NCBI GenBank assembly: GCA_031296915.1
Contig: JAVDPC010000013.1
Location: forward strand, 106,726-170,725
Length of the DNA: 64,000 nucleotides
Origin: Cerasicoccus frondis
GTDB taxonomy: Bacteria > Verrucomicrobiota > Verrucomicrobiia > Opitutales > Cerasicoccaceae
Reading direction: 5' to 3'
Shown here: piece after piece, positions 1 to 64,000 of the stretch
Position numbering within the stretch: the stretch's first letter is position 1
How the letters are laid out: the number at the start of each line of letters is the position of its first letter
Translations under genes and position numbers: made by a program
Notes under the pieces: generated by a model
Database searches by the model: none
What the model was told of the DNA's origin: nothing
What the model saw: only the letters and a program-made list of their open reading frames with translations

Positions 1-1
1 C

Positions 2-1150
2 GGCTACATCATAGCCGAAGCCTACTTGGAAACCGTAGAAGACTTTGCATCGGATTCCCTGGAAAAGGCAGACAGCGCTGATTCAACCAAACAGCAAATA
101 CGAATTCTGCAAAAAGCATTATCGGTTATGGGAGCTGCAATGTCACGCGCTGACAAACGCGAATCGACTAAAGCCCTGAACGAGAAGATTCGATACGATC
201 TCACCGGAGTGCAAATTGCTGCAGGGGAGGAAAAACTAAGTGAAGCTCTTGGATATGCACAAAAGGATTTCAAGAAGGCATATGCGTACGCAATGGATGC
301 CGTTTCGCTGGCAAGCGAGGCGGTCTCACTTTCACCTCAGGATGCCCGCGCTCAAGAATTCGCAGCAAAGGCGCGCTCAACAGCTTCTCGCTTGATCACT
401 GAGCAGATGAAGGAGGTACTTCCCGAAACTCAACTGAACGATAAAGTCTATGAAAGAATAAGTGAGTTAAATCGAATAAAAGATAATTTGGAAGAGGCCT
501 TGTCACTATCACCTGAGAATCAAGAAGCTGCATCCCTACTTCGAGAAACAATGCAAAGCATCGCCCAGGCAGCTATCGAGATCGGCGATAAAAATGCTGA
601 ATCTGCCAGTAAAGTCAAAAAAGTTGAAAAGCAAGTGGCTCTACTGAGTAACGCGATGGATCAATACGAGAAAGCACTCGATGCCGACCCTGGTAATTCT
701 GATGCACAATCACGGATAGACGAGACGGCTCCCAAACTAGCAGAGACTCTCCCGAAAATGGCTCAATCTGAGATCGATAAAGCAACTGATAAACTAAATG
801 GCGAGAAGCCATCTCTGAGCGACCTAGAGGATGCGCGTAAGCACATGGAAAAAGCAGACCAAGCCATCAATAAGGCGGAAGCAATGGGCAATGCCCCAAG
901 CAAAATGGCAGACTTAAAAAGACAATCTGAAGAACTTAACAAAGAGCTATCCAAGCAGATGGCAAAAGTTGAAGGTGAAGCTAAAAAGCCTGATCAGGGT
1001 GGAACTCCTGGTGAGGATAAGCCTGCTCAAGAAGATCAACCAGGCAACCCCCAGGAAGGAGAACAGTCGACTAGCACTGTTTTAGGATTTGCCGATATCC
1101 GAACTTCTAACCACGGATCGGATGCTGCAGAAGTGGATCAGGACTGGTAA
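2..1150 (+). CDS. helical/TPR-like repeat protein, 5'-truncated
   Basis: Open from the left edge of the window; the frame runs upstream of the TTG at 26 with no stop, so the N-terminus lies outside. About 383 residues are visible, almost all alpha-helical, rich in Ala, Glu, Lys and Ser, with TPR-like periodicity (for example an ALSLSPENQEA helix near residue 160 and ALDADPGNSDA near 215). The last 60 residues are a Pro/Gly/Gln-rich linker followed by an acidic tail. No catalytic motif is seen. It resembles TPR scaffold or BatE/BatB-like proteins of the phylum but I do not recognise the family. The gene is AT-richer than the nif region further right. Confidence 0.65.
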   Translation, partial: GYIIAEAYLETVEDFASDSLEKADSADSTKQQIRILQKALSVMGAAMSRADKRESTKALNEKIRYDLTGVQIAAGEEKLSEALGYAQKDFKKAYAYAMDAVSLASEAVSLSPQDARAQEFAAKARSTASRLITEQMKEVLPETQLNDKVYERISELNRIKDNLEEALSLSPENQEAASLLRETMQSIAQAAIEIGDKNAESASKVKKVEKQVALLSNAMDQYEKALDADPGNSDAQSRIDETAPKLAETLPKMAQSEIDKATDKLNGEKPSLSDLEDARKHMEKADQAINKAEAMGNAPSKMADLKRQSEELNKELSKQMAKVEGEAKKPDQGGTPGEDKPAQEDQPGNPQEGEQSTSTVLGFADIRTSNHGSDAAEVDQDW

Positions 1151-1164
1151 TCACATGCACATCT

Positions 1165-1245
1165 TAGAGCACTCTCACTTTAAATTGTCCACTCAGGTGG
1201 AGAGGGAATTGAAAGCAGCGCAAGGCGTAGCCGATTGAGCTCGCT
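1165..1245. repeat. diverged copy of dispersed repeat A
   Basis: Starts AGAGCACT and continues with CACTCAGGTGG, CAGCGCAAGGCG and GATTGAGC in the same order and spacing as the repeat at 63876-64000, with about a quarter of positions changed. It fills most of the gap between the helical-repeat gene and the 3' end of the sulfatase gene. Confidence 0.55.
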
Positions 1246-1295
1246 TCTGAGCAAAAAACTTTCGGAGGAGCGAGGCGAAACGGATATCGGTCTTG

Positions 1296-2738
1296 TTAGC
1301 TATTTGTCTGTTCTTCGAACAGGAAGACATCTGATTCAGTCCGAGCGTTTTCCATAATATCTCCGATCTCCTTAACGATATCAGGATGCTTCGCCGCTAC
1401 ATCAATCTGCTCACCGGGATCTACATCCAGGTTAAATAACTGTATTGGGGCATTCGAGTTATTGAGGACTCCATAACGAACCCCCTTCCACTTGCCCATG
1501 CGTACGGCCACACGTCCATTGCTTTCATGGAACTCCCAATAAAGATATGGATGCGTTGCCTGCTTCCCTTTACCTAAAAGAGTAGGCGCTATTGAGATAC
1601 CATCTGTATCCACTGGAATCGCAACTCCGGCTAATTCATTAAACGTTGGCGCCATGTCCCAAAACGCGGAAATGTGATCCGATTCAGCCCCCGGAGCAAT
1701 GGTCCCGGGCCAATAGGCGATCATCGGAGTATGGATGCCACCTTCGTACAAGTCACGCTTGTAACCTCGAAATGGACCGTTGCTATTGAAGAATTTAGGA
1801 TCAGCCCCACCCGCCTTATGCGCGCCGTTGTCCGAGGTAAAAATGATGAGTGTATTACCGGCAATTCCTAGTTCCTCGGTTAATGCAACGATCTCACCCA
1901 CCTGATCATCGAGCAAGGTAATCATAGCCGCAAATGCCGTGCGCGGTTCGGCTTGTGCTTCATACCCCCCACGTCGATAATGTGGACCGGTGTATCCCTT
2001 GAAAGCTTTGGGCTCTTCAAACTGTCCACGGAATTTAGACATGTAAGCTTCTGGCGCAGCCAATTCGGCATGGGGTATAATCGAAGCAACATAAAGAAAG
2101 AATGGCTGATGCTGATGCTCTTCGATAAACTGAAGCGTTTGCTCATGAATTAAATCGGGTGCGTAAGCACCCTTTTCTCTTCCCGCATTCGCATCTAGCA
2201 TCACTTTCTGCTCATTCGACCAGAGGTGATAAGGATAGTAGTTGTGCCCGAGACGCTGGCAATTATAGCCATAGAAAACGTCAAATCCTTGGTGTAATGG
2301 ATCTCCTTCAGACCCTGGATAGCCCAGTCCCCATTTACCAAAAGCGCCACTGACATACCCTGCCTCTTTCAACATCTCAGGAATCAAAACTGTCTCCTCT
2401 GGAATCGGCAACTGCCCCTCTGGTTCTAGCTCGTAATTTCCGCGGACATATGTGTGGCCAGTATGCTGCCCCGTCATCAGTGAGGAGCGAGAAGGCGCAC
2501 ACACAGTGCTACCCGAATAGTGCTGAGTGAAGAACATCCCATTTTCCCTTAAACGGTCGATGTTGGGCGTCTCAAATTTCTCTTGCCCAAGAAAGCTTAG
2601 ATCACCGTAACCAAGATCATCAGCAAGAATGTAGATAATATTTGGCGGGGCAATTGCCTGAGTCGCTGGCTGGCCACAGAGGGCCTTCGTTAATCCCAGC
2701 AAACAACACATCGCGGTAAGAAAACTCGATATCTTCAT
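1296..2738 (-). CDS. secreted sulfatase (arylsulfatase family S1)
   Basis: 480 aa, the usual length for the family. An N-terminal signal peptide (about residues 1-22) is followed by the metal-binding ADDLGYGD motif (D40, D41) and by the formylglycine motif C80-A-P-S-R84, so it is the Cys-type enzyme that needs a maturase (FGE or anSME) encoded elsewhere. A distal TSDNGAHKAGG motif supplies further metal ligands. It would hydrolyse sulfate esters, most likely of marine polysaccharides, outside the cytoplasm. The next gene upstream on the same strand encodes a PEP-CTERM surface protein, 106 bp away, and a GH13 enzyme lies beyond, which suits a glycan-use locus. Substrate cannot be told from sequence alone. 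Confidence 0.93.
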   Translation of the reverse strand: MKISSFLTAMCCLLGLTKALCGQPATQAIAPPNIIYILADDLGYGDLSFLGQEKFETPNIDRLRENGMFFTQHYSGSTVCAPSRSSLMTGQHTGHTYVRGNYELEPEGQLPIPEETVLIPEMLKEAGYVSGAFGKWGLGYPGSEGDPLHQGFDVFYGYNCQRLGHNYYPYHLWSNEQKVMLDANAGREKGAYAPDLIHEQTLQFIEEHQHQPFFLYVASIIPHAELAAPEAYMSKFRGQFEEPKAFKGYTGPHYRRGGYEAQAEPRTAFAAMITLLDDQVGEIVALTEELGIAGNTLIIFTSDNGAHKAGGADPKFFNSNGPFRGYKRDLYEGGIHTPMIAYWPGTIAPGAESDHISAFWDMAPTFNELAGVAIPVDTDGISIAPTLLGKGKQATHPYLYWEFHESNGRVAVRMGKWKGVRYGVLNNSNAPIQLFNLDVDPGEQIDVAAKHPDIVKEIGDIMENARTESDVFLFEEQTNS

Positions 2739-2844
2739 CTAAATCATCTAAGAAAAGCTACACGCGTCATTCACTCAACACGCATATTGGCGGTTTAGGA
2801 AGGAAGCTCCCAAACTAAGGCGTAAAAAGGAAAAAATACTTAGC

Positions 2845-3630
2845 TTATTTGCGACGCCGCACCAAAACGACACCGAGACTCAGCAGGCTAACCAGGATCG
2901 CGTATGTGCCAGGCTCAGGAATTGTAGTGCCTGTAAGAATAAAATTATCTGCAGCAAAGGCTTCCGCTCCCCCCGTATATCCATCAATCGATATGCGCAG
3001 GTCCATGCTGCTGCCCGTTCCGCTTACAATTGTGGTGAAAGTCTTGAGCGTCGTACCCAAATCGTCGACACCGGCAGTTCCTCCGACTAGGCCCATAACA
3101 CCGGGAGAGTTCGCATTGCCCTGAAAATCCAACAATGTAGACCAATCGGTTGCATCATCTATTCGATACTCGATCGTAAGGTAATCGGTAGCCGTCACAT
3201 TGGTAGTGCTGCCAAGTTGACCAGAAAACTGGATATTGGTGTAATCAGCGATATCAATGTTAGACCACGTAAGTGTGTAGGGAATGATAAGGTCGTTGTC
3301 GTAATGTTCCCCTTTGATCGCATCCAGATCCTCTCCTGCAAAAAAAGTATTATCATCTGCTAAGGGAGTGACTCCATCCACTGCCAACCAATCATCGAGC
3401 CCAACTGGATTTGATTCCGTGCCGCTCTGATCAAAATCTGGATTGGCTCCGGCAAGACCAATATAGTCTGGAGATGAAGCTACACTATCCATATCGAAAG
3501 AATTAATGCCACTGCCATCGGCCTTAGTAAAGCCGTTAGCATTGTCGAATGTTTCGTTCAAGATAACAGCTGCATTAGAGCAAACGGTGAATGCAAAAAA
3601 TGCAGAGGCAAGAGTCGTCGTCTTTTTCAT
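2845..3630 (-). CDS. PEP-CTERM sorting-domain protein
   Basis: 261 aa. Signal peptide at 1-21; Asp/Thr/Asn-rich beta-type body; C-terminal IPEPGTYAILVSLLSLG followed by VVLVRRRK, that is the Pro-Glu-Pro motif (about 238-240), a hydrophobic helix and a basic end: the tripartite PEP-CTERM signal handled by exosortase. The family is exported and anchored or released at the cell surface, often with exopolysaccharide. The body between signal and sorting domain has no motif I recognise; it could be a concanavalin/jelly-roll carbohydrate-binding fold. No exosortase is present in this window. Confidence 0.85.
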   Translation of the reverse strand: MKKTTTLASAFFAFTVCSNAAVILNETFDNANGFTKADGSGINSFDMDSVASSPDYIGLAGANPDFDQSGTESNPVGLDDWLAVDGVTPLADDNTFFAGEDLDAIKGEHYDNDLIIPYTLTWSNIDIADYTNIQFSGQLGSTTNVTATDYLTIEYRIDDATDWSTLLDFQGNANSPGVMGLVGGTAGVDDLGTTLKTFTTIVSGTGSSMDLRISIDGYTGGAEAFAADNFILTGTTIPEPGTYAILVSLLSLGVVLVRRRK

Positions 3631-4019
3631 ATTTGGAGTAGTTTTGATGAATAAGTTCCTAGGAGTTTAAACAATACGGTGCACCTAGTAAAAACACTAG
3701 GGCAGCAGATTTGATTAAGAGCATACACAGTGCAAGAGAGCAATAACTTAATATAAAGTAGAAGCAGAACTGCACTAACTTTATATTAAGCCCAAAACTC
3801 ATTGCTGGCCCTAGCAACACCCAAAACAATTTCATGCAGTCAACCCTAATGATCGCACATCATAGAGGGCCGATTTCTTACTCACCATACTTGGAGTTTA
3901 GTTTCACCAACGTGATCCGGGCAAAAACTAAACTCATCACAACCGCTTGATAGCATCATATAACGCTAGGCCAATGATGTGCCATTGATTCCATTGAGAC
4001 ACCACTAACAAAAGATAAT
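3631..4019. other. divergent intergenic region with two palindromes
   Basis: 389-bp gap between the divergent PEP-CTERM and GH13 genes with no coding potential. It holds a 6-bp inverted repeat CCTAGT/ACTAGG at 3684-3701 and a perfect 13-bp inverted repeat at 3747-3759 and 3778-3790 (arms listed separately). The rest is AT-rich and presumably carries both promoters; I cannot place a convincing -35/-10 pair. Confidence 0.6.
3747..3790. promoter_or_regulatory. 13-bp perfect inverted repeat, candidate operator
   Basis: CTTAATATAAAGT at 3747-3759 is matched by ACTTTATATTAAG at 3778-3790, and the centre contains a second dyad GCAGAACTGC at 3764-3773. Lying upstream of both divergent genes it is better placed for an operator than for a terminator, and there is no T-tract. 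Function is inference. Confidence 0.4.
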
Positions 4020-5627
4020 ATGAAACAGGGACCCGCTTGGCTTAAGAATGCAATTTTTTACGAGATCTACCCCCAAAGTTTTCTGGATACCGACGGCGAC
4101 GGAATTGGAGATATCCCGGGCGTCATTCAGAAACTCGATTACATCAAATCTATCGGATGTAACGCTATCTGGCTTAACCCTTGTTTCGTGTCTCCTTTTG
4201 CCGATGCTGGCTATGATGTGAGTGATTATCGAACCGTAGACCCTCGTTATGGCTCCAACGAAGACCTGGAGAAACTCTTTATTGAAGCGCATAAACGTGA
4301 CATGAAGGTCACCTTGGATCTCGTTGCAGGACATACATCAATCGAACATCCTTGGTTCAAAGCTTCTTCTCAGCCAGAGCCCAACAAATACTCAAACTGG
4401 TATGTCTGGACAGACTCTGCCTGGACGGAAAGCACCAGTGAGACACCGTTGATACGTGGGTTCAGTAATCGCAATGCCGCTTACATGCCAAACTTCTTTC
4501 ACTTTCAACCAGCGCTCAATTTTGGTTTTACAGAACCCGATCCCAATAAACCATGGCAATTACCCACGAATCACCCCGATGTAGTAGGCTTGCGTGAAGA
4601 GATGAAGAATATCATGCGATTTTGGTTGGATGCAGGTGCTGATGGTTTCCGTGTCGATATGGCCTCATCGCTCGTAAAGTCCGATCCCGAAATGAAGGGA
4701 ACCATCGCATTATGGCAAAATATACGGTCTATGTTTGACGAAGAGTATCCAGAGTGTGTCCTCATTGCAGAATGGTCCTTTCCTAAGCATGCACTACAAG
4801 CGGGCTTTCACATGGACTTCATGATCCATTTCAACACGGAAGCTTATAATTCGCTTTTTCGTGATGAAGAGAAGAGGGATTGCTTTCTAACGCCAGGAAC
4901 GAAATACGGCCATAGTTTTTTTGATCGTGAAGGAAAGGGAGACATCACTCGTTTTCTTCGCCATTATATCGAACATTTCGAAGCCACAAAAGACATTGGC
5001 TATATCTCATTGCCCACTGGGAATCACGACCTCACCCGAATTTGCTGCCACCGCACCCCGGAAGAGTTGAAAGTGATTTACGCGTTCTTATGGAGTATGC
5101 CCGGTATCCCCTATCTCTATTTTGGCGATGAAATCGGCATGAAATATATAAAAGGTATGACTTCAAAAGAAGGCGGATTCGGCCGTGTAGGATCTAGAAC
5201 GCCCATGCAATGGAATAACACTCGCAACGCAGGGTTCTCCACCGCGCCGTCGGAGAATCTATACCTACCATTAGATCCAGCGACAAATCGCCCTAATGTT
5301 GAGCAAGAAGTGAGCGATCCAGACTCTCTGTTAAACCATATAGTATCCATGGCTTCTTTGCGTCGCCAATATCCAGCCTTACAAGCGGATGGGAACTTCA
5401 CTGTTATCTACGGGGAGAAAGAACAATATCCTTTTGTTTTTCTAAGATCCACACCTGAAGAAAGAATTCTCATTGCGATTAATCCGGCTGATCGCGAAGT
5501 AAACGTTCAATTGCCAGAAAGCTATAGCTCACTCTGTCCACTAAAGTCGTCCGGGGTTACTTATTCCAAAGACACGAGGCAATTGGCGATGAACCGAATT
5601 TCTTACTCAATATTCTTAGTAGAATAA
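4020..5627 (+). CDS. GH13 alpha-glucosidase/trehalose-synthase-like enzyme
   Basis: 535 aa without a signal peptide, so cytoplasmic. The four GH13 regions are visible: DTDGDGIGDIPG at 23-34, then GFRVDMASS with catalytic nucleophile D213, LIAEWSFP with acid/base E251, and the transition-state pair H336-D337 in TGNHDLTR. Length and motifs fit the oligo-1,6-glucosidase/trehalose synthase/sucrose-type subfamilies rather than a secreted amylase. The C-terminal beta domain (from about 440) is complete. It stands alone on the plus strand, divergent from the PEP-CTERM gene and convergent with draG. Likely role: breakdown or transglycosylation of small alpha-glucosides. Exact substrate not determined. 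Confidence 0.88.
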   Translation: MKQGPAWLKNAIFYEIYPQSFLDTDGDGIGDIPGVIQKLDYIKSIGCNAIWLNPCFVSPFADAGYDVSDYRTVDPRYGSNEDLEKLFIEAHKRDMKVTLDLVAGHTSIEHPWFKASSQPEPNKYSNWYVWTDSAWTESTSETPLIRGFSNRNAAYMPNFFHFQPALNFGFTEPDPNKPWQLPTNHPDVVGLREEMKNIMRFWLDAGADGFRVDMASSLVKSDPEMKGTIALWQNIRSMFDEEYPECVLIAEWSFPKHALQAGFHMDFMIHFNTEAYNSLFRDEEKRDCFLTPGTKYGHSFFDREGKGDITRFLRHYIEHFEATKDIGYISLPTGNHDLTRICCHRTPEELKVIYAFLWSMPGIPYLYFGDEIGMKYIKGMTSKEGGFGRVGSRTPMQWNNTRNAGFSTAPSENLYLPLDPATNRPNVEQEVSDPDSLLNHIVSMASLRRQYPALQADGNFTVIYGEKEQYPFVFLRSTPEERILIAINPADREVNVQLPESYSSLCPLKSSGVTYSKDTRQLAMNRISYSIFLVE

Positions 5628-5668
5628 TATAATATCATAGCATTTTAAACCTAATATAAAAAATTAGA

Positions 5669-6592
5669 TCAAACATCCAACAAAAGGCCCAGTGTAATTA
5701 GCTGATCTTGTCCTTGCAACTGGTCCAACCAGCGCTTCGGAATGCCCGCCACGCCGTAGCGGATACCCGCAATGCCCCCCGCCAGACAGGCCGTGGTGTC
5801 GGTGTCGTTGCCCAGTGAAATCGCGCGGCGAACGATCTCCGTATAGTCACTACCTTCACACGCCCAACGCACTGAGTGCAGCGTATCCACCACGTAGCCC
5901 GAGCCTTGGCATTTGGGCCGGTCGTAAGGTTTGATGTGCTGATCGAGCTCTTCCAGAAACTCCGGCTCGTCGTGGTAAAGACGCGTCAACGTCGCCACCG
6001 CACTACCCCACGGATTCACGTGCCGTTCGATCTCGCGACGCGCCCACAGGCAATACAGCGCGCAGCAAATCTGCGAACGCGCATGCTGGTGAGTGAGCCG
6101 GGACTGGCGTTGCGCGTCGGTGACCAGATCCGCGTCGTTGCCGCCATGCAGCAACGCCAGCGGCAGGCAGCGCATCAGCGAACCGTTGCCATTGTTGCGC
6201 GCGCCCTTGAGCCCGGAGTCCGAGGTGATGGCGCCACGCTTGAGTCGCAGCAGCGCTTCACTGGTCTGGTTGCCGATGTCGAACACGTAGCCCTTCACCG
6301 CCATGTAGCCTTCGTCCCGCCAACGCAACAGCCGGTTGGCGAAGTCATGCCGGTGGTAGGCGCCGCAAGCCATCATCGTGGCAAACAGACAAAGCGCCTG
6401 CGCGCCGTCGTCCGACCAATAGCCCGGCGGCACGTGCTCATAGCTCCGGAAAAATCCTTTGGGCGGCGTCATTTCGATTTGCTCGAACGGCGGTATCTCG
6501 GCGGCGCAGTGAAACTCATACGGCACCCCGCAGGCGTCGCCCACCAACAGGCCGAGCATCCCGGCGCGCACCGTTTCCCAATCCTCTCGCAT
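5669..6592 (-). CDS. draG: ADP-ribosyl-[dinitrogen reductase] hydrolase
   Basis: 307 aa ADP-ribosylglycohydrolase. The binuclear Mn-binding acidic residues are present: YWSDDGAQALC (D61, D62) and LGNDTDTTACLAGGIAG (D263, D265), plus the NNGNGSLMR glycine loop at 133-141 and an N-terminal GLLVGDACGVPYEF. DraG removes ADP-ribose from the nitrogenase Fe protein and so reactivates it. The identification as DraG rather than a general family member rests on context: its ATG at 6592 shares one base with the stop of draT (TAATG), so the two are translationally coupled. It is the last gene of the nif run on the minus strand. Confidence 0.93.
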   Translation of the reverse strand: MREDWETVRAGMLGLLVGDACGVPYEFHCAAEIPPFEQIEMTPPKGFFRSYEHVPPGYWSDDGAQALCLFATMMACGAYHRHDFANRLLRWRDEGYMAVKGYVFDIGNQTSEALLRLKRGAITSDSGLKGARNNGNGSLMRCLPLALLHGGNDADLVTDAQRQSRLTHQHARSQICCALYCLWARREIERHVNPWGSAVATLTRLYHDEPEFLEELDQHIKPYDRPKCQGSGYVVDTLHSVRWACEGSDYTEIVRRAISLGNDTDTTACLAGGIAGIRYGVAGIPKRWLDQLQGQDQLITLGLLLDV

Positions 6593-7419
6593 TAAAACAA
6601 TAACTCCTTCACCCAGTAATGCCCTCCGATCACCAGGTATTCGTCTTCACCTTTCAGCAAGCTGTCCGGCAAAAGACCGCTAAAAAATACAATTTTGCAA
6701 AACGGAATCTGACTCTTCCAAACGGTCGATCCAAACTCCCACGCCTTTTCCCGGTCCGAGGTGAATGAGACCAGGTTGTTTAAACGTACGCAGCTTTCGC
6801 GCTTGCCCCGGCGGTCGATCACGGGGTGCTCTTCCGGGTCGTTCGTGCCACGGTAGAGCTCCCAGTGCAGTTGCCCCGGCCAGCGGCGATCGAGCTCATA
6901 CTGACAGTATTCATAGAGCAAATCCAGTTGCGAGTAGATCGCGTTGGTCATGGCTAAGCCCTTCATCCGGTCGTAGGCAAAACGCGCGTCCTCGGCGCCA
7001 TCGTGGTCGTTCGTTAAACGCCCCCGATGATACGTCGGCCCAATGCCGAAACGACTTTGCACCCAGCTCTTAAGTACGGCGGCGGCTTCGCGGTTGCTGT
7101 CCACTTCCCATCCGCGCAGGTAGCGAAAATAGCTGTTGCGCAAGCTGCTTCGAGCCTTGCCCGCGTACTGCTCCCACAGGTGCAGCCCAAAGGTGACGGC
7201 CAGGTAGTCGTGGAAGAGTTGCCCGCGCTGCTGCGGGTCGTCCGTGTCACGAAGCTTAGCGAAAAAGCCGCGGTTCGCAGTGCGAACCCCGGCGATTTGA
7301 ATGGGCGTCGGGTTGGCGTTGAACTCCTCCGAGGCAATGAGCCACGGAGAAGTATCGCACAAGTTTAGAGCAAGCCCACTTGGCTTAGCTGACTGTTCGG
7401 GGTAAGGGGCTCCTGGCAT
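6592..7419 (-). CDS. draT: NAD+--dinitrogen-reductase ADP-D-ribosyltransferase
   Basis: 275 aa, close to the family's usual length. DraT inactivates nitrogenase by moving ADP-ribose from NAD+ to an arginine of NifH when ammonium arrives or energy falls. The R-S-E type transferase residues can be placed: R190 in WELYRGTND, the SFTS stretch at 218-221, and E258/E260 in GEDEYLVIGG; the N-terminal domain has the family's IQIAGVRTANRGFF pattern. The gene begins 3 bp after the nifJ stop and runs into draG. The target arginine is conserved in this window's NifH (codon 22808-22810). A DraT-DraG pair is best known from alphaproteobacteria and is less common elsewhere. Confidence 0.93.
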   Translation of the reverse strand: MPGAPYPEQSAKPSGLALNLCDTSPWLIASEEFNANPTPIQIAGVRTANRGFFAKLRDTDDPQQRGQLFHDYLAVTFGLHLWEQYAGKARSSLRNSYFRYLRGWEVDSNREAAAVLKSWVQSRFGIGPTYHRGRLTNDHDGAEDARFAYDRMKGLAMTNAIYSQLDLLYEYCQYELDRRWPGQLHWELYRGTNDPEEHPVIDRRGKRESCVRLNNLVSFTSDREKAWEFGSTVWKSQIPFCKIVFFSGLLPDSLLKGEDEYLVIGGHYWVKELLF

Positions 7420-7422
7420 GGA

Positions 7423-10400
7423 TTACCCCCAACCATCGTCGTCGTCATCCTCGTCTTCGGCTCCAACTGCGGCTAGCCGCTCCAACTGCTTCCAACGCTC
7501 GTCCACCTGGGTTTGCGCCATGGTGAGGAGCGCCCCTGCACGCTCGGGATCGGAGCGGAGCAGTGAGCGGAAGCGGTTTTCCTGCTGCATGAATTCGGAA
7601 ACCGGCGTGGATGGTTCGAACGAATCAAGACGCATCTTGGGCAAGGCGTTGGCGCCGTTGCGCGGGTCGAAGCGATACAGCGGCCAGTAACCGGTGTCCA
7701 CTGCGGCCTTCTGGCGGGCCGGGCCGTGAGCCAAGTCGATACCGTGCGCGAGGCAGGGACCGTAGGCGATGACCAGCGACGGCCCGTCGTAGCTCTCTGC
7801 TTCGCGGAGCACATCGAGCGCTTGTTGCTCGTTTGCGCCGAGTGCGATCTGCGCCACGTAGATGCCGCCGTAGCTGATGGCGATCTGGCCAAGGTCCTTC
7901 TTCGGCATCTCCTTACCCGCGGCAGCAAACTTAGCCTGCGCGCCGATCGGCGTCGCCTTGCTGGCTTGGCCACCAGTGTTGGAGTAAACTTCAGTGTCGA
8001 GCACGAGCACGTTGACATTGTGGCCGCTGGCGAGAACGTGGTCCAAGCCGCCGTAGCCGATGTCGTAGGCCCACCCGTCACCACCAACGATCCAGGTGGA
8101 CTTCACCACGAGGTAATCCAGGTGCTGCAGGACGCGGGATGCCATCGGGTCATCAACGCTCTTCAGCGCTTCGCCCAGCTCTTCAACTTTGCCGCGCAAA
8201 GTAATCACGTCGCCCTTGCCTTCGAGCACTGCGTCGCAGAGTTCGGTGTCAACTTTGCCACGCAAAGCTTTCAGTGCGGCGCGGGCCATGTCGGTGCGGC
8301 GCTTGGAAGCCAGGTGCAAGCCGAGGCCGAATTCCGCATTGTCTTCGAAGAGCGAGTTTGCCCATGCCGGACCGCGACCATTCTTGTCGGTGCAGTAAGG
8401 CGTGGTGGGCAAGTTGCCACCGTAGATCGAGGAACAACCGGTCGCATTGGCCATGAGCAGGCGGTCGCCAAAGAGCTGTGTGAGAATCCGCATGTAGGGA
8501 GTCTGCGTGCAGCCCGAGCAAGCGCCCGAGAATTCAAACAGCGGCTGGCGCAGAGAAATACTCTTCGGGCTGGCCTTCTTCGGATCGATGACTTCCTCGT
8601 TGATCTTCTGGAAGAACTCGAGGCTTTGCTTTTCCTCTTCGAGGATCGGCGGCAGGTCTTCCATTTCGATTGCGCGGCGGCCATTGGCATCCTTTGCAGG
8701 GCAAAGTTCGACGCAGGCTTGGCAACCGGTGCAGTCTTCGGGGAAGACTTGGATCGTGAAGCCCTTGCCACCGGCGTTCGGTCCCTTGAAGTCCGTACTG
8801 CGGAATGCGGCGGGCGCCCCTTCGAGCTCGCTCTTGTCGTAAACCTTCGGGCGGATCGCGGCGTGCGGGCAGAAGAGGCTGCACTTGTTGCACTGCGTGC
8901 AAGCCGTGGCGTCCCACACGGGGATCTTCGAGGCGATGCGGCGCTTCTCATATTGCGAGGTAGCCGACGGCCAGGTGCCATCCACGGGGAATGCACTGAC
9001 GGGCAGCTGGTCGCCTTGGCCGGCAAGCAGCGTGCGGGTGACGCGTTGTACGAAGTCCGGCGCATCGTCGGGCACCCACTTAACTTCGAACGGCGCGGCA
9101 GTCGCAATCGGCGGCACCACGACGGAGTGCAGATGAGCCAGCGCGCCATCGACGGCGGCGCAGTTCATTTCGACAATCTTCGGACCCTTGCGGCCGTAAG
9201 TTTTCTCGATAGCGCCCTTGATCAGGCCGATGGCCTGATCGGTGTCGAGGAGGTCGGTCAGCGCGAAGAAGCAGACCTGCATGATCGTGTTGATGCGGCG
9301 GCCCATGCCAACCTCACCCGCGACCTTGTAGGCGTCGATCACGTGGAACTTCACGCGCTTCTCGATCAGCGTTTGCTGAACTTCGGCGGGGAGTTTGTAG
9401 AAGACTTCGTCCGGCGCGAGCGGCGAGTTGAGCAGGAATACCCCACCCTCTTTGATCTGGCTGAGCATGTCCACACGGCCGAGGAACTGTGGCTGATGGC
9501 AGGCAATGAACTCGGCTTGGTCGATCAGGTAAGGCGCCTTGATCGGGTCGGGCCCGAAGCGCAGGTGCGAGGTGGTCAGGCCGCCCGACTTCTTGGAGTC
9601 GTAAACGAAGTAAGCTTGCGTGTGCAGGTCGGTCGCTTCGCCGATGATCTTAATGGTGTTCTTGTTCGCGCCGACGGTGCCATCCGAACCCAAGCCAAAG
9701 AACATCGCTGCCTTGGCGCTGCCGGATTCGATCTTCCAGTTCGCATCCAAGGGCAGCGACGTATCGGTGACGTCGTCCTGAATACCCACGGTGAAGTGGT
9801 CCTTGGCGCGCTCGGCGAGCAGGTTGTCGTAAACCGCCTTGACCATGGCCGGCGTGAATTCCTTTGAGCCGATGCCGTAGCGACCGCCGACGATTTCCGG
9901 ATCGATTTCGCGGCACTGGTTCGGGCAGCGCACGCCCTTGCGCATGGCCAAAGCCACATCCAGGTAAAGCGGTTCGCCGATGGAACCGGGCTCCTTGGTG
10001 CGGTCGAGCACGGCAACGTTCTTCACCGTTTTCGGCATGCACTTGAGGAATTCCGGAGTCTTAAACGGACGATACAAACGAACGGCGACGACACCCACCT
10101 TGGCGCCCAGCTTTTCGTTCATGTAATTGCAGGTCTCCACGGCGGTCTCAACGCCGGACCCCATCATGACGATGACGCTCTCGGCTTCCGGGTGGCCGTA
10201 GTAATCATACAAGTTGTATTGGCGGCCGGTCTTTGCGGCGAAATCGTCCATGACTTCCTGCACGATGGCGGGCGCATCCTTGTAGTATTCGTTAACGGCT
10301 TCGCGCGCCTGGAAATAAGTGTCCGGGTTTTGCGCGGTGCCGCGAACGGTGGGCTTGTCGGGCGTTAAGGCGCGATCATAAAACGCGGCTAGGCATTCTT

Positions 10401-11001
10401 CGTCGAGCAGCGACTTAAGCACGTCGTCGGCGATGGGCTCAATCGAGTTCAGCTCGTGCGAAGTGCGGAAGCCATCGAAGAAATGCAGGAACGGCAGGCG
10501 TGTTTTCAACGACGCAGCGTGCGCAATGGCGGCCATGTCTTGCGCTTCCTGAACGGAGTTCGAGGCGAGCATCGCAAAGCCGGTTTGGCGGCAGGCCATG
10601 ACGTCACTGTGGTCGCCGAAGATCGACAACGCATTCGTGGCGATAGCGCGCGCCGAGACGTGCATGACGGTGGGCGTCAGCTCGCCGGCCAGTTTATACA
10701 TGACCGGGATCATGAGCAGCAGGCCCTGTGACGCAGTGAACGTCGTGGACAAGCAGCCGCCCATCAAGATGCCATGATAAGAACCGGCAACGCCGCCCTC
10801 ACTCTGCATTTGGACAACCTGCGGGGACTCATTCCACAAGTTCGGTTTTTCGGCGGCGCTCCATTCATCGCAGAGCTCAGCCATCGGCGTGGATGGCGTG
10901 ATCGGATAAATGGAGATGAGTTCGCTGAGACGGTAAGCCACGGAGGCAACCGCCTCATTGGCGTCCACGGTTTTCCGCGAGGCGGTGACTGCGGCGTTCA
11001 T
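7423..11001 (-). CDS. nifJ: pyruvate:ferredoxin (flavodoxin) oxidoreductase
   Basis: 1192 aa single-chain PFOR. It oxidises pyruvate with CoA to acetyl-CoA and CO2 and passes low-potential electrons to flavodoxin or ferredoxin. Visible parts: N-terminal TPP/pyrimidine domain (YRLSELISIYPITPSTPM near 22-39), a two-cluster ferredoxin domain with CTQCNKCSLFCP from C701 and CTGCQACVELCP from C757, and the C-terminal TPP domain with GDGWAYDIGYGG near 973 and VLDTEVYSNTGGQ near 1000. The C-terminus ends in an acidic EDEDDDDDGWG tail. It sits between the flavodoxin gene (33-bp gap) and draT, which makes it the probable electron source for nitrogenase. Confidence 0.97.
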   Translation of the reverse strand: MNAAVTASRKTVDANEAVASVAYRLSELISIYPITPSTPMAELCDEWSAAEKPNLWNESPQVVQMQSEGGVAGSYHGILMGGCLSTTFTASQGLLLMIPVMYKLAGELTPTVMHVSARAIATNALSIFGDHSDVMACRQTGFAMLASNSVQEAQDMAAIAHAASLKTRLPFLHFFDGFRTSHELNSIEPIADDVLKSLLDEECLAAFYDRALTPDKPTVRGTAQNPDTYFQAREAVNEYYKDAPAIVQEVMDDFAAKTGRQYNLYDYYGHPEAESVIVMMGSGVETAVETCNYMNEKLGAKVGVVAVRLYRPFKTPEFLKCMPKTVKNVAVLDRTKEPGSIGEPLYLDVALAMRKGVRCPNQCREIDPEIVGGRYGIGSKEFTPAMVKAVYDNLLAERAKDHFTVGIQDDVTDTSLPLDANWKIESGSAKAAMFFGLGSDGTVGANKNTIKIIGEATDLHTQAYFVYDSKKSGGLTTSHLRFGPDPIKAPYLIDQAEFIACHQPQFLGRVDMLSQIKEGGVFLLNSPLAPDEVFYKLPAEVQQTLIEKRVKFHVIDAYKVAGEVGMGRRINTIMQVCFFALTDLLDTDQAIGLIKGAIEKTYGRKGPKIVEMNCAAVDGALAHLHSVVVPPIATAAPFEVKWVPDDAPDFVQRVTRTLLAGQGDQLPVSAFPVDGTWPSATSQYEKRRIASKIPVWDATACTQCNKCSLFCPHAAIRPKVYDKSELEGAPAAFRSTDFKGPNAGGKGFTIQVFPEDCTGCQACVELCPAKDANGRRAIEMEDLPPILEEEKQSLEFFQKINEEVIDPKKASPKSISLRQPLFEFSGACSGCTQTPYMRILTQLFGDRLLMANATGCSSIYGGNLPTTPYCTDKNGRGPAWANSLFEDNAEFGLGLHLASKRRTDMARAALKALRGKVDTELCDAVLEGKGDVITLRGKVEELGEALKSVDDPMASRVLQHLDYLVVKSTWIVGGDGWAYDIGYGGLDHVLASGHNVNVLVLDTEVYSNTGGQASKATPIGAQAKFAAAGKEMPKKDLGQIAISYGGIYVAQIALGANEQQALDVLREAESYDGPSLVIAYGPCLAHGIDLAHGPARQKAAVDTGYWPLYRFDPRNGANALPKMRLDSFEPSTPVSEFMQQENRFRSLLRSDPERAGALLTMAQTQVDERWKQLERLAAVGAEDEDDDDDGWG

Positions 11002-11034
11002 GATCGTATGTGTTTAAAGGTTAAGTTTTGAGAG

Positions 11035-11493
11035 TTAAGCGGCCACGCCATATACCTTGGCCATGGTCTTCCAGAAGGACTTGGACCAGCCGATGTAATC
11101 GACCAGGTAGTCCGCCCCGAGGTCCTTGCGCTCGAGCACGCACTCGGCGCCCAGCTCCTTGAGCTTCGCGTCGACTTGCTTGCCGCATTCGCAGAACTGC
11201 ATGTATTCCTTGTCGCCGAGGGCGAGCACGCTGTATTTCATTTTGGAAAGATCAGCCGAGCTCTCGAGCAAGGAGGATACGAAGGGAACGCACTTGGGCG
11301 GCGGAGCACCTTCATCCCAGGTGGAGATGATCACGAGCACGGGGTTATCAATTTCGGCCAGTTGATCCACCGTGTAGTCGGCAAGATCCAGGACATCGAC
11401 ATCCACGCCATTCTTTTGGCCCTTCTTCGCCACCTTTTGGGCGAGGCCTTTGCAATTTCCGGTTTCGGTTCCGTAGAGGACTGTAAGTTTCAT
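11035..11493 (-). CDS. flavodoxin-family electron carrier
   Basis: 152 aa flavodoxin-like fold of the short MioC/sulfite-reductase-flavoprotein type. The N-terminal FMN phosphate loop GTETGNCKG is at 9-17, the STWDEGAPPP flavin loop near 87-96 and the LALGDKEYMQFCECGK stretch near 119-134. It lies directly upstream of nifJ on the same strand, so it is the likely carrier from NifJ to the Fe protein, the role of NifF in other diazotrophs; it is not a clear NifF orthologue, so no symbol is given. Two adjacent cysteines in the second flavin loop are unusual for a flavodoxin. Confidence 0.88.
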   Translation of the reverse strand: MKLTVLYGTETGNCKGLAQKVAKKGQKNGVDVDVLDLADYTVDQLAEIDNPVLVIISTWDEGAPPPKCVPFVSSLLESSADLSKMKYSVLALGDKEYMQFCECGKQVDAKLKELGAECVLERKDLGADYLVDYIGWSKSFWKTMAKVYGVAA

Positions 11494-11505
11494 GAGATTC
11501 GTTGG

Positions 11506-12024
11506 TTATTTGGTTAGCATTTCTGCCGGTTTTTGAGTGGAGGGACACACGGCCGCGCCGATGTCCATTTTGGGCTTGGCCCAGAAATAATTTCCTCGGG
11601 TCGTGCCGCCCGTCAGGCGCATGGCTTCGAGGCTCTGTCGCGTGCGATCACCAGGTGTAATGGTAAAGTCTTTCTTAAATTGCTGAGCCATCGTAGTAAG
11701 CTTGCCCTGCTCCAGAAGCTTGCTCGCCAAGACGACTTCGCTTTCGTCGTATTCCGATGAGCCTTGAATAAAGGTCACGCGGAAGAGGCAGACTTCGACG
11801 AGGCTTTCCGGCATCATGTCAATCGCGATGACATGCTGCTTCGGGTCGAGCTCCGGCGCGGCCAGCTCAATTAACTTTGCATCAGAAAGTTGCCAGGTGA
11901 AGGGCGTGTCCTCTTCGTGCTTGGACTGCAGAAACTTCGCGAGAACGCCCTTGGAGCTAGTTAGCTTCAGCGGAGCTACTACGCGGTAACGATCACCCTC
12001 TTGATGATAGATGTAAAAGCTCAT
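11506..12024 (-). CDS. nif-operon protein of unknown function
   Basis: 172 aa, no signal peptide or membrane segment, so soluble. Starts SFYIYHQEGDRYRVV; predicted mixed alpha/beta in the first 110 residues, then a helical part and a C-terminal stretch RGNYFWAKPKMDIGAA with a lone Cys. No cofactor or nucleotide motif seen. Its ATG overlaps the nifV stop by 4 bp (12021-12024), so it is translated with nifV, and it is followed after 12 bp by the flavodoxin. I do not recognise the family. Context suggests a role in cofactor synthesis, electron supply or protection of nitrogenase, but that is inference only. Confidence 0.85.
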   Translation of the reverse strand: MSFYIYHQEGDRYRVVAPLKLTSSKGVLAKFLQSKHEEDTPFTWQLSDAKLIELAAPELDPKQHVIAIDMMPESLVEVCLFRVTFIQGSSEYDESEVVLASKLLEQGKLTTMAQQFKKDFTITPGDRTRQSLEAMRLTGGTTRGNYFWAKPKMDIGAAVCPSTQKPAEMLTK

Positions 12025-13175
12025 GCAATCCTCGAGGTTAGGTGGTTAAGTGTTACGTTCAGCAGGTTGCGAAATTCGAGGTTAGACAACCCCCGTCCAA
12101 ACTCTTCGGACTTGCGACGCACTTCGGGCAAGAGAGACTCGGCGATGTCGCGCGGAATCGGCATGCCCATTTGAGCGGCAACATGCGCCAGGCTGGCGGA
12201 CCCACTGTGACGGCCAATGATAAACTCCGTGGCGCCACGACCGACTTCTTCCGGAGAGACCGTTTCGTAGGTGTCGCGGTTTTCAATGAGACCGCGGCAG
12301 TGGATGCCGGACTCATGCAAAAAACTCGCTTCCCCCGTGATCGGCTTGTCCGGGCGCAGGCGGCGGCCCGATGCATTGGCCACGCGCTCGCTGAGGTCCG
12401 TGAAGTATTTAAAGTCGAGCGGCAGGGTAATGTCCGCCGAATGCTTCAGCGCCATGGCGACTTCTTCCAGCGCGGCATTGCCGGCCCGTTCGCCTAAACC
12501 ATTTACGGTGACGCTGGCGCAATTGGCGCCGCCCAAAAATGCACTCACGGTGTTGCCCACCGCCATGCTGAGATCGTTGTGCCCGTGGAACTCGATATCG
12601 ATGTCCGTCGTGTCGCGCAGCGCCTTGAAAAGCTCGAGCGTGGTCAGCGGGTTGAGCTTGCCCACGGTGTCGGCGATGCGCACACGCTTTGCGCCGCAAA
12701 GTTCGACTTCTTTTAAGAACTCGCTCAGGAAACCGATGTCCGCGCGGGAGGCGTCTTGCGCGCCGACTGAGAAATATTCGAAGTGGTGCTTGGCTTCTTT
12801 CGCCAGCTCGTGCAGCGACTTGAAGACCCAGTCCTTACTCTTCTTCCAAGCTTTGAGGTGCGCCTGACTGACCGGCAGTGAAAAATGAAAACCGTGCGCG
12901 CCGGTGCGGGCGGCCGCCGCAAGGTCGATCATCGACGCGCGGCCCCAGGTCAAAATTTTGCACGGCAGTTGTTCGTTGACGATGATCTCGATGTGCGAAA
13001 CTTCGCGGTCGCCCATCGCCGGGATCCCGACCTCCAGCTCGGGCACGCCCGCTGCGGCTAACATGCGGGCAATGCTCAGCTTCTCGGCCAGAGTGAACAC
13101 AACGCCCGCCGCCTGCTCGCCGTCGCGCAGCGTTGTGTCAATCAGGTAGGGGCTTGTTGTGTTCTTAACTTTCAT
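12021..13175 (-). CDS. nifV: homocitrate synthase
   Basis: 384 aa. It condenses acetyl-CoA with 2-oxoglutarate to make homocitrate, the organic ligand of FeMo-co. The signature LIDTTLRDGEQAAGVVF at the N-terminus holds the catalytic Arg-Asp pair, the metal-binding HGHND lies near residue 197, and VNGLGERAGNA follows, all as in the DRE-TIM metallolyase family. Length fits NifV, shorter than 2-isopropylmalate synthases, which carry an extra regulatory domain absent here. Placement between the [2Fe-2S] ferredoxin and the unknown 172-aa gene in the nif run supports NifV over lysine-pathway homocitrate synthase. Confidence 0.95.
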   Translation of the reverse strand: MKVKNTTSPYLIDTTLRDGEQAAGVVFTLAEKLSIARMLAAAGVPELEVGIPAMGDREVSHIEIIVNEQLPCKILTWGRASMIDLAAAARTGAHGFHFSLPVSQAHLKAWKKSKDWVFKSLHELAKEAKHHFEYFSVGAQDASRADIGFLSEFLKEVELCGAKRVRIADTVGKLNPLTTLELFKALRDTTDIDIEFHGHNDLSMAVGNTVSAFLGGANCASVTVNGLGERAGNAALEEVAMALKHSADITLPLDFKYFTDLSERVANASGRRLRPDKPITGEASFLHESGIHCRGLIENRDTYETVSPEEVGRGATEFIIGRHSGSASLAHVAAQMGMPIPRDIAESLLPEVRRKSEEFGRGLSNLEFRNLLNVTLNHLTSRIA

Positions 13176-13182
13176 GGCGAGA

Positions 13183-13491
13183 TTAGTCTTCGATGAGGTT
13201 GGTTTCGCAGACTTCGCCGTCTTCGATGGCGTCGAGGATCTCGTCGATCAGCTCTTCAGTCGCCTTCTCGTAGAAACGGCCGCTGGGATAATCGATAACA
13301 ACCGGACCTCTGGTGCACATGTTGAGGCAGCCGGTCATGGAAATTTCCACGCCGTTGAGCATACGGTCCTGGACTTCGCCCTGAGCGTAGGAGAGGAGAT
13401 TGATCGACTCCTTGTTGCAGCAAACTCCCTTGAGCTCGCCCGAGGCGCGGGCGCTGCCGCAGATGAAGAGGTGGTGTTCTGGTTTGTTCAT
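13183..13491 (-). CDS. thioredoxin-like [2Fe-2S] ferredoxin
   Basis: 102 aa. The cysteine pattern C11-x12-C24 ... C55-x3-C59 (FICGSARASGEL, then GCLNMCTRGP) is that of the thioredoxin-fold [2Fe-2S] ferredoxins such as the Clostridium pasteurianum and Azotobacter nif-linked proteins. C25 next to C24 is an extra cysteine. It is encoded 7 bp upstream of nifV and downstream of nifB on the same strand. Known family members bind or serve the nitrogenase MoFe protein or act in cofactor assembly; here the role is inferred from position. Confidence 0.9.
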   Translation of the reverse strand: MNKPEHHLFICGSARASGELKGVCCNKESINLLSYAQGEVQDRMLNGVEISMTGCLNMCTRGPVVIDYPSGRFYEKATEELIDEILDAIEDGEVCETNLIED

Positions 13492-13588
13492 TGTAAGTGC
13501 TTTGGTTCTTGGTTCTTAGTGCTTCGTTAATTTGGGAAATGTTCAGTCGTTGGCTTTCATCATTCTGAATTCGTAATTCATAATTTCT

Positions 13589-14905
13589 CTAGCCGCAGCC
13601 GGTGCCGTCGCCGCCGCAGGTGATGCCCATGCCGCAACCTTGGAAGCTGCGCTTGAGGCTCGGCGGAAGTTCGGCGCCATGGAAGAGGTGCATCAGGCCG
13701 GCTTCGATCATGCCTTCCATTTCGATGACCTGGATGCCGGTGTCGCTCAGCGACTGCTTCGGTGTGGAGCCAGCAGCGCTAACGAGCACTGCACGGCAAT
13801 CCTTGAGCGTTTCGCCGAGGCTGGCCCAGCGGTCATCACGGCCACCGGGTGCCGGCGCCATGCGGGTATCCACCGTGATGAACTCTTCTTCGTCTTCCGG
13901 ATCGATCGCGAACAGCGTGAACTGGCGCGCTTCGCCGAGGTGCTGATTGACCAGCATGCCCTCGCGGGTGGCCACCGCCACGTAGGGGCGCGACTCATGC
14001 GGGTTGAGCGGCAGGCGGGCGCAGCTGCGGATCAGGTCTTGAATCTCTTCGGTGTTTTGCTGACCCAGGCGACCCACGGCATCGGCGCGGCAGCGTGCGC
14101 AGTGAGTCATTTGGTTCATGTGCTCGCCACACTTAACGCGGAGCGCGAAGCGCATCTTGGCGTCGGGCTCGGGCAGGTGTTCGAAAGCGGTGTCTGCGGT
14201 CGGCAGCAGCGGAATGCAGTTCATGATGTCCGCGCCAAGGTCAGAAACGGTCTTCGCAATTTCCGGGATGTGCGCTTCGTTGACCGTGGGCACGATGATG
14301 GAATTGACCTTGGCGATCATGCCGTACTGCTTGATCCACTTGATGGCCTGCAACTGCTTTTCGATCATCAGTTCGCCGGCTTCGCGGTTGCGATAGATGC
14401 GCTTGTTGTGGCGCGCCCAGGCGTAGACCTTGCCCGCGATTTCCGGGTCGGTGCCGTTCATGGTGATCGTCACGTGGCTAACTTGCAGCTCGGCAAGTTC
14501 CTTCACGTAATCTTCGGTCAGGCCCAGTCCGTTGGTGGACAGACAAAGGATCATCTTCGGGTAATTCTTGCGGACGAGGCGGAAGGTTTCCATCGTCGCC
14601 TCGGGGTTGGCAAATGGGTCACCCGGTCCGGCGATGCCGACCACCGCAATGTCGTCACGCGAATCCATAACCTTACCGAGGTAGGTCAGCGCCTGACCTG
14701 GTGAAAGCACGCTGGAGGTGACGCCCGGGCGGCTTTCGTTGACGCAGTCAAAATCGCGGTTGCAGTAGTTGCACTGGATGTTGCACTTCGGCGCGACCGG
14801 CAAGTGAATGCGGCCGTAGCTGGAACACGCGTCCTTGTTAAAGCACGGGTGGTTGTCGAGGTTAATTTCGGAGGGGCTCGGCGACTTGGTGCTAACAGTG
14901 TTCAT
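13589..14905 (-). CDS. nifB: FeMo-cofactor biosynthesis radical SAM protein with NifX-like domain
   Basis: 438 aa. NifB builds the 8Fe core (NifB-co) of FeMo-co. The radical SAM motif C41-x3-C45-x2-C48 is in PKCNIQCNYCNRDF, followed by the IAGPGDPFANP glycine-rich SAM region near 109-119. From about residue 308 (PYVAVATREG) a second domain of the NifX/NafY dinitrogenase-cofactor-binding type is fused, with the QHLGEARQF signature, ending in a Cys/Gly-rich tail (GCGMGITCGGDG). This fused form is common and fits the absence of a separate nifX. Two further cysteines in the LGEHMNQMTHCARCRAD stretch match the extra-cluster ligands of NifB. Confidence 0.97.
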   Translation of the reverse strand: MNTVSTKSPSPSEINLDNHPCFNKDACSSYGRIHLPVAPKCNIQCNYCNRDFDCVNESRPGVTSSVLSPGQALTYLGKVMDSRDDIAVVGIAGPGDPFANPEATMETFRLVRKNYPKMILCLSTNGLGLTEDYVKELAELQVSHVTITMNGTDPEIAGKVYAWARHNKRIYRNREAGELMIEKQLQAIKWIKQYGMIAKVNSIIVPTVNEAHIPEIAKTVSDLGADIMNCIPLLPTADTAFEHLPEPDAKMRFALRVKCGEHMNQMTHCARCRADAVGRLGQQNTEEIQDLIRSCARLPLNPHESRPYVAVATREGMLVNQHLGEARQFTLFAIDPEDEEEFITVDTRMAPAPGGRDDRWASLGETLKDCRAVLVSAAGSTPKQSLSDTGIQVIEMEGMIEAGLMHLFHGAELPPSLKRSFQGCGMGITCGGDGTGCG

Positions 14906-14934
14906 GTGGTGAAAATGTTTGGTGTTGTTATTTT

Positions 14935-15033
14935 AATGACGAATTAAGAAGTCCGAATGAGGAACGGGGACCGCAGGTTTGAAGCTGTTCTAAACTCGTT
15001 GCATTCATCATTCGCGCTTCGTCATTCGTCATT
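14935..15033. repeat. palindromic spacer element, nifN-nifB junction
   Basis: Perfect 10-bp terminal arms AATGACGAAT (14935-14944) and ATTCGTCATT (15024-15033). The left half continues TAAGAAGTCCGAATGA, identical to the element at 20446, and the right half shares the TTCGTCATTC run with it. No T-tract, so not a typical terminator. Related to the elements at 17895-18393 and 20446-20508. Confidence 0.75.
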
Positions 15034-15034
15034 G

Positions 15035-16450
15035 TTATAGGTAGCTGTATCCGGTTTCTGAATTCTCCTGTTTGCTTTCCATCAGCGCGTTGACGACCAT
15101 GTCGAAAAGCTCCAGCGCGCCGCGGTAACCCACGCTCAAGATACGCTGGCCGCCGAAGCGGTCGTGGATCGGGAAGCCGATGCGCATGAGCGGAATTTTA
15201 AGTTCACGCGCCAGAGGGTAGCCCTTGCTGGAGCCAACGAGCAGGTCGGGCTTCAGTTCGCGGGCGCGTTCAGAAATTTTAGCGTGGTCAGCGCCGTGGA
15301 TCGTTTCGACGTCGTTGCAGCCGCCTTGAATTTCCTGTGTGACCAGTTCGCGCCAGCCTTTGACTTTCGCGCCGGTCGCGCAGATGACCGGGCGCATGCC
15401 GATCTCGCTGAGGAAGGACGCCAGGCCGATGACCAGATCGGGCTCTCCGTAGATCGCGACCTTCTTACCGGCGACGTATTTGTGCGCGTCGATGTAAGCG
15501 TCGACTAAGCGGCCGCGATCGAGCGCGATTTGGTCGGGCATCGGACGGTTGGCGATCAAAGACATGGCCGCGAAGAACTCATCGCTCAGGCAAATGCCGA
15601 TTGGCCAGCCCACGGAGTCGAGACGCACGCCGCGCTCTTTTTCCATCCAGTGGCCAGCGCTATCCTTGTTGTTGGCTTGCGTGTGGCCGATCTCGAGGGT
15701 GGCGGTTGCAGCGCCCATTTCCTCAATGTCGTTGATGGTCACGCCGCCGGGCGAAATGCGGTGATACATCTCCCAGCTTCCGCCTTCCAGCGTGGTGCTG
15801 TAGTCGGGCAAAATGGTGGCGTCGAGCTCATACATGGCGCAGACTTCACGCAGGTACCGGAGGTCTTCGCAGGACATCATGGCCGGCAGCACGTTGACCA
15901 GGCGCGGCATCGTCACCCGCAGCGGCTTCACAAAGTGCTGCAGCACGGCCTTGATCGCCGCGTAGTAGCCATCGCTATGCGTGCCGGTGTAGGACGGCGT
16001 GGAAACGTGCACCAGGGGCGGGCCTTTACCGGCATGCGTGTCCTGGTATTTCTTAATCATGCCGAGCATGTTGTCGCCGATGGTCTCGGACAAACAAGTG
16101 GTGCCGACGCCGATCATTTCTGGCTGATACTGACGAATTACATTCTCGACGCCGGCAGTAAAATTCTTTTCGCCGCCAAAGATCGCATCGTCTTCCGAGA
16201 AGCTGGAGGACGCGATGTCCACCGGCTCGCGGAAGTGGCTGATCATGTAACGACGAATATAAGTGGCGCAGCCCTGGGAGCCGTGCAGGAACGGCAAGCA
16301 ACCACGAATGCCCTTAAAAACCATCGCGGCTCCCAGAGGGCTGCAAAGTTTGCACGCGTTACGGGTGGCGGCGGCGGGCAGTGCTGCTTCCGGCGAATCG
16401 CCGTCGGCTGTCATCGTGTCCGGATTGCCTTGTTTGCAGTTGCAGCTCAT
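15035..16450 (-). CDS. nifN: nitrogenase iron-molybdenum cofactor assembly protein
   Basis: 471 aa, homologous to NifK but with the cofactor-scaffold pattern: NACKLCSPLGAAMVF (C33, C36), then LPFLHGSQGCATYIRRY and VGTTCLSETIGDN. NifN pairs with NifE in the NifE2N2 scaffold on which NifB-co matures to FeMo-co. The start ATG overlaps the nifE stop by 4 bp, which fits equimolar synthesis of the two subunits. The N-terminal MSCNCKQG gives two additional cysteines not seen in NifK. Confidence 0.96.
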   Translation of the reverse strand: MSCNCKQGNPDTMTADGDSPEAALPAAATRNACKLCSPLGAAMVFKGIRGCLPFLHGSQGCATYIRRYMISHFREPVDIASSSFSEDDAIFGGEKNFTAGVENVIRQYQPEMIGVGTTCLSETIGDNMLGMIKKYQDTHAGKGPPLVHVSTPSYTGTHSDGYYAAIKAVLQHFVKPLRVTMPRLVNVLPAMMSCEDLRYLREVCAMYELDATILPDYSTTLEGGSWEMYHRISPGGVTINDIEEMGAATATLEIGHTQANNKDSAGHWMEKERGVRLDSVGWPIGICLSDEFFAAMSLIANRPMPDQIALDRGRLVDAYIDAHKYVAGKKVAIYGEPDLVIGLASFLSEIGMRPVICATGAKVKGWRELVTQEIQGGCNDVETIHGADHAKISERARELKPDLLVGSSKGYPLARELKIPLMRIGFPIHDRFGGQRILSVGYRGALELFDMVVNALMESKQENSETGYSYL

Positions 16451-17883
16451 GCCTTGCCTCCTTCCGTAGTTGTGCTTTCTGTTGCAAAGTCACTCTGCGA
16501 TGCAGAGTCCAATAGTTTTTTAACCTGCGCGCGGCGCGGGGCGAATTGCCAGACCGGGCTGCAAGCGCTGCGGGCGACTTCGTCCGCGAAGTGCAGCATG
16601 CCTTCGAAACCGGCGAGCGGGATCTTGCGCTCGTGGTTGTGGTCGCAGAAGGCGACGCCTAGCTTGAAGGCGATGGGGCGCTCTTTGACGCCGCCGATAA
16701 AGAGGTCCACATCCTTTTCGAGGACGAACTTCGCGAGCTCCAGCGGGTTGGAGTCATCGACGATCACCGTGCCGGGATCGCAGATTTCTTTGAGCTGCTC
16801 GTAGTCTTCGGCGCTGCCCGTTTGCGTGCCGGCGAGAACCGTCTTCATCCCCAGCGCGCGTAGTGCAAGCACCAGCGAGAAGGCCTTGAAGGCGCCGCCA
16901 ACGTAGAGCGCGGCTTTCTTCCCCTTGAGCTGCTTCTTGTATTGCTTGAGCTGCGGCGCGTATTTCGCGATCTCGGTGCGGACCAGCTCTTGCGCGCGCT
17001 CCATCAGCGCTGGGTCACCGAAGTGTTCGGCGGCGGTGTAAATGGCGCGTGCGGTGTCTTCGAATCCGAAGAATGAAACGCGCTCGGATGGTATGTTGTA
17101 GTGCTGCTTGAGCAGCTTGGACAGGTGGGTCATCGACCCGGAGCACTGCACCAGGTTGAGCGAAGCGCCGTGACACCGGCGAAGGTCATCTACGCGACCA
17201 TCGCCGGTGATCGTGGCAACTACCTGAATGCCAATCCGCTCAAAATATTCTTTGATCATCCATGCTTCACCGGCGATGTTGAACTCACCGAGCAGGTTGA
17301 TGCTGTAGGGCTTGATGTCGGACGTGTCACCCGTGCCGACGAGGCGGAACGCTGCTTCGCAGGCGGCTTGGTAACCGCTCTTCTTTGTCCCCTTGAAGCC
17401 CGGCGAATCGACGGGGATCACGTCGATGCCGGACTTGCGGGACACACTCTTGCAAATGCGTTCTACATCGTCGCCGATCAGGCCGACGATGCAGGTGGAA
17501 TACACGAAAGCCGCTTTGGGCTTATAGAACTCAATCAGCTCGAGCAGGGATTTTTCGAGCTTCTGTTCCCCGCCGAACACCACTTCCTTTTCGGCCAAGT
17601 CGGTCGAAAAGCTGTTGCGGTGCAACTGGGGGCCAGAGGAAAGGGCGCCGCGGATATCCCAGTTGTAAACGGCGCAGCCGATGGGCCCGTGAACGATGTG
17701 CAGGGCGTCGGCGATGGGATACAAGACCACACGAGATCCACAGAACGCGCAAGCGCGTTGCGTGACGGAACCGGCCGTACTTTTAGTGTCGCATTTAAAT
17801 GCCTTGCCTGAACCTTTGGTCCAGACTTGGTCAGTCCGGTCGTCGAGAACGTGGATAGCATCAGGTGTGGTTGCGGAGTCCAT
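16447..17883 (-). CDS. nifE: nitrogenase iron-molybdenum cofactor assembly protein
   Basis: 478 aa counted from the ATG at 17883; the frame stays open upstream to 18114, but that part reads through the spacer repeat and has no family similarity, so the internal start MDSATTPDAIHV is chosen. NifD-like scaffold subunit with RACAFCGSRVVL (C45, C48), HIVHGPIGCAVYNW (C70) and STCIVGLIGDD. It forms the NifE2N2 scaffold with NifN. nifE follows the ferritin gene across a spacer holding a four-helix-bundle gene on the opposite strand, so whether nifE is still co-transcribed from nifH, or has its own promoter, is open. Confidence 0.96.
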   Translation of the reverse strand: MDSATTPDAIHVLDDRTDQVWTKGSGKAFKCDTKSTAGSVTQRACAFCGSRVVLYPIADALHIVHGPIGCAVYNWDIRGALSSGPQLHRNSFSTDLAEKEVVFGGEQKLEKSLLELIEFYKPKAAFVYSTCIVGLIGDDVERICKSVSRKSGIDVIPVDSPGFKGTKKSGYQAACEAAFRLVGTGDTSDIKPYSINLLGEFNIAGEAWMIKEYFERIGIQVVATITGDGRVDDLRRCHGASLNLVQCSGSMTHLSKLLKQHYNIPSERVSFFGFEDTARAIYTAAEHFGDPALMERAQELVRTEIAKYAPQLKQYKKQLKGKKAALYVGGAFKAFSLVLALRALGMKTVLAGTQTGSAEDYEQLKEICDPGTVIVDDSNPLELAKFVLEKDVDLFIGGVKERPIAFKLGVAFCDHNHERKIPLAGFEGMLHFADEVARSACSPVWQFAPRRAQVKKLLDSASQSDFATESTTTEGGKA

Positions 17884-17894
17884 GATGGCAAAAA

Positions 17895-18393
17895 AATGAG
17901 GAATTAGGAAATCAGAATGAGGGAAATAGGTTGATCTGGATCGGGAATAACAATTGATTGTGCGAGTGAGTGATAAACCTAGATTTGACCTTGAGGAGCG
18001 GACAGCCAAGTTTGGTGAGGCAGTGATAGGTTTCACGAGAAGTCTGACAGTAGACCCGATTACGAAGCCGTTGATTGGCCAGGTAGTTCGCTCTGGATGC
18101 AGTGTCGGAGCCAATTACTGCGAAGCGGACGATGCCCACACCAAGAAAGAGTTCCGTCAGAAAATCTCGTATTGCCGAAAGGAGGCCCGAGAGACCAAGC
18201 ACTGGCTTCGAATGATCGCAAAAGCCTGCCCGGAAAAGCGGGATGATTCCTTGGTTCTGTGGAAAGAGGCTCATGAGTTGAATCTTATCTTTTCGGCGAT
18301 TATTCGTAACAGTGAGGAGTGAAGAATGAGGGATTGTAGAATTCTCGTGTAACCGTCTCCTCATTCCTCATTCTCGTTTCGGCATTCCTCATT
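17895..18393. mobile_element. palindrome-bounded cassette carrying a four-helix-bundle gene
   Basis: Perfect 10-bp arms AATGAGGAAT (17895-17904) and ATTCCTCATT (18384-18393), with a second nested pair AGAATGAGG (17913-17921) and CCTCATTCT (18366-18374). These ends match those of the short elements at 14935-15033 and 20446-20508, which have only a loop between them. The cargo is one gene on the plus strand, opposite to all surrounding nif genes. The right arm overlaps the last codons of the ferritin gene. Mobility is inference from this layout; no target-site duplication was identified. Confidence 0.5.
17954..18322 (+). CDS. four-helix-bundle protein (23S rRNA IVS-encoded/S23 family)
   Basis: 122 aa. 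Recognised by the family pattern: RFDLEERTAKFGEAVIGF at the start, then the QVVRSGCSVGANYCEADDA stretch (residues about 43-61), SYCRKEARETKHWL (near 73-86) and a last helix EAHELNLIFSAII. Proteins of this family occur inside 23S rRNA intervening sequences and, much more often, as stand-alone genes of unknown function; relatives (Avd) are accessory to diversity-generating retroelements. No reverse transcriptase or variable repeat is seen nearby. The gene lies alone, antisense to the nif genes, inside palindromic arms. Confidence 0.9.
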   Translation: MIVRVSDKPRFDLEERTAKFGEAVIGFTRSLTVDPITKPLIGQVVRSGCSVGANYCEADDAHTKKEFRQKISYCRKEARETKHWLRMIAKACPEKRDDSLVLWKEAHELNLIFSAIIRNSEE

Positions 18394-18901
18394 CCACCGT
18401 GAGCGGAGCTTCATTGCCCGTCAGGGTTTTCACAATGTGGCGGTCCAGGTTGTAAGAGGCACCGGAGCATTCGGCGCGACGCGTTAGGGTAACCATGCTA
18501 CCCGTCCAGGCTTCTTCTTCGACTTGCTCTTCGATGAACTTGAGCAGGAGGGGCTGGACGTAGTAATCTTTCACTTCGAGCGAGATTTCGTAGCAACGAT
18601 GGATCGCTTCAGTGTTGTAGCGCTCGAGGGTTTCGGCGTGCTGGGCGACATCGAGCAGCTTGCTGAAGTCTGCCTTAGGCGCTTCCATGGCGGACACTTC
18701 GGGCAAGACGCCGCGGTCGGCCAAATGTCCGAAAAACTTCTCGGCGTGTTCGCGCTCTTCTTCGGCTTGCTTGAAGAAAAACTCAGCGTAACCAGCGTAG
18801 TCCTTGTCCTGGCACCAGAGGGCCATCGCAAAGTAAGACTGCGCGGCAAACAGCTCGTGGTTGGCCTGGTCGTTGAGCGCTTTTTTAATCGTTGGGTTCA
18901 T
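18389..18901 (-). CDS. ferritin (FtnA-type)
   Basis: 170 aa non-haem ferritin. Ferroxidase ligands are visible: E16 in NHELFAAQSYFAMA, E49 and H52 in QAEEEREHAEKFF, and the later FIEEQVEEEAW helix. It would oxidise and store iron in the cytoplasm as a 24-mer. It lies between nifK and nifE on the same strand, about 130 bp after nifK with a strong hairpin in the gap. A ferritin inside the nif run suggests iron supply to, or buffering for, FeS and FeMo-cofactor assembly. The 3' end overlaps the right arm of the palindromic cassette by a few bases. Confidence 0.93.
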   Translation of the reverse strand: MNPTIKKALNDQANHELFAAQSYFAMALWCQDKDYAGYAEFFFKQAEEEREHAEKFFGHLADRGVLPEVSAMEAPKADFSKLLDVAQHAETLERYNTEAIHRCYEISLEVKDYYVQPLLLKFIEEQVEEEAWTGSMVTLTRRAECSGASYNLDRHIVKTLTGNEAPLTVE

Positions 18902-18967
18902 AGAATCGTTCGTTGATGGTGTGTTTACTTTGCTGCGATATATTTAAGAAAAAAGGGTTGGGGTAAC

Positions 18968-19006
18968 GGGGTGCGGACGCCGAATCCCGTCAACGGTCCG
19001 CACCCC
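18968..19006 (-). terminator. strong hairpin between nifK and ferritin gene
   Basis: GGGGTGCGGAC (18968-18978) pairs perfectly with GTCCGCACCCC (18996-19006), an 11-bp GC-rich stem with a 17-nt loop. On the minus strand it follows nifK by 25 bp; a T-run appears only about 13 nt after the stem, so it may be a partial terminator or an RNA-stabilising 3' end rather than a full stop. Confidence 0.5.
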
Positions 19007-19030
19007 TTTGGCTGTATTCTTGCTTACTAA

Positions 19031-20404
19031 CTACAGGACTAATTCAATTTCGTGGTCCGGATCTTCGCGGTCGCGCTTGTCGAAGAAGGCATCCGTGATC
19101 TTCTCGAGGATGCGCATGCCGCCTTGGTAACCAACGGTGGGGAAGGCGCGGTGGCCGACGCGGTCCATGATCGGGAAGCCGAAGCGGACGAAGGGAACAT
19201 CTTCCGTTTTGGCGACGAACTTGCCGTAGGTGTTACCCATGAGCAGGTCGACCGGATTGGCCTTGATCCACTGGTGGAGGTAGTGGATGTCGCTGAAGGC
19301 CTTGATCACGCAGTCTTCGTTGACCGGATCGATGATTTCCTTCATCTTCTTTTCCCACTTTTTACCGGGGGTGCCGGTGACGACGATGGCCGGAACCATG
19401 CCGAGCTCGACGAGGAAGCTAACCATGCTGACCAGGTGATCCGGGTCGCCGAAGATCGCTACCTTCTTGCCGTGCGTGTATTGGCTCATGTCGCTCATCA
19501 TGTCGACCAGGCGGCCGCGTTCCTTTTCGATCTCGGACGGGACGGAGGTGTCGCCGGCGAGACGCAGGGCGTCGATGAATGCATCGGTGGTTTGCACGCC
19601 GATCGGAAGCTCGAGCACCTTGCTGGGCACTTTGCACTTCTTTTCGAGCGACTCCACAGCGGAGGTGCTGGCCAACGGGCCGAGGCCCAAGCTGAGGAAG
19701 CTGTCACCGGTCGCCTTCAGCTCGGCAACCGTTACGCCGCCATCAGGATACATATGATATTCACCATCGAGCGGACTGTCGAGCACGTCGGAAGTATCCG
19801 GAGCCATGATGTATTCCACACCCACACCGTCAGCCAGGCGCTTGAGTTCGCGCATGTCTGCGGGTTCAACCCAGCCGGGGAAGATGTTGACTACATTTTT
19901 GGTTTCGCCAGTGGACTCCGCGAAGTAATCGACGAAGGCCTTGCACTGGTTAGCGAAACCAGTCACGTGGCTGCCGACAAAGCTAGGAGTGTTCGCGTGG
20001 ATAACCGTCTTACCTTCCGGGATGATGCCGTCTTCGATCGACTTCTTAATGATCATCGGGATGTCGTCGCCGATAACCTCAGAGAGGCAGGTCGTGTGGA
20101 CGGACACCACTTCAGGATCGTAGATGCTGAAGATATTGTTCAGCGCGGTCTTCAGGTTGGCGAGGCCACCGAAAACGGAGGCGCCTTCTGTGAACGAGCT
20201 GGTGGTGGCCACTACAGGTTCTTTGTGGTGGCGGGTCAGGTGGCTGCGGTGATATGCGCAGCAGCCTTGAGACCCGTGAGAGTGCGGCATGCACTTGTTG
20301 ACGCCCAGGGATGCATACATTGCGCCAATGGGCTGACAGGTCTTGGCCGGGTTGACGCGCAGTGCTTTGCGCTCCCGAATTTCTGCCGTAGTTCCTTCTA
20401 ACAT
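19031..20404 (-). CDS. nifK: nitrogenase molybdenum-iron protein beta chain
   Basis: 457 aa. P-cluster cysteines can be placed: C23 in KTCQPIGAMYASLG, C48 in HGSQGCCAYHR and C106 in HTTCLSEVIGDD. It is clearly shorter than the roughly 520-aa beta chain of Azotobacter because the N-terminal extension that wraps the alpha chain is missing; this is the form of anaerobe-type (group II) nitrogenases. Forms the alpha2-beta2 dinitrogenase with NifD. The gap to nifD (about 108 bp) contains a palindromic spacer element. Confidence 0.98.
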   Translation of the reverse strand: MLEGTTAEIRERKALRVNPAKTCQPIGAMYASLGVNKCMPHSHGSQGCCAYHRSHLTRHHKEPVVATTSSFTEGASVFGGLANLKTALNNIFSIYDPEVVSVHTTCLSEVIGDDIPMIIKKSIEDGIIPEGKTVIHANTPSFVGSHVTGFANQCKAFVDYFAESTGETKNVVNIFPGWVEPADMRELKRLADGVGVEYIMAPDTSDVLDSPLDGEYHMYPDGGVTVAELKATGDSFLSLGLGPLASTSAVESLEKKCKVPSKVLELPIGVQTTDAFIDALRLAGDTSVPSEIEKERGRLVDMMSDMSQYTHGKKVAIFGDPDHLVSMVSFLVELGMVPAIVVTGTPGKKWEKKMKEIIDPVNEDCVIKAFSDIHYLHQWIKANPVDLLMGNTYGKFVAKTEDVPFVRFGFPIMDRVGHRAFPTVGYQGGMRILEKITDAFFDKRDREDPDHEIELVL

Positions 20405-20445
20405 GGGAAATGCTTATTGAATGTTCTACTCTTTGTTTTGATTAA

Positions 20446-20508
20446 AATGAGGAATTAAGAAGTCCGAATGATGATGAATTCTTCATTCTGTTTTCGTCAT
20501 TCCTCATT
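20446..20508. repeat. palindromic spacer element, nifD-nifK junction
   Basis: Arms AATGAGGAAT (20446-20455) and ATTCCTCATT (20499-20508), identical to those of the cassette at 17895-18393. The left half reads on as TAAGAAGTCCGAATGA, as at 14935. It would fold as a hairpin in the nifD-nifK transcript. Confidence 0.75.
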
Positions 20509-20512
20509 CCCA

Positions 20513-22168
20513 TTAGGCGGTGACGACTTCAGCCTTTTCGGCAGTTTCCTCACCAGTGTTGCGCCACGGCGGAGTGGCCAACTTCCAGATCTTGTTCGAG
20601 GTCATGCGGTCGATGTCCTTGAAGAAGTTAACCGCACCCTTGAAACCAGCGTATGGACCACCGTAGTCGTAGGAGTGAAGCTGCTTACAAGGCACGCCCA
20701 TCTTTTCGACGATGTATTTGTCCTTAATGCCGGAGCCGATGACGTCGGGCTTGTAGAGCTCGATGAGCTTTTCCATTTCGTAGTGCGAAATGTCGTCGAT
20801 CACGAGCGTATCCTTGGCCATCTGGCGCATCATGCCTTCGTAGTCGCTGAACTCGAAACCGCTCTCTTCGAGGGACTTCTTCTTGACCGGCTTGGCGGCG
20901 TCGAAGCGAGTTTCGTCGGCGGTGATGGTGAGCTCTTCGATGTTGCGGCTGTCGGCGTCGATCTTGATGTTCGGCAGCACGTCGCGGCCTTCGTAGTCGT
21001 CGCGGTGAGCGAACTCGTAACCAGCGGCGATCACCTTCATGCCCATGTCCTCGAAGAGGTCCTGGTAGTGGTGAGCACGGCTGCCACCCACGAAGAGGGC
21101 TGCGGTCTTGCCAGTGGTACGGGTCTTCACGTCTTCCACGACTGGGCGAACCTCGGCCATTTCCGCAGCGATGACTTCTTCGACGCGGTCGATCAGTTCT
21201 TTCTCACCGAAGTATTGAGCGATCTTGCGCAGGGACTTCTTCGTGCCTTCGAGGCCGATGAAGTTCACCTTGAACCACGGGATGCCGAACTTTTCTTCCA
21301 TCATCTCGGCCATGTAGTTGATCGAGCGGTGGCACATAACGACGTTGAGGTCGGCCATGTGGCAGTTCGTGATGTCATCGTAGCTGACGCCGCCGGAGAG
21401 GGTGCCGATGATCTTGATGCCGCAGAGGGCGAAGACACGGTCGATTTCCCAGGCGTCACCACCGATGTTGTATTCACCGAGGATGTTGATCTTATACTTG
21501 TGATCGACTGGGGTGTCGTCGACGCCGATCATGTGCTTGAACACACCGTTGTTGGCGATGTGGTGACCAGCAGACTGGGACACACCCTTATAACCTTCGC
21601 AAGAGAAGCCAAAGATGTTGATGCCGAGCTTTTCCTTCATCTTGCGGCAGACCGAGTGGATGTCGTCACCGATCAGACCAACCGGGCAAGTGGCGTAAAC
21701 GCTGATCGCCTTGGGCTTGAACTCGTCGTAGGCTTCCTGGATCGCGGCTTCGAGCTGCTTTTCCCCACCGAAGACGATGTGGTCTTCCTGCATGTCGGTG
21801 GACATGCTGTATTGGAGGAAGTTGGTTTCACCCGGCTTGCGGATCTTGTTCATGTTACGACGTGAGAGCCAGCTATACCAGCCACAGCCGATCGGGCCGT
21901 GAGTGATGTGGAGGACGTCGTAGATCGGCCCGATGACCACACCCTTACAGCCAGCATAGGAGCAGCCGCGTTGGGTGATAATGCCAGGTACGGTCCGGCT
22001 GTTTGCTCCGATTTCCGCCGGCGTGCCGGGGGTCTCGTTGACGAGCATTTGCTTGCCGCGTTTGCGCTGAGTCTTCTTGGGATAAGCCTTCAGCATCTCT
22101 TCGCGGGCCTCCGCTGCGGTGGGACCGTATGGTCCCATCGGGGAGTCATTTGTCGCTTCTTCGGACAT
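20513..22168 (-). CDS. nifD: nitrogenase molybdenum-iron protein alpha chain
   Basis: 551 aa, longer than the roughly 490-aa Azotobacter chain. P-cluster ligands C69 (RGCSYAGCKGVV), C95 (HGPIGCGWYSW) and C161 (YATCPVGLIGDD) are present; FeMo-co ligands are C279 (VVMCHRSINYM) and H498 (QLHSYDYGGPYAGFKG); the catalytic-face His lies in AGHHIAN near 202. The extra length is an insertion of about 55 residues near 398-455 (from LPNIKIDADSRN to RQMAKDT), typical of clostridial/anaerobe-type NifD. With the short NifK it points to a group II/III-like Mo-nitrogenase. VnfD/AnfD are ruled out by these residues and by the absence of a delta-subunit gene. Confidence 0.98.
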   Translation of the reverse strand: MSEEATNDSPMGPYGPTAAEAREEMLKAYPKKTQRKRGKQMLVNETPGTPAEIGANSRTVPGIITQRGCSYAGCKGVVIGPIYDVLHITHGPIGCGWYSWLSRRNMNKIRKPGETNFLQYSMSTDMQEDHIVFGGEKQLEAAIQEAYDEFKPKAISVYATCPVGLIGDDIHSVCRKMKEKLGINIFGFSCEGYKGVSQSAGHHIANNGVFKHMIGVDDTPVDHKYKINILGEYNIGGDAWEIDRVFALCGIKIIGTLSGGVSYDDITNCHMADLNVVMCHRSINYMAEMMEEKFGIPWFKVNFIGLEGTKKSLRKIAQYFGEKELIDRVEEVIAAEMAEVRPVVEDVKTRTTGKTAALFVGGSRAHHYQDLFEDMGMKVIAAGYEFAHRDDYEGRDVLPNIKIDADSRNIEELTITADETRFDAAKPVKKKSLEESGFEFSDYEGMMRQMAKDTLVIDDISHYEMEKLIELYKPDVIGSGIKDKYIVEKMGVPCKQLHSYDYGGPYAGFKGAVNFFKDIDRMTSNKIWKLATPPWRNTGEETAEKAEVVTA

Positions 22169-22193
22169 TGAAATTACCTTTTTTTTGAATTTT

Positions 22194-22269
22194 GAATTAT
22201 GAGTTATGAAGTATGAATTATGAAAAAAAGACCTGATGTAGTATTTTCATAATTCTGCATTCATAATTC
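22194..22269. repeat. nested palindrome in the nifH-nifD gap
   Basis: Outer arms GAATTATGA (22194-22202) and TCATAATTC (22261-22269); inner perfect 12-bp arms GAATTATGAAAA (22215-22226) and TTTTCATAATTC (22244-22255). Built from repeated GAATTATGA words, like but not identical to the other nif spacers. A stem-loop after nifH often raises nifH mRNA over nifDK; that role is inferred. Confidence 0.7.
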
Positions 22270-22273
22270 TGAA

Positions 22274-23266
<993 letters not shown>

Positions 23267-23320
23267 TTATTTTCTAAATTTAACGATTTCTAGGTCGCCA
23301 AAATCCGAGCCAATTTTCCG

Positions 23321-23363
23321 ACATTTACGTTATGCGTAGGCCCGAATCCTACGTAAATGTAGG
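23321..23363. promoter_or_regulatory. dyad between nifH and nifA, candidate enhancer/operator
   Basis: ACATTTACGT (23321-23330) and ACGTAAATGT (23351-23360) are perfect 10-bp inverted arms; inside, GTAGG (23336-23340) pairs with CCTAC (23348-23352), and CCTACGTAAATGTAGG is itself a dyad. It lies about 130-170 bp upstream of the inferred nifH start site, the usual range of a NifA enhancer, but it is not the canonical TGT-N10-ACA; the nearest match is TGT-N10-ACG at 23358-23373. Confidence 0.5.
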
Positions 23364-23521
23364 AGCCCTAACGTCATTAAAATTCGTTTTTTGAGGGTCA
23401 AACTTCAGTAGAAAACCGAATGCTATAAATTTGATTCATACCCTCTGAAGTGTATCCCCCGAACAAGCACTTCATCTACTTAAACGAGCCGTTAAACTCT
23501 CTTATACATTAAGTATCCTGC

Positions 23522-25189
23522 ATGTCTCGGCGCCCTATAAGCTATGTAATGACGGAAATGACAGATACAGTAGAAGTAGACTGCCACGAATCCGGATGCG
23601 CCTTGTCCCGCGAAGGGCCAACCTTGGAAATGCTCAACCATTCCACGGGGATTAGCTGTCGCTCGATCCAGGAGCTGAGCCTCCTCTTCGCAATCAGCCA
23701 AACCCTCGAAAAAAGTTTCGACTTAACCGACATCGTCAAGCCCGTCCTCAAGCGCATGCAGGACTTCATGGGTCTGGAGCGCGGCACGATTGCGGTCATC
23801 AACCGCGATACTGGCGAATTTGTGCTTTCCGAGGCTATAGGTATTCCCCGTGAAGTGAAGCCCGATGAGTATCTGGAGTTCACTAGCAGCCAGTTAGAGA
23901 AAGTCGTGGCAACCAAAGAACCGGTAGTCGTCGCCGACATCACGCGCTGGGCCATTAACAATGGCGCTGCCCACGCGATCCTTGAAAAGCTGAACCTAAC
24001 TGAAGGCGTCGGACTCATTTGCGTGCCCCTTAAATTTGAAGACGACGTCATTGGCACGCTCAGCATCGAGCGCCGTCGCAACCGCAACTACGGCTTTGAG
24101 GCTGATCTGCGTTTGCTGTCGATGATCAGCTCGATCATTGCACAAGCCGCGCGCTTACGCCAAGACGCCGCCGAACAGATCCAAAGTCTGCGCGCAGAGA
24201 ACGACCGCCTCCAAGCAGAGATCGCCAACAACTTCCGCCCCACGGGCATGATTGGAAATTCCGCCGAAATGCGTGGCGTTTATTTTCATATCGAGCAAGT
24301 CGCCACCAGCGTGACCACGGTTTTAATCCGTGGCGAAAGCGGCACTGGTAAGGAGCTCGTCGCCAAGGCGCTCCACGAAAAGAGCCCGCGCAGCAAGCGG
24401 CCGTTTGTGAAGTTTAACTGCGCCGCCCTACCCGACTCTATTATAGAAAGCGAATTGTTTGGCCACGAGAAAGGCGCCTTCACCGGCGCACTCGCCATGC
24501 GCAAGGGGCGCTTCGAAACCGCCCACGGCGGCACGATCTTCCTCGACGAAATTGGTGACATCTCGCCAACCACTCAAGTCAAGCTCCTCCGCGTTTTGCA
24601 AGAAAAGGAATTCGAGCGCGTGGGTAGCCAGGAGACCATTCACACCGACGTACGCGTCATCGCCGCGACCAGTCGCAACCTTGAGCAGATGATTGCCGAC
24701 GGCACGTTCCGCGAGGACTTGTATTACCGCTTAAATGTGTTCCCGGTTTACATGCCGCCACTGCGCAGCCGTAAGTGCGACATTCTCCTGCTTTGCGATC
24801 ACTTCATTGAAAAGTATTCACGTCAAATGGGCTCCAAGCCAGCCCGTATTTCCTCCGCCGCTATAGATTTGCTCATGAGCTATCACTGGCCCGGAAATGT
24901 CCGCGAGTTGGAGAACTGCATCGAGCGCGCCGTCATTCTCGCAAAGGGGCAATCCGTCAAAGCCCATCACTTGCCGCCCACTCTCTATAAGAAAGACGCC
25001 AAGGAGAGCGCCGCTGTCGCCACGCTTGAGGAGTCCGTCCAAGCATTAGAGCGCGAGTTGATCGTCGACGCCCTGAAGGAAACCGGCAGTAACATGGCCG
25101 AAGCTGCGCGACGCCTGGGCCTGACCGAGCGCAAGATCGGTCTACGCGTTCAGAAATACAGCATCTGTCTGGATCATTACCGTGGCTGA
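23522..25189 (+). CDS. nifA: NifA-type sigma54-dependent transcriptional activator
   Basis: 555 aa. N-terminal GAF domain (about 50-215), a short helical linker, an AAA+ domain with Walker A GESGTGKE (271-278), the sigma54 contact loop GAFTGA (318-323) and Walker B FLDEIGD (340-346), and a Fis-type HTH at the C-terminus (GSNMAEAARRLGLTERKIG). It would bind upstream of nif promoters and activate RNA polymerase-sigma54. The linker before the HTH lacks the CxxxxC motif of oxygen-sensitive NifA; instead three cysteines (C21, C26, C46) lie ahead of the GAF domain. No nifL is seen. ATG 23522 has no clear Shine-Dalgarno; ATG 23549 is an alternative. Confidence 0.93.
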   Translation: MSRRPISYVMTEMTDTVEVDCHESGCALSREGPTLEMLNHSTGISCRSIQELSLLFAISQTLEKSFDLTDIVKPVLKRMQDFMGLERGTIAVINRDTGEFVLSEAIGIPREVKPDEYLEFTSSQLEKVVATKEPVVVADITRWAINNGAAHAILEKLNLTEGVGLICVPLKFEDDVIGTLSIERRRNRNYGFEADLRLLSMISSIIAQAARLRQDAAEQIQSLRAENDRLQAEIANNFRPTGMIGNSAEMRGVYFHIEQVATSVTTVLIRGESGTGKELVAKALHEKSPRSKRPFVKFNCAALPDSIIESELFGHEKGAFTGALAMRKGRFETAHGGTIFLDEIGDISPTTQVKLLRVLQEKEFERVGSQETIHTDVRVIAATSRNLEQMIADGTFREDLYYRLNVFPVYMPPLRSRKCDILLLCDHFIEKYSRQMGSKPARISSAAIDLLMSYHWPGNVRELENCIERAVILAKGQSVKAHHLPPTLYKKDAKESAAVATLEESVQALERELIVDALKETGSNMAEAARRLGLTERKIGLRVQKYSICLDHYRG

Positions 25190-25385
25190 GCGCCGCTCGT
25201 AGTCCTTCGCCTCAAATTCTTGGAATCATTTTATTTCACACATTATTCTATCAATTATGCGGCGCCCGAAAGCGTTGATGTAAAAACGTCGAATTTTTGA
25301 GAAGACGCAGTTGTGCTCCGGCGCGAGTTGCGTAAGGTGGAATCCTGAATTCAAAACAGCGTAACCCCAACTCAAATTTTGACGT

Positions 25386-26273
25386 ATGAAGGATAAGAAA
25401 ATTGGAATCGTCGGCCTTGGTCGCATGGGCGGCAACATGGCTCGTTGCCTCAACGATAAAGGCTACGACGTAGCAGAAGTTTACGACATCAATGCTGAGA
25501 CAAGTCGTGCACTGGCAAATGAAGTCGGCGCCAACGCGGCTGCAACTCTCGCGGACGTAACCGCTGGCTCCGACATCATCTTAACTGTCGTGACCAATGA
25601 TGCAGCGATGGACTCCATTTTCTACGGTGAAGATAACCTTTTCACCAACGCTAAAGGCAAGTTGTTCATCAATTGCGCCACCCTGACCCCTGCCATTCAG
25701 GAGAAGCTGGCCGCCGCCGCTGAACACATTGGCGCCGATTGCCTCGAAGCATGTATGGCGTCATCGATCCCACAGGCGCGCAATGGAGAGCTCTTCCTGA
25801 TGATTGGTGGCAAGGAATCCGTGTTCAACGCCGTAAAACCACTCTTGGATGACTTGAGCAAAGCGCTGCACCTGGTTGGCCCAGTGGGTAAAGCATCCGA
25901 GGTCAAGGCGCTCGTCAATATGGTCATGAATATCAACACTGCGGCTTTGGCTGAAGGATTGGGCATTGGGCAAGCGCTGGGTCTCGATCTAAAAATGCTG
26001 TGCGACATTTTCAGTCAAACCGGCGCCAATTCCCGTGTATTGGAGACCGACGCTGCCGACATGATCGACCGCGACCACGATTGCTTCTTCTCCGCTGCAC
26101 ATGCCGCGAAGGACTCCGGAATCGCGCTCGCGCTGGCCGAGGCCCAAGGCATCACTGCGCCATTGGCCCAAGCCACCCTCAATCAGTACCAGAAGATGAT
26201 TGAATTGGGGCTGGGAGAGCTGGATAAATCCGGCATCGCGGAGTTGACTTTCCAAGGACGTAGCCTTGGCTAG
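25386..26273 (+). CDS. NAD(P)-dependent beta-hydroxyacid dehydrogenase
   Basis: 295 aa of the 3-hydroxyisobutyrate dehydrogenase/glyoxylate reductase family. The Rossmann motif GIVGLGRMGGNMA is at the N-terminus and the catalytic lysine is in GKASEVKALVNMVM (about K178). The usual substrate loop DxPVSGG is replaced by LEACMASSIPQARNG, so the substrate may differ from the named members. It overlaps or abuts the next gene, an alpha/beta hydrolase, which suggests a two-gene operon. A 196-bp gap after nifA separates it from the nif genes; a link to nitrogen fixation is not suggested. Confidence 0.88.
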   Translation: MKDKKIGIVGLGRMGGNMARCLNDKGYDVAEVYDINAETSRALANEVGANAAATLADVTAGSDIILTVVTNDAAMDSIFYGEDNLFTNAKGKLFINCATLTPAIQEKLAAAAEHIGADCLEACMASSIPQARNGELFLMIGGKESVFNAVKPLLDDLSKALHLVGPVGKASEVKALVNMVMNINTAALAEGLGIGQALGLDLKMLCDIFSQTGANSRVLETDAADMIDRDHDCFFSAAHAAKDSGIALALAEAQGITAPLAQATLNQYQKMIELGLGELDKSGIAELTFQGRSLG

Positions 26274-27021
26274 AGCGATGGAATTCGCATTAAAAAACGC
26301 CAGTGGCGAAACCCTCGACTATACATTTCAGCCTGGCCAGGGGGAGATCAAGCCCGACTGGCTGATCGTGTTGGGGCACGGCGTTACCGGCAACAAAGAC
26401 CGCCCAGTCATCACCGCCACTGCTCAAGCGCTCAACGAGGCTGGTTTTGCGACTTTGGCGATCACTTTTTCGGGCAATGGAAATTCAGAGGGCGATTTCC
26501 GCGAGGCCACCATCTCCAAGGCGGCCGCTGATTTACAATCAGTCATCGATGTCGTCTCACAGGAGTATGCCCACATTGGCTACGTCGGGCACAGCATGGG
26601 TTGCGCCGTGGGCGTAATCGAGACAGCCCGCGATGAACGTATTGAGGCGCTCGTGTCGTTGGCTGGCATGGTCGACGCCCGCACCTTTGCCCAAACGGAA
26701 TTCCGCGATGTAACGCCCGACGAAGGCCTCATGTGGGATGACCCAGCTTGCCCACTTTCGAAGGCTTTTATGGACGACTTGTGCGAGACCGTCGGCAGCG
26801 TGCTCCCGCAAGCCAAGGCAATCACCATTCCCTGGCTGCTTTTGCATGGAACTGCGGACGACGTCGTGCTTCCTCGTGACACAGAATCGGTGGTCATCCT
26901 GAAAGGCAACGCTGTAAAGGCCGTCCTCATGGACGGCGCCGATCACAGTTTCACCTCCCCTGCACACATGCAATTGGCGACCAAGGCCGTCGCCAACTGG
27001 TTTACAGAACTCGTCAAGTAG
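26266..27021 (+). CDS. alpha/beta hydrolase
   Basis: 251 aa. Nucleophile elbow GHSMGCAVG with S110, acid in LLHGTADDVVLP, and His in DGADHSFTSP form the triad; the oxyanion segment LGHGVTGNKDRP and SGNGNSEGDF fit esterase/peptidase-like members of the DLH/S9-like group. The start is taken at TTG 26266 because AAGGA lies 7 nt upstream, giving an 8-bp overlap with the dehydrogenase gene; ATG 26278 would give a protein four residues shorter. No signal peptide, so cytoplasmic. Substrate unknown. Confidence 0.85.
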   Translation: MARAMEFALKNASGETLDYTFQPGQGEIKPDWLIVLGHGVTGNKDRPVITATAQALNEAGFATLAITFSGNGNSEGDFREATISKAAADLQSVIDVVSQEYAHIGYVGHSMGCAVGVIETARDERIEALVSLAGMVDARTFAQTEFRDVTPDEGLMWDDPACPLSKAFMDDLCETVGSVLPQAKAITIPWLLLHGTADDVVLPRDTESVVILKGNAVKAVLMDGADHSFTSPAHMQLATKAVANWFTELVK

Positions 27022-27245
27022 GCGTTCCACAGCAGATCAAACTTGATATTGGGAACCGTTTCGGCGGATTCAGCAGCATACACTAATCCGCGATATCATG
27101 CTACGAATCCGTCATTAATCGATTGATCTAAATTGCGAGCATAAACTGTCTGGTAAAATATCTAATCAAGCGTAAGATATGAATTTTCTCGACTTAATCA
27201 CTTATGTGATCTTAAATGAGAGTCATACCCACCCCCACCCCATAC

Positions 27246-30200
27246 ATGTCTCAGAAAGAAAATCGGACTTTTCCGAACGCTTCGCCTGGTTTCGCCCTCA
27301 TCATTGCCTTGAGTTTGATGGCGCTGATGGTGCTGCTAACAGTTAGTGTCTCCACGATGGTTCAAGTGGAACTATCAAGTAGCACTCACCGCAAAAACGA
27401 AGACATTGCGCGGATGAATGCGCTCTACGGCATGCAGGTGGCGCTAGGAGAGTTGCAGCAGTTGACAGGCCCCGACCAACGAGCCACGGCGCCAGCCACA
27501 ACGGTATTTCCCAACAGCTCGACGACGCCGAGCATGTTGCAGCTGCATGGAGACTATGCGGAAAATCGCTTCGGCTACTCAACCGTGCTCACTCCCGATG
27601 GCCGCGATGCTTACGACGCCGCAATAAAAACCTGGTGGGAAAACAAGAACCCGCATTGGGTCGGCGTCTGGGACTCCACCCGTGACCAAGGTGTATCCGA
27701 CCGTGACCAACTGCCCAAATGGTTGGTCAGTGGCAACGAGCGTTTCAACATCAATTTAGCGGACGTCTACCCCAACGGCTACCTGACGCCGGATATGGAT
27801 CAGGCGACTTTGGACAGCCTCTATGGTTCGGAAAATTTCGTGTATGTCGTCGATGAAGGGAGCGCCATGGACCTCGTCGAGTCAACGAGTGGCTACGACG
27901 GACGCGTGCGCGTGCTGAAGCAGGAGGTCGTGGATGCGCAGGGTTTACAGTCTGGAAACTTTGCGTATTGGGTAGGAGACGAAAGCTTGAAAGCAAACTT
28001 TGCCGTCCGCGATCCGTTTTACGACGAGACCAACCGCAGCTCACGCGATTACCGGAATCGTCTGCTGACGCCACAGCGCGTCGGCTGGGAAAATATTACC
28101 GGTTTTGAAATTGTCGGCAGTGAAGTAGATGGCGCCCCCTCCCCCAACGATCCGCGCTTGGAGATGCTCAGCTCAAGCAGCCAAATTTCCCTCATGGACG
28201 CCGATGGCAATCTGGTCGATCCGGTGCGTGAAAACTTCCACAACCTTACCGCGTATTCCAAAAGCCTGTTGACCGACCCAGTCAACGGCGGCCTGAAGAA
28301 GGACCTCACCGTATATTTTGAAGAAGGACAGGGAGCTACCAATGGGTATATCAGTGACAACAACCCAATTCCCAACCCAAATGATGCCGATCCTTTCGGC
28401 TACGCCAACGACCTGCGCCTGGGAAACCATAATGCGGGCTTCCCCGGCTCCGACGCCAACATCCCGACCTGGGGACAGTTAAAAGAATGGTATGACACCG
28501 AAGGCACCGAAACTCAAGCCATCGAAGTCAATGAGGACTTCGCGCCAGTGGTGACCTACGTCCGCATGTTCATTGGGTTTTCCTATGATTTTCTCGCCGC
28601 AGATGCGCACATAACCATGCACTTTCTCCCGACGATTGTAGTCTGGAATCCATATGACGCTCCACTGGAAGAAACAAGCTACGAACTCGATATTTCATAC
28701 CCAATGATTTTCGAGCACTTCATGGTCGCGACCCCTGTCGAATTGATCGATTCCCCACACGGCGGAAGTGGCGCGGTAATGTATTACAACTCACTGGGTC
28801 AACCAACCACCAAAGATGACCCAGACGCCACCGAAAAGTATTTTGTTCACGAACTGACTTATCTGCTAAGTAGTGATGGCGACGTAGTCGACGATAGCTT
28901 GGAGAATGATAGCGACAACTACTACTTTGGACAACCGATGTATACGTTCTCTCCATGGGGCGGCAACAACAGCACCACTGACATCACCTTGCGCTTCAAA
29001 GCCAAGTTTGAACCCGGAGAAAACTTGATTTTCAGTGTTAATGGGGGAAGCGCAAAAGCTGATTTGAATGAAAGCGAGGGTAAGATTTACATCGATGTCG
29101 AAAATCTCTTTTTAGACGATAAGCCTGACTCCGCCACCATAGAGGTATTTAAATTTGTCAAATCTCCTGGGATTAATGGCAACAACATGAAGTGGATTTC
29201 CGGCCTCAACGGTCTGCAGCATCACTACGGCATTGAGCTCCGTAAAAGCAGCGGCGAGACACTCTATGAAGCGGAGAAGTTTGGCTACATGCAAAGCCAG
29301 TATACCCAAACCAACATCATCAATGGCCGTAGCAGCAGCTTGATACTTTCGCCCAATAAATACGATAAAGTAGACCGACTCGCAAACAACATCGGCGACT
29401 GGCGTAAGCTTCACGATTCTAAAACTGCACTGCGCAACGATGTAGGCAGCACCACGGACAACAAGAACAAGAAGAGCAACGACATGGACTCACCAGTCTT
29501 TGCTCTTGGCCAGGCTTACCTGCTTCCGTTCGGCACTATTTACACCGACCCCTTTGACCACCACCGTTATGTCGACCAAACGTTCCGCCACATGGCGACT
29601 CACAATATGAACGCCCGTTACCCGAGTGTGCATCCTTTGGTCGACGAAGACCGGGGCATCTTCTCACAGAATAACGACGACGGTTTCGGTAAATTCAAAT
29701 ACGGCATGGGCGACTCTATTCGCACCTGGAATAATACTGCTCACGTTGGGCTCCCCTGGGACGACAACCTCAGCGAATACAACATCGAGAGCGATGTGTT
29801 CAATGGCTCCAGCTTAATCAGCTATCGCTTTCCCCTCCCCGAATCCACCGAAGTCGCCGGCGCGTCCGATCTGCCCATGCGCCTCGTGCGGCGTCCGGAC
29901 TCAGAGCTGGTTTCTCTCGGGCAGCTACAGCAGGTCAACCTGTCGCCATTTCTCTGGCAACCCGCCTTTCCTATCGGGAATGCCGAGGCCAGTCCCTACG
30001 TGGATCGCGAGTTGATGGCCGGCATCGAAAACCACCACATTTACACCAGTACCAGCAGTGGCCTACGCACCGTGCCCAATGATTCGGAAAACATGATGAT
30101 CGACATGTCCTACCTGCTCAATGACTCGCTGTGGGACCATTACTTCCTATCGACAATTCCGCAAACCGGCAGCCTCACAATCGACGATACCCCAGACTGG

Positions 30201-31295
30201 CCCAATAGCCGACACCGCGTCAGTGATCCCAACGTATCTGAGGATGAACTGCGCGATTTCGACACCGCCGCCGCTCATCTCTACAATGTTGGCGCACTGA
30301 ATGTGAACAGCACCTCCGTCGAAGCCTGGAAGAGCTTACTGTCCGGATTCCGCGACTTACAGATTCAGGGCGAAAGCGAATACAACCCAGACGACACTGT
30401 GCCGATTTCCAGAACGCTCACGCCACTGGATGACCCCATTTCATTCACCTTCAGTGAAGATGGCACAAACGGCGATGACTTCGGCGCAGTCGATTCGCTG
30501 CGCGACTATTATCAGCTCTTGGCAGGCTTTCGCTATTTGGACGACGCCATGATCCAGACCCTCGCCGAGCGCATCGTTGACGAAGTCCGCCTGCGCGGGC
30601 CATTCCTTTCAATGTCAGACTTTGTCAACCGACGTCTGGACGCGCCTGACCGATCCGGCGGTGATGCCTGGCTGTCCGCTAGGACCAGCAAGGGCAATGG
30701 CCGGGAGGACTACCTCCTTGGCCACATCGATACCAGCTACGACCCAATGGTCGGCATCAGCGGCATCAACGGAGCACTCCAGCGGGCCATTAATTTGAGT
30801 GGCATCAACGGTGGCGTTAATTACCCGCAAGACTCAGAGACCAACGCCGAACTAAGCACCCGCGCCATTGACCGGGCCTATGGCCTGTGGCCTCAATTGC
30901 CCACGGCTTATCAGGCGACGGGCGATTTCTACAACATTGATTCCTCACTCCACTACTACCTGGACATGGAGCACATCAGCGGCACGCCAGCCGGCGAGTT
31001 CGGCCAACTCATGTCCCACCTTCCTGGCTTTGTGACGCAAGGGGATTTACTATCCATGATTGGGCCTGCCCTGACCACGCGCGGCGACACCTTCATCATA
31101 CGTTCCTACGGAGACAGCGTGAACCAACTGACCGGCGATGTCGAATTTCAGGCTTGGCTGGAAGCTGTCGTGCAACGAATGGTGGACCCCATCGAAGACA
31201 CCGACGGAGATTTCGAGCCGGACATTGGAGCGACCAACGACGGGCGTCGATACCGCATCATCGCCCTGCGCTGGCTAACTGACGACGAAGTTTAA
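27246..31295 (+). CDS. large pilin-like protein (Verru_Chthon cassette protein A type)
   Basis: About 1349 aa. The N-terminus MSQKENRTFPNASPG followed by FALIIALSLMALMVLLTVSV is a prepilin-like leader (cleavage after G15) with a hydrophobic helix; the +5 glutamate of major pilins is absent, as in GspK-type minor pseudopilins. The remainder is a long Asp/Asn/Ser/Tyr-rich exported body with no repeat or enzyme motif that I can see. This matches large proteins of verrucomicrobial 'Verru_Chthon cassettes', though the companion B, C and D pilins are missing here. ATG 27216 is an alternative start; 27246 gives a normal short leader. A secreted protein follows 4 bp later. Confidence 0.8.
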   Translation: MSQKENRTFPNASPGFALIIALSLMALMVLLTVSVSTMVQVELSSSTHRKNEDIARMNALYGMQVALGELQQLTGPDQRATAPATTVFPNSSTTPSMLQLHGDYAENRFGYSTVLTPDGRDAYDAAIKTWWENKNPHWVGVWDSTRDQGVSDRDQLPKWLVSGNERFNINLADVYPNGYLTPDMDQATLDSLYGSENFVYVVDEGSAMDLVESTSGYDGRVRVLKQEVVDAQGLQSGNFAYWVGDESLKANFAVRDPFYDETNRSSRDYRNRLLTPQRVGWENITGFEIVGSEVDGAPSPNDPRLEMLSSSSQISLMDADGNLVDPVRENFHNLTAYSKSLLTDPVNGGLKKDLTVYFEEGQGATNGYISDNNPIPNPNDADPFGYANDLRLGNHNAGFPGSDANIPTWGQLKEWYDTEGTETQAIEVNEDFAPVVTYVRMFIGFSYDFLAADAHITMHFLPTIVVWNPYDAPLEETSYELDISYPMIFEHFMVATPVELIDSPHGGSGAVMYYNSLGQPTTKDDPDATEKYFVHELTYLLSSDGDVVDDSLENDSDNYYFGQPMYTFSPWGGNNSTTDITLRFKAKFEPGENLIFSVNGGSAKADLNESEGKIYIDVENLFLDDKPDSATIEVFKFVKSPGINGNNMKWISGLNGLQHHYGIELRKSSGETLYEAEKFGYMQSQYTQTNIINGRSSSLILSPNKYDKVDRLANNIGDWRKLHDSKTALRNDVGSTTDNKNKKSNDMDSPVFALGQAYLLPFGTIYTDPFDHHRYVDQTFRHMATHNMNARYPSVHPLVDEDRGIFSQNNDDGFGKFKYGMGDSIRTWNNTAHVGLPWDDNLSEYNIESDVFNGSSLISYRFPLPESTEVAGASDLPMRLVRRPDSELVSLGQLQQVNLSPFLWQPAFPIGNAEASPYVDRELMAGIENHHIYTSTSSGLRTVPNDSENMMIDMSYLLNDSLWDHYFLSTIPQTGSLTIDDTPDWPNSRHRVSDPNVSEDELRDFDTAAAHLYNVGALNVNSTSVEAWKSLLSGFRDLQIQGESEYNPDDTVPISRTLTPLDDPISFTFSEDGTNGDDFGAVDSLRDYYQLLAGFRYLDDAMIQTLAERIVDEVRLRGPFLSMSDFVNRRLDAPDRSGGDAWLSARTSKGNGREDYLLGHIDTSYDPMVGISGINGALQRAINLSGINGGVNYPQDSETNAELSTRAIDRAYGLWPQLPTAYQATGDFYNIDSSLHYYLDMEHISGTPAGEFGQLMSHLPGFVTQGDLLSMIGPALTTRGDTFIIRSYGDSVNQLTGDVEFQAWLEAVVQRMVDPIEDTDGDFEPDIGATNDGRRYRIIALRWLTDDEV

Positions 31296-31299
31296 ACAC

Positions 31300-32007
31300 A
31301 TGAAATTGCTTGTTACCCTATTCACCGCCCTACTCCTCGCGTCACCCTGGACCTTTGCTCAATCAGCGAGAGACAAAAATCCAACCCTCAGTCTGGAAGT
31401 CATCTACGCGTTTAATCCGGAAAACCCGCCGCCTCAGTTTTTCTATCGCAACCTCGAAGGCGAATACTCGCCGCTCTCCGTTTCGTTTATGGCGCGAGGC
31501 AATCCCAATCCCGTTCCCCGCAATTCACCCTTGGTCCTTTATCGTGAGGTCAATCAGGACGGCCAAACCATCAAATCGCCAGCGCTGCAAATCCCCCTGC
31601 CCATCAATGATGATCAGGCCATGCTGTTCTTTTATCTGGATCAGAATTCCAAGGTGCAATTTAAGCTGATCGAAGACGCGCCAAACCGGCATACCGGCGG
31701 CAGCTTGCGCGTCGTAAACCTCACCCAACAAGAAATCGCTTGCCTCATTGGTAAGGAGCAAGTGCGCCTCGGCCCCTTTAAAGATGAAGTGAAAAACGTC
31801 ATGAGCGGCAAGCAACGCTTCTCATTTGCCTTTGCTTTGCTCGAACCTGAGCCTTACAAGTCGCCCGTCAAAGTGTTGCCAATGCGCTCAACGGACCAGC
31901 GATTGTTGATCATCTTTTCGTATCAACTGAGAAGCGTCAAAGGTGAAGGCGGCAGAACGAGCAAAGTGCTCGTCCCCGATGCTACCCGCATGTATGACAA
32001 GGTATAG
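31300..32007 (+). CDS. secreted protein of unknown function, partner of the pilin-like gene
   Basis: 235 aa with a clear signal peptide (about 1-20, ...LLLASPWTFAQ). Predicted beta-rich body; no cysteines beyond one, no enzyme motif. The gene begins 4 bp after the stop of the 1350-aa pilin-like gene and ends at a hairpin terminator, so the two form a two-gene unit. I do not know the family; a periplasmic or outer-surface role with the pilin-like protein is inferred from position only. Confidence 0.8.
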   Translation: MKLLVTLFTALLLASPWTFAQSARDKNPTLSLEVIYAFNPENPPPQFFYRNLEGEYSPLSVSFMARGNPNPVPRNSPLVLYREVNQDGQTIKSPALQIPLPINDDQAMLFFYLDQNSKVQFKLIEDAPNRHTGGSLRVVNLTQQEIACLIGKEQVRLGPFKDEVKNVMSGKQRFSFAFALLEPEPYKSPVKVLPMRSTDQRLLIIFSYQLRSVKGEGGRTSKVLVPDATRMYDKV

Positions 32008-32010
32008 AAA

Positions 32011-32034
32011 AAGCGGCCTCAACTGAGACCGCTT
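32011..32034. terminator. hairpin terminator, probably bidirectional
   Basis: AAGCGGCCTCA (32011-32021) and TGAGACCGCTT (32024-32034) pair with one mismatch, followed by a CTTCTT run on the plus strand and preceded by A-runs. It lies between convergent genes. Confidence 0.7.
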
Positions 32035-32074
32035 CTTCATGGTTGAAACCTAAAAGTAAACGCCTAAACGACGC

Positions 32075-33658
32075 TTACCACTCATCTGTGCGGAAGGGGG
32101 TTACCGGCAGCCCATTGCGGTCTTGTAGATTGACCACCGGGTTCATTGCCCAGCCATAGCGAACGGCAACCGGCTCTGCCACCGACTCGCTCCACACCCG
32201 CACCTTGTCCTTGCCGATGATTTCCGCATCGGCCCAGACAAATTGCTTATCCTCCCCCGCAATCGCGAAGCCAACCACCTCTTGAGTGTCAAAGGAATAT
32301 AAACCTTGGGAGATGTGATCAAAAGTCACTTCAATCGCCTTTGGTTTAACCGGCGCGACAGAATCACTGGGATCAGTTTCCGAATCGGCGTCTTCGACTT
32401 CCGGCTGCTCAAGCTCCACAACTTCCATCGAAGCATACTGTGGGCTGCGGTAGGCAATGTCGTAGCCGTAGTCATTGGCCAGAGCCCAGCGAGCCAGGCG
32501 ATTGGCAACGTCCTGCTTGTTGCGCGGATGGATGTCACGCCCTTCACCAATGTCGATGATCACGGCCATGCCAGAATTCTCGAGCGAATCCATTGTCTTG
32601 GTCTGGGCTTCGCGAATCAGCGGCCAACCGCCTTCGCTAGGGGCATCCTGCTCATTACTGAAGTCCGCCAGTTGCACATAGTAAAACGGAAAGTCGCCTT
32701 GATCCCACTGCTCACGGAAATTGCCCACCATCAGATTAATCAAATCCTCATACGTTTCATAGCGTCCGGAATTTGATTCGCCCTGATACCAGATCATGCC
32801 GCGAATGCCGTAGCCTACGAGGGGTAACACGCCGCCGTTGTAGATGTTGCCCGGACGGTGTTGGTTGTAACGCGGATCGCTTGGCCAACGCGGATGTCTG
32901 CCGGATTCCCCGTTCGCTTTGTACCGAGCCAGTTCCTCTTGATATTCTGCGATCTTCTCTTGATGAATTTCATCGGTGTATTCCGCAGCCTTCTGATCGT
33001 GATTCGCGATGTAGGAAGCAAACTGCTCATCCTGCTCCAAGAGTTCACGGGGAACCCACGCCTCAGCGGAAGAACCACCCCAAGCATTGTGAATGAGGCC
33101 AACTGGCACATCTAATGTCTGGTGAATACGACGACCGAAAAAGTAGCCTACCGCTGAAAAATTGCCAACTGTCTCCGGGGAACAAACCTCCCATGTCGCG
33201 TCAATATTATCCTGCGGTTCCTGGGTGCCTACGCGCGGCAAGCTGAGCAGCCGGATTTCGGGATAGTTGGCGGACAGAACTTCCACCTCCTTGTTGTTCG
33301 TGTTGTTGACAATCCACTGCATGTTGGACTGGCCGGAGCAGACCCAAACTTCGCCGATTAGGATATCCTTCAACACAACTTCATTGTTACCCTGAATCAC
33401 CATTTCAAATGGACCGCCAGCAGCCATCGGCTCCAACTCAACACGCCAGTCACCGTCCGCATCCGCTTCGGTTTCCTTGCTTTGACCGTTAAAGCTAACC
33501 GTAACTTTTTCGCCAGGATCCGCCTTGCCCCAAATGGGGTCCACTTGGTCCCGTTGCAAAACCATATGGTCGCTGAACAAGTTCGGCAGCGTGACGTCCG
33601 CCGAAACTAAATTACACGTAAGTAGTAACAAGACTAACTTCAGGGTTAGGTATTTCAT
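32075..33658 (-). CDS. sialate O-acetylesterase-like SGNH esterase
   Basis: 527 aa with a signal peptide (1-20). The SGNH nucleophile motif is in GEVWVCSGQSNMQW (about 103-116), preceded by the N-terminal beta domain with LPNLFSDHMVLQRD typical of the SIAE family, and GMIWYQGESNSG (near 283) supplies the block with Gly/Asn of the oxyanion hole. Such enzymes remove acetyl groups from sialic acids or from plant/algal polysaccharides in the periplasm or outside. An insertion of acidic residues (about 430-446, EQPEVEDADSETDPSDS) breaks the C-terminal domain. It stands alone, convergent with the pilin-like pair. Confidence 0.9.
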   Translation of the reverse strand: MKYLTLKLVLLLLTCNLVSADVTLPNLFSDHMVLQRDQVDPIWGKADPGEKVTVSFNGQSKETEADADGDWRVELEPMAAGGPFEMVIQGNNEVVLKDILIGEVWVCSGQSNMQWIVNNTNNKEVEVLSANYPEIRLLSLPRVGTQEPQDNIDATWEVCSPETVGNFSAVGYFFGRRIHQTLDVPVGLIHNAWGGSSAEAWVPRELLEQDEQFASYIANHDQKAAEYTDEIHQEKIAEYQEELARYKANGESGRHPRWPSDPRYNQHRPGNIYNGGVLPLVGYGIRGMIWYQGESNSGRYETYEDLINLMVGNFREQWDQGDFPFYYVQLADFSNEQDAPSEGGWPLIREAQTKTMDSLENSGMAVIIDIGEGRDIHPRNKQDVANRLARWALANDYGYDIAYRSPQYASMEVVELEQPEVEDADSETDPSDSVAPVKPKAIEVTFDHISQGLYSFDTQEVVGFAIAGEDKQFVWADAEIIGKDKVRVWSESVAEPVAVRYGWAMNPVVNLQDRNGLPVTPFRTDEW

Positions 33659-33704
33659 GTTAGACTACCCAAAACCGATTTTGGCCCGTTGACCAATCAA
33701 AATC

Positions 33705-36524
33705 TTACAGATATCGCCCAGTCAGCGACTCGTCGCACTTTATTAGTCCAGCTGGTTTTCCCTGATAGACAAGATTGCCGCCATTGACGCCTCCACCCGG
33801 CCCAAGCTCGATCACCCAGTCCGCCAGCTTAATCACATCACTGTGGTGCTCGATCAGGATAATCGTGTTGCCCGCCTCGCGTAGCTGGAATAGCAGGTCT
33901 AAGAGCTTTTGCACGTCTTCCCAATGCAGGCCCGTGGTCGGCTCATCGAGCAAGTAAAGTGTCTCGCCCTGCTGTCGCTTGGCCAACTCCAAAGATAGCT
34001 TAATGCGCTGCGCTTCACCGCCAGAAAGCGTATTCGCCGACTGCCCCAGCTTCACGTAGCCTAAGCCCACTGCAGACAACGTTTGCAAGCGCTCGTGAAC
34101 CTTTGGGATGTTTTTAAAGAGCGCCATCGCCTCATCTACAGTCATCTCCAGCGCCTCGGCAATGTTCACGCCCTTGAAGCGCACCTCCAGCGTCTCACGG
34201 TTGTAGCGCTGGCCATGGCAGCTCGGGCACTCCACGAACACATCGCCGAGGAACTGCATATCCAGCTTGATCTGACCGTCGCCCTGGCAACGCTCACACC
34301 GCCCGCCGCGCACGTTGAAGCTGAAACGGCTCGCCTTATAGCCGCGCACTTTGGATAAAGGCGCCTTCGCATACAGATCGCGTAGATGGTCGAAGATCTT
34401 GGTGTACGTTGCGGGATTCGAGCGCGGGCTGCGGCCAATCGGCGACTGGTCAACGCGGATCACACTCTTAAAATTATCCAACCCGTCGATGCCATCATGT
34501 GCCCCAGGGATTTGCTTGGCGCCGTTCAATTTCCACGCTGCCGCTTGCGCGAGAATATCGTTCACCAGCGTGCTTTTGCCCGAGCCTGAAACCCCACAAA
34601 CCACGGTCAACAGTTTCAGGGGAAAGCCAACATTGAGCCCGCGCAAGTTGTGTTCACGCGCATTGAGCACCGTCAGGCGTCCGTAGTCGGCATTGCGGTC
34701 TTTCACGTCCTTCATCAGCTTCCGCTTGCCGGACAGATAAGGGCCAGTGCGTGATTTCGAGTGCGTCTCGCATTCCTTCGGCGTACCTTCAAAAATGATC
34801 TCCCCACCGTGCGCGCCAGCGCCAGGTCCCAGCTCGATCAGCCAGTCCGCTTCGCGCATCGTGGCCTCGTCGTGTTCGACGACGACGACAGCGTTGCCGC
34901 GGTTACGCATATCGAGCATGGTCTGGATCAGCTTCTCGTTGTCATGTGGATGCAGGCCAATGCTCGGCTCATCGAGCACATAGCAAACGCCCACGAGCCC
35001 CATGCCAAGCTGCGTCGCGAGCCTTACACGCTGCGCTTCACCGCCGGAAAGCGTCGCATAGGAGCGATCCAGCGTCATGTAGTTCAGTCCCACTTCTTCG
35101 AGGAAGCCCAGGCGCTGTTCCAAACCAATGACCGCCTCGCGCGCAGGCTTCAGTTGATCATCATTCAATAAGCTTTGCGATACAAAGCTTCGCGCGTCAC
35201 CGATGCTTTGCGATAGAAAGTCCGTGAAGCGCTTGCCCTTTACCAGCACATTACGCGCGCGGGCATTGAGTCGTTGGCCGTAACAACTCGGGCACTCGGA
35301 CGCCACTTGATAGGCGAGCAAACGCGCGCGCAGGCCGTCGCTGGATGTCTCACGGCGTATGTCGTCAAGCAGGTCCATGACGCCATTCCACGGCAAGGCT
35401 TCAGGCGCGGCGTTGCCTTTCTTGAGCTTAAAGCTGAACAGCCGTTCGCCCGTTCCACCGAGAATCTCGTCGCGTGTCTCATGCGGCAACTCTTCCCAGG
35501 CTACAGTTGGGTCGAAAGGCATTTGCTCGGCCAGTTGCTTGAGAATCGCGTTGTGCTTAATGATCATTGCCTTTGAGCCCAGGCGGAGCGGTTTGATCGC
35601 GCCCTTCTTTACGGACTTCGTTGGGTCAGGCACGAGCAGTTGCTCGTTGAACTGGCGCGTCTGCCCCACCCCGCCACAGGTTTCGCAAGCGCCCTCGGGG
35701 TGGTTCCACGAAAAGTGACGCGGCGTGAGCGGATCGTAAACCACGCCCGACTTCGAGCCCGCCAACGCACGGCTGAGGCGGATTTCTTTCCACGGCGCAT
35801 CGCGGTTTTCCTGAGCCAAAACGAGCGCACGGTCCTGTCCTTCATGGAAAGTCAATTCGAGCGAGTCGGCAATGCGCGAACGCTGGTCTTCGCGCAACAC
35901 AATGCGATCGACGATGACCTCCAATTCCAATTCGCCGGGCTGACTCGGGAACTTCTCGGCGTCATTGAGCTCATAAATGGTCCCGGCAATACGCACGCGC
36001 TGAAAGCCCTTTTGCCGCAGGTGAGGAATCTCCTCGCGGATGACGGAAGCGCGGGCCGTCATCAGCGGCGCCAACAGCATGAGGCGCGAATTATCCGGCT
36101 CTTGATACACACGGCGAATGCAGTCGTCGAGCGAACGACGTTCGATTTTGCCGCCGTCGATGGGGTCAAATTGCTCGCCGCAAACGGACCACAACAGGCG
36201 CGCGTAATCGGCGATTTCGGTGACCGTCGCCACCGTGCTGCGCGGGTTGGCGCCAGCGGCGGCGCGCTGCTCAATCGCCACGACGGGCGACAGGCCATGG
36301 ATGAAATCCACCTCGGGCCGCTTGACCTGCTCCAGCAACTGACGGGCTCGCGTCGACAAGCTTTCCACATACTTGCGATACCCCTCGGCGTAGAGCGTGT
36401 CGAAGGCCAGCGAGGATTTGCCCGAACCGCTCACGCCCGTGACGACCACCAACTTGTCACGCGGGATGCGCAGCTCCAAATTGCGGAGGTTGTGTTCGCG
36501 GGCGCCTTTGATGTGGATGTCCAT
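33705..36524 (-). CDS. uvrA: excinuclease ABC subunit A
   Basis: 939 aa from ATG 36524, supported by GGAG six bases upstream; the frame stays open to 36575. Damage-recognition ATPase of nucleotide excision repair. Two ABC cassettes are visible: Walker [13 protein letters not shown] and [12 protein letters not shown], signatures [12 protein letters not shown] and [12 protein letters not shown], and the zinc module [13 protein letters not shown] ... [14 protein letters not shown]. The first zinc module is reduced ([23 protein letters not shown]). The UvrB-binding domain is present after [21 protein letters not shown]. uvrB lies 13 kb away in the same window. Confidence 0.96.
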
Positions 36525-36647
36525 AAAGCGCTCCATCCTTGACCGCCAACTTACGCTTGTCGAGTGTTTGCACACCCTGGAATCCGAAGTCGAAAAATCC
36601 GATTAGGGTTGCCAGCCAAGGGGTTGCGGGATTGGAATAGTATCATA

Positions 36648-36929
36648 ATGAAACCCATCCTATACATCAAGCCAGGCTGCCCCTGGTGCAACGAGGCACT
36701 CTCATACTTCCAACAACACGGTGTCGACTTGGATGTGCGCGATGTAACCCGCAGCCGCAGCAACATGCAGCGGATGATCGAAATCAGCGGCCAATCGCTC
36801 ACGCCCACTTTCGAATACGGTGACTTCGTGGTGGCGGATTTCAGCGTTGATGAATTCATCGACGAGGTCGCCGAAGAACCCGAAGTGCGCCGCCGCCTCG
36901 GACTCGCTGATCATCTGGAAGACGATTGA
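36648..36929 (+). CDS. glutaredoxin
   Basis: 93 aa from ATG 36648; the frame extends upstream to 36564 but the thioredoxin fold begins at MKPILYIKPGCPWC. The CPWC redox site is at C11/C14, followed by the conserved S/T-P (SLTPTFEYGDFVVADF) cis-proline region. It reduces protein or mixed disulfides with glutathione or an equivalent thiol. It is divergent from uvrA with a 123-bp gap. Short acidic C-terminus; nothing odd. Confidence 0.9.
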   Translation: MKPILYIKPGCPWCNEALSYFQQHGVDLDVRDVTRSRSNMQRMIEISGQSLTPTFEYGDFVVADFSVDEFIDEVAEEPEVRRRLGLADHLEDD

Positions 36930-37495
36930 TTCGCCCCGGATAAGACGATTACCCACATCGGAACGAGTTGGAGTCGCGCCTACAGGCCTGCGCCTCCCAC
37001 GTACGGCTGATCTAGAAACGACTACAGCACTTTTCATCTAGATTGGCCGATCAGGCCGCAGTGATTTTTCGTGTTCAGCAAGGCGGCTTAAGCGTCGCAG
37101 GCTGGAAGCCTGTGAGCGAAAAGCCAACAACGCTGGCGCGGAAAAGCACTCGGTTTAGGGCTTGGGGACAGATTGGAAGTTCGCGGCGTTGGCATTTCAA
37201 TCACGGGCTTCCAGCCCGCTCAATCAAAGCCGCCTTGCGCTGCATCCAATCTCTACCCCACCTGAATCGGCCAATCTAGATGAAAAGTGCTCTAGGCAGC
37301 TCGATGAGCAGCTTTATGTTGGCCTTTGCCGACGCTTACAATCGTAGCGCCATCTTGTAATGGCGACGAGACAACTTGGCGGATAATATTAGCCAATACG
37401 ACTCCATACACAGCAAAAATGAGGTCGCGTCCTGTAACGACACTTCGAATAGGGCTCGCCACTGGCCATCATTCCATCTCTAATCCGGATCATTC
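36930..37495. other. gene-free stretch holding two repeat families
   Basis: 566 bp with no credible gene. It contains a diverged piece of repeat B (about 36967-36990), the complete 266-bp repeat A element (37026-37291) and then roughly 200 bp of unremarkable sequence before the AI-2E family gene. Confidence 0.7.
37026..37291. mobile_element. 266-bp repeat A element with 25-bp perfect terminal inverted repeats
   Basis: The first 25 bases (AGCACTTTTCATCTAGATTG and five more, 37026-37050) recur exactly as the reverse complement at 37267-37291. The two halves are themselves imperfect inverted copies: AAGGCGGCTT ... GGCTGGAAGCC on the left is mirrored by GGCTTCCAGCC ... AAGCCGCCTT on the right. 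No ORF inside. Half of it recurs at 63876-64000 and in diverged form at 1165-1245. MITE-like or REPIN-like; no flanking duplication was established. Confidence 0.75.
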
Positions 37496-38689
37496 ATGAC
37501 TGACGACGCTGCTACCAAGCGACTCCTCTCTCCGACACAACGTAAGATCGTTGGCGCCGGGTTAACTGTGCTTGCACTCGTTGTCGTGCTCGGCGCGGCA
37601 TATGGGATTTTCATGCTGATGCGCAGCTTCGTGAACACCTTTAGCGATGTGCTGCTGCCATTGGCGCTGGCGGCGATCCTCGCCACCCTGTTGCGGCCCA
37701 TTGTGCATTTCTTCGAAACCAGGCTCAAGCTCAGCCGCGTGAAAAGCATTGGCCTGCTCTTTGCCCTAGTGCTGCTGGTCATGGTCGGCCTCACATCCTA
37801 CGCCGTGCCTGTGATCTTCAAGCAAAGCATCGAGCTGATCGACAGCGCCCCAAAACTCGCGAGCAACGTCGTCGATTTCGCATCCGAAAAAGCGCCCTGG
37901 CTCAAAGACTGGATTGCGGAAAAAACTGGCGGCGAGCCCATTGACGTGCTGATCAAAAACTTCGTCAGCGAACACAGCTCCAGCATCAAAACGGCGGTCG
38001 AGCAAATGCTGAAAACACTTGGCACCGCCGGCAATATCATCGTGGGGTTATTTGCCAAAATCGCGGCCTACGCCGTCGTGCCAGTCTACCTGTTTTACCT
38101 GCTCGACAGTCAGCGCGACAAGTGGAGCGATATCGAATCACAGCTCTCGTTCGTCGAGCCGAAGTGGCGCGAAGACATCATGTTTCTGATCAAGCAGTTC
38201 GTGGACATTCTGGTGTCGTTCTTCCGCGGGCAAATTTTAATCGGGATGATCCTCTCGGTGTTGTTCGCCATCGGCTTTGGCTTGAGCGGCCTTAAGTTTG
38301 CGATCCTGCTCGGCATCATGGTCGGCCTCGGCAACATCGTCCCCTACCTCGGCACGATACTCGGCGTCGGCGTCGTGCTGCCGCTGGCGTTTTTCCAGAC
38401 TGGCGGCGGCTGGCCTACGGTCGGTTTCTGCGTGCTGACGTTCGCCGTGGTGCAAGTCGTCCAGGACTACGTGCTCACGCCGAAAATCATGGGTGACAAA
38501 ACCGGCATGGGCCCGATGCTGATCATCTTCTCAATTTTCTTCTGGGGCACCGCGCTCGGCGGTATCCTCGGCATGATCATGGCCATCCCGCTGACCGCGT
38601 TCTTCCTCGTCTTCTGGCGCTTGGCGCGGGAAAAGTATTTGCCGAAACTACTTAGCTCCATGAAGGCGGATGACGAGGCGGTGGCGTAG
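37496..38689 (+). CDS. AI-2E family transporter (PerM/TqsA-like)
   Basis: 397 aa integral membrane protein with about eight predicted helices in the family arrangement: two at 20-75, one at 85-105, then a soluble stretch (about 115-185, including EKAPWLKDWIAEKTGG), and a cluster of helices from 180 to the end. The LGNIVPYLGTILGVG motif (near 276-290) is typical of the family. Members export autoinducer-2 or act in Na+/H+ or other ion exchange; function cannot be told apart here. It stands alone on the plus strand. Confidence 0.9.
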   Translation: MTDDAATKRLLSPTQRKIVGAGLTVLALVVVLGAAYGIFMLMRSFVNTFSDVLLPLALAAILATLLRPIVHFFETRLKLSRVKSIGLLFALVLLVMVGLTSYAVPVIFKQSIELIDSAPKLASNVVDFASEKAPWLKDWIAEKTGGEPIDVLIKNFVSEHSSSIKTAVEQMLKTLGTAGNIIVGLFAKIAAYAVVPVYLFYLLDSQRDKWSDIESQLSFVEPKWREDIMFLIKQFVDILVSFFRGQILIGMILSVLFAIGFGLSGLKFAILLGIMVGLGNIVPYLGTILGVGVVLPLAFFQTGGGWPTVGFCVLTFAVVQVVQDYVLTPKIMGDKTGMGPMLIIFSIFFWGTALGGILGMIMAIPLTAFFLVFWRLAREKYLPKLLSSMKADDEAVA

Positions 38690-38719
38690 CCTGCCAAAAT
38701 CGCTCAATATAAGCTTCGC

Positions 38720-38751
38720 CTGCTCACGGTTGGAGTCCCGCCTTCAGGCGG
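38720..38751. repeat. half copy of repeat B
   Basis: CTGCTCACGGTTGGAGTCCC followed by GCCTTCAGGCGG; identical to one arm of the palindromes at 49517-49591 and 51779-51853. The mirrored second arm is absent. Confidence 0.7.
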
Positions 38752-38848
38752 TGCAATTTCTTAACCGGAAAACGCACGGACTCGCCTTTTTCACCAATAG
38801 ACGGGCTCACCTAATGACGCCGCAAGGGATGCGTGACACCTTGCCCGA

Positions 38849-39913
38849 TCAGTCCTTCACCGGATAGCTGCCGAGCCACTTCACCAGCGGGCAACTCACC
38901 TTGAGCTCGGTGACGGCGGCTTGGACCGCTTCGTCGTGCCAGTGACCGTCGATGTCGATGTAGAACAGGTAATCCCAAGCCTTGCGACGGCTGGGGCGCG
39001 ACTCGATCTTCGTCATGTTGATGCCGCGAGAGCTGAAGGGGCGAATCGCTTTTTCCAAGGCGCCTGGCTCGTCGTTAATCGATAAAATGAGGCTCGTGCG
39101 GTCGTGACCAGTCCCCTCGCCCACGGCTTCGCGCCCAAGGACCAAAAAGCGCGTCACGCTGTTGGCGACGTCCTGGATGTTGCGCTTGATCACGGGCACA
39201 CCGTACTTCTCGGCGGCAAGCTCGCTCGCGATGGCGGCGACGCCCTCTTGATCACCAGCTAACTTGACCGCCTGTGCGGTGCTGTCGGCGTCGATCTGGG
39301 TGGCGTGCGGCAAGTGACGCGCCAGCCAGTCCCGACATTGCGCGAGGGCTTGGTCCTTGGAGTGTACTTCCTTGATCTCTTCGATCGGCGAATTGGAAAT
39401 CAGGCAATGCTCGATGGACAGGTAAATCTGGTTAATGATCGTCAAATCTGTTTCCGCGAGCATATCCATCGAGTGGCTGACTACGCCACCGGTGGAGTTC
39501 TCAATCGGAATGACGCCATGATGCGCCTCACCTTTTTCCACGGCGGCAAAGACGTCCGGTATCGTGGCCATCGGCTCATACTTCGGTTGACCGCCGAAAT
39601 TCTTGCGCGCGGCCTGCTCCGTGTAGGTCGCCTCCGGCCCCAAGTAAGCGATCGTCAACGGCTCCTCCAGCGCGATCATCGCGGAGATGATTTCGCGGTA
39701 GATCGCGCGCATGCCAGCCTCGGACAGCGGCCCAGTGTTGACTTGCGACAGCTTGCGCATCAGCGCCTCTTCGCGGCCCGGGTGATAGATCGGCAAGCCC
39801 GCCTCCAGCTTCACCTGCGCCACTTCGTGCGCCAAACGAAAGCGTTCGTTCAGCTTGGCGATGATTTCGCGGTCGATGGCGTCGATTTTTTCACGGACGG
39901 GCGTAAGATCCAT
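38849..39913 (-). CDS. pheA: bifunctional chorismate mutase/prephenate dehydratase
   Basis: 354 aa P-protein of phenylalanine synthesis. AroQ chorismate mutase domain at about 1-85 (VREKIDAIDREIIAKLNERF ... REISAMIAL-type end), prephenate dehydratase from about 88 (IAYLGPEATYTEQAA) with the TRF motif in NSVTRFLVLG, and a C-terminal ACT domain (SLILSINDEPGALEKAIRPF, then KIESRPSRR, the ESRP phenylalanine-binding motif). Feedback inhibition by phenylalanine is expected. It lies upstream of phrB on the same strand, 83 bp apart after the photolyase stop. Confidence 0.96.
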   Translation of the reverse strand: MDLTPVREKIDAIDREIIAKLNERFRLAHEVAQVKLEAGLPIYHPGREEALMRKLSQVNTGPLSEAGMRAIYREIISAMIALEEPLTIAYLGPEATYTEQAARKNFGGQPKYEPMATIPDVFAAVEKGEAHHGVIPIENSTGGVVSHSMDMLAETDLTIINQIYLSIEHCLISNSPIEEIKEVHSKDQALAQCRDWLARHLPHATQIDADSTAQAVKLAGDQEGVAAIASELAAEKYGVPVIKRNIQDVANSVTRFLVLGREAVGEGTGHDRTSLILSINDEPGALEKAIRPFSSRGINMTKIESRPSRRKAWDYLFYIDIDGHWHDEAVQAAVTELKVSCPLVKWLGSYPVKD

Positions 39914-39996
39914 GGAGGCACGATACGCGGTCCACGCTGTGGGGAAAGGGAAAAATAACGCCTGCCTTCAAACGCCCTTTCGGCAGCGACAGGAGC

Positions 39997-41442
39997 CTAC
40001 TTCGAGCGCAGCGCTTTGAGCTTTTCGTAGGCTTGGAGTGCGCGGTTGCGGCCACGCTTGTGGTCGACGATGGGCGCAGGGTAATCTCGGCCAATCACCA
40101 CGCCACCCAATTGATCCAGCCCGGCTTCCCAAGGCTCGTGAATTTTTCCGTCAGCTACCGGCCGCAGCTCGGGAACCCATTCACGGACGTAGTCGCCATT
40201 GAGATCAAATTTCTGCCCCTGCAGGATCGGATTAAACACACGGAAATACGGCGCAGCGTCGGCGCCACAACCCGCGCTCCATTGCCAGCCTTGGGTGTTG
40301 TTCGCGAGGTCGGCGTCGACCAGCGTATCCCAGAACCAACGCGCACCTTCCTGCCAGGGAATCAGCAGGTGCTTGACCAGCAGCGAGGCGACGATCATGC
40401 GCACGCGGTTGTGCATCCAACCAGTTGCCCAAAGTTGCCGCATACCGGCGTCGATGATCGGGTAGCCCGTCTCGCCCTTTTGCCAAGCGCGGAGGAGCTT
40501 TTCGTCCATCTCCCAGGGAAAGTGATTGAACTCCTCGCGCAGCGGGTCCGTCGGCAAATGCGGCCAATGATACAGCAGATGATGCGAAAACTCACGCCAG
40601 CCAATTTCGGACAGAAATTTACGGCCGCCCTTGGTTCCATCCGAGTCATGCCGGTCAAACGCGGCAAAGACTTCACGCGGACCAATTTGCCCGAAGTGCA
40701 AGTACGGCGAAAGGCGCGAAGTGGCGTCCTCCGCCGGAAAGTCACGGCCTTGCGTGTAGCCGGAGGCGCCGCTGGCGGCGAGCTTGCCGAGGCGTTGATG
40801 CGCGGCGGCGGCAGTCGGGGTCCAGTAATCGTAAAAGCCAGTGTCCCACTTAATTTTCGGCAGGAGCTGTAGAGCTTCCAGTTCAAGCGAATTCGGCCAC
40901 TGCTTGGGAACTTTGGCCTGGCGTATATCCACGCTGACCGGTGGCGGCGTATCCAGCTTCAAGCAGTGCTTCCAATAAGGCGTAAAAACCTGAAACGGCT
41001 TGCCTGACTGGTTCTTGATTTCCCACGGCTCATGCACGAGGGCGGCGTTGAAGCTTTTAACCTCGAAGTCATCTTGAGTCAGGGCCTCCTTGATTTGCTT
41101 GTCACGCTTGATGACCTCCGGCTCATAACGGCGATTCCAAAAAACGGCCTCGGCGCCAGTATCTTGGAGTAGCTGTTTCAAGACATCGCCAGACTTTCCT
41201 TGCCGAATGACCAGCCGCAAATCGTAGTCCGCCAGCTGTTCGGCCAAGTCTTTCAGTGCATGGTGCAGCCACCATTTAGAAGCGCCGCCAAACGACCACT
41301 GCCCCTCCCCTTTTTCGTCATAAATAAAGACCGGAACGACCGGCTCACCACGCTCGATGGCAGCCTGCAAAGCGGGGTTGTCTTTGAGGCGAAGATCCTG
41401 GCGAAACCATACCAAGCTGGGTGAAGATGTTGGGGACGACAC
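39997..41442 (-). CDS. phrB: deoxyribodipyrimidine photo-lyase
   Basis: 481 aa, class I CPD photolyase/cryptochrome family. N-terminal antenna domain (LVWFRQDLRLKDNPAL at 9-24) and C-terminal FAD domain with GGRKFLSEIGWREFSHHLLY, the GYPIIDAGMRQLWATGWMHNRVRMIVASLL core and LVDADLANNTQGWQW with SAGCGADAAPYFRVFNP after it, all well conserved. Repairs cyclobutane pyrimidine dimers with blue light. Together with uvrA and uvrB nearby it fits an organism exposed to light. A photoreceptor role is less likely given the intact catalytic core. Confidence 0.95.
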   Translation of the reverse strand: MSSPTSSPSLVWFRQDLRLKDNPALQAAIERGEPVVPVFIYDEKGEGQWSFGGASKWWLHHALKDLAEQLADYDLRLVIRQGKSGDVLKQLLQDTGAEAVFWNRRYEPEVIKRDKQIKEALTQDDFEVKSFNAALVHEPWEIKNQSGKPFQVFTPYWKHCLKLDTPPPVSVDIRQAKVPKQWPNSLELEALQLLPKIKWDTGFYDYWTPTAAAAHQRLGKLAASGASGYTQGRDFPAEDATSRLSPYLHFGQIGPREVFAAFDRHDSDGTKGGRKFLSEIGWREFSHHLLYHWPHLPTDPLREEFNHFPWEMDEKLLRAWQKGETGYPIIDAGMRQLWATGWMHNRVRMIVASLLVKHLLIPWQEGARWFWDTLVDADLANNTQGWQWSAGCGADAAPYFRVFNPILQGQKFDLNGDYVREWVPELRPVADGKIHEPWEAGLDQLGGVVIGRDYPAPIVDHKRGRNRALQAYEKLKALRSK

Positions 41443-41492
41443 AAGGCATTAAAAGTAAAACTACGCCTGAGCGCAAATGAGCCAGGCAGATT

Positions 41493-41639
41493 TTAGAAGT
41501 GCATTTTATTCAGCCATATCACCCACGCCGCGACCAGGCACAATAGAATGCCTCCGATGGTTAGTAGCAGTGGAACACGACTCTTTCTGTCTTTGCGAAC
41601 GCGACGAATATTAGTTCGTTCGTACTTAGCAGCTTTCAC
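41493..41639 (-). CDS. small single-pass membrane protein, 48 aa
   Basis: GTG start at 41639, stop at 41493. The protein begins VKAAKYERTNIRRVRKDRKS (very basic, 9 Lys/Arg in 20) and continues RVPLLLTIGGILLCLVAAWV then IWLNKMHF: one clear transmembrane helix with a positive cytoplasmic N-terminus. An in-frame TAG lies two codons before the GTG, fixing the earliest start, and AGGG is about 8 nt upstream. No family recognised. It lies between the photolyase and ferredoxin genes on the same strand, after the ferredoxin gene's terminator. Confidence 0.6.
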   Translation of the reverse strand: MKAAKYERTNIRRVRKDRKSRVPLLLTIGGILLCLVAAWVIWLNKMHF

Positions 41640-41739
41640 TGACTATACCCTATTTATGCGACGCGATCGAGCAAACCCAAAAGCATACATCCCATACAAT
41701 AACGCTTTACCTGAACAAAAGACTTCAGAGCACAAAAAA

Positions 41740-41760
41740 GCGCCGGAAAGACTCCGGCGC
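41740..41760 (-). terminator. rho-independent terminator after the ferredoxin gene
   Basis: Stem GCGCCGGA/TCCGGCGC with a 5-nt loop, followed on the minus strand by TTTTTT. It lies 31 bp past the stop of the ferredoxin gene. Confidence 0.85.
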
Positions 41761-41790
41761 AGTTTGGGAAAAGTGATCAGGCAGAGCGAC

Positions 41791-42027
41791 TTAGTCGTCG
41801 CCGTCGTCGCCAATGGCCTCAACCGGGCAGCCTTCGAGGGCTTCCATGCACAGGTCGATGTCGTCCTGCGACTCAGGCTGCTTGATGACGTAGGAATAGC
41901 CGCCATCGTCGCTGCGCGCAAAATAGTCAGGCGCGGTTTCACGGCAAAGATCGCAATCGATGCACTGCTCGTCCACATAAAACTTACCGGCAAGATTCTC
42001 CGGCCACTTGTCATTGATATCAGCCAT
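41791..42027 (-). CDS. single-cluster [4Fe-4S] ferredoxin
   Basis: 78 aa, very acidic. Cluster ligands are C22, C25 and C28 in QCIDCDLCRETAP, and C67 in EGCPVEAIG; C60 lies near the second site and may form the usual disulfide with another cysteine in such one-cluster proteins. Similar in size to the Desulfovibrio/Thermotoga/Bacillus Fd class. It is a low-potential electron carrier of unknown partner, about 20 kb from the nif genes but a possible donor to them. It has its own terminator (41740-41760) and is preceded by the histidine phosphatase gene. Confidence 0.93.
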   Translation of the reverse strand: MADINDKWPENLAGKFYVDEQCIDCDLCRETAPDYFARSDDGGYSYVIKQPESQDDIDLCMEALEGCPVEAIGDDGDD

Positions 42028-42102
42028 AAACGAGTATTAATGAGCGCGACAACCCGCGCCTGTCAAGCGGGCAGTTGTAAAATACGCAGTCAGCGCTGGA
42101 GC

Positions 42103-42732
42103 CTACAAATCGTCAATCGCGCCAATTTGAGCCAAGTGGGAAATGTCGCCCCAGGTGTGCAGCAGCCAGCGCCCGCCCTCGTAGGAAAACTCGTTGAAGG
42201 CGGCGTTGACGAATTTGTAGCAGCGCGTGTGCTCGCATGGAATGCCGATTGCGTGACGCAGGAACATGCCGAGGATTCCGCCATGAGTGACGATGCAGAC
42301 CGTCTCACCGCCGCAACGTTCGGCAATGGCGTCAAAGGCGTTGCCGGCGCGGTGAAAGACGTCACGCAGGCTTTCACCTTGCGGGATAATGTAGTCCACT
42401 CCACCGTGGAGGTAGCCATCCTCTTCGCGGGGAAATTTCTCCGCCGCCTCAGCTCGCGTGTAGCCCGCCAGGATGCCGAAGTCGCGCTCGCGCAGGCCCT
42501 TATCCTGCTCCCACGGCGTTCCCTCATGATGGCTGGCAATCGCACGGCAAGTATCGACAGCGCGCCCCAGGTCACTGGACACAATGCGGTCGAACTGGAC
42601 GCCCTTCAGCCGCTCACCGATAGCCTGCGCCTGACGGCGCCCCTTCTCGGTCAACGGCGAATCAAGCTGCCCCTGATAGCGATGCTGAATGTTCCACTCA
42701 GTCTCGCCGTGGCGGATGACGATTAGGCGCAT
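42103..42732 (-). CDS. histidine phosphatase (phosphoglycerate mutase-like)
   Basis: 209 aa. Catalytic RHG motif in LIVIRHGETEWN (His phosphate acceptor at about H8), the ERDFGILAGYT acid region near 102-112, and the second His in VCIVTHGGILGMF (near 156). It belongs to the CobC/GpmB/SixA group; true dPGM is less likely because the protein is short. Probably a cytoplasmic phosphatase of small metabolites. Downstream of lpd across a short palindromic spacer on the same strand. Confidence 0.9.
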   Translation of the reverse strand: MRLIVIRHGETEWNIQHRYQGQLDSPLTEKGRRQAQAIGERLKGVQFDRIVSSDLGRAVDTCRAIASHHEGTPWEQDKGLRERDFGILAGYTRAEAAEKFPREEDGYLHGGVDYIIPQGESLRDVFHRAGNAFDAIAERCGGETVCIVTHGGILGMFLRHAIGIPCEHTRCYKFVNAAFNEFSYEGGRWLLHTWGDISHLAQIGAIDDL

Positions 42733-42750
42733 GGTCTTTGGAGATAAATG

Positions 42751-42798
42751 TGAGCAAATTAAAGTGAGCAGCTGGCTCTTTAATTTTTAATTTGCTCA
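42751..42798. repeat. palindromic spacer between lpd and phosphatase genes
   Basis: TGAGCAAATTA (42751-42761) and TAATTTGCTCA (42788-42798) are perfect 11-bp arms; GTGAGCAG and CTGCTCAC recur next to them. Same build as the nif spacers but with a different word. Confidence 0.65.
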
Positions 42799-42807
42799 CT
42801 GCTCACT

Positions 42808-44205
42808 CTAAATATGAATCGCCTCGTTGTGGGTGGCGGCGGCGGCCTCCATGAGCGCTTCCGAGAGTGTCGGGTGCGCGTGGATCGTGCCGTGAATTTC
42901 CTCCCAAGTCGCTTCGAGTTCCATGCCCAATGCGTATTCGGCAATGAGCTCGGTCGCTTCGGCGCCAGTGATGTGCGCGCCGAGCAGCTCGCCTTCGGGC
43001 TCGGAAACGATCAGCTTGACGAAGCCGTCGGACTCCATTGCGGCAACCGCCTTGCCCGATGCGGTGAACGGGAATTTGCCGACCTTGTATTTCAATTCCT
43101 GCGCCTTCACGTCGCGCTCGGTCAGGCCGATGCTCGCCACCTGCGGCTGGCAGTAAGTGCAGCCCGGGAAGCGCGTGTAAGGACGCGGCTCGCCGTGGCC
43201 AAACATGCCATTGACGGCTTGCACCGCTTCGTAGGTTGCGACGTGGGCGAGCCAAGGCGGTCCGATGATGTCGCCTGCGGCGTAGATGCCCTTCACGCTG
43301 GTGCGGTAATGCTCGTCGACCTTGATGTAGTTCTTGAACATTTCCAGCTTCACGCGGTTGGAAAGGAGCTTGTCGGTGTTGGCTTGAACGCCGATGGCGA
43401 CGAGCAGCGACTCGGCTTCGAGCTTGTCGGTCTTGTCGCCCTTGACAGCGTTGAGCGAGACCTTGCCCTTCTTGACTTCGATGTCTTCGGCCTTCGTGCC
43501 GGTCAGGATTTTGAGGCCCTGCTTGCTCAGGGACTTCTCCACAAACTTTGAGACATCGTCGTCTTCGACCGGCAGCACGCGGTCCATCATTTCAACGACA
43601 GTCACCTCGCAACCAAAGGCGTTGAGGAAATAGGCGAACTCCATGCCGATGGCGCCAGCGCCGAGGACGATGCAGCTCTTCGGCAGATCGCGGCGGTCGA
43701 GAATTTCACGGGCGGTCATCACTTGCTTGCCGTCCTTTTCGAGGCCGGGCAACATGCGGGCGCGGCACCCCGTGGCGATGAGGATGTTTTTCGCGGACAG
43801 GAACTCGCCCTTGCGGTCGCCGGAGATCAGCTCGACCATGCCGGGCACATTGATCTGCGCCTGGCCGACGATGTAGTCCACCTTGTTCTTCTTAAAGAGG
43901 AACTCGATGCCCTTGGCCATCTTGTCGGCGACGCCGCGGGAGCGCTCTACGACCTTGGGGAAGTCGACATCGATCTTGCCGACCTTGAAGCCGAAGTCGT
44001 CCGCATGCAGCATTTTCTGGTAGAGCTCAGCGCTCTTGAGCAATGCCTTGGAAGGAATGCAGCCCCAGTTAAGGCAGGTGCCGCCGGCGCGCTCCATTTC
44101 AACACAGGCAACTTTCTTGCCGAGTTGTCCGGCGCGAATAGCGCCTGCATAACCGGCTGGTCCGCCGCCAATTACCACTAAATCGTAGCTGCTTGTATCT
44201 GCCAT
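42808..44205 (-). CDS. lpdA: dihydrolipoyl dehydrogenase
   Basis: 465 aa. E3 component of 2-oxoacid dehydrogenases or of the glycine cleavage system. FAD motif VIGGGPAGYAGAIRA at the N-terminus, redox-active disulfide C44/C49 in GGTCLNWGCIPSK, NAD-binding GAGAIGMEFAYFL near 180, and the C-terminal catalytic HAHPTLSEAL (His/Glu of the partner subunit). No E1/E2 gene is beside it, so the partner complex is elsewhere. Divergent from the DUF481-like gene. Confidence 0.96.
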   Translation of the reverse strand: MADTSSYDLVVIGGGPAGYAGAIRAGQLGKKVACVEMERAGGTCLNWGCIPSKALLKSAELYQKMLHADDFGFKVGKIDVDFPKVVERSRGVADKMAKGIEFLFKKNKVDYIVGQAQINVPGMVELISGDRKGEFLSAKNILIATGCRARMLPGLEKDGKQVMTAREILDRRDLPKSCIVLGAGAIGMEFAYFLNAFGCEVTVVEMMDRVLPVEDDDVSKFVEKSLSKQGLKILTGTKAEDIEVKKGKVSLNAVKGDKTDKLEAESLLVAIGVQANTDKLLSNRVKLEMFKNYIKVDEHYRTSVKGIYAAGDIIGPPWLAHVATYEAVQAVNGMFGHGEPRPYTRFPGCTYCQPQVASIGLTERDVKAQELKYKVGKFPFTASGKAVAAMESDGFVKLIVSEPEGELLGAHITGAEATELIAEYALGMELEATWEEIHGTIHAHPTLSEALMEAAAATHNEAIHI

Positions 44206-44395
44206 AAGATGTGTTCTCCAATAGAAGGATCGGTCAAAAAGTCTCGCATTAATGCCCTTCCGGGCGGCTTCGTCAACCCTACGACGTCAAGAAGCACAAA
44301 TATTCGGTCAACCATGCGGGATTGGCGGCGGCGAGAGGCGGATATGGCAAAAAGGCCTTGAAATACTCGCTGAGGCGCCCACTTTGGCTATTCGT

Positions 44396-45427
44396 ATGCT
44401 ACGGTATTCGACAATCCTGACCTCACTCGCTATTTGTTCACTCGCTTCGGCCGACACCCTCGTCCTCAATAACGGCGACCGCATTACGGGCAGCCTGATC
44501 AGCCAGGGCGACGGCGTCATCACTTTCCGCTCTGACCTCCTTGGCGAGCTATCCGTCCCGGACACCAACGCCACCGTTGAGTTGCCTGAAGCCGCGCCGC
44601 CCTCCACTGCGGAAGCAGCAGCCGCCGTCAATGCGACAACGGCCAGCACCAAGGCTCCCAAAAAGAAAGAGGAGCCCATGTCTGAGAAAAAGCAGGAAGA
44701 GGTCAACATGGTCACCCAGTCCATTCTGGATGCGCAAAGCTGGATGGACGAAAACGTCATTCCGGAAGGTTGGTCCGGTAAGCTTTCCTTCGGCTTCAGC
44801 TACCTCGAATCCAACACGGACACCACGGCGATCAACTTCGACCTGAACGGTAAAAAAGACGCTGCGCCCCACCACTACGCATACGATATTTACTATCAAT
44901 ACAGCCGCCAGACGCAGACCAATGGAGGCGTCAACAAGAACCAGGACCAATACGGCGCCGAGTTTGAATATGACTACGACATCAGCGAATTGATGTTCCT
45001 CAACACCAGCTTGAGCTACCTGCGCAATCAGGTGAAAGACATCCGTCACCAGGCTGATCTCGACATCGGTCTTGGCTTCCACGTCATCAACAACGAAGAC
45101 ATGACGCTGGACATCATCCCGGCCTACACCTTGCAGTATAAGGACGCTGAAGGCGTATCGCAAAAGTGGTATAACCTCGCCACGCTCAAGGAATCCTACG
45201 TCTACCACTTCAGCGAAATCGTCCGCTTCGAGCAGACCGCCTACGGCAGCATCGAGCCCGGCGACACCAACAATTACCAATACGGCTTCACCGCAGCGCT
45301 CATCAGCAAGCTCGCTGATTGGGTGGAAGCCAGTCTCGCCTACGAGCTGACCTACGACAACACCGTTGGCACCGGCGGCGTGAAGAAGGAACAGCAAATC
45401 ATCGCTGGCATCGGCATTCCTTACTAA
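44396..45427 (+). CDS. DUF481-type outer-membrane protein
   Basis: 343 aa from ATG 44396, which begins a signal peptide (MLRYSTILTSLAICSLASA); the frame is open upstream to 44252 but without sense. After the signal come a short beta domain (DTLVLNNGDRITGSLISQGD, typical of the group's N-terminus), an Ala/Pro/Lys-rich linker (about 65-105) and alternating-residue beta strands to the end, as expected for a salt-induced outer-membrane protein (YdiY/DUF481) barrel of about 10-12 strands. Role unknown. It is followed by rph across a palindromic spacer. Confidence 0.85.
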   Translation: MLRYSTILTSLAICSLASADTLVLNNGDRITGSLISQGDGVITFRSDLLGELSVPDTNATVELPEAAPPSTAEAAAAVNATTASTKAPKKKEEPMSEKKQEEVNMVTQSILDAQSWMDENVIPEGWSGKLSFGFSYLESNTDTTAINFDLNGKKDAAPHHYAYDIYYQYSRQTQTNGGVNKNQDQYGAEFEYDYDISELMFLNTSLSYLRNQVKDIRHQADLDIGLGFHVINNEDMTLDIIPAYTLQYKDAEGVSQKWYNLATLKESYVYHFSEIVRFEQTAYGSIEPGDTNNYQYGFTAALISKLADWVEASLAYELTYDNTVGTGGVKKEQQIIAGIGIPY

Positions 45428-45447
45428 GGAGTTAAAGGTTAAGGTAT

Positions 45448-45516
45448 AAAAGGTTAAAGTCTTGAAGGACCTGTCGACGGGCCCTTTAAACTTACACCTT
45501 AAAACTTTAACCTTTT
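45448..45516. repeat. palindromic spacer between DUF481-like gene and rph
   Basis: AAAAGGTTAAAGT (45448-45460) and ACTTTAACCTTTT (45504-45516) are perfect 13-bp arms; GGTTAA words are repeated to the left (from 45431) and CCTTAAA words to the right. On the plus strand the right arm ends in TTTTT, so termination is possible here. Confidence 0.65.
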
Positions 45517-45519
45517 TCT

Positions 45520-46251
45520 ATGTCCGAAAACCTCCGCCTGGATGGCCGCACCTGCGACCAGCTCCGCCCAATTTCCTTCGAACCCGGCATCGCGCCACAC
45601 GCAACCGGCTCCGCCCTCGTCAGCTTTGGCAATACGCGCGTCATCTGCGCCGCCACCATCGAAAAACGCGTCCCCGGCTGGATGAACGCCCAAGGGGTCA
45701 GCGGAGGCTGGATCACCGCCGAGTACTCCATGCTTCCCTACTCCACGCTCGATCGCAAACCACGCGACAGCTCCAAGGGCAAAGTTGACGGACGCACCGT
45801 CGAAATCCAACGCCTCATTGGCCGCTCCATGCGCGCCGTAGTCGACCTGCAAAAGCTGCCCGGCATGACGCTGTGGATCGACTGTGATGTCCTCCAAGCC
45901 GACGGCGGCACGCGCACGGCGTCCATCACCGGTGCCTGTGTTGCGGCCAAGCTCGCCATCAAGCGGCTCATGGCCGACGGCGTCCTGGCCGAAGACCCGA
46001 TGGAGAAATCCGTCGCCGCCGTCAGCGTTGGGATTTGGCAGGACCTGGAGGTGCTCGACTTGCCCTATGTGGAGGACCGCGACGCCGACGTCGACTTCAA
46101 CGTAGTCATGACCAGCGCCGGTGAGTTCGTCGAAGTCCAAGGCACTGGCGAGGAAGCGACTTTTACCCAGGAGCAACTCGACGCTCTGCTGGCATTGGCC
46201 AAAAAAGGCATCGCTGAAATCAGCCAAATGCAATCGCAGGCAATTGCCTAA
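45520..46251 (+). CDS. rph: ribonuclease PH
   Basis: 243 aa, the standard length. Phosphorolytic 3'-5' exoribonuclease that trims tRNA 3' ends. LRPISFEPGIAPHATGSALVSFGNTRVICAATIE at the start, the RNA-binding RLIGRSMRAVVD arginines, the phosphate-site GGTRTASITGACVA and a C-terminal GTGEEATFTQEQLD are all as in the family. No truncation like that of E. coli K-12 rph. Stands alone after the DUF481-like gene. Confidence 0.96.
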   Translation: MSENLRLDGRTCDQLRPISFEPGIAPHATGSALVSFGNTRVICAATIEKRVPGWMNAQGVSGGWITAEYSMLPYSTLDRKPRDSSKGKVDGRTVEIQRLIGRSMRAVVDLQKLPGMTLWIDCDVLQADGGTRTASITGACVAAKLAIKRLMADGVLAEDPMEKSVAAVSVGIWQDLEVLDLPYVEDRDADVDFNVVMTSAGEFVEVQGTGEEATFTQEQLDALLALAKKGIAEISQMQSQAIA

Positions 46252-46424
46252 ATGCTAAATATTCATTTTTTGAACAGCCTGGCGCCAGAAGTCCTCAATC
46301 TCCTCTAAAAGGCATTAATAGAGGCATTAAGAGGAAAAAATAAGGCGGTAATTCGCAAATTAAACGTTGCCAAGGACCGGCTGAACGAAACACTCTGCCA
46401 ACCCAGCCCGATTTCCTGAAACCC

Positions 46425-47612
46425 ATGAATATCCACGAATACCAAGCCAAGGAATTGTTCACCGAATTTGGCATCGCAGTGCCGGCCGGCAAGGCCGCTC
46501 AAAGCGAATCCGAATTTGAAGCCGCGCTCAGCGCAATTGAAGGCGACACCGTTGTGGTGAAGTCTCAAATTCACGCCGGCGGTCGCGGCAAGGGAACGTT
46601 TACGGACGGTTTCAAAGGCGGCGTCAAAGTGCTGCCCCGCAGCGAAGCAATCGAGGTCGCCAAGAAGATGCTTGGCAACACGCTGGTCACGCACCAGACC
46701 GGCCCGGAAGGCCGCGAGGTAAAGACCGTTTATTTCACTGAAGCCAGCGACATCCAGAAAGAATACTACCTGGCCATCCTGCTAGACCGCGCCACGAGCA
46801 AGCCCGTCATCATCGCCTCGACCGAAGGCGGCGTGGACATCGAAACCGTCGCCGAAGAAACGCCGGAAAAGATCATCCGCGTCATCATCGACCCGGCGAC
46901 CGGCATCATGCCTTTCCACAAGCGCAAGATCGCGTTTGGCCTTGGCCTCACTGAGAAGGCGCAGCTCAAGCAGCTCGATAAGTTCCTCACCGGTCTTTAC
47001 GACATGTTCTGGGACAAGGACTGCTCGATGGTGGAAATCAACCCGCTCATCACGACGCCCGCTGGCGACATCCTCGCGCTCGACGCCAAGGTAAACTTCG
47101 ACAGCAACGCCCTCTTCCGTCACCCGGAAATCGTCGCCCTCCGCGACCTCGGCGAAGAAGACCCGAAGGAAGTTAAAGCTTCCGACACTGGCTTGAGCTA
47201 CATTGCGCTCGACGGCAACATCGCTTGCCTCGTTAACGGCGCAGGTCTGGCCATGGCGACCATGGACATCATCAAGCACTTCGGCGGCAACCCGGCCAAC
47301 TTCCTCGACGTCGGCGGCGGCGCCAATGCCGACCAAGTCACCGAAGCCTTCAAGATCATCCTCAGCGATCCGAACGTGAAGGGCATCCTCGTCAATATCT
47401 TCGGGGGGATCATGAGCTGCAAGACGATCGCTGACGGCATCATCGAAGCCGCCAAGAACGTCGACATCACCGTGCCGCTCGTCGTGCGCCTCGAAGGCAA
47501 CTCCGTCGCCGAAGGCAAGCAAGCCCTCACCGACAGCGGACTGGCCCTCACGTCGGCTGACTCGCTTTCCGACGCCGCTCAGAAAATCGTCAAGCTCGTC
47601 GCTGACGCTTAA
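46425..47612 (+). CDS. sucC: succinate--CoA ligase (ADP-forming) beta subunit
   Basis: 395 aa. ATP-grasp fold with [20 protein letters not shown] at the start, [16 protein letters not shown] nucleotide loop, [25 protein letters not shown] metal-binding region and [13 protein letters not shown] near the CoA/phosphate site. With SucD it interconverts succinyl-CoA and succinate in the citric acid cycle. Upstream a 12-bp near-perfect tandem duplication (AGGCATTAATAG/AGGCATTAAGAG, 46310-46333) lies about 90 bp before the start. sucD follows after 36 bp. Confidence 0.97.
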
Positions 47613-47648
47613 TTAACTCAATTTCAAACCCACAAACTTTTTAAGATC

Positions 47649-48527
47649 ATGAGTGTCCTCGTTGGCAAAAACACCCGCGTCGTCGGACAAGGCATCACTG
47701 GTAAGGCAGGCACCAAGCACGCCCTCAACAACATCGCCTACGGCACCAACTACGTTGCCGCAGTCACGCCGGGCAAAGGCGGCTCCACTTGGGAAGACAA
47801 GCTGCCGATCTTCAATTCCGTTCACGACGCCGTCGAAAAAGAAGGCGCGAACACATCCGTTATTTTCGTGCCGCCGCCCTTCGCGGCTGATGGCATCCTC
47901 GAGGCGATTGACGCCGGCATCGAGCTGATCATCTGCATCACCGAAGGCATTCCCGTGCGCGACATGACCGCCGTTAAAGACGCGCTCATCAAGGCTGGTG
48001 GCAAGACCCGTCTGATTGGCCCTAACTGCCCGGGCATCATGACTCCGGGCGAATGCAACATCGGCATCATGCCCGGCTACATCGCCAAGCCTGGCAAGGT
48101 CGGCGTAGTTAGCCGCTCCGGCACGCTCACCTACGAAGCAATGTATCAGTTGACGGTTCGCGGTCATGGCCAAAGCACTTGCATCGGCATTGGCGGCGAC
48201 CCGATCAATGGCACCAGCCACATCGACGCAGTGAAGCTCTTCAATGAAGACCCGGCAACCGAAGCCATCATCCTGATTGGCGAAATCGGCGGCAGCGCCG
48301 AAGAAGAAGCCGCAGCCTACATCAAGGAGCATGTCAAGAAGCCGGTTGCCGCGTTCATCGCAGGCACCACCGCGCCTCCAGGACGCCGCATGGGTCACGC
48401 CGGCGCTATCGTCTCTGGTTCCAGCGGCAGTGCAGAAACGAAGATCGCTGCGCTCAAAGACGCGGGCATCGCCGTTGCGCCAACGCCATCTGAGATCGGC
48501 GATACGCTACTTTCCATCTACAGCTAG
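47649..48527 (+). CDS. sucD: succinate--CoA ligase alpha subunit
   Basis: 292 aa. CoA-binding Rossmann domain at the N-terminus ([13 protein letters not shown]), [20 protein letters not shown] phosphate-loop region and the catalytic phosphohistidine in [16 protein letters not shown] (about H244). Forms the alpha-beta ligase with SucC; the operon ends in a perfect 12-bp terminator hairpin at 48553-48582. Confidence 0.97.
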
Positions 48528-48552
48528 CCCGTAGCCCTACGTGCTTGCTTAT

Positions 48553-48585
48553 AAGGTTTCATGCGAGCTTGCATGAAACCTTTTC
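48553..48585 (+). terminator. sucCD terminator
   Basis: AAGGTTTCATGC (48553-48564), 6-nt loop, GCATGAAACCTT (48571-48582), then TT: perfect 12-bp stem 26 bp after the sucD stop. Confidence 0.9.
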
Positions 48586-48759
48586 GTAATTATTGTTAAA
48601 GAAAGACACAATAGTTCCGTTTAATTAATATCGGTTAATTTAATGATACAGCTTCTCAATCATTATTAGGTGGCAGATGCAAAAATATCCTGCATAATGT
48701 GTTGCATTAGCTTCATCATATTACTACCGATAAAGGATTCTTGATAAGCAAGGAAGATT

Positions 48760-48969
48760 ATGGCTAAAAAACAAACTCATGGGCGCGCGCCCGGAAAAAC
48801 TCAGATTTCAATCAGCCTCCCTGAGGACCTGGTTGGAAAAATTGATCGTCTTGCGGCCACTGAAAACCGCAATCGGTCCAACTTCATCGCTACGCACCTC
48901 GAGTCGCTAGCCGGTGAACTTGAGGCTTCGGAGCCTCCAAAGAAATTCAAAAAGAAAGCAACTAAGTAA
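48760..48969 (+). CDS. ribbon-helix-helix protein
   Basis: 69 aa. KTQISISLPEDLVGKIDRLAATENRNRSNFIATHLESLA is a complete RHH/CopG-type DNA-binding unit: a beta-ribbon (ISISLP), two helices and the NRSNFI turn. A basic tail (PKKFKKKATK) follows. It may be a repressor or antitoxin, but no toxin gene is adjacent. It lies between two perfect 12-bp terminators, so it is a one-gene unit; the 230-bp AT-rich upstream stretch would carry its promoter. Confidence 0.85.
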   Translation: MAKKQTHGRAPGKTQISISLPEDLVGKIDRLAATENRNRSNFIATHLESLAGELEASEPPKKFKKKATK

Positions 48970-49000
48970 CTGGTTGCTTTCACAACGTTCACCCCAAAAT

Positions 49001-49032
49001 CTAAATCCCGCCCGCAACGGCGGGATTTAGTT
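49001..49032 (+). terminator. terminator after the ribbon-helix-helix gene
   Basis: CTAAATCCCGCC (49001-49012), 6-nt loop, GGCGGGATTTAG (49019-49030), then TT: a perfect 12-bp stem. Confidence 0.85.
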
Positions 49033-49072
49033 ATGCCAGCAAATCTTGCCATGTCCGGGCAGGCGCGTCTCA

Positions 49073-49474
49073 ATGACCGGCGTGAATATCTACGCTGACT
49101 GGTTGCCCAACCATGCCTACTACGCCTTTCATTTGCTGGCGTGGCTGGGCGGCGTCATCGTGCTCCAATGGCTGGGCTTTTCCAAGCTGCTTTGGCGGCA
49201 TCGACGCGCGATATTCATGCCCGCGCTCATCCTCGGCGGCTACCTGATCCTCACGGACATCGTCGCCGTGCATTTCGAGGTCTGGCACTTCGACGAAGAC
49301 TACATCCTGGCTGGCGCAGTGAAATCCGCTGCCGCGCAATTCCTGCTCATGCCCTTCGGCGTGCCCATTGAAGAATGGCTTTTCTTCTTCCTGACCGCGC
49401 TCCTTGTCGCGCAGAGCTTCATCCTATTTTTGCCGGAGTCCCTGCGCACCGGAAACAAAGCCAAGACTAAGTAG
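49073..49474 (+). CDS. one-domain lycopene cyclase-like membrane protein (CrtYc/CrtYd type)
   Basis: 133 aa from ATG 49073 (TTG 49046 is a longer option). Three to four predicted membrane helices; FGVPIEEWLFFFLTALLVAQ is the P-x-E-E-x2-F-F motif of the heterodimeric/fungal-type lycopene cyclase domain. Known enzymes use two such domains, either as CrtYc plus CrtYd or fused; only one is encoded here, so it may act as a homodimer, pair with a distant partner, or have another role. A phytoene-desaturase-like gene lies 5 kb to the right. Spaced tightly after the previous terminator. Confidence 0.75.
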   Translation: MTGVNIYADWLPNHAYYAFHLLAWLGGVIVLQWLGFSKLLWRHRRAIFMPALILGGYLILTDIVAVHFEVWHFDEDYILAGAVKSAAAQFLLMPFGVPIEEWLFFFLTALLVAQSFILFLPESLRTGNKAKTK

Positions 49475-49516
49475 CATCAGCCTTAGCTCGCTATCCATAA
49501 CAAATCGGCCGCTCAA

Positions 49517-49591
49517 GGTTGGAGTCCCGCCTTCAGGCGGCCATGTCAGTAATGTGAGGCAGCCTGGCCGCCTGAAGGCGGAACTCCAACC
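49517..49591. repeat. repeat B palindrome
   Basis: GGTTGGAGTCCCGCCTTCAG then GCGGCC (49517-49542) is mirrored by GGCCGCCTGAAGGCGGAACT then CCAACC (49566-49591) with one mismatch, around a 23-bp centre. Same family as 38720-38751 and 51779-51853. Confidence 0.8.
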
Positions 49592-49640
49592 CACATCAAT
49601 TTAATAAATCGAACTTCGCTAAGCGCAAGCCATGCATGGC

Positions 49641-51683
49641 TTACCGCCCCCACTTCATGTTTTTGCCCTTCTTGGCGCGCTTGCGGCGACGCGTGGCGCG
49701 CGGCTCATCTTGACCCGTCTTACTGGTGGCGGCGCCATTTTTTAAAGCATCAATCTGATCGCGCAAAACAGCCGCACGTTCGAACTCCAGGTTGCTCGCG
49801 GCTTCGAGCATCTCTGCTTCCAACTCCGCCAGAACTGCAGCGACATCTTCGTCGCCGCCCGACGCTTTGAAGTCCACCGGATTTTCCGCCGCCTCCTGTT
49901 GATGCAGGCTCGCTTGCACCGCGCGTCGCACGCTGCGCGGCGTGATGCCGTGCGCTTCATTGTGCTCGATCTGGCGCGCGCGGCGATCCTTGGTCACTTC
50001 AATCGTCCGCTTGAGCGAATCCGTCATGACATCCGCATAAAGGATCACACGCCCCTTCTCGTGTCGCGCGGCGCGACCGGCGGTCTGGACCAGGCTCGTG
50101 TGGCTACGCAAAAAGCCTTCCTTGTCAGCGTCCAAAATCGCCACCAGCGCAACCTCCGGCAAATCCAGGCCCTCGCGCAGCAAGTTAACGCCCACCAATA
50201 CATCGAACTCGCCACGCCGCAAATTGCGCAAAATCTCCACGCGCTCAATGGCGTCAATGTCGCTGTGCAAATACTCCACGCGCACATTGGCTTCGCGCAA
50301 ATAGCTGGTCAGGTCTTCGCTCATGCGCTTGGTCAACGTCGTGACGAGCACGCGCTCTTCGGCGTCAATGGCGTTCTTGATTTCGCCAATCAGGTCCTCG
50401 ACTTGGCCTTTGATTGGCCGCACCTCCATCTCCGGATCGAGCAAACCCGTTGGCCGCACGACCTGATGCGCGATCACCGTGGACTTCTCCAACTCCAGGT
50501 TCGCCGGAGTTGCGGAAACGAAGAGGCACTGCCCCGCTACATCCCAGAATTCATCGGGCTTGAGCGGCCGGTTGTCCAACGCCGAAGGCAGGCGAAAGCC
50601 AAAGTCAACCAGCCGCGATTTGCGCGAACGGTCCCCATGATACATCGCGCCAATTTGCGGCACCGTCACATGACTTTCATCAATAATCAACAAAAAATCT
50701 TTCGGGAAGAAATCGATCAAGCACCAGGGCCGCTCGCCCTCGACACGGCCCGATAGGTGGCGCGAGTAATTTTCAATGCCATTGCAAAAGCCCATTTCCT
50801 GCAGCAGCTCCAAGTCGTAATCCGTGCGCATGCGGATGCGTTGCGCTTCGATCAACCGACGGTCCTGCTCAAACTTCGCGACTTGTTCATCTGCCTCGGC
50901 GCGTATCGCCTCCACCGCCGTTTCGAGCTTGCGGCGCGGCGTGATGTATTGGTTCGCCGGATACAACTGAAAGTGCTGCATGCGTTCGCCCATTTCGCCG
51001 GTCAGCGGGTCCAAGCCCGTAATGGCCTCGATCTCGTCGCCCCAGAACTCAATGCGAATCGCGCTCTCCATGTAGGCCGGAAATACATCCACCACTTCGC
51101 CGCGCACGCGGAACTTGCCCCGCGTCAACTGCACATCGTTGCGCTCGTATAAATTCTCCACCAAGCGCTCCAGCAACTTGTCGCGACCGTATTCCTCACC
51201 CACGCGGAGCGGGATCATCATTTCGCGAAAATCTTCCGGCGAACCCAGGCCGTAAATGCAGCTCACACTCGCCACCACGAGCACATCCCGACGGCTGATC
51301 AACGAACTGGTTGCGGCGATGCGCAGGCGCTCGATCTCGTCATTGATGCTGGAGTCTTTTTCGATGTAGGTGTCCGTCGACGGCACGTAAGCCTCCGGCT
51401 GGTAGTAGTCGTAATAGCTCACGAAATACTCGACGGCGTTGTCTGGAAAAAAGCTCTTAAACTCCGAGTAAAGCTGCGCCGCCAAGGTCTTGTTGTGCGA
51501 AATGACCAACGTCGGTCGCTGGAGCTCTTGCACAATATTCGCCATGGTGAATGTCTTCCCCGACCCCGTCACGCCCAGCAAAGTCTGGAACTGATTCCCC
51601 GCGCGCAGCGAACGCGTCAGCGCGTTGATCGCCGTCGGTTGGTCGCCCTGCGGGCCGTACTCGGACTGGAGTTTGAAATCCAC
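49641..51683 (-). CDS. uvrB: excinuclease ABC subunit B
   Basis: 680 aa. Helicase-like subunit that UvrA loads at DNA damage. Walker [13 protein letters not shown] near 39-50, the beta-hairpin [20 protein letters not shown], domain [26 protein letters not shown] and a C-terminal UVR (UvrC-binding) motif [20 protein letters not shown]. Basic Arg/Lys tail. Complete and of normal length. It stands alone, with repeat B copies at both ends (49517-49591 beyond its 3' end and 51779-51853 beyond its 5' end). Confidence 0.97.
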
Positions 51684-51778
51684 CCTGCGACGCTACACCG
51701 CGGCGCCCCGATTGCAACCCACAGGATCAGGAAAGCTGCTTCATTGATAAAGCAACTCAGCTCCGCCCGTTGTGCTGG

Positions 51779-51853
51779 GTTGGAGTCCTCCCTTCAGGCG
51801 GCCAGGCCAGCAAGGAGAGGCAGCATGGCCGCCTGAAGGCGGGACTCCAACCG
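51779..51853. repeat. repeat B palindrome
   Basis: Left arm 51779-51804 starts GGTTGGAGTCC; right arm 51828-51853 ends GACTCCAACC. Near-identical to the copy at 49517-49591, with a different centre. Confidence 0.8.
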
Positions 51854-51939
51854 TGAGCAGATGCAAGCGCCACCGACAGACTCAAAAAAATGAAAAAAAA
51901 TTTCTGTAAAGCGTCAAAATCAGCCCATCGTGGACCCAA

Positions 51940-52014
51940 TTTACTATTAGTCAGAGCCACTCACTAATACTGAGAGCCAGTGAAAGCTGCTCAGTGGCTT
52001 TGACTAATAGTAAA
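51940..52014. repeat. 22-bp-arm inverted repeat
   Basis: Bases 51940-51961 (TTTACTATTAGTCAGAGCC and three more) match the reverse complement of 51993-52014 at 21 of 22 positions. AGTGG/GCCACT words recur in the 31-bp centre. Confidence 0.7.
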
Positions 52015-52039
52015 ATCAGCACGCCGCTCAAAAAAAGTG

Positions 52040-52088
52040 GCCAACTGAGCCAATCAAGCCAACTGAACCAACTGAGCCAACCGAGCCA
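52040..52088. repeat. 9-bp tandem repeat, consensus GCCAACTGA
   Basis: Five full units and part of a sixth: GCCAACTGA, GCCAATCAA, GCCAACTGA, ACCAACTGA, GCCAACCGA, GCCA. It ends immediately before the candidate -35 element. Confidence 0.75.
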
Positions 52089-52117
52089 TTTACGGTCTTC
52101 GCGCCTTCAGATATAAT
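52089..52117 (+). promoter_or_regulatory. candidate sigma70-type promoter
   Basis: TTTACG (52089-52094), 17-bp spacer, TATAAT (52112-52117): perfect -10, partial -35. It points at the ketosynthase operon, which begins about 430 bp downstream. Confidence 0.45.
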
Positions 52118-52553
52118 GCCTGCATGAATCCGAAAAGCACCACCCCCCCACACTCCCAACGCAGTTTAGTAACGACAAATCGCGCGAATGGCCGCGAATC
52201 CAACCAACGTCGCTTTGTACGACAGCCATCACGGTTCTCCGCCAATGGAATTCCGCCTGGGCGCCACCCCCTCCCCCCGCCTGTCGAAGTATCCGCGGCC
52301 ATCCGCAGTATCCGTAGTTTCAAAACCTCGCGCCCCAACCTGCCTCATCAACCTGATTCGCGTTCATTCGCGCAATTCGTAGTTGAAAACAGTCCTGCCC
52401 CCCTCCCCCCTCTGCCTCACGAATCCCATCCTGGTACATGCGAAAAATTCACGCCCCCTCCCCCAATTCGAGACTCGAAACTCATCACTGAACCCATTTT
52501 TTTCTTTCCGCCGCCCCCCATAGCGGTAAGCCTTGGTGGCTTTTCTGAAAATC

Positions 52554-53798
52554 ATGGAACGCGACCCCGCACAGCGCATCGTCATCACCGGACTCGGCCT
52601 TACCTCGCCGAACGGGAACACCCTGCCCGAATACCGCGCCAATCTGTTGGCCGGCAAAGCGCGCGTTCAGCGCATCCCCATGCGCTACATGGGCGAAGTC
52701 AACGCGGGCGTGTGCGACTACGACCCCATGAAATACCAGAAGCGCAAGGAAGTCCGCAATGGCACCCGCGCTGGCTCGATCGCCATTTATTGCTCCCGCG
52801 AAGCAGTCACAAACTCTGGTTTGGACTGGGACAGCGTCGACAAGGCCCGCGTGGGCGTCTACATCGGCACGACCGAGCATGGCAACGTCGAGACCGAGAA
52901 CGAAGTCTACAACATTTCCCAGTTCGAGTACGACACCAAGTATTGGACGCACCACCACAACCCCCGCACCGTGGCCAACAACCCGGCGGGCGAGGTGACC
53001 ATGAACATGGGCATCCATGGGCCGCATTACACCATCGGCGCAGCCTGCGCGGCGGGCAACGCGGGCCTGATCCAGGGCGCGCAGATGCTCCTCCTCGGCG
53101 AAGTCGACTACGCGCTCGCGGGCGGCGTCAGCGAGTCCATCCACACTTTTGGCATCTTTGCCGGCTTCAAGAGCCAGGGCGCCCTCGGCGACCACGAAGA
53201 TCCGAATATGGCCTCCCGCCCCTTCGACCAGAGCCGCAACGGCATCGTCGTCTCCGAAGGCGGCGCGGTTTACGTGCTCGAACGCCTGAGCGACGCCCAA
53301 GCCCGCGGCGCGAACATCATTTGCGAAATCGTCGGCTGGCACATCAACTCCGACGCGACCGACGCCGTGCTCCCCAACCCGGAACGCCAGGCTCAGTGCA
53401 TGCGCGCCGCGATCAAGCGCGCCGGCATGACCCCACAGGACATCGATATCGTCAGCACTCACGCCACCGCCACCCCCCTGGGCGACATCCAGGAAATCAA
53501 GGCCGTGCGCGAAGTTTTCGCCAATTGCCCGACGACTTACATCAACAACACCAAGAGCTTCATCGGGCACGCCATGGGCGCCGCCGGAGCCTTGGAACTA
53601 GCGGGCAATCTTCCCAGTTTCACCGACAACCAGGTCCACCCAACCATCAATGTGACCGACCTCGACCCCGAGTGCGCCGTGGAGAACTTGGTCATCAACG
53701 AACCAAAATCTGTTGAAAGGGTTGACACCATCCTGAACAACTCTTTCGGTATGCTCGGAATTAATTCTGCATTGATTGTAAAGCGGTTCGTTGACTGA
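52554..53798 (+). CDS. beta-ketoacyl-ACP synthase (KAS II/FabF-like)
   Basis: 414 aa from ATG 52554 (MERDPAQRIVITGLG). The condensing triad is complete: C165 in TIGAACAAGNAG, H303 in STHATATPLGD and H339 in TKSFIGHAMGAAG. It extends an acyl chain on ACP with malonyl-ACP. Sequence and gene setting (own ACP 30 bp downstream, then an FAD oxidoreductase) suggest a specialised acyl or polyene pathway rather than the housekeeping FabF. No ketoreductase, dehydratase or acyltransferase gene is next to it. No clear Shine-Dalgarno. Confidence 0.9.
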   Translation: MERDPAQRIVITGLGLTSPNGNTLPEYRANLLAGKARVQRIPMRYMGEVNAGVCDYDPMKYQKRKEVRNGTRAGSIAIYCSREAVTNSGLDWDSVDKARVGVYIGTTEHGNVETENEVYNISQFEYDTKYWTHHHNPRTVANNPAGEVTMNMGIHGPHYTIGAACAAGNAGLIQGAQMLLLGEVDYALAGGVSESIHTFGIFAGFKSQGALGDHEDPNMASRPFDQSRNGIVVSEGGAVYVLERLSDAQARGANIICEIVGWHINSDATDAVLPNPERQAQCMRAAIKRAGMTPQDIDIVSTHATATPLGDIQEIKAVREVFANCPTTYINNTKSFIGHAMGAAGALELAGNLPSFTDNQVHPTINVTDLDPECAVENLVINEPKSVERVDTILNNSFGMLGINSALIVKRFVD

Positions 53799-53828
53799 AC
53801 CGCTTCCATATATTAGTTTATCCATCCA

Positions 53829-54089
53829 ATGACCAAAGACGACGTAAAGCAGATAGTGCTGGACATCATCGCCGAGATCGCTCCCGACGAGGATCTTGGT
53901 GACATCAAGCCCGAGGTGCGCCTCCGCGACCAGCTCGATCTGGACTCCATGGATTTCCTCGATATCGTGATGGAGCTGCGCAAGCAGCATGGCATCGAAG
54001 TGCCGGAAGACGATTATCCCGAGCTCGCATCGCTCGACAGCTGCGCAAACTACTTGCTGCCAAAATTTGAGGCCAAAGCCAGCGCTTAA
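53829..54089 (+). CDS. acyl carrier protein
   Basis: 86 aa, acidic, four-helix ACP fold. The phosphopantetheine serine is S40 in DLDSMDFLDIV. The motif is DSM rather than the DSL of housekeeping AcpP, which fits a dedicated pathway ACP. It lies 30 bp after the ketosynthase and about 50 bp before the desaturase-like gene, the gap to the latter containing a run of 13 C. Confidence 0.93.
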   Translation: MTKDDVKQIVLDIIAEIAPDEDLGDIKPEVRLRDQLDLDSMDFLDIVMELRKQHGIEVPEDDYPELASLDSCANYLLPKFEAKASA

Positions 54090-54105
54090 CCGCGCAGCTT
54101 ACCCT

Positions 54106-54118
54106 CCCCCCCCCCCCC
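54106..54118. repeat. C13 homopolymer upstream of the desaturase-like gene
   Basis: Thirteen consecutive C in the 50-bp gap between the ACP and the FAD oxidoreductase genes, 21 bp before the ATG at 54140. Such runs are prone to slippage; see findings. Confidence 0.8.
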
Positions 54119-54139
54119 GCCCCTGCGGGAACCCCGTTC

Positions 54140-55621
54140 ATGAAAGGTGAGCTTAGCGGCGCGCACTTTGACTGCTTGGTCATCGGCGCGGGAATGTCTG
54201 GCCTCGCGGCGGCAATTCGCCTCGCGATGTTCGATAAGCGTGTGCTCATTGTTGAGCGGCACAACGCCGCTGGCGGGCTGAACAGCTTTTACAGCATTGC
54301 GGGGCGCAAGTACGACGTGGGCCTTCACGCCATGACGAACTACGCCCCCCCCGGGGCCAAGCGCCTGCCGCTCGTTAAGATCCTCCGCCAACTTCGCCTC
54401 GACCGCGACCAGCTCGACCTGGCCGAGCAAAACGGCAGCAAAATCGTCATCCCCGGCTACACGCTCAACTTCAGCAACGACTTTGCCCTGCTCGAAGCCG
54501 AGGTCGCCCAGGTTTTCCCAGAGCAAATCGATGGATTCCGCCGCCTTGTCGAGCACGTTAAGTCGTTCAACGAGACCGCCTTGGACATTCAGGAAGAGTC
54601 CGCCGTCGCCGTTCTGCGGGAGCATTTAGCGGACGAATCGCTCATTAACATGCTGATGATCCCGGTGTGCTACTACGGCAGTGCGCGGGAGAACGACCTC
54701 GATTTCTCGCAGTTCGTCATCTTGTTCAAAGCGCTCTTCATGGAGGGCTTCGCCCGGCCATTCGACGGCGTGCGCGTCATCATCCGCGCCCTGCTGACCA
54801 AATACCGCGAGCTCGGCGGCGAGCGCAAAATGAAGTGCGGCGTCCGCGAAATCATTGCCGAAAATGGACACGCCTCCCGGGTCGTCCTCGATGACGGCTC
54901 CGAGATCACCGCCGACAAAATCATTTCCTCCATCGGCTACGCCGAAACCCTGCGCCTGTGTAGCGATCAACCCGGCGACGCCGGACGTGACAACACCGGC
55001 GCCCTGTCCTTTGTCGAGACCATCACCGTCCTGAAAAAGGAGCCCGCCTCCATTGGCTGGAAGGACACCATCGTCTTCTTCAACGACAGCGAGCACTTCG
55101 ATTATCGCCGCCCCAAGGACTTGGTTGACGCTCGCAGTGGCGTCATCTGCTTCCCCAACAACTACCGGTATTCCGATGGTCGCAAGCTGGAGGAAGGCTT
55201 TCTCCGCGTCACCGCCCTGGCCAACTACGACCGCTGGGCCGCCCTCAGCGATGAGGAATATCTGGAAGCCAAAGACCAGTGGTACGAGACGCTCCAGCGC
55301 CGCGCACTCGACTTCCTGCCGATGCCTCGCGTCCGCGACAAGGAGCACACCACCCCCCCCATGGTCGCCCACAAGGCGCAAGCCCGCCTAGTCCTGGAGC
55401 AATACACCGAGTCGAAGGACATGTTTACACCGCTGACGATCACGAAGTTCACTGGCCACCTCAGCGGGGCGGTCTACGGCGCGCCGAACAAGGTCAAAAC
55501 CGGTCGCACCCACTTGGACAACGTCTTCCTCTGCGGCACCGACCAAGGTTTCCTCGGCATCACCGGCTCCATGCTCAGCGGCATTTCGATGGCGAATTTG
55601 CACGTGCTCGGGGCGGGGTAG
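54140..55621 (+). CDS. FAD-dependent oxidoreductase, phytoene desaturase/CrtISO-like
   Basis: 493 aa. N-terminal Rossmann DCLVIGAGMSGLAAAIRLA with the FAD GxGxxG, an E-R-H acidic end (LIVERHNAAGGLNSF, the GG of the family), and a C-terminal FAD segment NVFLCGTDQGFLGITGSMLSG. This is the amine-oxidase/phytoene desaturase fold used to desaturate or isomerise long polyene or acyl chains. Being third in a unit with ketosynthase and ACP, it may act on an ACP-bound acyl chain rather than on a carotenoid; that is inference. A carotenoid isomerase/desaturase role remains possible. Confidence 0.85.
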   Translation: MKGELSGAHFDCLVIGAGMSGLAAAIRLAMFDKRVLIVERHNAAGGLNSFYSIAGRKYDVGLHAMTNYAPPGAKRLPLVKILRQLRLDRDQLDLAEQNGSKIVIPGYTLNFSNDFALLEAEVAQVFPEQIDGFRRLVEHVKSFNETALDIQEESAVAVLREHLADESLINMLMIPVCYYGSARENDLDFSQFVILFKALFMEGFARPFDGVRVIIRALLTKYRELGGERKMKCGVREIIAENGHASRVVLDDGSEITADKIISSIGYAETLRLCSDQPGDAGRDNTGALSFVETITVLKKEPASIGWKDTIVFFNDSEHFDYRRPKDLVDARSGVICFPNNYRYSDGRKLEEGFLRVTALANYDRWAALSDEEYLEAKDQWYETLQRRALDFLPMPRVRDKEHTTPPMVAHKAQARLVLEQYTESKDMFTPLTITKFTGHLSGAVYGAPNKVKTGRTHLDNVFLCGTDQGFLGITGSMLSGISMANLHVLGAG

Positions 55622-55687
55622 GAAACATTCCATACCAACTGGTCAAATGACATTGTCATTGCGTCTACTCGAACTTACTTTGGTCAG

Positions 55688-56326
55688 ATGCACTCTCTCT
55701 CCCGCCTGTCCAAAATCGTGCTCTTGCTCCTATCCATACACGGTTGTGTTTTGGGGCAATTATTTGCCGACTCACTCACGCTGACAGATCAGCAGGGACG
55801 AGAAATTACGGCGGAAATTCTCGACTACAATGGCGAAAAAATAACCATCCGCCGGGAGGATGGAGCAGAATTTCAACTCCCCCTTGCAAGCCTATCGGCA
55901 GAAAGCAAAAAAGCCGTCAATACATGGCTTGAAAAGAGTGGATTGCCCATATTCACCCCGCAGGATATTGTCCGTTATCCCTTCGAAATCTCAGTCAGAG
56001 AGACCTCGAAAAAATACAACGACACCAGCGCCAGCATCCGCATTAAATCGGCGCGCGGCACGAAACCGACGTTTGAGCAAGGCGGCGAGTATTTGATTAT
56101 CGGCGAATTTTACTGCCCTGATTACGATGAAGAATTTCTCTTTTTCGGCGTCGAAAATGGCAACGATGCCGATTCCAACGGCTACTCCCGCTTTCATCGC
56201 CCCAAGGAAAAAGAAACAAAATTTAAGGCGGGTCTCCGCATAAAAGGTCCGGGCAAAGCGCTATTGGGCGTTTTTTCTGACCAGAAACCCAAATGGCGCA
56301 CTGTGCTGTATCTGGAAGCCAGATAA
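55688..56326 (+). CDS. secreted SHD1-domain protein
   Basis: 212 aa. Signal peptide (about 1-28), then an SHD1-like domain: SLTLTDQQGREITAEILDYN ... ITIRREDGAEFQLPLASLSAESKKAV, the D-x-x-G-R and P-L-x-x-L-S pattern frequent in Verrucomicrobiota and Planctomycetota. The C-terminal 130 residues (from about 85) form a beta-rich region with GEYLIIGEFYCPDYDEEFLFFG; I do not recognise it. Periplasmic or surface location expected; function unknown. Stands alone between the desaturase-like gene and smc. Confidence 0.82.
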   Translation: MHSLSRLSKIVLLLLSIHGCVLGQLFADSLTLTDQQGREITAEILDYNGEKITIRREDGAEFQLPLASLSAESKKAVNTWLEKSGLPIFTPQDIVRYPFEISVRETSKKYNDTSASIRIKSARGTKPTFEQGGEYLIIGEFYCPDYDEEFLFFGVENGNDADSNGYSRFHRPKEKETKFKAGLRIKGPGKALLGVFSDQKPKWRTVLYLEAR

Positions 56327-56453
56327 AGAAATCTTCAATATTTACGCCCAACTTATTCCCCGGTCGTTGTTAATAAATAAACGTTGCCGCTCGGGGCGTG
56401 CAGTCTAATTTTGGCAGGCTTTACACACGACCTAAGCCGCACTACGACAACTT

Positions 56454-56486
56454 TTCGAACCGTTCGAACCAACCAACTTTTCGAAC
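56454..56486. promoter_or_regulatory. three TTCGAAC repeats before smc
   Basis: TTCGAAC at 56454-56460, 56463-56469 and 56480-56486, two of them within the longer word ACTTTTCGAAC. The last ends 12 bp before the smc ATG, so they lie in its leader or overlap its promoter. Function is guesswork. Confidence 0.35.
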
Positions 56487-56498
56487 TTTCCCACGCCC

Positions 56499-59400
56499 AT
56501 GTTTCTCAAGGAAATCGTCATCAATGGATTCAAGAGCTTTGCAGACCGGACTGTCGTCCGGCTAGATCCAGGCGTGACGTGTATCGTGGGCCCCAATGGA
56601 TGCGGTAAGAGCAACATCGTCGACGCTTGCCGCTGGGTGCTCGGGGAACAAAGCGCCAAGGCCCTCCGTGGCTCAAAGATGCACGACGTCATTTTCCAGG
56701 GCACGGACAAGCGCAAGCCCCTGCAATCCTGCGAAGTTTCCCTGACCTTCAGCGACTGCGAGGCCGAGCTGGGCACCAATTTCAACGAGGTCGAAATCAC
56801 CCGCAAGGTCGACCGCGAAGGTGGCTCGGATTACTTCCTCAACGGCAAGCGCTGCCGCCTGAAGGACATTCATAACTTGTTCATGGACACCGGTGTAGGC
56901 CGCGCGTCCTACTCGTTTATGATGCAGGGCCAGATCGACCAGATCCTGTCGTCCAACCCGCAGGAGCGCCGCACGATTTTCGAAGAAGCCGCCGGCATCA
57001 CCAAGTACAAGGCCGACCGCAAGGAGTGCCTCAACAAGCTGGCCCTAGTCGACCAGAATTTGGCCCGCGTCACCGACGTCATCGACGAAGTCAGCCGCAA
57101 GATCGCCAGCCTCAAGCGTCAGGCGTCCAAGGCCCTGCGCTACCAGCGCTTCAAGCACCGCCTGACCCACCTCGACCTCTCCTACAACGCCTACCACTAC
57201 GCCAAGCGCGGCGCCATCATCAGCGACCTCTCCGAGCGGGCCAACGGCCTTCGCGGCATCGTCGAGCAGGCCGAGGAAAAGCTGAAAATGGAGGAGCAAT
57301 CTCTGGAGCGCCGCCGCAGCGAACGCAAGGAGATGACCACCACCCTCCAGGAGGCGCAACAGACCGTGTTTGACCTCCGCAGCGAAAAGGAAAACGCCGA
57401 GTCCCAGGCCGAGTTTGCCACGATCCGTGAGCGCGACGTCGCTGAGCGCATCGAGAACCTCAAAGAGGAAGTCACCGGCCTCGAACGCCAGATCGAAGAG
57501 CTCTCCACCAAGGCGCAAACCGCCGCCAAGAGTAAGGCCGAAGCTCAGGCGCTGGTGGACTCATCCGACGAAATTTTCCGCGGCAAAAACGAGGAATTCG
57601 AACGCATCCTGATGGAGCTCAACGGGCACGAGCGCACCCTCGGCCAAGCCAAACAACAGCTGCTCGTCCGCGAAGGCGCGATCACCCGTCTGCGCCAGCA
57701 AACGACTACGCTCGAAGTCGACCTGAAGAGTTTCCAGGTGAAGCACGCCGGCCTCGGTGACACACTGCACGAGCTGAAGGACCAGAAGGAAGTCCTCGAA
57801 CACCGCGCCGAGGAAGTCACCGCCGCCCAAGCCCGCCGCGAGCAAGAAGCCGCCGAAGCAGCGGAGGCCGTCGAAGCTGCCCGCGCCGAGACTCAACGCC
57901 TGCGCGAGGAGTTTCGCAACCTGCAAAAAGACATTTCCGACTGCGACCGCGAAGTCGCCCGCGGCCAAGCCCAGCTCTCCACTTTGGAGGCCCTGCAACA
58001 ACGCTTCGAAGGCTTCTCAGCTGGCGCGAAGGCGATCCTGCAAGGTCAGCTTGGCGAACTCGCGCCGAAGGATAAGTTCCGCCCGCTGTCGGCCGTCGTT
58101 GAAGCCGATGACGCCTACACGACCGCGCTTGAAACGCTGCTTTCCAGCTCCGCCGAGTCGATTTATTTAGACAACTACGACCTCGCCCTGCCCATCCTCC
58201 GCAAGCTCGAAGACGAGCGCGTGGGGCGCGCGGTGTTGCAGGTGGGCATCCGCACGGACATCTACGAAAACGAGTCGCTGCCCAGCTGGATCATCCCCGC
58301 CGAGAAGGTCATCAAGCCGAAGAAGCAGGAGTTCAAGGACCTCGTGCACGACTTTTTCCAGGGCTGTTTCTTTGTCGATACGCTCGACGACTTCCTGGAA
58401 TACTGGAAGGGCAACCCAGGCTTTAACTTCCTGTTTGTCGCCACTAAAAACAACGAGCTCGTGGACCACCGCGGTCTCGTTTATGGCGGCTACAACAAGA
58501 AGGGCAAGGACGACAGCTTCCTCAAACGCGAGCAGAACATCCGCAAGTTCAAGGCCCAGATCGAGATCGACAACGAGCGCCTCACGCAGCTCAACGAGCG
58601 CGCCTTGCAGTTGAATGCCGACATGGAAACGGCGGAAATGACCGTCGAAGAAAAGCGCGGTCGCCAGAACGAAATTGCCAGCGAACTCTCCAGCCTCAAA
58701 GCCGACGCACGCTCCGTGCAAAGCACATTGCAGGAGGTTTCGCAAAACGTCACCCGCCAGGAGCGCCAGCTCGCCGAGCTGGAGGAAAGCCGCCTCACTG
58801 CGGAGGATCGTCTCAACAAGGCCCGTGAGGAAATGGCTGGCGCTGAGCAGGCGATTGAGGAAGGCAAAGCCGAGATTTCCGCCGCTGAAGAATCCATCAA
58901 GCGCCTCATGAACGAGCGCGACGCGCACAAGGATGGCCTGGCCGAAGTCCGCCTCGACCTCGCCGAAAAGAAGCAGCGCCTCGAACTTTACGAGCAGGGT
59001 TTGCGCGACGCAGAAACGCAGCGTAACGAAATCAATACCCGCATCCTCCGCCGCCGTCAGGAAATCGACAACCTGACCGAGCAGCTGGCCTCGCTCAAGG
59101 CCGACATCATGGAGAACCGAGAGCGCGCGGCCGAGCTGGAGAAAACGCTCGAATCCACGTCGACGAATTTAGCTGGTTTACGTCAGAAGTCCGGCGAGCT
59201 CGAGCGTCAGATCGCCGAGTTGGAAAGCCACCTTGGCCAGGCCCGCTCGACTCAGCGCGAGCAGGAAACCCAGCTCAACCAATACGACGTCAAACTCGCC
59301 GAAGAGCGTTCGCAGTCCAGTTTCTTGTCCGACAAGATCATGGCCGAGTATGAGCGTGAAATCGACGACATCGATTGGAAACAAGAGCTCTGGAAGGCCG

Positions 59401-60245
59401 ACGAACAATTTGAAACCAAGGTCAAACTCGACGAACTAGATGAAGACGACGACGGCGAGCTGCGCCCACAGGTAAAAAACGACCGCGGCGAACCGACCGA
59501 AGAGGACCTCGCCAACATGGACGACACCGACTGGCCTGAGATCGACAAGGAGATTAAATACCTCCGCAGCCGTATCAACAGTCTCGGCGCCGTCAACCTA
59601 GTGGCCATCGAAGAATACGCAGACGAGCGCGAGCGCTACGACTTCCTCAAGACGCAAAGCGACGACCTCTGGGGCTCCAAGGAAGAGCTACTCAAGGCGA
59701 TTGACGAGATCAACGAGACCTCGCAAAAGCTCTTCCAGGACACCTTCGAGCAGATCCGCAAGAACTTCATTTTCACGTTCACCAAGCTCTTCAACGGCGG
59801 CCAGGCCGACCTCGCCCTCGTGGAAGCCGAAGACGTGCTGGACTCCGGCATCGAGATCACCGCGCGCCCTCCAGGCACCAAGCTGCGCAGCCTATCGCTG
59901 CTCTCTGGTGGTCAGCGCACGATGACCGCCGTGGGCCTGTTGTTCGCCATCTACATGGTCAAACCCAGCCCATTCGCCGTGCTCGACGAGCTCGACGCGC
60001 CGCTGGACGACGTGAACATCGGCCGCTTCACCGACATGGTGCAGGAGTTCGTGAAGTATTCGCAGTTCCTCATCGTTACGCACAACAAGCGCACGGTTTC
60101 CACGGCCAATGCGATTTATGGCGTCACGATGCAAGAGCGCGGCGTGACAAAACTCGTCTCCATGCGCTTCAACAAAAAGGGCGATGACCTCGTCTCCGAA
60201 GACGACACGCCAATCGAATTGGAAGCAGCGGGTGTAGTCGGTTAA
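56499..60245 (+). CDS. smc: chromosome segregation protein SMC
   Basis: 1248 aa, slightly longer than the usual 1150-1200. Head ATPase split between the ends: Walker A GPNGCGKSN near 32-40 and signature LSLLSGGQRTM (near 1132) with Walker B FAVLDELDAPLDD. Between are two long coiled coils (Glu/Arg/Gln/Ala-rich) around a hinge near 500-680 (KFRPLSAVVEADDAYTTALE onward). An acidic stretch (LDELDEDDDGELRP, about 975-990) in the C-terminal arm is unusual. Condensin for chromosome organisation with ScpA/ScpB, which are not in the window. Confidence 0.97.
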   Translation: MFLKEIVINGFKSFADRTVVRLDPGVTCIVGPNGCGKSNIVDACRWVLGEQSAKALRGSKMHDVIFQGTDKRKPLQSCEVSLTFSDCEAELGTNFNEVEITRKVDREGGSDYFLNGKRCRLKDIHNLFMDTGVGRASYSFMMQGQIDQILSSNPQERRTIFEEAAGITKYKADRKECLNKLALVDQNLARVTDVIDEVSRKIASLKRQASKALRYQRFKHRLTHLDLSYNAYHYAKRGAIISDLSERANGLRGIVEQAEEKLKMEEQSLERRRSERKEMTTTLQEAQQTVFDLRSEKENAESQAEFATIRERDVAERIENLKEEVTGLERQIEELSTKAQTAAKSKAEAQALVDSSDEIFRGKNEEFERILMELNGHERTLGQAKQQLLVREGAITRLRQQTTTLEVDLKSFQVKHAGLGDTLHELKDQKEVLEHRAEEVTAAQARREQEAAEAAEAVEAARAETQRLREEFRNLQKDISDCDREVARGQAQLSTLEALQQRFEGFSAGAKAILQGQLGELAPKDKFRPLSAVVEADDAYTTALETLLSSSAESIYLDNYDLALPILRKLEDERVGRAVLQVGIRTDIYENESLPSWIIPAEKVIKPKKQEFKDLVHDFFQGCFFVDTLDDFLEYWKGNPGFNFLFVATKNNELVDHRGLVYGGYNKKGKDDSFLKREQNIRKFKAQIEIDNERLTQLNERALQLNADMETAEMTVEEKRGRQNEIASELSSLKADARSVQSTLQEVSQNVTRQERQLAELEESRLTAEDRLNKAREEMAGAEQAIEEGKAEISAAEESIKRLMNERDAHKDGLAEVRLDLAEKKQRLELYEQGLRDAETQRNEINTRILRRRQEIDNLTEQLASLKADIMENRERAAELEKTLESTSTNLAGLRQKSGELERQIAELESHLGQARSTQREQETQLNQYDVKLAEERSQSSFLSDKIMAEYEREIDDIDWKQELWKADEQFETKVKLDELDEDDDGELRPQVKNDRGEPTEEDLANMDDTDWPEIDKEIKYLRSRINSLGAVNLVAIEEYADERERYDFLKTQSDDLWGSKEELLKAIDEINETSQKLFQDTFEQIRKNFIFTFTKLFNGGQADLALVEAEDVLDSGIEITARPPGTKLRSLSLLSGGQRTMTAVGLLFAIYMVKPSPFAVLDELDAPLDDVNIGRFTDMVQEFVKYSQFLIVTHNKRTVSTANAIYGVTMQERGVTKLVSMRFNKKGDDLVSEDDTPIELEAAGVVG

Positions 60246-60299
60246 AGACTCCTGCCGGTGGCGCTCATTGCGCCTTGCTGGACGCACAAAATCACAGCG

Positions 60300-60390
60300 G
60301 CCAGTATGTACAATTTAAAGGAAAGTGCTCTTAAGCAGGAAGAATAATCAACCAAACTTCGCTGAGAGCACACTCAAGCAAAACTCATGG
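60300..60390. repeat. diverged fragment of repeat A between convergent genes
   Basis: ACAATTTAAAGG and AAAGTGCTCT at about 60318-60342 match the reverse complement of the copy at 1165-1190; AGAGCAC recurs about 30 bp on, so GTGCTCT/AGAGCAC form a small inverted repeat. It lies between the 3' ends of smc and the response-regulator gene. Confidence 0.4.
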
Positions 60391-60407
60391 GAGCATGACT
60401 GACGGCG

Positions 60408-61043
60408 TTATGTCGTCGTTTCGATATCCCAGAAGCCCTGAGAGATGCCATAACGCATCAATTCCGTAGTCGCGTGCAATTCCAGCTTTTTCATGATATT
60501 GCGCCGATGCCAGCGAACGGTTTTATCACTCAAGTTGACAATTTGGCCAATCGTCCCGTCATCCAGACCTTTTGACAACATTGGAAGCAATTCCAACTCT
60601 TTGTTACTAAGTATCTTATGGAAAGCTAGGGGATTTTTCCTAATTTCTTCTTTAACTTGGGCGAATGATTCGGAAAAATACGGTTCCCCGCGGGCGATTG
60701 CGTCCATTGCATCCATGACTGTATTCAATTCATCACTGAATTTATTCACGTATCCATGCACCCCAGATTTCAAGAGTCGAAAAACTGTAACACTATCCAA
60801 TTTTGCGGACACCGCCAAAATTCGCAACGAAGACTGTTCTTCGATCAAAGTTTCCGCTACAGTAATTCCATCTGGCTCGGGCATTCGGATATCGAGCAAT
60901 AAGATATCCGGCCGCGTAGCACGACACACATCCAAAGCTTCCTGCCCAGTGCCTGCTTCTCCTACAACGTTAAATCGCTCACTGCACATTTTCACGATTA
61001 ACTGGCGGAATAAACTCTGGTCCTCGACAACAACAACATTCAT
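60408..61043 (-). CDS. NarL/LuxR-type response regulator
   Basis: 211 aa. Receiver domain with D51 as phosphate acceptor in DILLLDIRMPEPDG, conserved VVVEDQSLFR acidic start and the AVSAKLD and GYVNKF switch residues. C-terminal LuxR-type HTH: SNKELELLPMLSKGLDDGTI then LSDKTVRWHRRNIMKKLEL. No sensor kinase gene is next to it, so the partner is elsewhere. Divergent from the TonB-dependent receptor gene with a 68-bp gap to its ATG, so the receptor is a plausible target. AT-richer than smc, its neighbour. Confidence 0.92.
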   Translation of the reverse strand: MNVVVVEDQSLFRQLIVKMCSERFNVVGEAGTGQEALDVCRATRPDILLLDIRMPEPDGITVAETLIEEQSSLRILAVSAKLDSVTVFRLLKSGVHGYVNKFSDELNTVMDAMDAIARGEPYFSESFAQVKEEIRKNPLAFHKILSNKELELLPMLSKGLDDGTIGQIVNLSDKTVRWHRRNIMKKLELHATTELMRYGISQGFWDIETTT

Positions 61044-61111
61044 ATTTCCTTAAATATGGTATTCCTGCTGCAATACACAAGGAATTGCGCCCACTTTTTC
61101 TCGTTACCCTA

Positions 61112-63877
61112 ATGGATTCCAAACTTTCCCTGCTAGCCTGTAATTTATTTGTGCGTGGACTACTGATCTTTACTAGCTGCTTGCCTCTATCTTTGCTAGC
61201 TGAAGACACCACCACCACTACCGAAACGCCAATCCAGGAACTGGAGCCCGTCTACATGACCGGTTCTTTGTTCGTGCCTCATGAAAACTTTTTCCAAGAG
61301 CCCATCACGCTGATCACAGCGGAGCAAATGGAGCTGATGGGCGTTCAACGCCCGATTGAGGCGCTCACGCTCCAGCCCATTATTTATGGGGCAATGAACA
61401 CCTCCAACGACAGCAATGGCGGAACGGGCTCCTCCTCCCCCAACATTCATGGCGTCGGCACCCTGCGCACACTCAATCTCATCAATGGTCGACGCGCGGG
61501 CGGGAATAGCGCCTTTTACCTGGAGCCTGGCGGATTCGCGAACTTCAACCTGATCCCCCAGGCGGCCATTCATGGCATTGATATTCTCCCGGAAAGCGCC
61601 AGCACTACCTATGGCTCAGACGCGATTGCCGGCGCCATAAATGTCGACCTCATTCGCCGTTTTCAAGGCGTTAAACTCGATGCCCTTTATGGCGACACCA
61701 CCGATGGGGGCGGCCAAACCCAACAGTACTCACTCACTGCCGGATTCGCATTGGATGAAGACACCCACCTGACAGTCCTTGGCAGTTTCTACGACCAGCA
61801 AGTAATCTGGGCGCGCGACCGCGCACTCTCCGCGACGACCGACTTCCGCTCCCGTGGTGGAACCAACCGAGGCAGCAGCACCTTCCCCGGACGCGCGGAT
61901 CTCCAAGTCGGAGGCTCCAGTCAGCCCAGCATACTGGCCCCTGGCGTCCCCTTCCCCACCAGCGGCGCCAGTTATGTGGCCTACAATCACAACACCGACG
62001 CATTTAATTACAATGCTTACGCGCCAGATATACCTGCCTTGGAAATTGCCAATGGCTATGCCGCCATTGAGCATGACCTCACCGACCAAGTGACGCTCTA
62101 TGGAGATGCGCTCTACGCCTTTAGCGACCAAGCCAACAGCTTGGCTCCAGCGCCGTGGGGCGCATACCGGTCCATTTTCGGCGGACCGAACTCACCACTT
62201 TTTGACGCAATCATCAACAGTCCACATACGCCAGTGCCTGCGGCAGACATCGATGGCGTATCCTACCGCAGCTTTGAACTGGGCAACCTCACGACTGATT
62301 TTAAACGCAACGCATTCCGTCTGGTGGGCGGCGCTCGTGGCTTGGTGGATAACCGCTGGGAGTGGGACACCGCCGCACTCTACACACAAACCGATATGAA
62401 TATGAAGGTAGGCGGAATTGCAGACTCAAGCTTGCTTATCCCCTACATCAACAGCGGGCTTTTTAATCCCTACGCCCGGGCAACGACTGGCGTCAACAAC
62501 GGCGTTGCCTTCGATAACGCCGCCGCTCTGCAAGCTGCCGCCGTGACTGCCGAAAACGATTATTACGAGAACTTGTTTTCTTATGACGCCAAAGTGTCCG
62601 GAGACATCATTGACGTGCCGGCAGGTAAGCTAACCAGTGCAATTGGCGGTGAGTTTCGCTACGAAAGCATCGACGTGAATCCAGATGACATCTGGGCCAC
62701 CGGCCAGAATCTGGGAGGAGGCGGCTTTACCAGCCCATTTGATGGACAACGTGAAGTCTTCGCGATCTATAACGAAACCAATATTCCGCTAATTTCGAGC
62801 CGTCAAAAGATCTTCGGCATCCATCGTATGGATTTAAATATCGGGCTCCGGTACGAAGACTTTACCGACCATGGCGTTGACCCAGTTTCACGTGTGGAAG
62901 CAGACAATGACTACAGCAACTTTTCCTGGGACGCCGCTTTAAGCATTCAGCCAGTTGAAAGCCTTACCCTACGTGGCGCCTACAGCACAGGCTTCCGCGC
63001 TCCTACCCTGTTTGAGTCTTACGCAACCGACATTTACGACTATCCAATTCTGGTCGACCCGACGGGACAAACGCCGCCCGGCACGCCGATCCCCACTCTG
63101 GTCCGCGGCAACCCCGATCTTGAGCCCGAGACATCTCAAAGCTGGAACGCCAGCGGAATCTGGAAGCCCAAGCCCGTGCCTGGACTGACTTTGCGTGTCG
63201 ATTACTACTACGTCAATGTCGACAACGCCATCGCCAACGGCGCTCAGTTTACACTCAACCAAAACACGTTTCCCGATGTGATTCGCTATAACAATGGGAG
63301 CGGACCGGTTTACCTCGTCACTTCGCAATTCTTCAATGCCTCCAGCCTGACCACGCAAGGCATGGATTACACCATCGAATACGAACGTGAGCTGACCGAA
63401 GCTGTTACAGTAGTCACCACCCTGAGCATCAACCAGGTAATCAGTTACGACGCCGTCGTTCCTGGCGTGGGTGAGCTCTCCTTTGCCGGCAACTACGTTG
63501 ACAAGCGTTCCAACAATCTAAGCCCGGGAGCGATTCCCAAATGGCGCGGACTGGCCACCGTTTTTGCCTACATCTACGATGCAAGCGTCGGCGTCACCGT
63601 ACAATACATTGGCCCCTACAACGACGATCCCAACTTCACCGCAGGCGGCCAACCGCGCCGAGTCGATGACTATGTCTCAGTCAACCTCGTGGCGTCCTAT
63701 GATTTCAAAAACACTGGGTATCGCTATTTGGATGGAACCAGCGTAACGGTTGGTGTAGATAACATCTTTAACACCAGCCCACCCTTTGCAGCAGGCGCTT
63801 TTGCCGATGGTTATGACACGTCGTTGTATTCGATTCGCAATCGATTCGTCTACGGCGCAATCAGTAAGAAATTCTAG
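61112..63877 (+). CDS. TonB-dependent outer-membrane receptor
   Basis: 921 aa from ATG 61112 with a signal peptide (about 1-35); TTG 61085 is an earlier option. Plug domain from about 50 (PITLITAEQMELMGVQRPIE) with the NIHGVGTLRTLNLINGRRAGG pattern of the N-terminal plug, then a long beta-barrel with aromatic-rich strands, TonB-dependent receptor blocks such as LRGAYSTGFRAPTLFESYAT, and a C-terminal aromatic F (YGAISKKF) as required for outer-membrane insertion. Likely imports a siderophore, cobamide or oligosaccharide; substrate not determinable. Complete. Confidence 0.94.
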   Translation: MDSKLSLLACNLFVRGLLIFTSCLPLSLLAEDTTTTTETPIQELEPVYMTGSLFVPHENFFQEPITLITAEQMELMGVQRPIEALTLQPIIYGAMNTSNDSNGGTGSSSPNIHGVGTLRTLNLINGRRAGGNSAFYLEPGGFANFNLIPQAAIHGIDILPESASTTYGSDAIAGAINVDLIRRFQGVKLDALYGDTTDGGGQTQQYSLTAGFALDEDTHLTVLGSFYDQQVIWARDRALSATTDFRSRGGTNRGSSTFPGRADLQVGGSSQPSILAPGVPFPTSGASYVAYNHNTDAFNYNAYAPDIPALEIANGYAAIEHDLTDQVTLYGDALYAFSDQANSLAPAPWGAYRSIFGGPNSPLFDAIINSPHTPVPAADIDGVSYRSFELGNLTTDFKRNAFRLVGGARGLVDNRWEWDTAALYTQTDMNMKVGGIADSSLLIPYINSGLFNPYARATTGVNNGVAFDNAAALQAAAVTAENDYYENLFSYDAKVSGDIIDVPAGKLTSAIGGEFRYESIDVNPDDIWATGQNLGGGGFTSPFDGQREVFAIYNETNIPLISSRQKIFGIHRMDLNIGLRYEDFTDHGVDPVSRVEADNDYSNFSWDAALSIQPVESLTLRGAYSTGFRAPTLFESYATDIYDYPILVDPTGQTPPGTPIPTLVRGNPDLEPETSQSWNASGIWKPKPVPGLTLRVDYYYVNVDNAIANGAQFTLNQNTFPDVIRYNNGSGPVYLVTSQFFNASSLTTQGMDYTIEYERELTEAVTVVTTLSINQVISYDAVVPGVGELSFAGNYVDKRSNNLSPGAIPKWRGLATVFAYIYDASVGVTVQYIGPYNDDPNFTAGGQPRRVDDYVSVNLVASYDFKNTGYRYLDGTSVTVGVDNIFNTSPPFAAGAFADGYDTSLYSIRNRFVYGAISKKF

Positions 63878-64000
63878 AGCACTTTTCATCTAGATTGGCC
63901 GAGTCAGGTGGGGTAGAGATTGTATGCAGCGCAAGGCGGCTTTGATTGAGCGGGCTGTAAGCCCGTGATTGAAATGCCAACGCCGCGAACTTCCAATCTG
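63876..64000. repeat. half copy of repeat A, running off the window
   Basis: Reverse complement of about 37168-37292 with only three or four differences in 125 bases, beginning AGAGCACTTTTCATC right at the stop of the receptor gene. It continues past the window edge, so a full palindromic copy is likely. Confidence 0.8.

Follow-up and report, generated by a model that had tools for sequence, protein, structure and literature searches.

Most of what is known of S23/IVS-type proteins comes from rRNA intervening sequences. The intervening sequence (IVS) of 23S rRNA carries one ORF of this family between inverted ends, and its size is similar to that of the elements described below (PMC4990558, in the accessible part of the text). 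A comparable layout is seen with REPINs and RAYTs, where dispersed intergenic inverted doublets occur in many copies and are linked to a gene family with which joint evolution has been proposed (PMC3116915, likewise from the part accessible). Heptamer arrays have been described piecemeal. In Geobacter metallireducens four tandem octamers or five tandem heptamers are paired on opposite strands; they are taken as regulator sites, and the terms S23 and four-helix are absent from the available portion of the text (PMC2700814). The intergenic 7-nt TAACTGA arrays of Beggiatoaceae, of the STRR type, are described as direct repeats, and the available portion of that paper lacks the terms S23, four helix and palindrom (PMC4679880). 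Avd of diversity-generating retroelements (DGRs) is a homologous four-helix bundle (PMC10053308, accessible part). A literature search whose reach left out most subscription papers found no paper linking S23 or GxxExxY genes to such arrays, nor one reporting the word count.

The window analysed here, a stretch of 64,000 nucleotides, is part of contig C13 of a 5.8 Mb genome (G000) and contains a 499-bp cassette (positions 17895-18393) in which an S23/IVP four-helix-bundle gene lies between inverted arms. Its defining features set it apart both from RAYT systems and from the rRNA IVS, its layout being like that of the former and its gene like that of the latter. Extragenic inverted doublets are present in many copies, but the arms are counted arrays of words, full copies hold the gene between them, and a Pfam search with the window protein gives PF05635 alone, with no Y1 transposase domain. 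The analogy to RAYT transposases and REPs drawn in a preliminary description of this DNA is borne out in the layout and fails for the gene. As in the IVS, an S23 ORF stands between inverted ends; unlike the IVS, the cassettes lie between protein genes, the window copy between a ferritin-like gene and nifE rather than inside a 23S rRNA gene, and there are many gene-free copies. When the surroundings of the loci (under 5 kb) were searched for 23S motifs, no rRNA turned up, two short chance-like matches aside.

The explanation that we prefer, with confidence slightly above even, is that of a dispersed cassette whose S23 homopentamer reads one word per subunit and whose short copies are deletion derivatives. 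The window would then hold one full and several gene-free copies. A full S23 cassette measures about 0.49 kb, each arm consisting of about five copies of an element-specific word, and a homopentamer would bind an arm with one subunit on each word. Arms and protein together would form a selfish unit that settles at gene junctions, also within operons such as nif, and that may be aided in its spread by the S23 protein; gene-free copies would keep both arms and depend on protein made elsewhere. Such a reading would account for the unusual junctions seen in nif and after sufC and pheS, and would give an identity to very small elements that are annotated across many phyla as hypothetical proteins and spacer DNA.

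The full cassette and gene-free copies in the nif cluster

The nif genes, whose names we assign from sequence and general knowledge, occupy the minus strand and follow one another as H, D, K, ferritin-like (ftn), E, N, B, ferredoxin. The S23/IVP gene (17954-18322) is on the opposite, plus strand; it is listed with a TTG start and encodes 122 amino acids that match TIGR02436 (1.1e-17) and PF05635 (5.7e-11), both above the family cut-offs, with PDB entry 2rld as a relative. No transposase or nuclease family was matched. The left arm (17895-17924, plus strand) has five anchors, the innermost inexact, and its GAA-N4 words point inward; the right arm (18364-18393, minus strand) also has five. As an inverted pair (17895-17922 with 18366-18393) the arms are 82% complementary. 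This anatomy, one gene of the S23/IVS family set against the nif strand between inverted arms, is as first described.

Two neighbouring junctions had been said to carry ends of the same kind and a common left-half word, and both statements hold. At nifN/nifB a gene-free copy occupies 14935-15033, with arms at 14935-14964 and 15004-15033 that are 83% complementary; at nifD/nifK another occupies 20446-20508, with arms at 20446-20475 and 20479-20508, of which 20446-20474 and 20480-20508 pair at 79%. The word TAAGAAGTCCGAATGA occurs exactly twice in the genome, at these two junctions. Two further copies had gone unmentioned: one at nifH/nifD (22195-22275; arms 22195-22224 and 22246-22275) with the word GAATTAT, and one at 42725-42824. 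The latter has the word AGTGAGCAAATTAAA, which belongs to a further S23 cassette (L005), and the RNA fold of this gene-free copy has a z of -5.2. A single half-array on the minus strand at the nifB/ferredoxin junction (13556-13579) is recognized by a 4 x GAA match (G000:C13:120281-120304) and by the junction sequence.

The window contains 12 inverted repeats scoring at least 15 (highest 28), some of them unrelated elements, against 3, 2, 1, 0 and 3 (highest 17) in five Markov-shuffled windows. The nif pairs score 20, 18, 17 and 18, so that one merely equals the best shuffle; they stand above chance because of the common word and because of the 7-nt periodicity of their left arms, in which self-match is 0.59-0.76 at lag 7 and 0.22-0.45 at lags 6 and 8.

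For the GAA type alone, copies with and without a gene were counted. By reading, the 49 hits of a 4 x GAA search in G000 resolve into about 13 gene-free pairs, of which ten were read individually and three belong to nif; there are also three S23 cassettes (L004, L009, L010), around seven arrays standing singly and a wide pair. The ten individually read copies have ORFs, called mechanically, on both sides within about 25 nt or overlapping them. The raw number of arrays proves nothing alone: G000 has 24 + 25 against 25 + 17 for a reversed-pattern control that is itself contaminated by words starting GAAG, and several relatives fall below the control. In G005 there are 31 and 20 array matches but two S23 genes, one of which (L026) has no arms. 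All 14 loci inspected from G001, G005, G007, G008 and G009, at ten distinct places, showed a single arm at the threshold used. The array numbers, G005 and these single arms sit awkwardly with the dispersed-cassette reading. A pair of arms of 1.87 kb (L299) is recorded here without interpretation.

Arm anatomy and word number across S23 genes

The arm rule was derived from S23 genes chosen without regard to their flanks. Seven of the nine S23 matches in the window's own genome have clear inverted word arrays with scores of 18-30, where other-locus pairings reach no more than 16. An eighth (L004) has arrays by eye and by periodicity, although its best score (17) falls on another stretch, and in the ninth (L011) word arrays are absent. 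The words vary among elements (GGCAGAA, AATTAAA, GTGTTGAA, GAATTAT and others) and are common to both arms of one element. As a separate observation, an S23-like gene (MSNFFPHE...) is present in three genomes (L011, L026, L027) without arms, with scores of 10-11, and falls outside the cassette class.

The rule was carried to a broad set comprising 80 genes of the window subfamily from many phyla, the best 80 of at least 554 confirmed relatives, and 29 new loci of another subfamily, from 100 genomes with a match; 107 of these 109 were used, L126 and L166 having short flanks. A first control in which flanks were swapped between loci was discarded as inflated, since unrelated loci have words in common, and flanks 800 nt further out were used instead. 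Arm scores exceed the 95th percentile of this control at 56 of 78 loci of the window subfamily and 20 of 29 of the other, and do not at the remaining 22 and 9. Among the 156 flanks of the window subfamily (78 genes), 138 have 7 as their best period, against 9 of 140 control flanks. Arm words go with four-helix-bundle genes rather than occurring at random. In the other subfamily 37 of 58 flanks have a best period of 7 and 14 of 8 (controls, 3 and 2 of 58). A score above 16 occurs once among 150 control ORFs, at a locus that turned out to be an S23 cassette. The median cassette length is 486 bp (104 loci). Both arms reached a periodicity of 0.6 at 111 of 137 loci, and among these the purine-rich strand runs inward in 88, outward in 6 and is undecided in 17.

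In DGRs the partner is a reverse transcriptase (RT). RT genes occur in five of the ten genomes, and the ten examined lack arms (scores 10-13). In one genome (G001), where an S23 cassette (L014) is present, no RT match was obtained. A role of RT as helper of the cassettes looks less likely, given that these RT genes lack arms.

The word of the window subfamily is 7 nt long, GAA and four free bases, and the arm can be written AA(N4 GAA)x4, 30 nt with five anchors. In 115 arms, runs of anchors at exact 7-nt steps number four in 7, five in 59, six in 26, seven in 10 and more in 13; a chance match at either end (10 of 64 trinucleotides) would, by our estimate, shift about that share of fives to sixes. 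A run of three exact GAA anchors is lacking in 44 of 159 arms and in all 150 control regions. Counted from the innermost exact anchor towards the outside, in the 102 arms left when runs longer than seven are excluded, GAA frequency is 1.00, 0.92, 0.80, 0.83, 0.28 and 0.05, and xAA frequency is 0.84 at the fifth anchor and 0.21 beyond, a sharp edge. The 20 arms of the ten gene-free copies have five anchors in 12 cases, six in 6 and seven in 2. For the other subfamily, the arms counted were those in which four or more exact anchors follow at 7-nt steps (33 of 58 in the phylum set, 12 of 34 in the family set): the phylum set has four anchors in 12, five in 13, six in 3 and more in 5, and the family set four in 3 and five in 9. 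With steps of 8 nt, counts in the phylum set are scattered (five in 2 of 10) and the family set has five in 4 of 6. The 8-nt arrays are often longer, and four and five words nearly tie. From these counts, five is sharp in the window subfamily and less so in the other. The anchor count of five agrees with the five chains in each of the solved S23 relatives, 2rld and 2gsc, and a title cited in the accessible part of PMC10053308 mentions five four-helix bundles assembled together. With five words set beside five-chain crystals, the link between S23 proteins and heptamer arrays makes the role of these proteins amenable to a test at the bench.

It is very improbable that the repeats are simply born of slippage, that is, that replication slippage and template switching create and erode the heptamer arrays while S23 genes tolerate them or hitch-hike. 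Words are homogeneous within an element, and some arms exceed 20 words, as would suit slippage, but the edge at five is sharp, the number is three for GxxExxY cassettes (see below), the polarity is inward, and the arms are tied to two gene families while the ten RT genes and 150 control ORFs lack them. One such case (L120), on a contig titled Thermoflexus hugenholtzii, has both S23 arms expanded to more than 20 near-identical GAAGGAT words.

The complementarity of the arms could instead be what is selected. In that event the cassettes would resemble the rRNA IVS as RNA elements, the transcribed arms folding into a stem that RNase III cuts, with the insert removed or the operon mRNA processed; we regard this as unlikely. 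The four short gene-free copies tested fold well as RNA, with z from -4.1 to -5.2, and a Coxiella IVS of 428 nt with an S23 ORF has a 28-bp terminal stem and is cut by RNase III in vitro (PMC4990558, accessible part). Arms of orthologous cassettes also change together: at one site in five species arms match at 0.85-1.0 within an element and at 0.48-0.72 between species in nine of ten pairs, the exception being L005/L015 (0.97-1.0), and among the four elements behind sufC three have taken on a different word, with similarity close to that of shuffled words (0.39-0.56 against 0.44), while their own arms still match at 0.71-0.88. A stem, however, needs no fixed word count, and the spacers speak against pairing as the main constraint. 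In 61 of 63 elements, duplicates having been removed, spacer identity is 0.687 within the same arm, 0.688 with another position of the opposite arm, 0.704 with the same position of the opposite arm and 0.569 with another element; the same-position excess is confined to the outermost (0.76) and innermost (0.77) words, the middle words having none. Position thus adds little to the match with the opposite arm, and the palindrome arises mainly as a side effect of using a single word ten times over. One word repeated in both arms is what would be expected if identical subunits read the arms.

Protein identity and word similarity are correlated (rho 0.64, n = 107, against at most 0.19 in 500 permutations), a relation that common descent could also give. 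The 107 were drawn from 133 proteins; L148 and L149 were dropped for a stop in the matched stretch, L017, L030 and L036 are absent, and the motif-based sorting into subfamilies, being imperfect, was not used.

Occupied and empty sites

Orthologous junctions are filled in some relatives and empty in others. At ftn/nifE the S23 cassette is present in G000 and G004, with proteins 78% identical. G003, with 96.6-100% identity to G000 in its other nif proteins (90.8% in nifE), has 32 bp at the site and no cassette; the cassette is also absent there in G006, G007 and G009, and it is not fixed among relatives. The gene-free copy at nifN/nifB is absent in G003 and has the distribution of the ftn/nifE cassette, and that at nifD/nifK is found in G000, G003 and G004. 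Broad recombination as the source of the difference between G000 and G003 was rejected: identity is at least 0.90 beside the ftn/nifE indel and stands at 0.976 and 0.94 in the flanks of nifN/nifB, although it falls to 0.727 across the 200 nt that include this junction. In a synteny comparison of C13 with 240 kb of G003 C2, the nif cluster alone was aligned. At the nif sites the data fit gain and loss of copies equally well. By eye, an open frame in G004 at nifN/nifB (L071) runs from an ATG inside the palindrome through the right arm into nifB, and the right arm may belong to the nifB coding sequence of that genome.

Behind sufC a cassette is present in G000, G002 and G006, and by alignment in G009, and is lacking in G001, G003 and G004; the downstream gene is common to G002 and G003. 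Behind pheS, G000 has an S23 cassette and G002 has a GxxExxY gene behind the left arm. In G001 the arms are those of G002 and the gene is truncated, in G003 those arms remain with the first bases of the gene, and G006 has a gene-free pair with other words and G004 a third word. This series shows, for the GxxExxY type, that gene-free copies can arise by internal deletion; the gene-free copies of the S23 type are likely internal-deletion derivatives as well. The relation of a full element to short derivatives, as read in the preliminary description, accordingly stands as regards the common ends and the deletion series, and is likely for the S23 copies themselves. That description was right on anatomy and probably right on full and short copies, and its idea of a protein that may serve the palindromes is better founded than before; the filled and empty sites, the deletion series and the protein-word correlation, which common descent could also give, are counted as support for its interpretation, which is borne out in part.

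Target duplications of 1-9 nt were at or near chance in the 63 of 94 sources that reached the arm threshold, so that the target-site duplication of a MITE of a DDE transposon is not seen. The S23 genes are under purifying selection, with dN/dS of 0.02-0.09 in four pairs; in three more, synonymous sites are saturated and pN is 0.12-0.15.

Selection on the protein would also suit a host function in which the arms are putative sites where S23 tunes operon junctions in trans, the copies being hardly mobile now, perhaps somewhat as the attenuation protein TRAP acts on leader RNAs (PMC4027176, accessible part), a likeness by analogy. We consider such regulation quite improbable. Cassettes do stay at one site in five species, transcripts crossing a pair meet the GAA strand first (88 inward against 6 outward, n = 111), and the similar Geobacter pairs are taken as regulator sites in the available text of PMC2700814. 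Sites in the same operon are nevertheless empty in close relatives, and words at one site turn over, unlike conserved regulatory sites. The regulator sites reported in Geobacter were probably an earlier sighting of gene-free forms.

GxxExxY cassettes and palindromes of other kinds

The second cargo, GxxExxY/PDDEXK_3, follows the same plan. All six such genes in the window's own genome are framed by arms, with scores of 23-34, and 31 of 33 loci (27 phylum-wide and the six) exceed the 95th percentile of the control, L246 and L247, of odd length, being left out of the original 35. The arm has three words at 8-11-nt spacing: chain length is three in 43 of 58 arms and in 2 of 54 control stretches, counted at 29 of the 33 loci (the arms of L231, L244, L253 and L257 being too long). 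As a tentative generalization, and one that we hold to be rather doubtful, small homo-oligomeric proteins may own dispersed cassettes in which words per arm equal subunits, five for S23 and three for GxxExxY; the rRNA IVS with S23, the heptamer arrays and the Geobacter sites would then form one class that moves without a known transposase or target duplication. Such a word-counting code predicts a trimeric GxxExxY protein, or binding in groups of three; a PDB search with GxxExxY found no relative.

Gene-free pairs of GxxExxY type, with three words TTTAACCACGAAG..CACGAAG..CACGAAG, were noticed at L056 16159-16325 and L062 10949-11127. In the window a 214-bp pair (52171-52384) has arms (AACGACAAATCGCGCGAATGG...) that resemble those of a GxxExxY cassette (L080) and is possibly a gene-free derivative. 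A MITE-like element of 271-274 bp differs from the word cassettes in its nearly perfect terminal inverted repeats of 26-30 nt (CTAGAGCACTTTTCATCTAGATTGGCCGA); the stretches that were read contain at least four copies, at 37022-37295 in the window and at L054 16887-17160, L063 3852-4122 and L066 17366-17637. Three REP-like palindromes of 75 bp lie at 49517-49591, 51778-51852 and 51940-52014 of the window, two of them with GGTTGGAGTCC...CTTCAGGCGGCCA.
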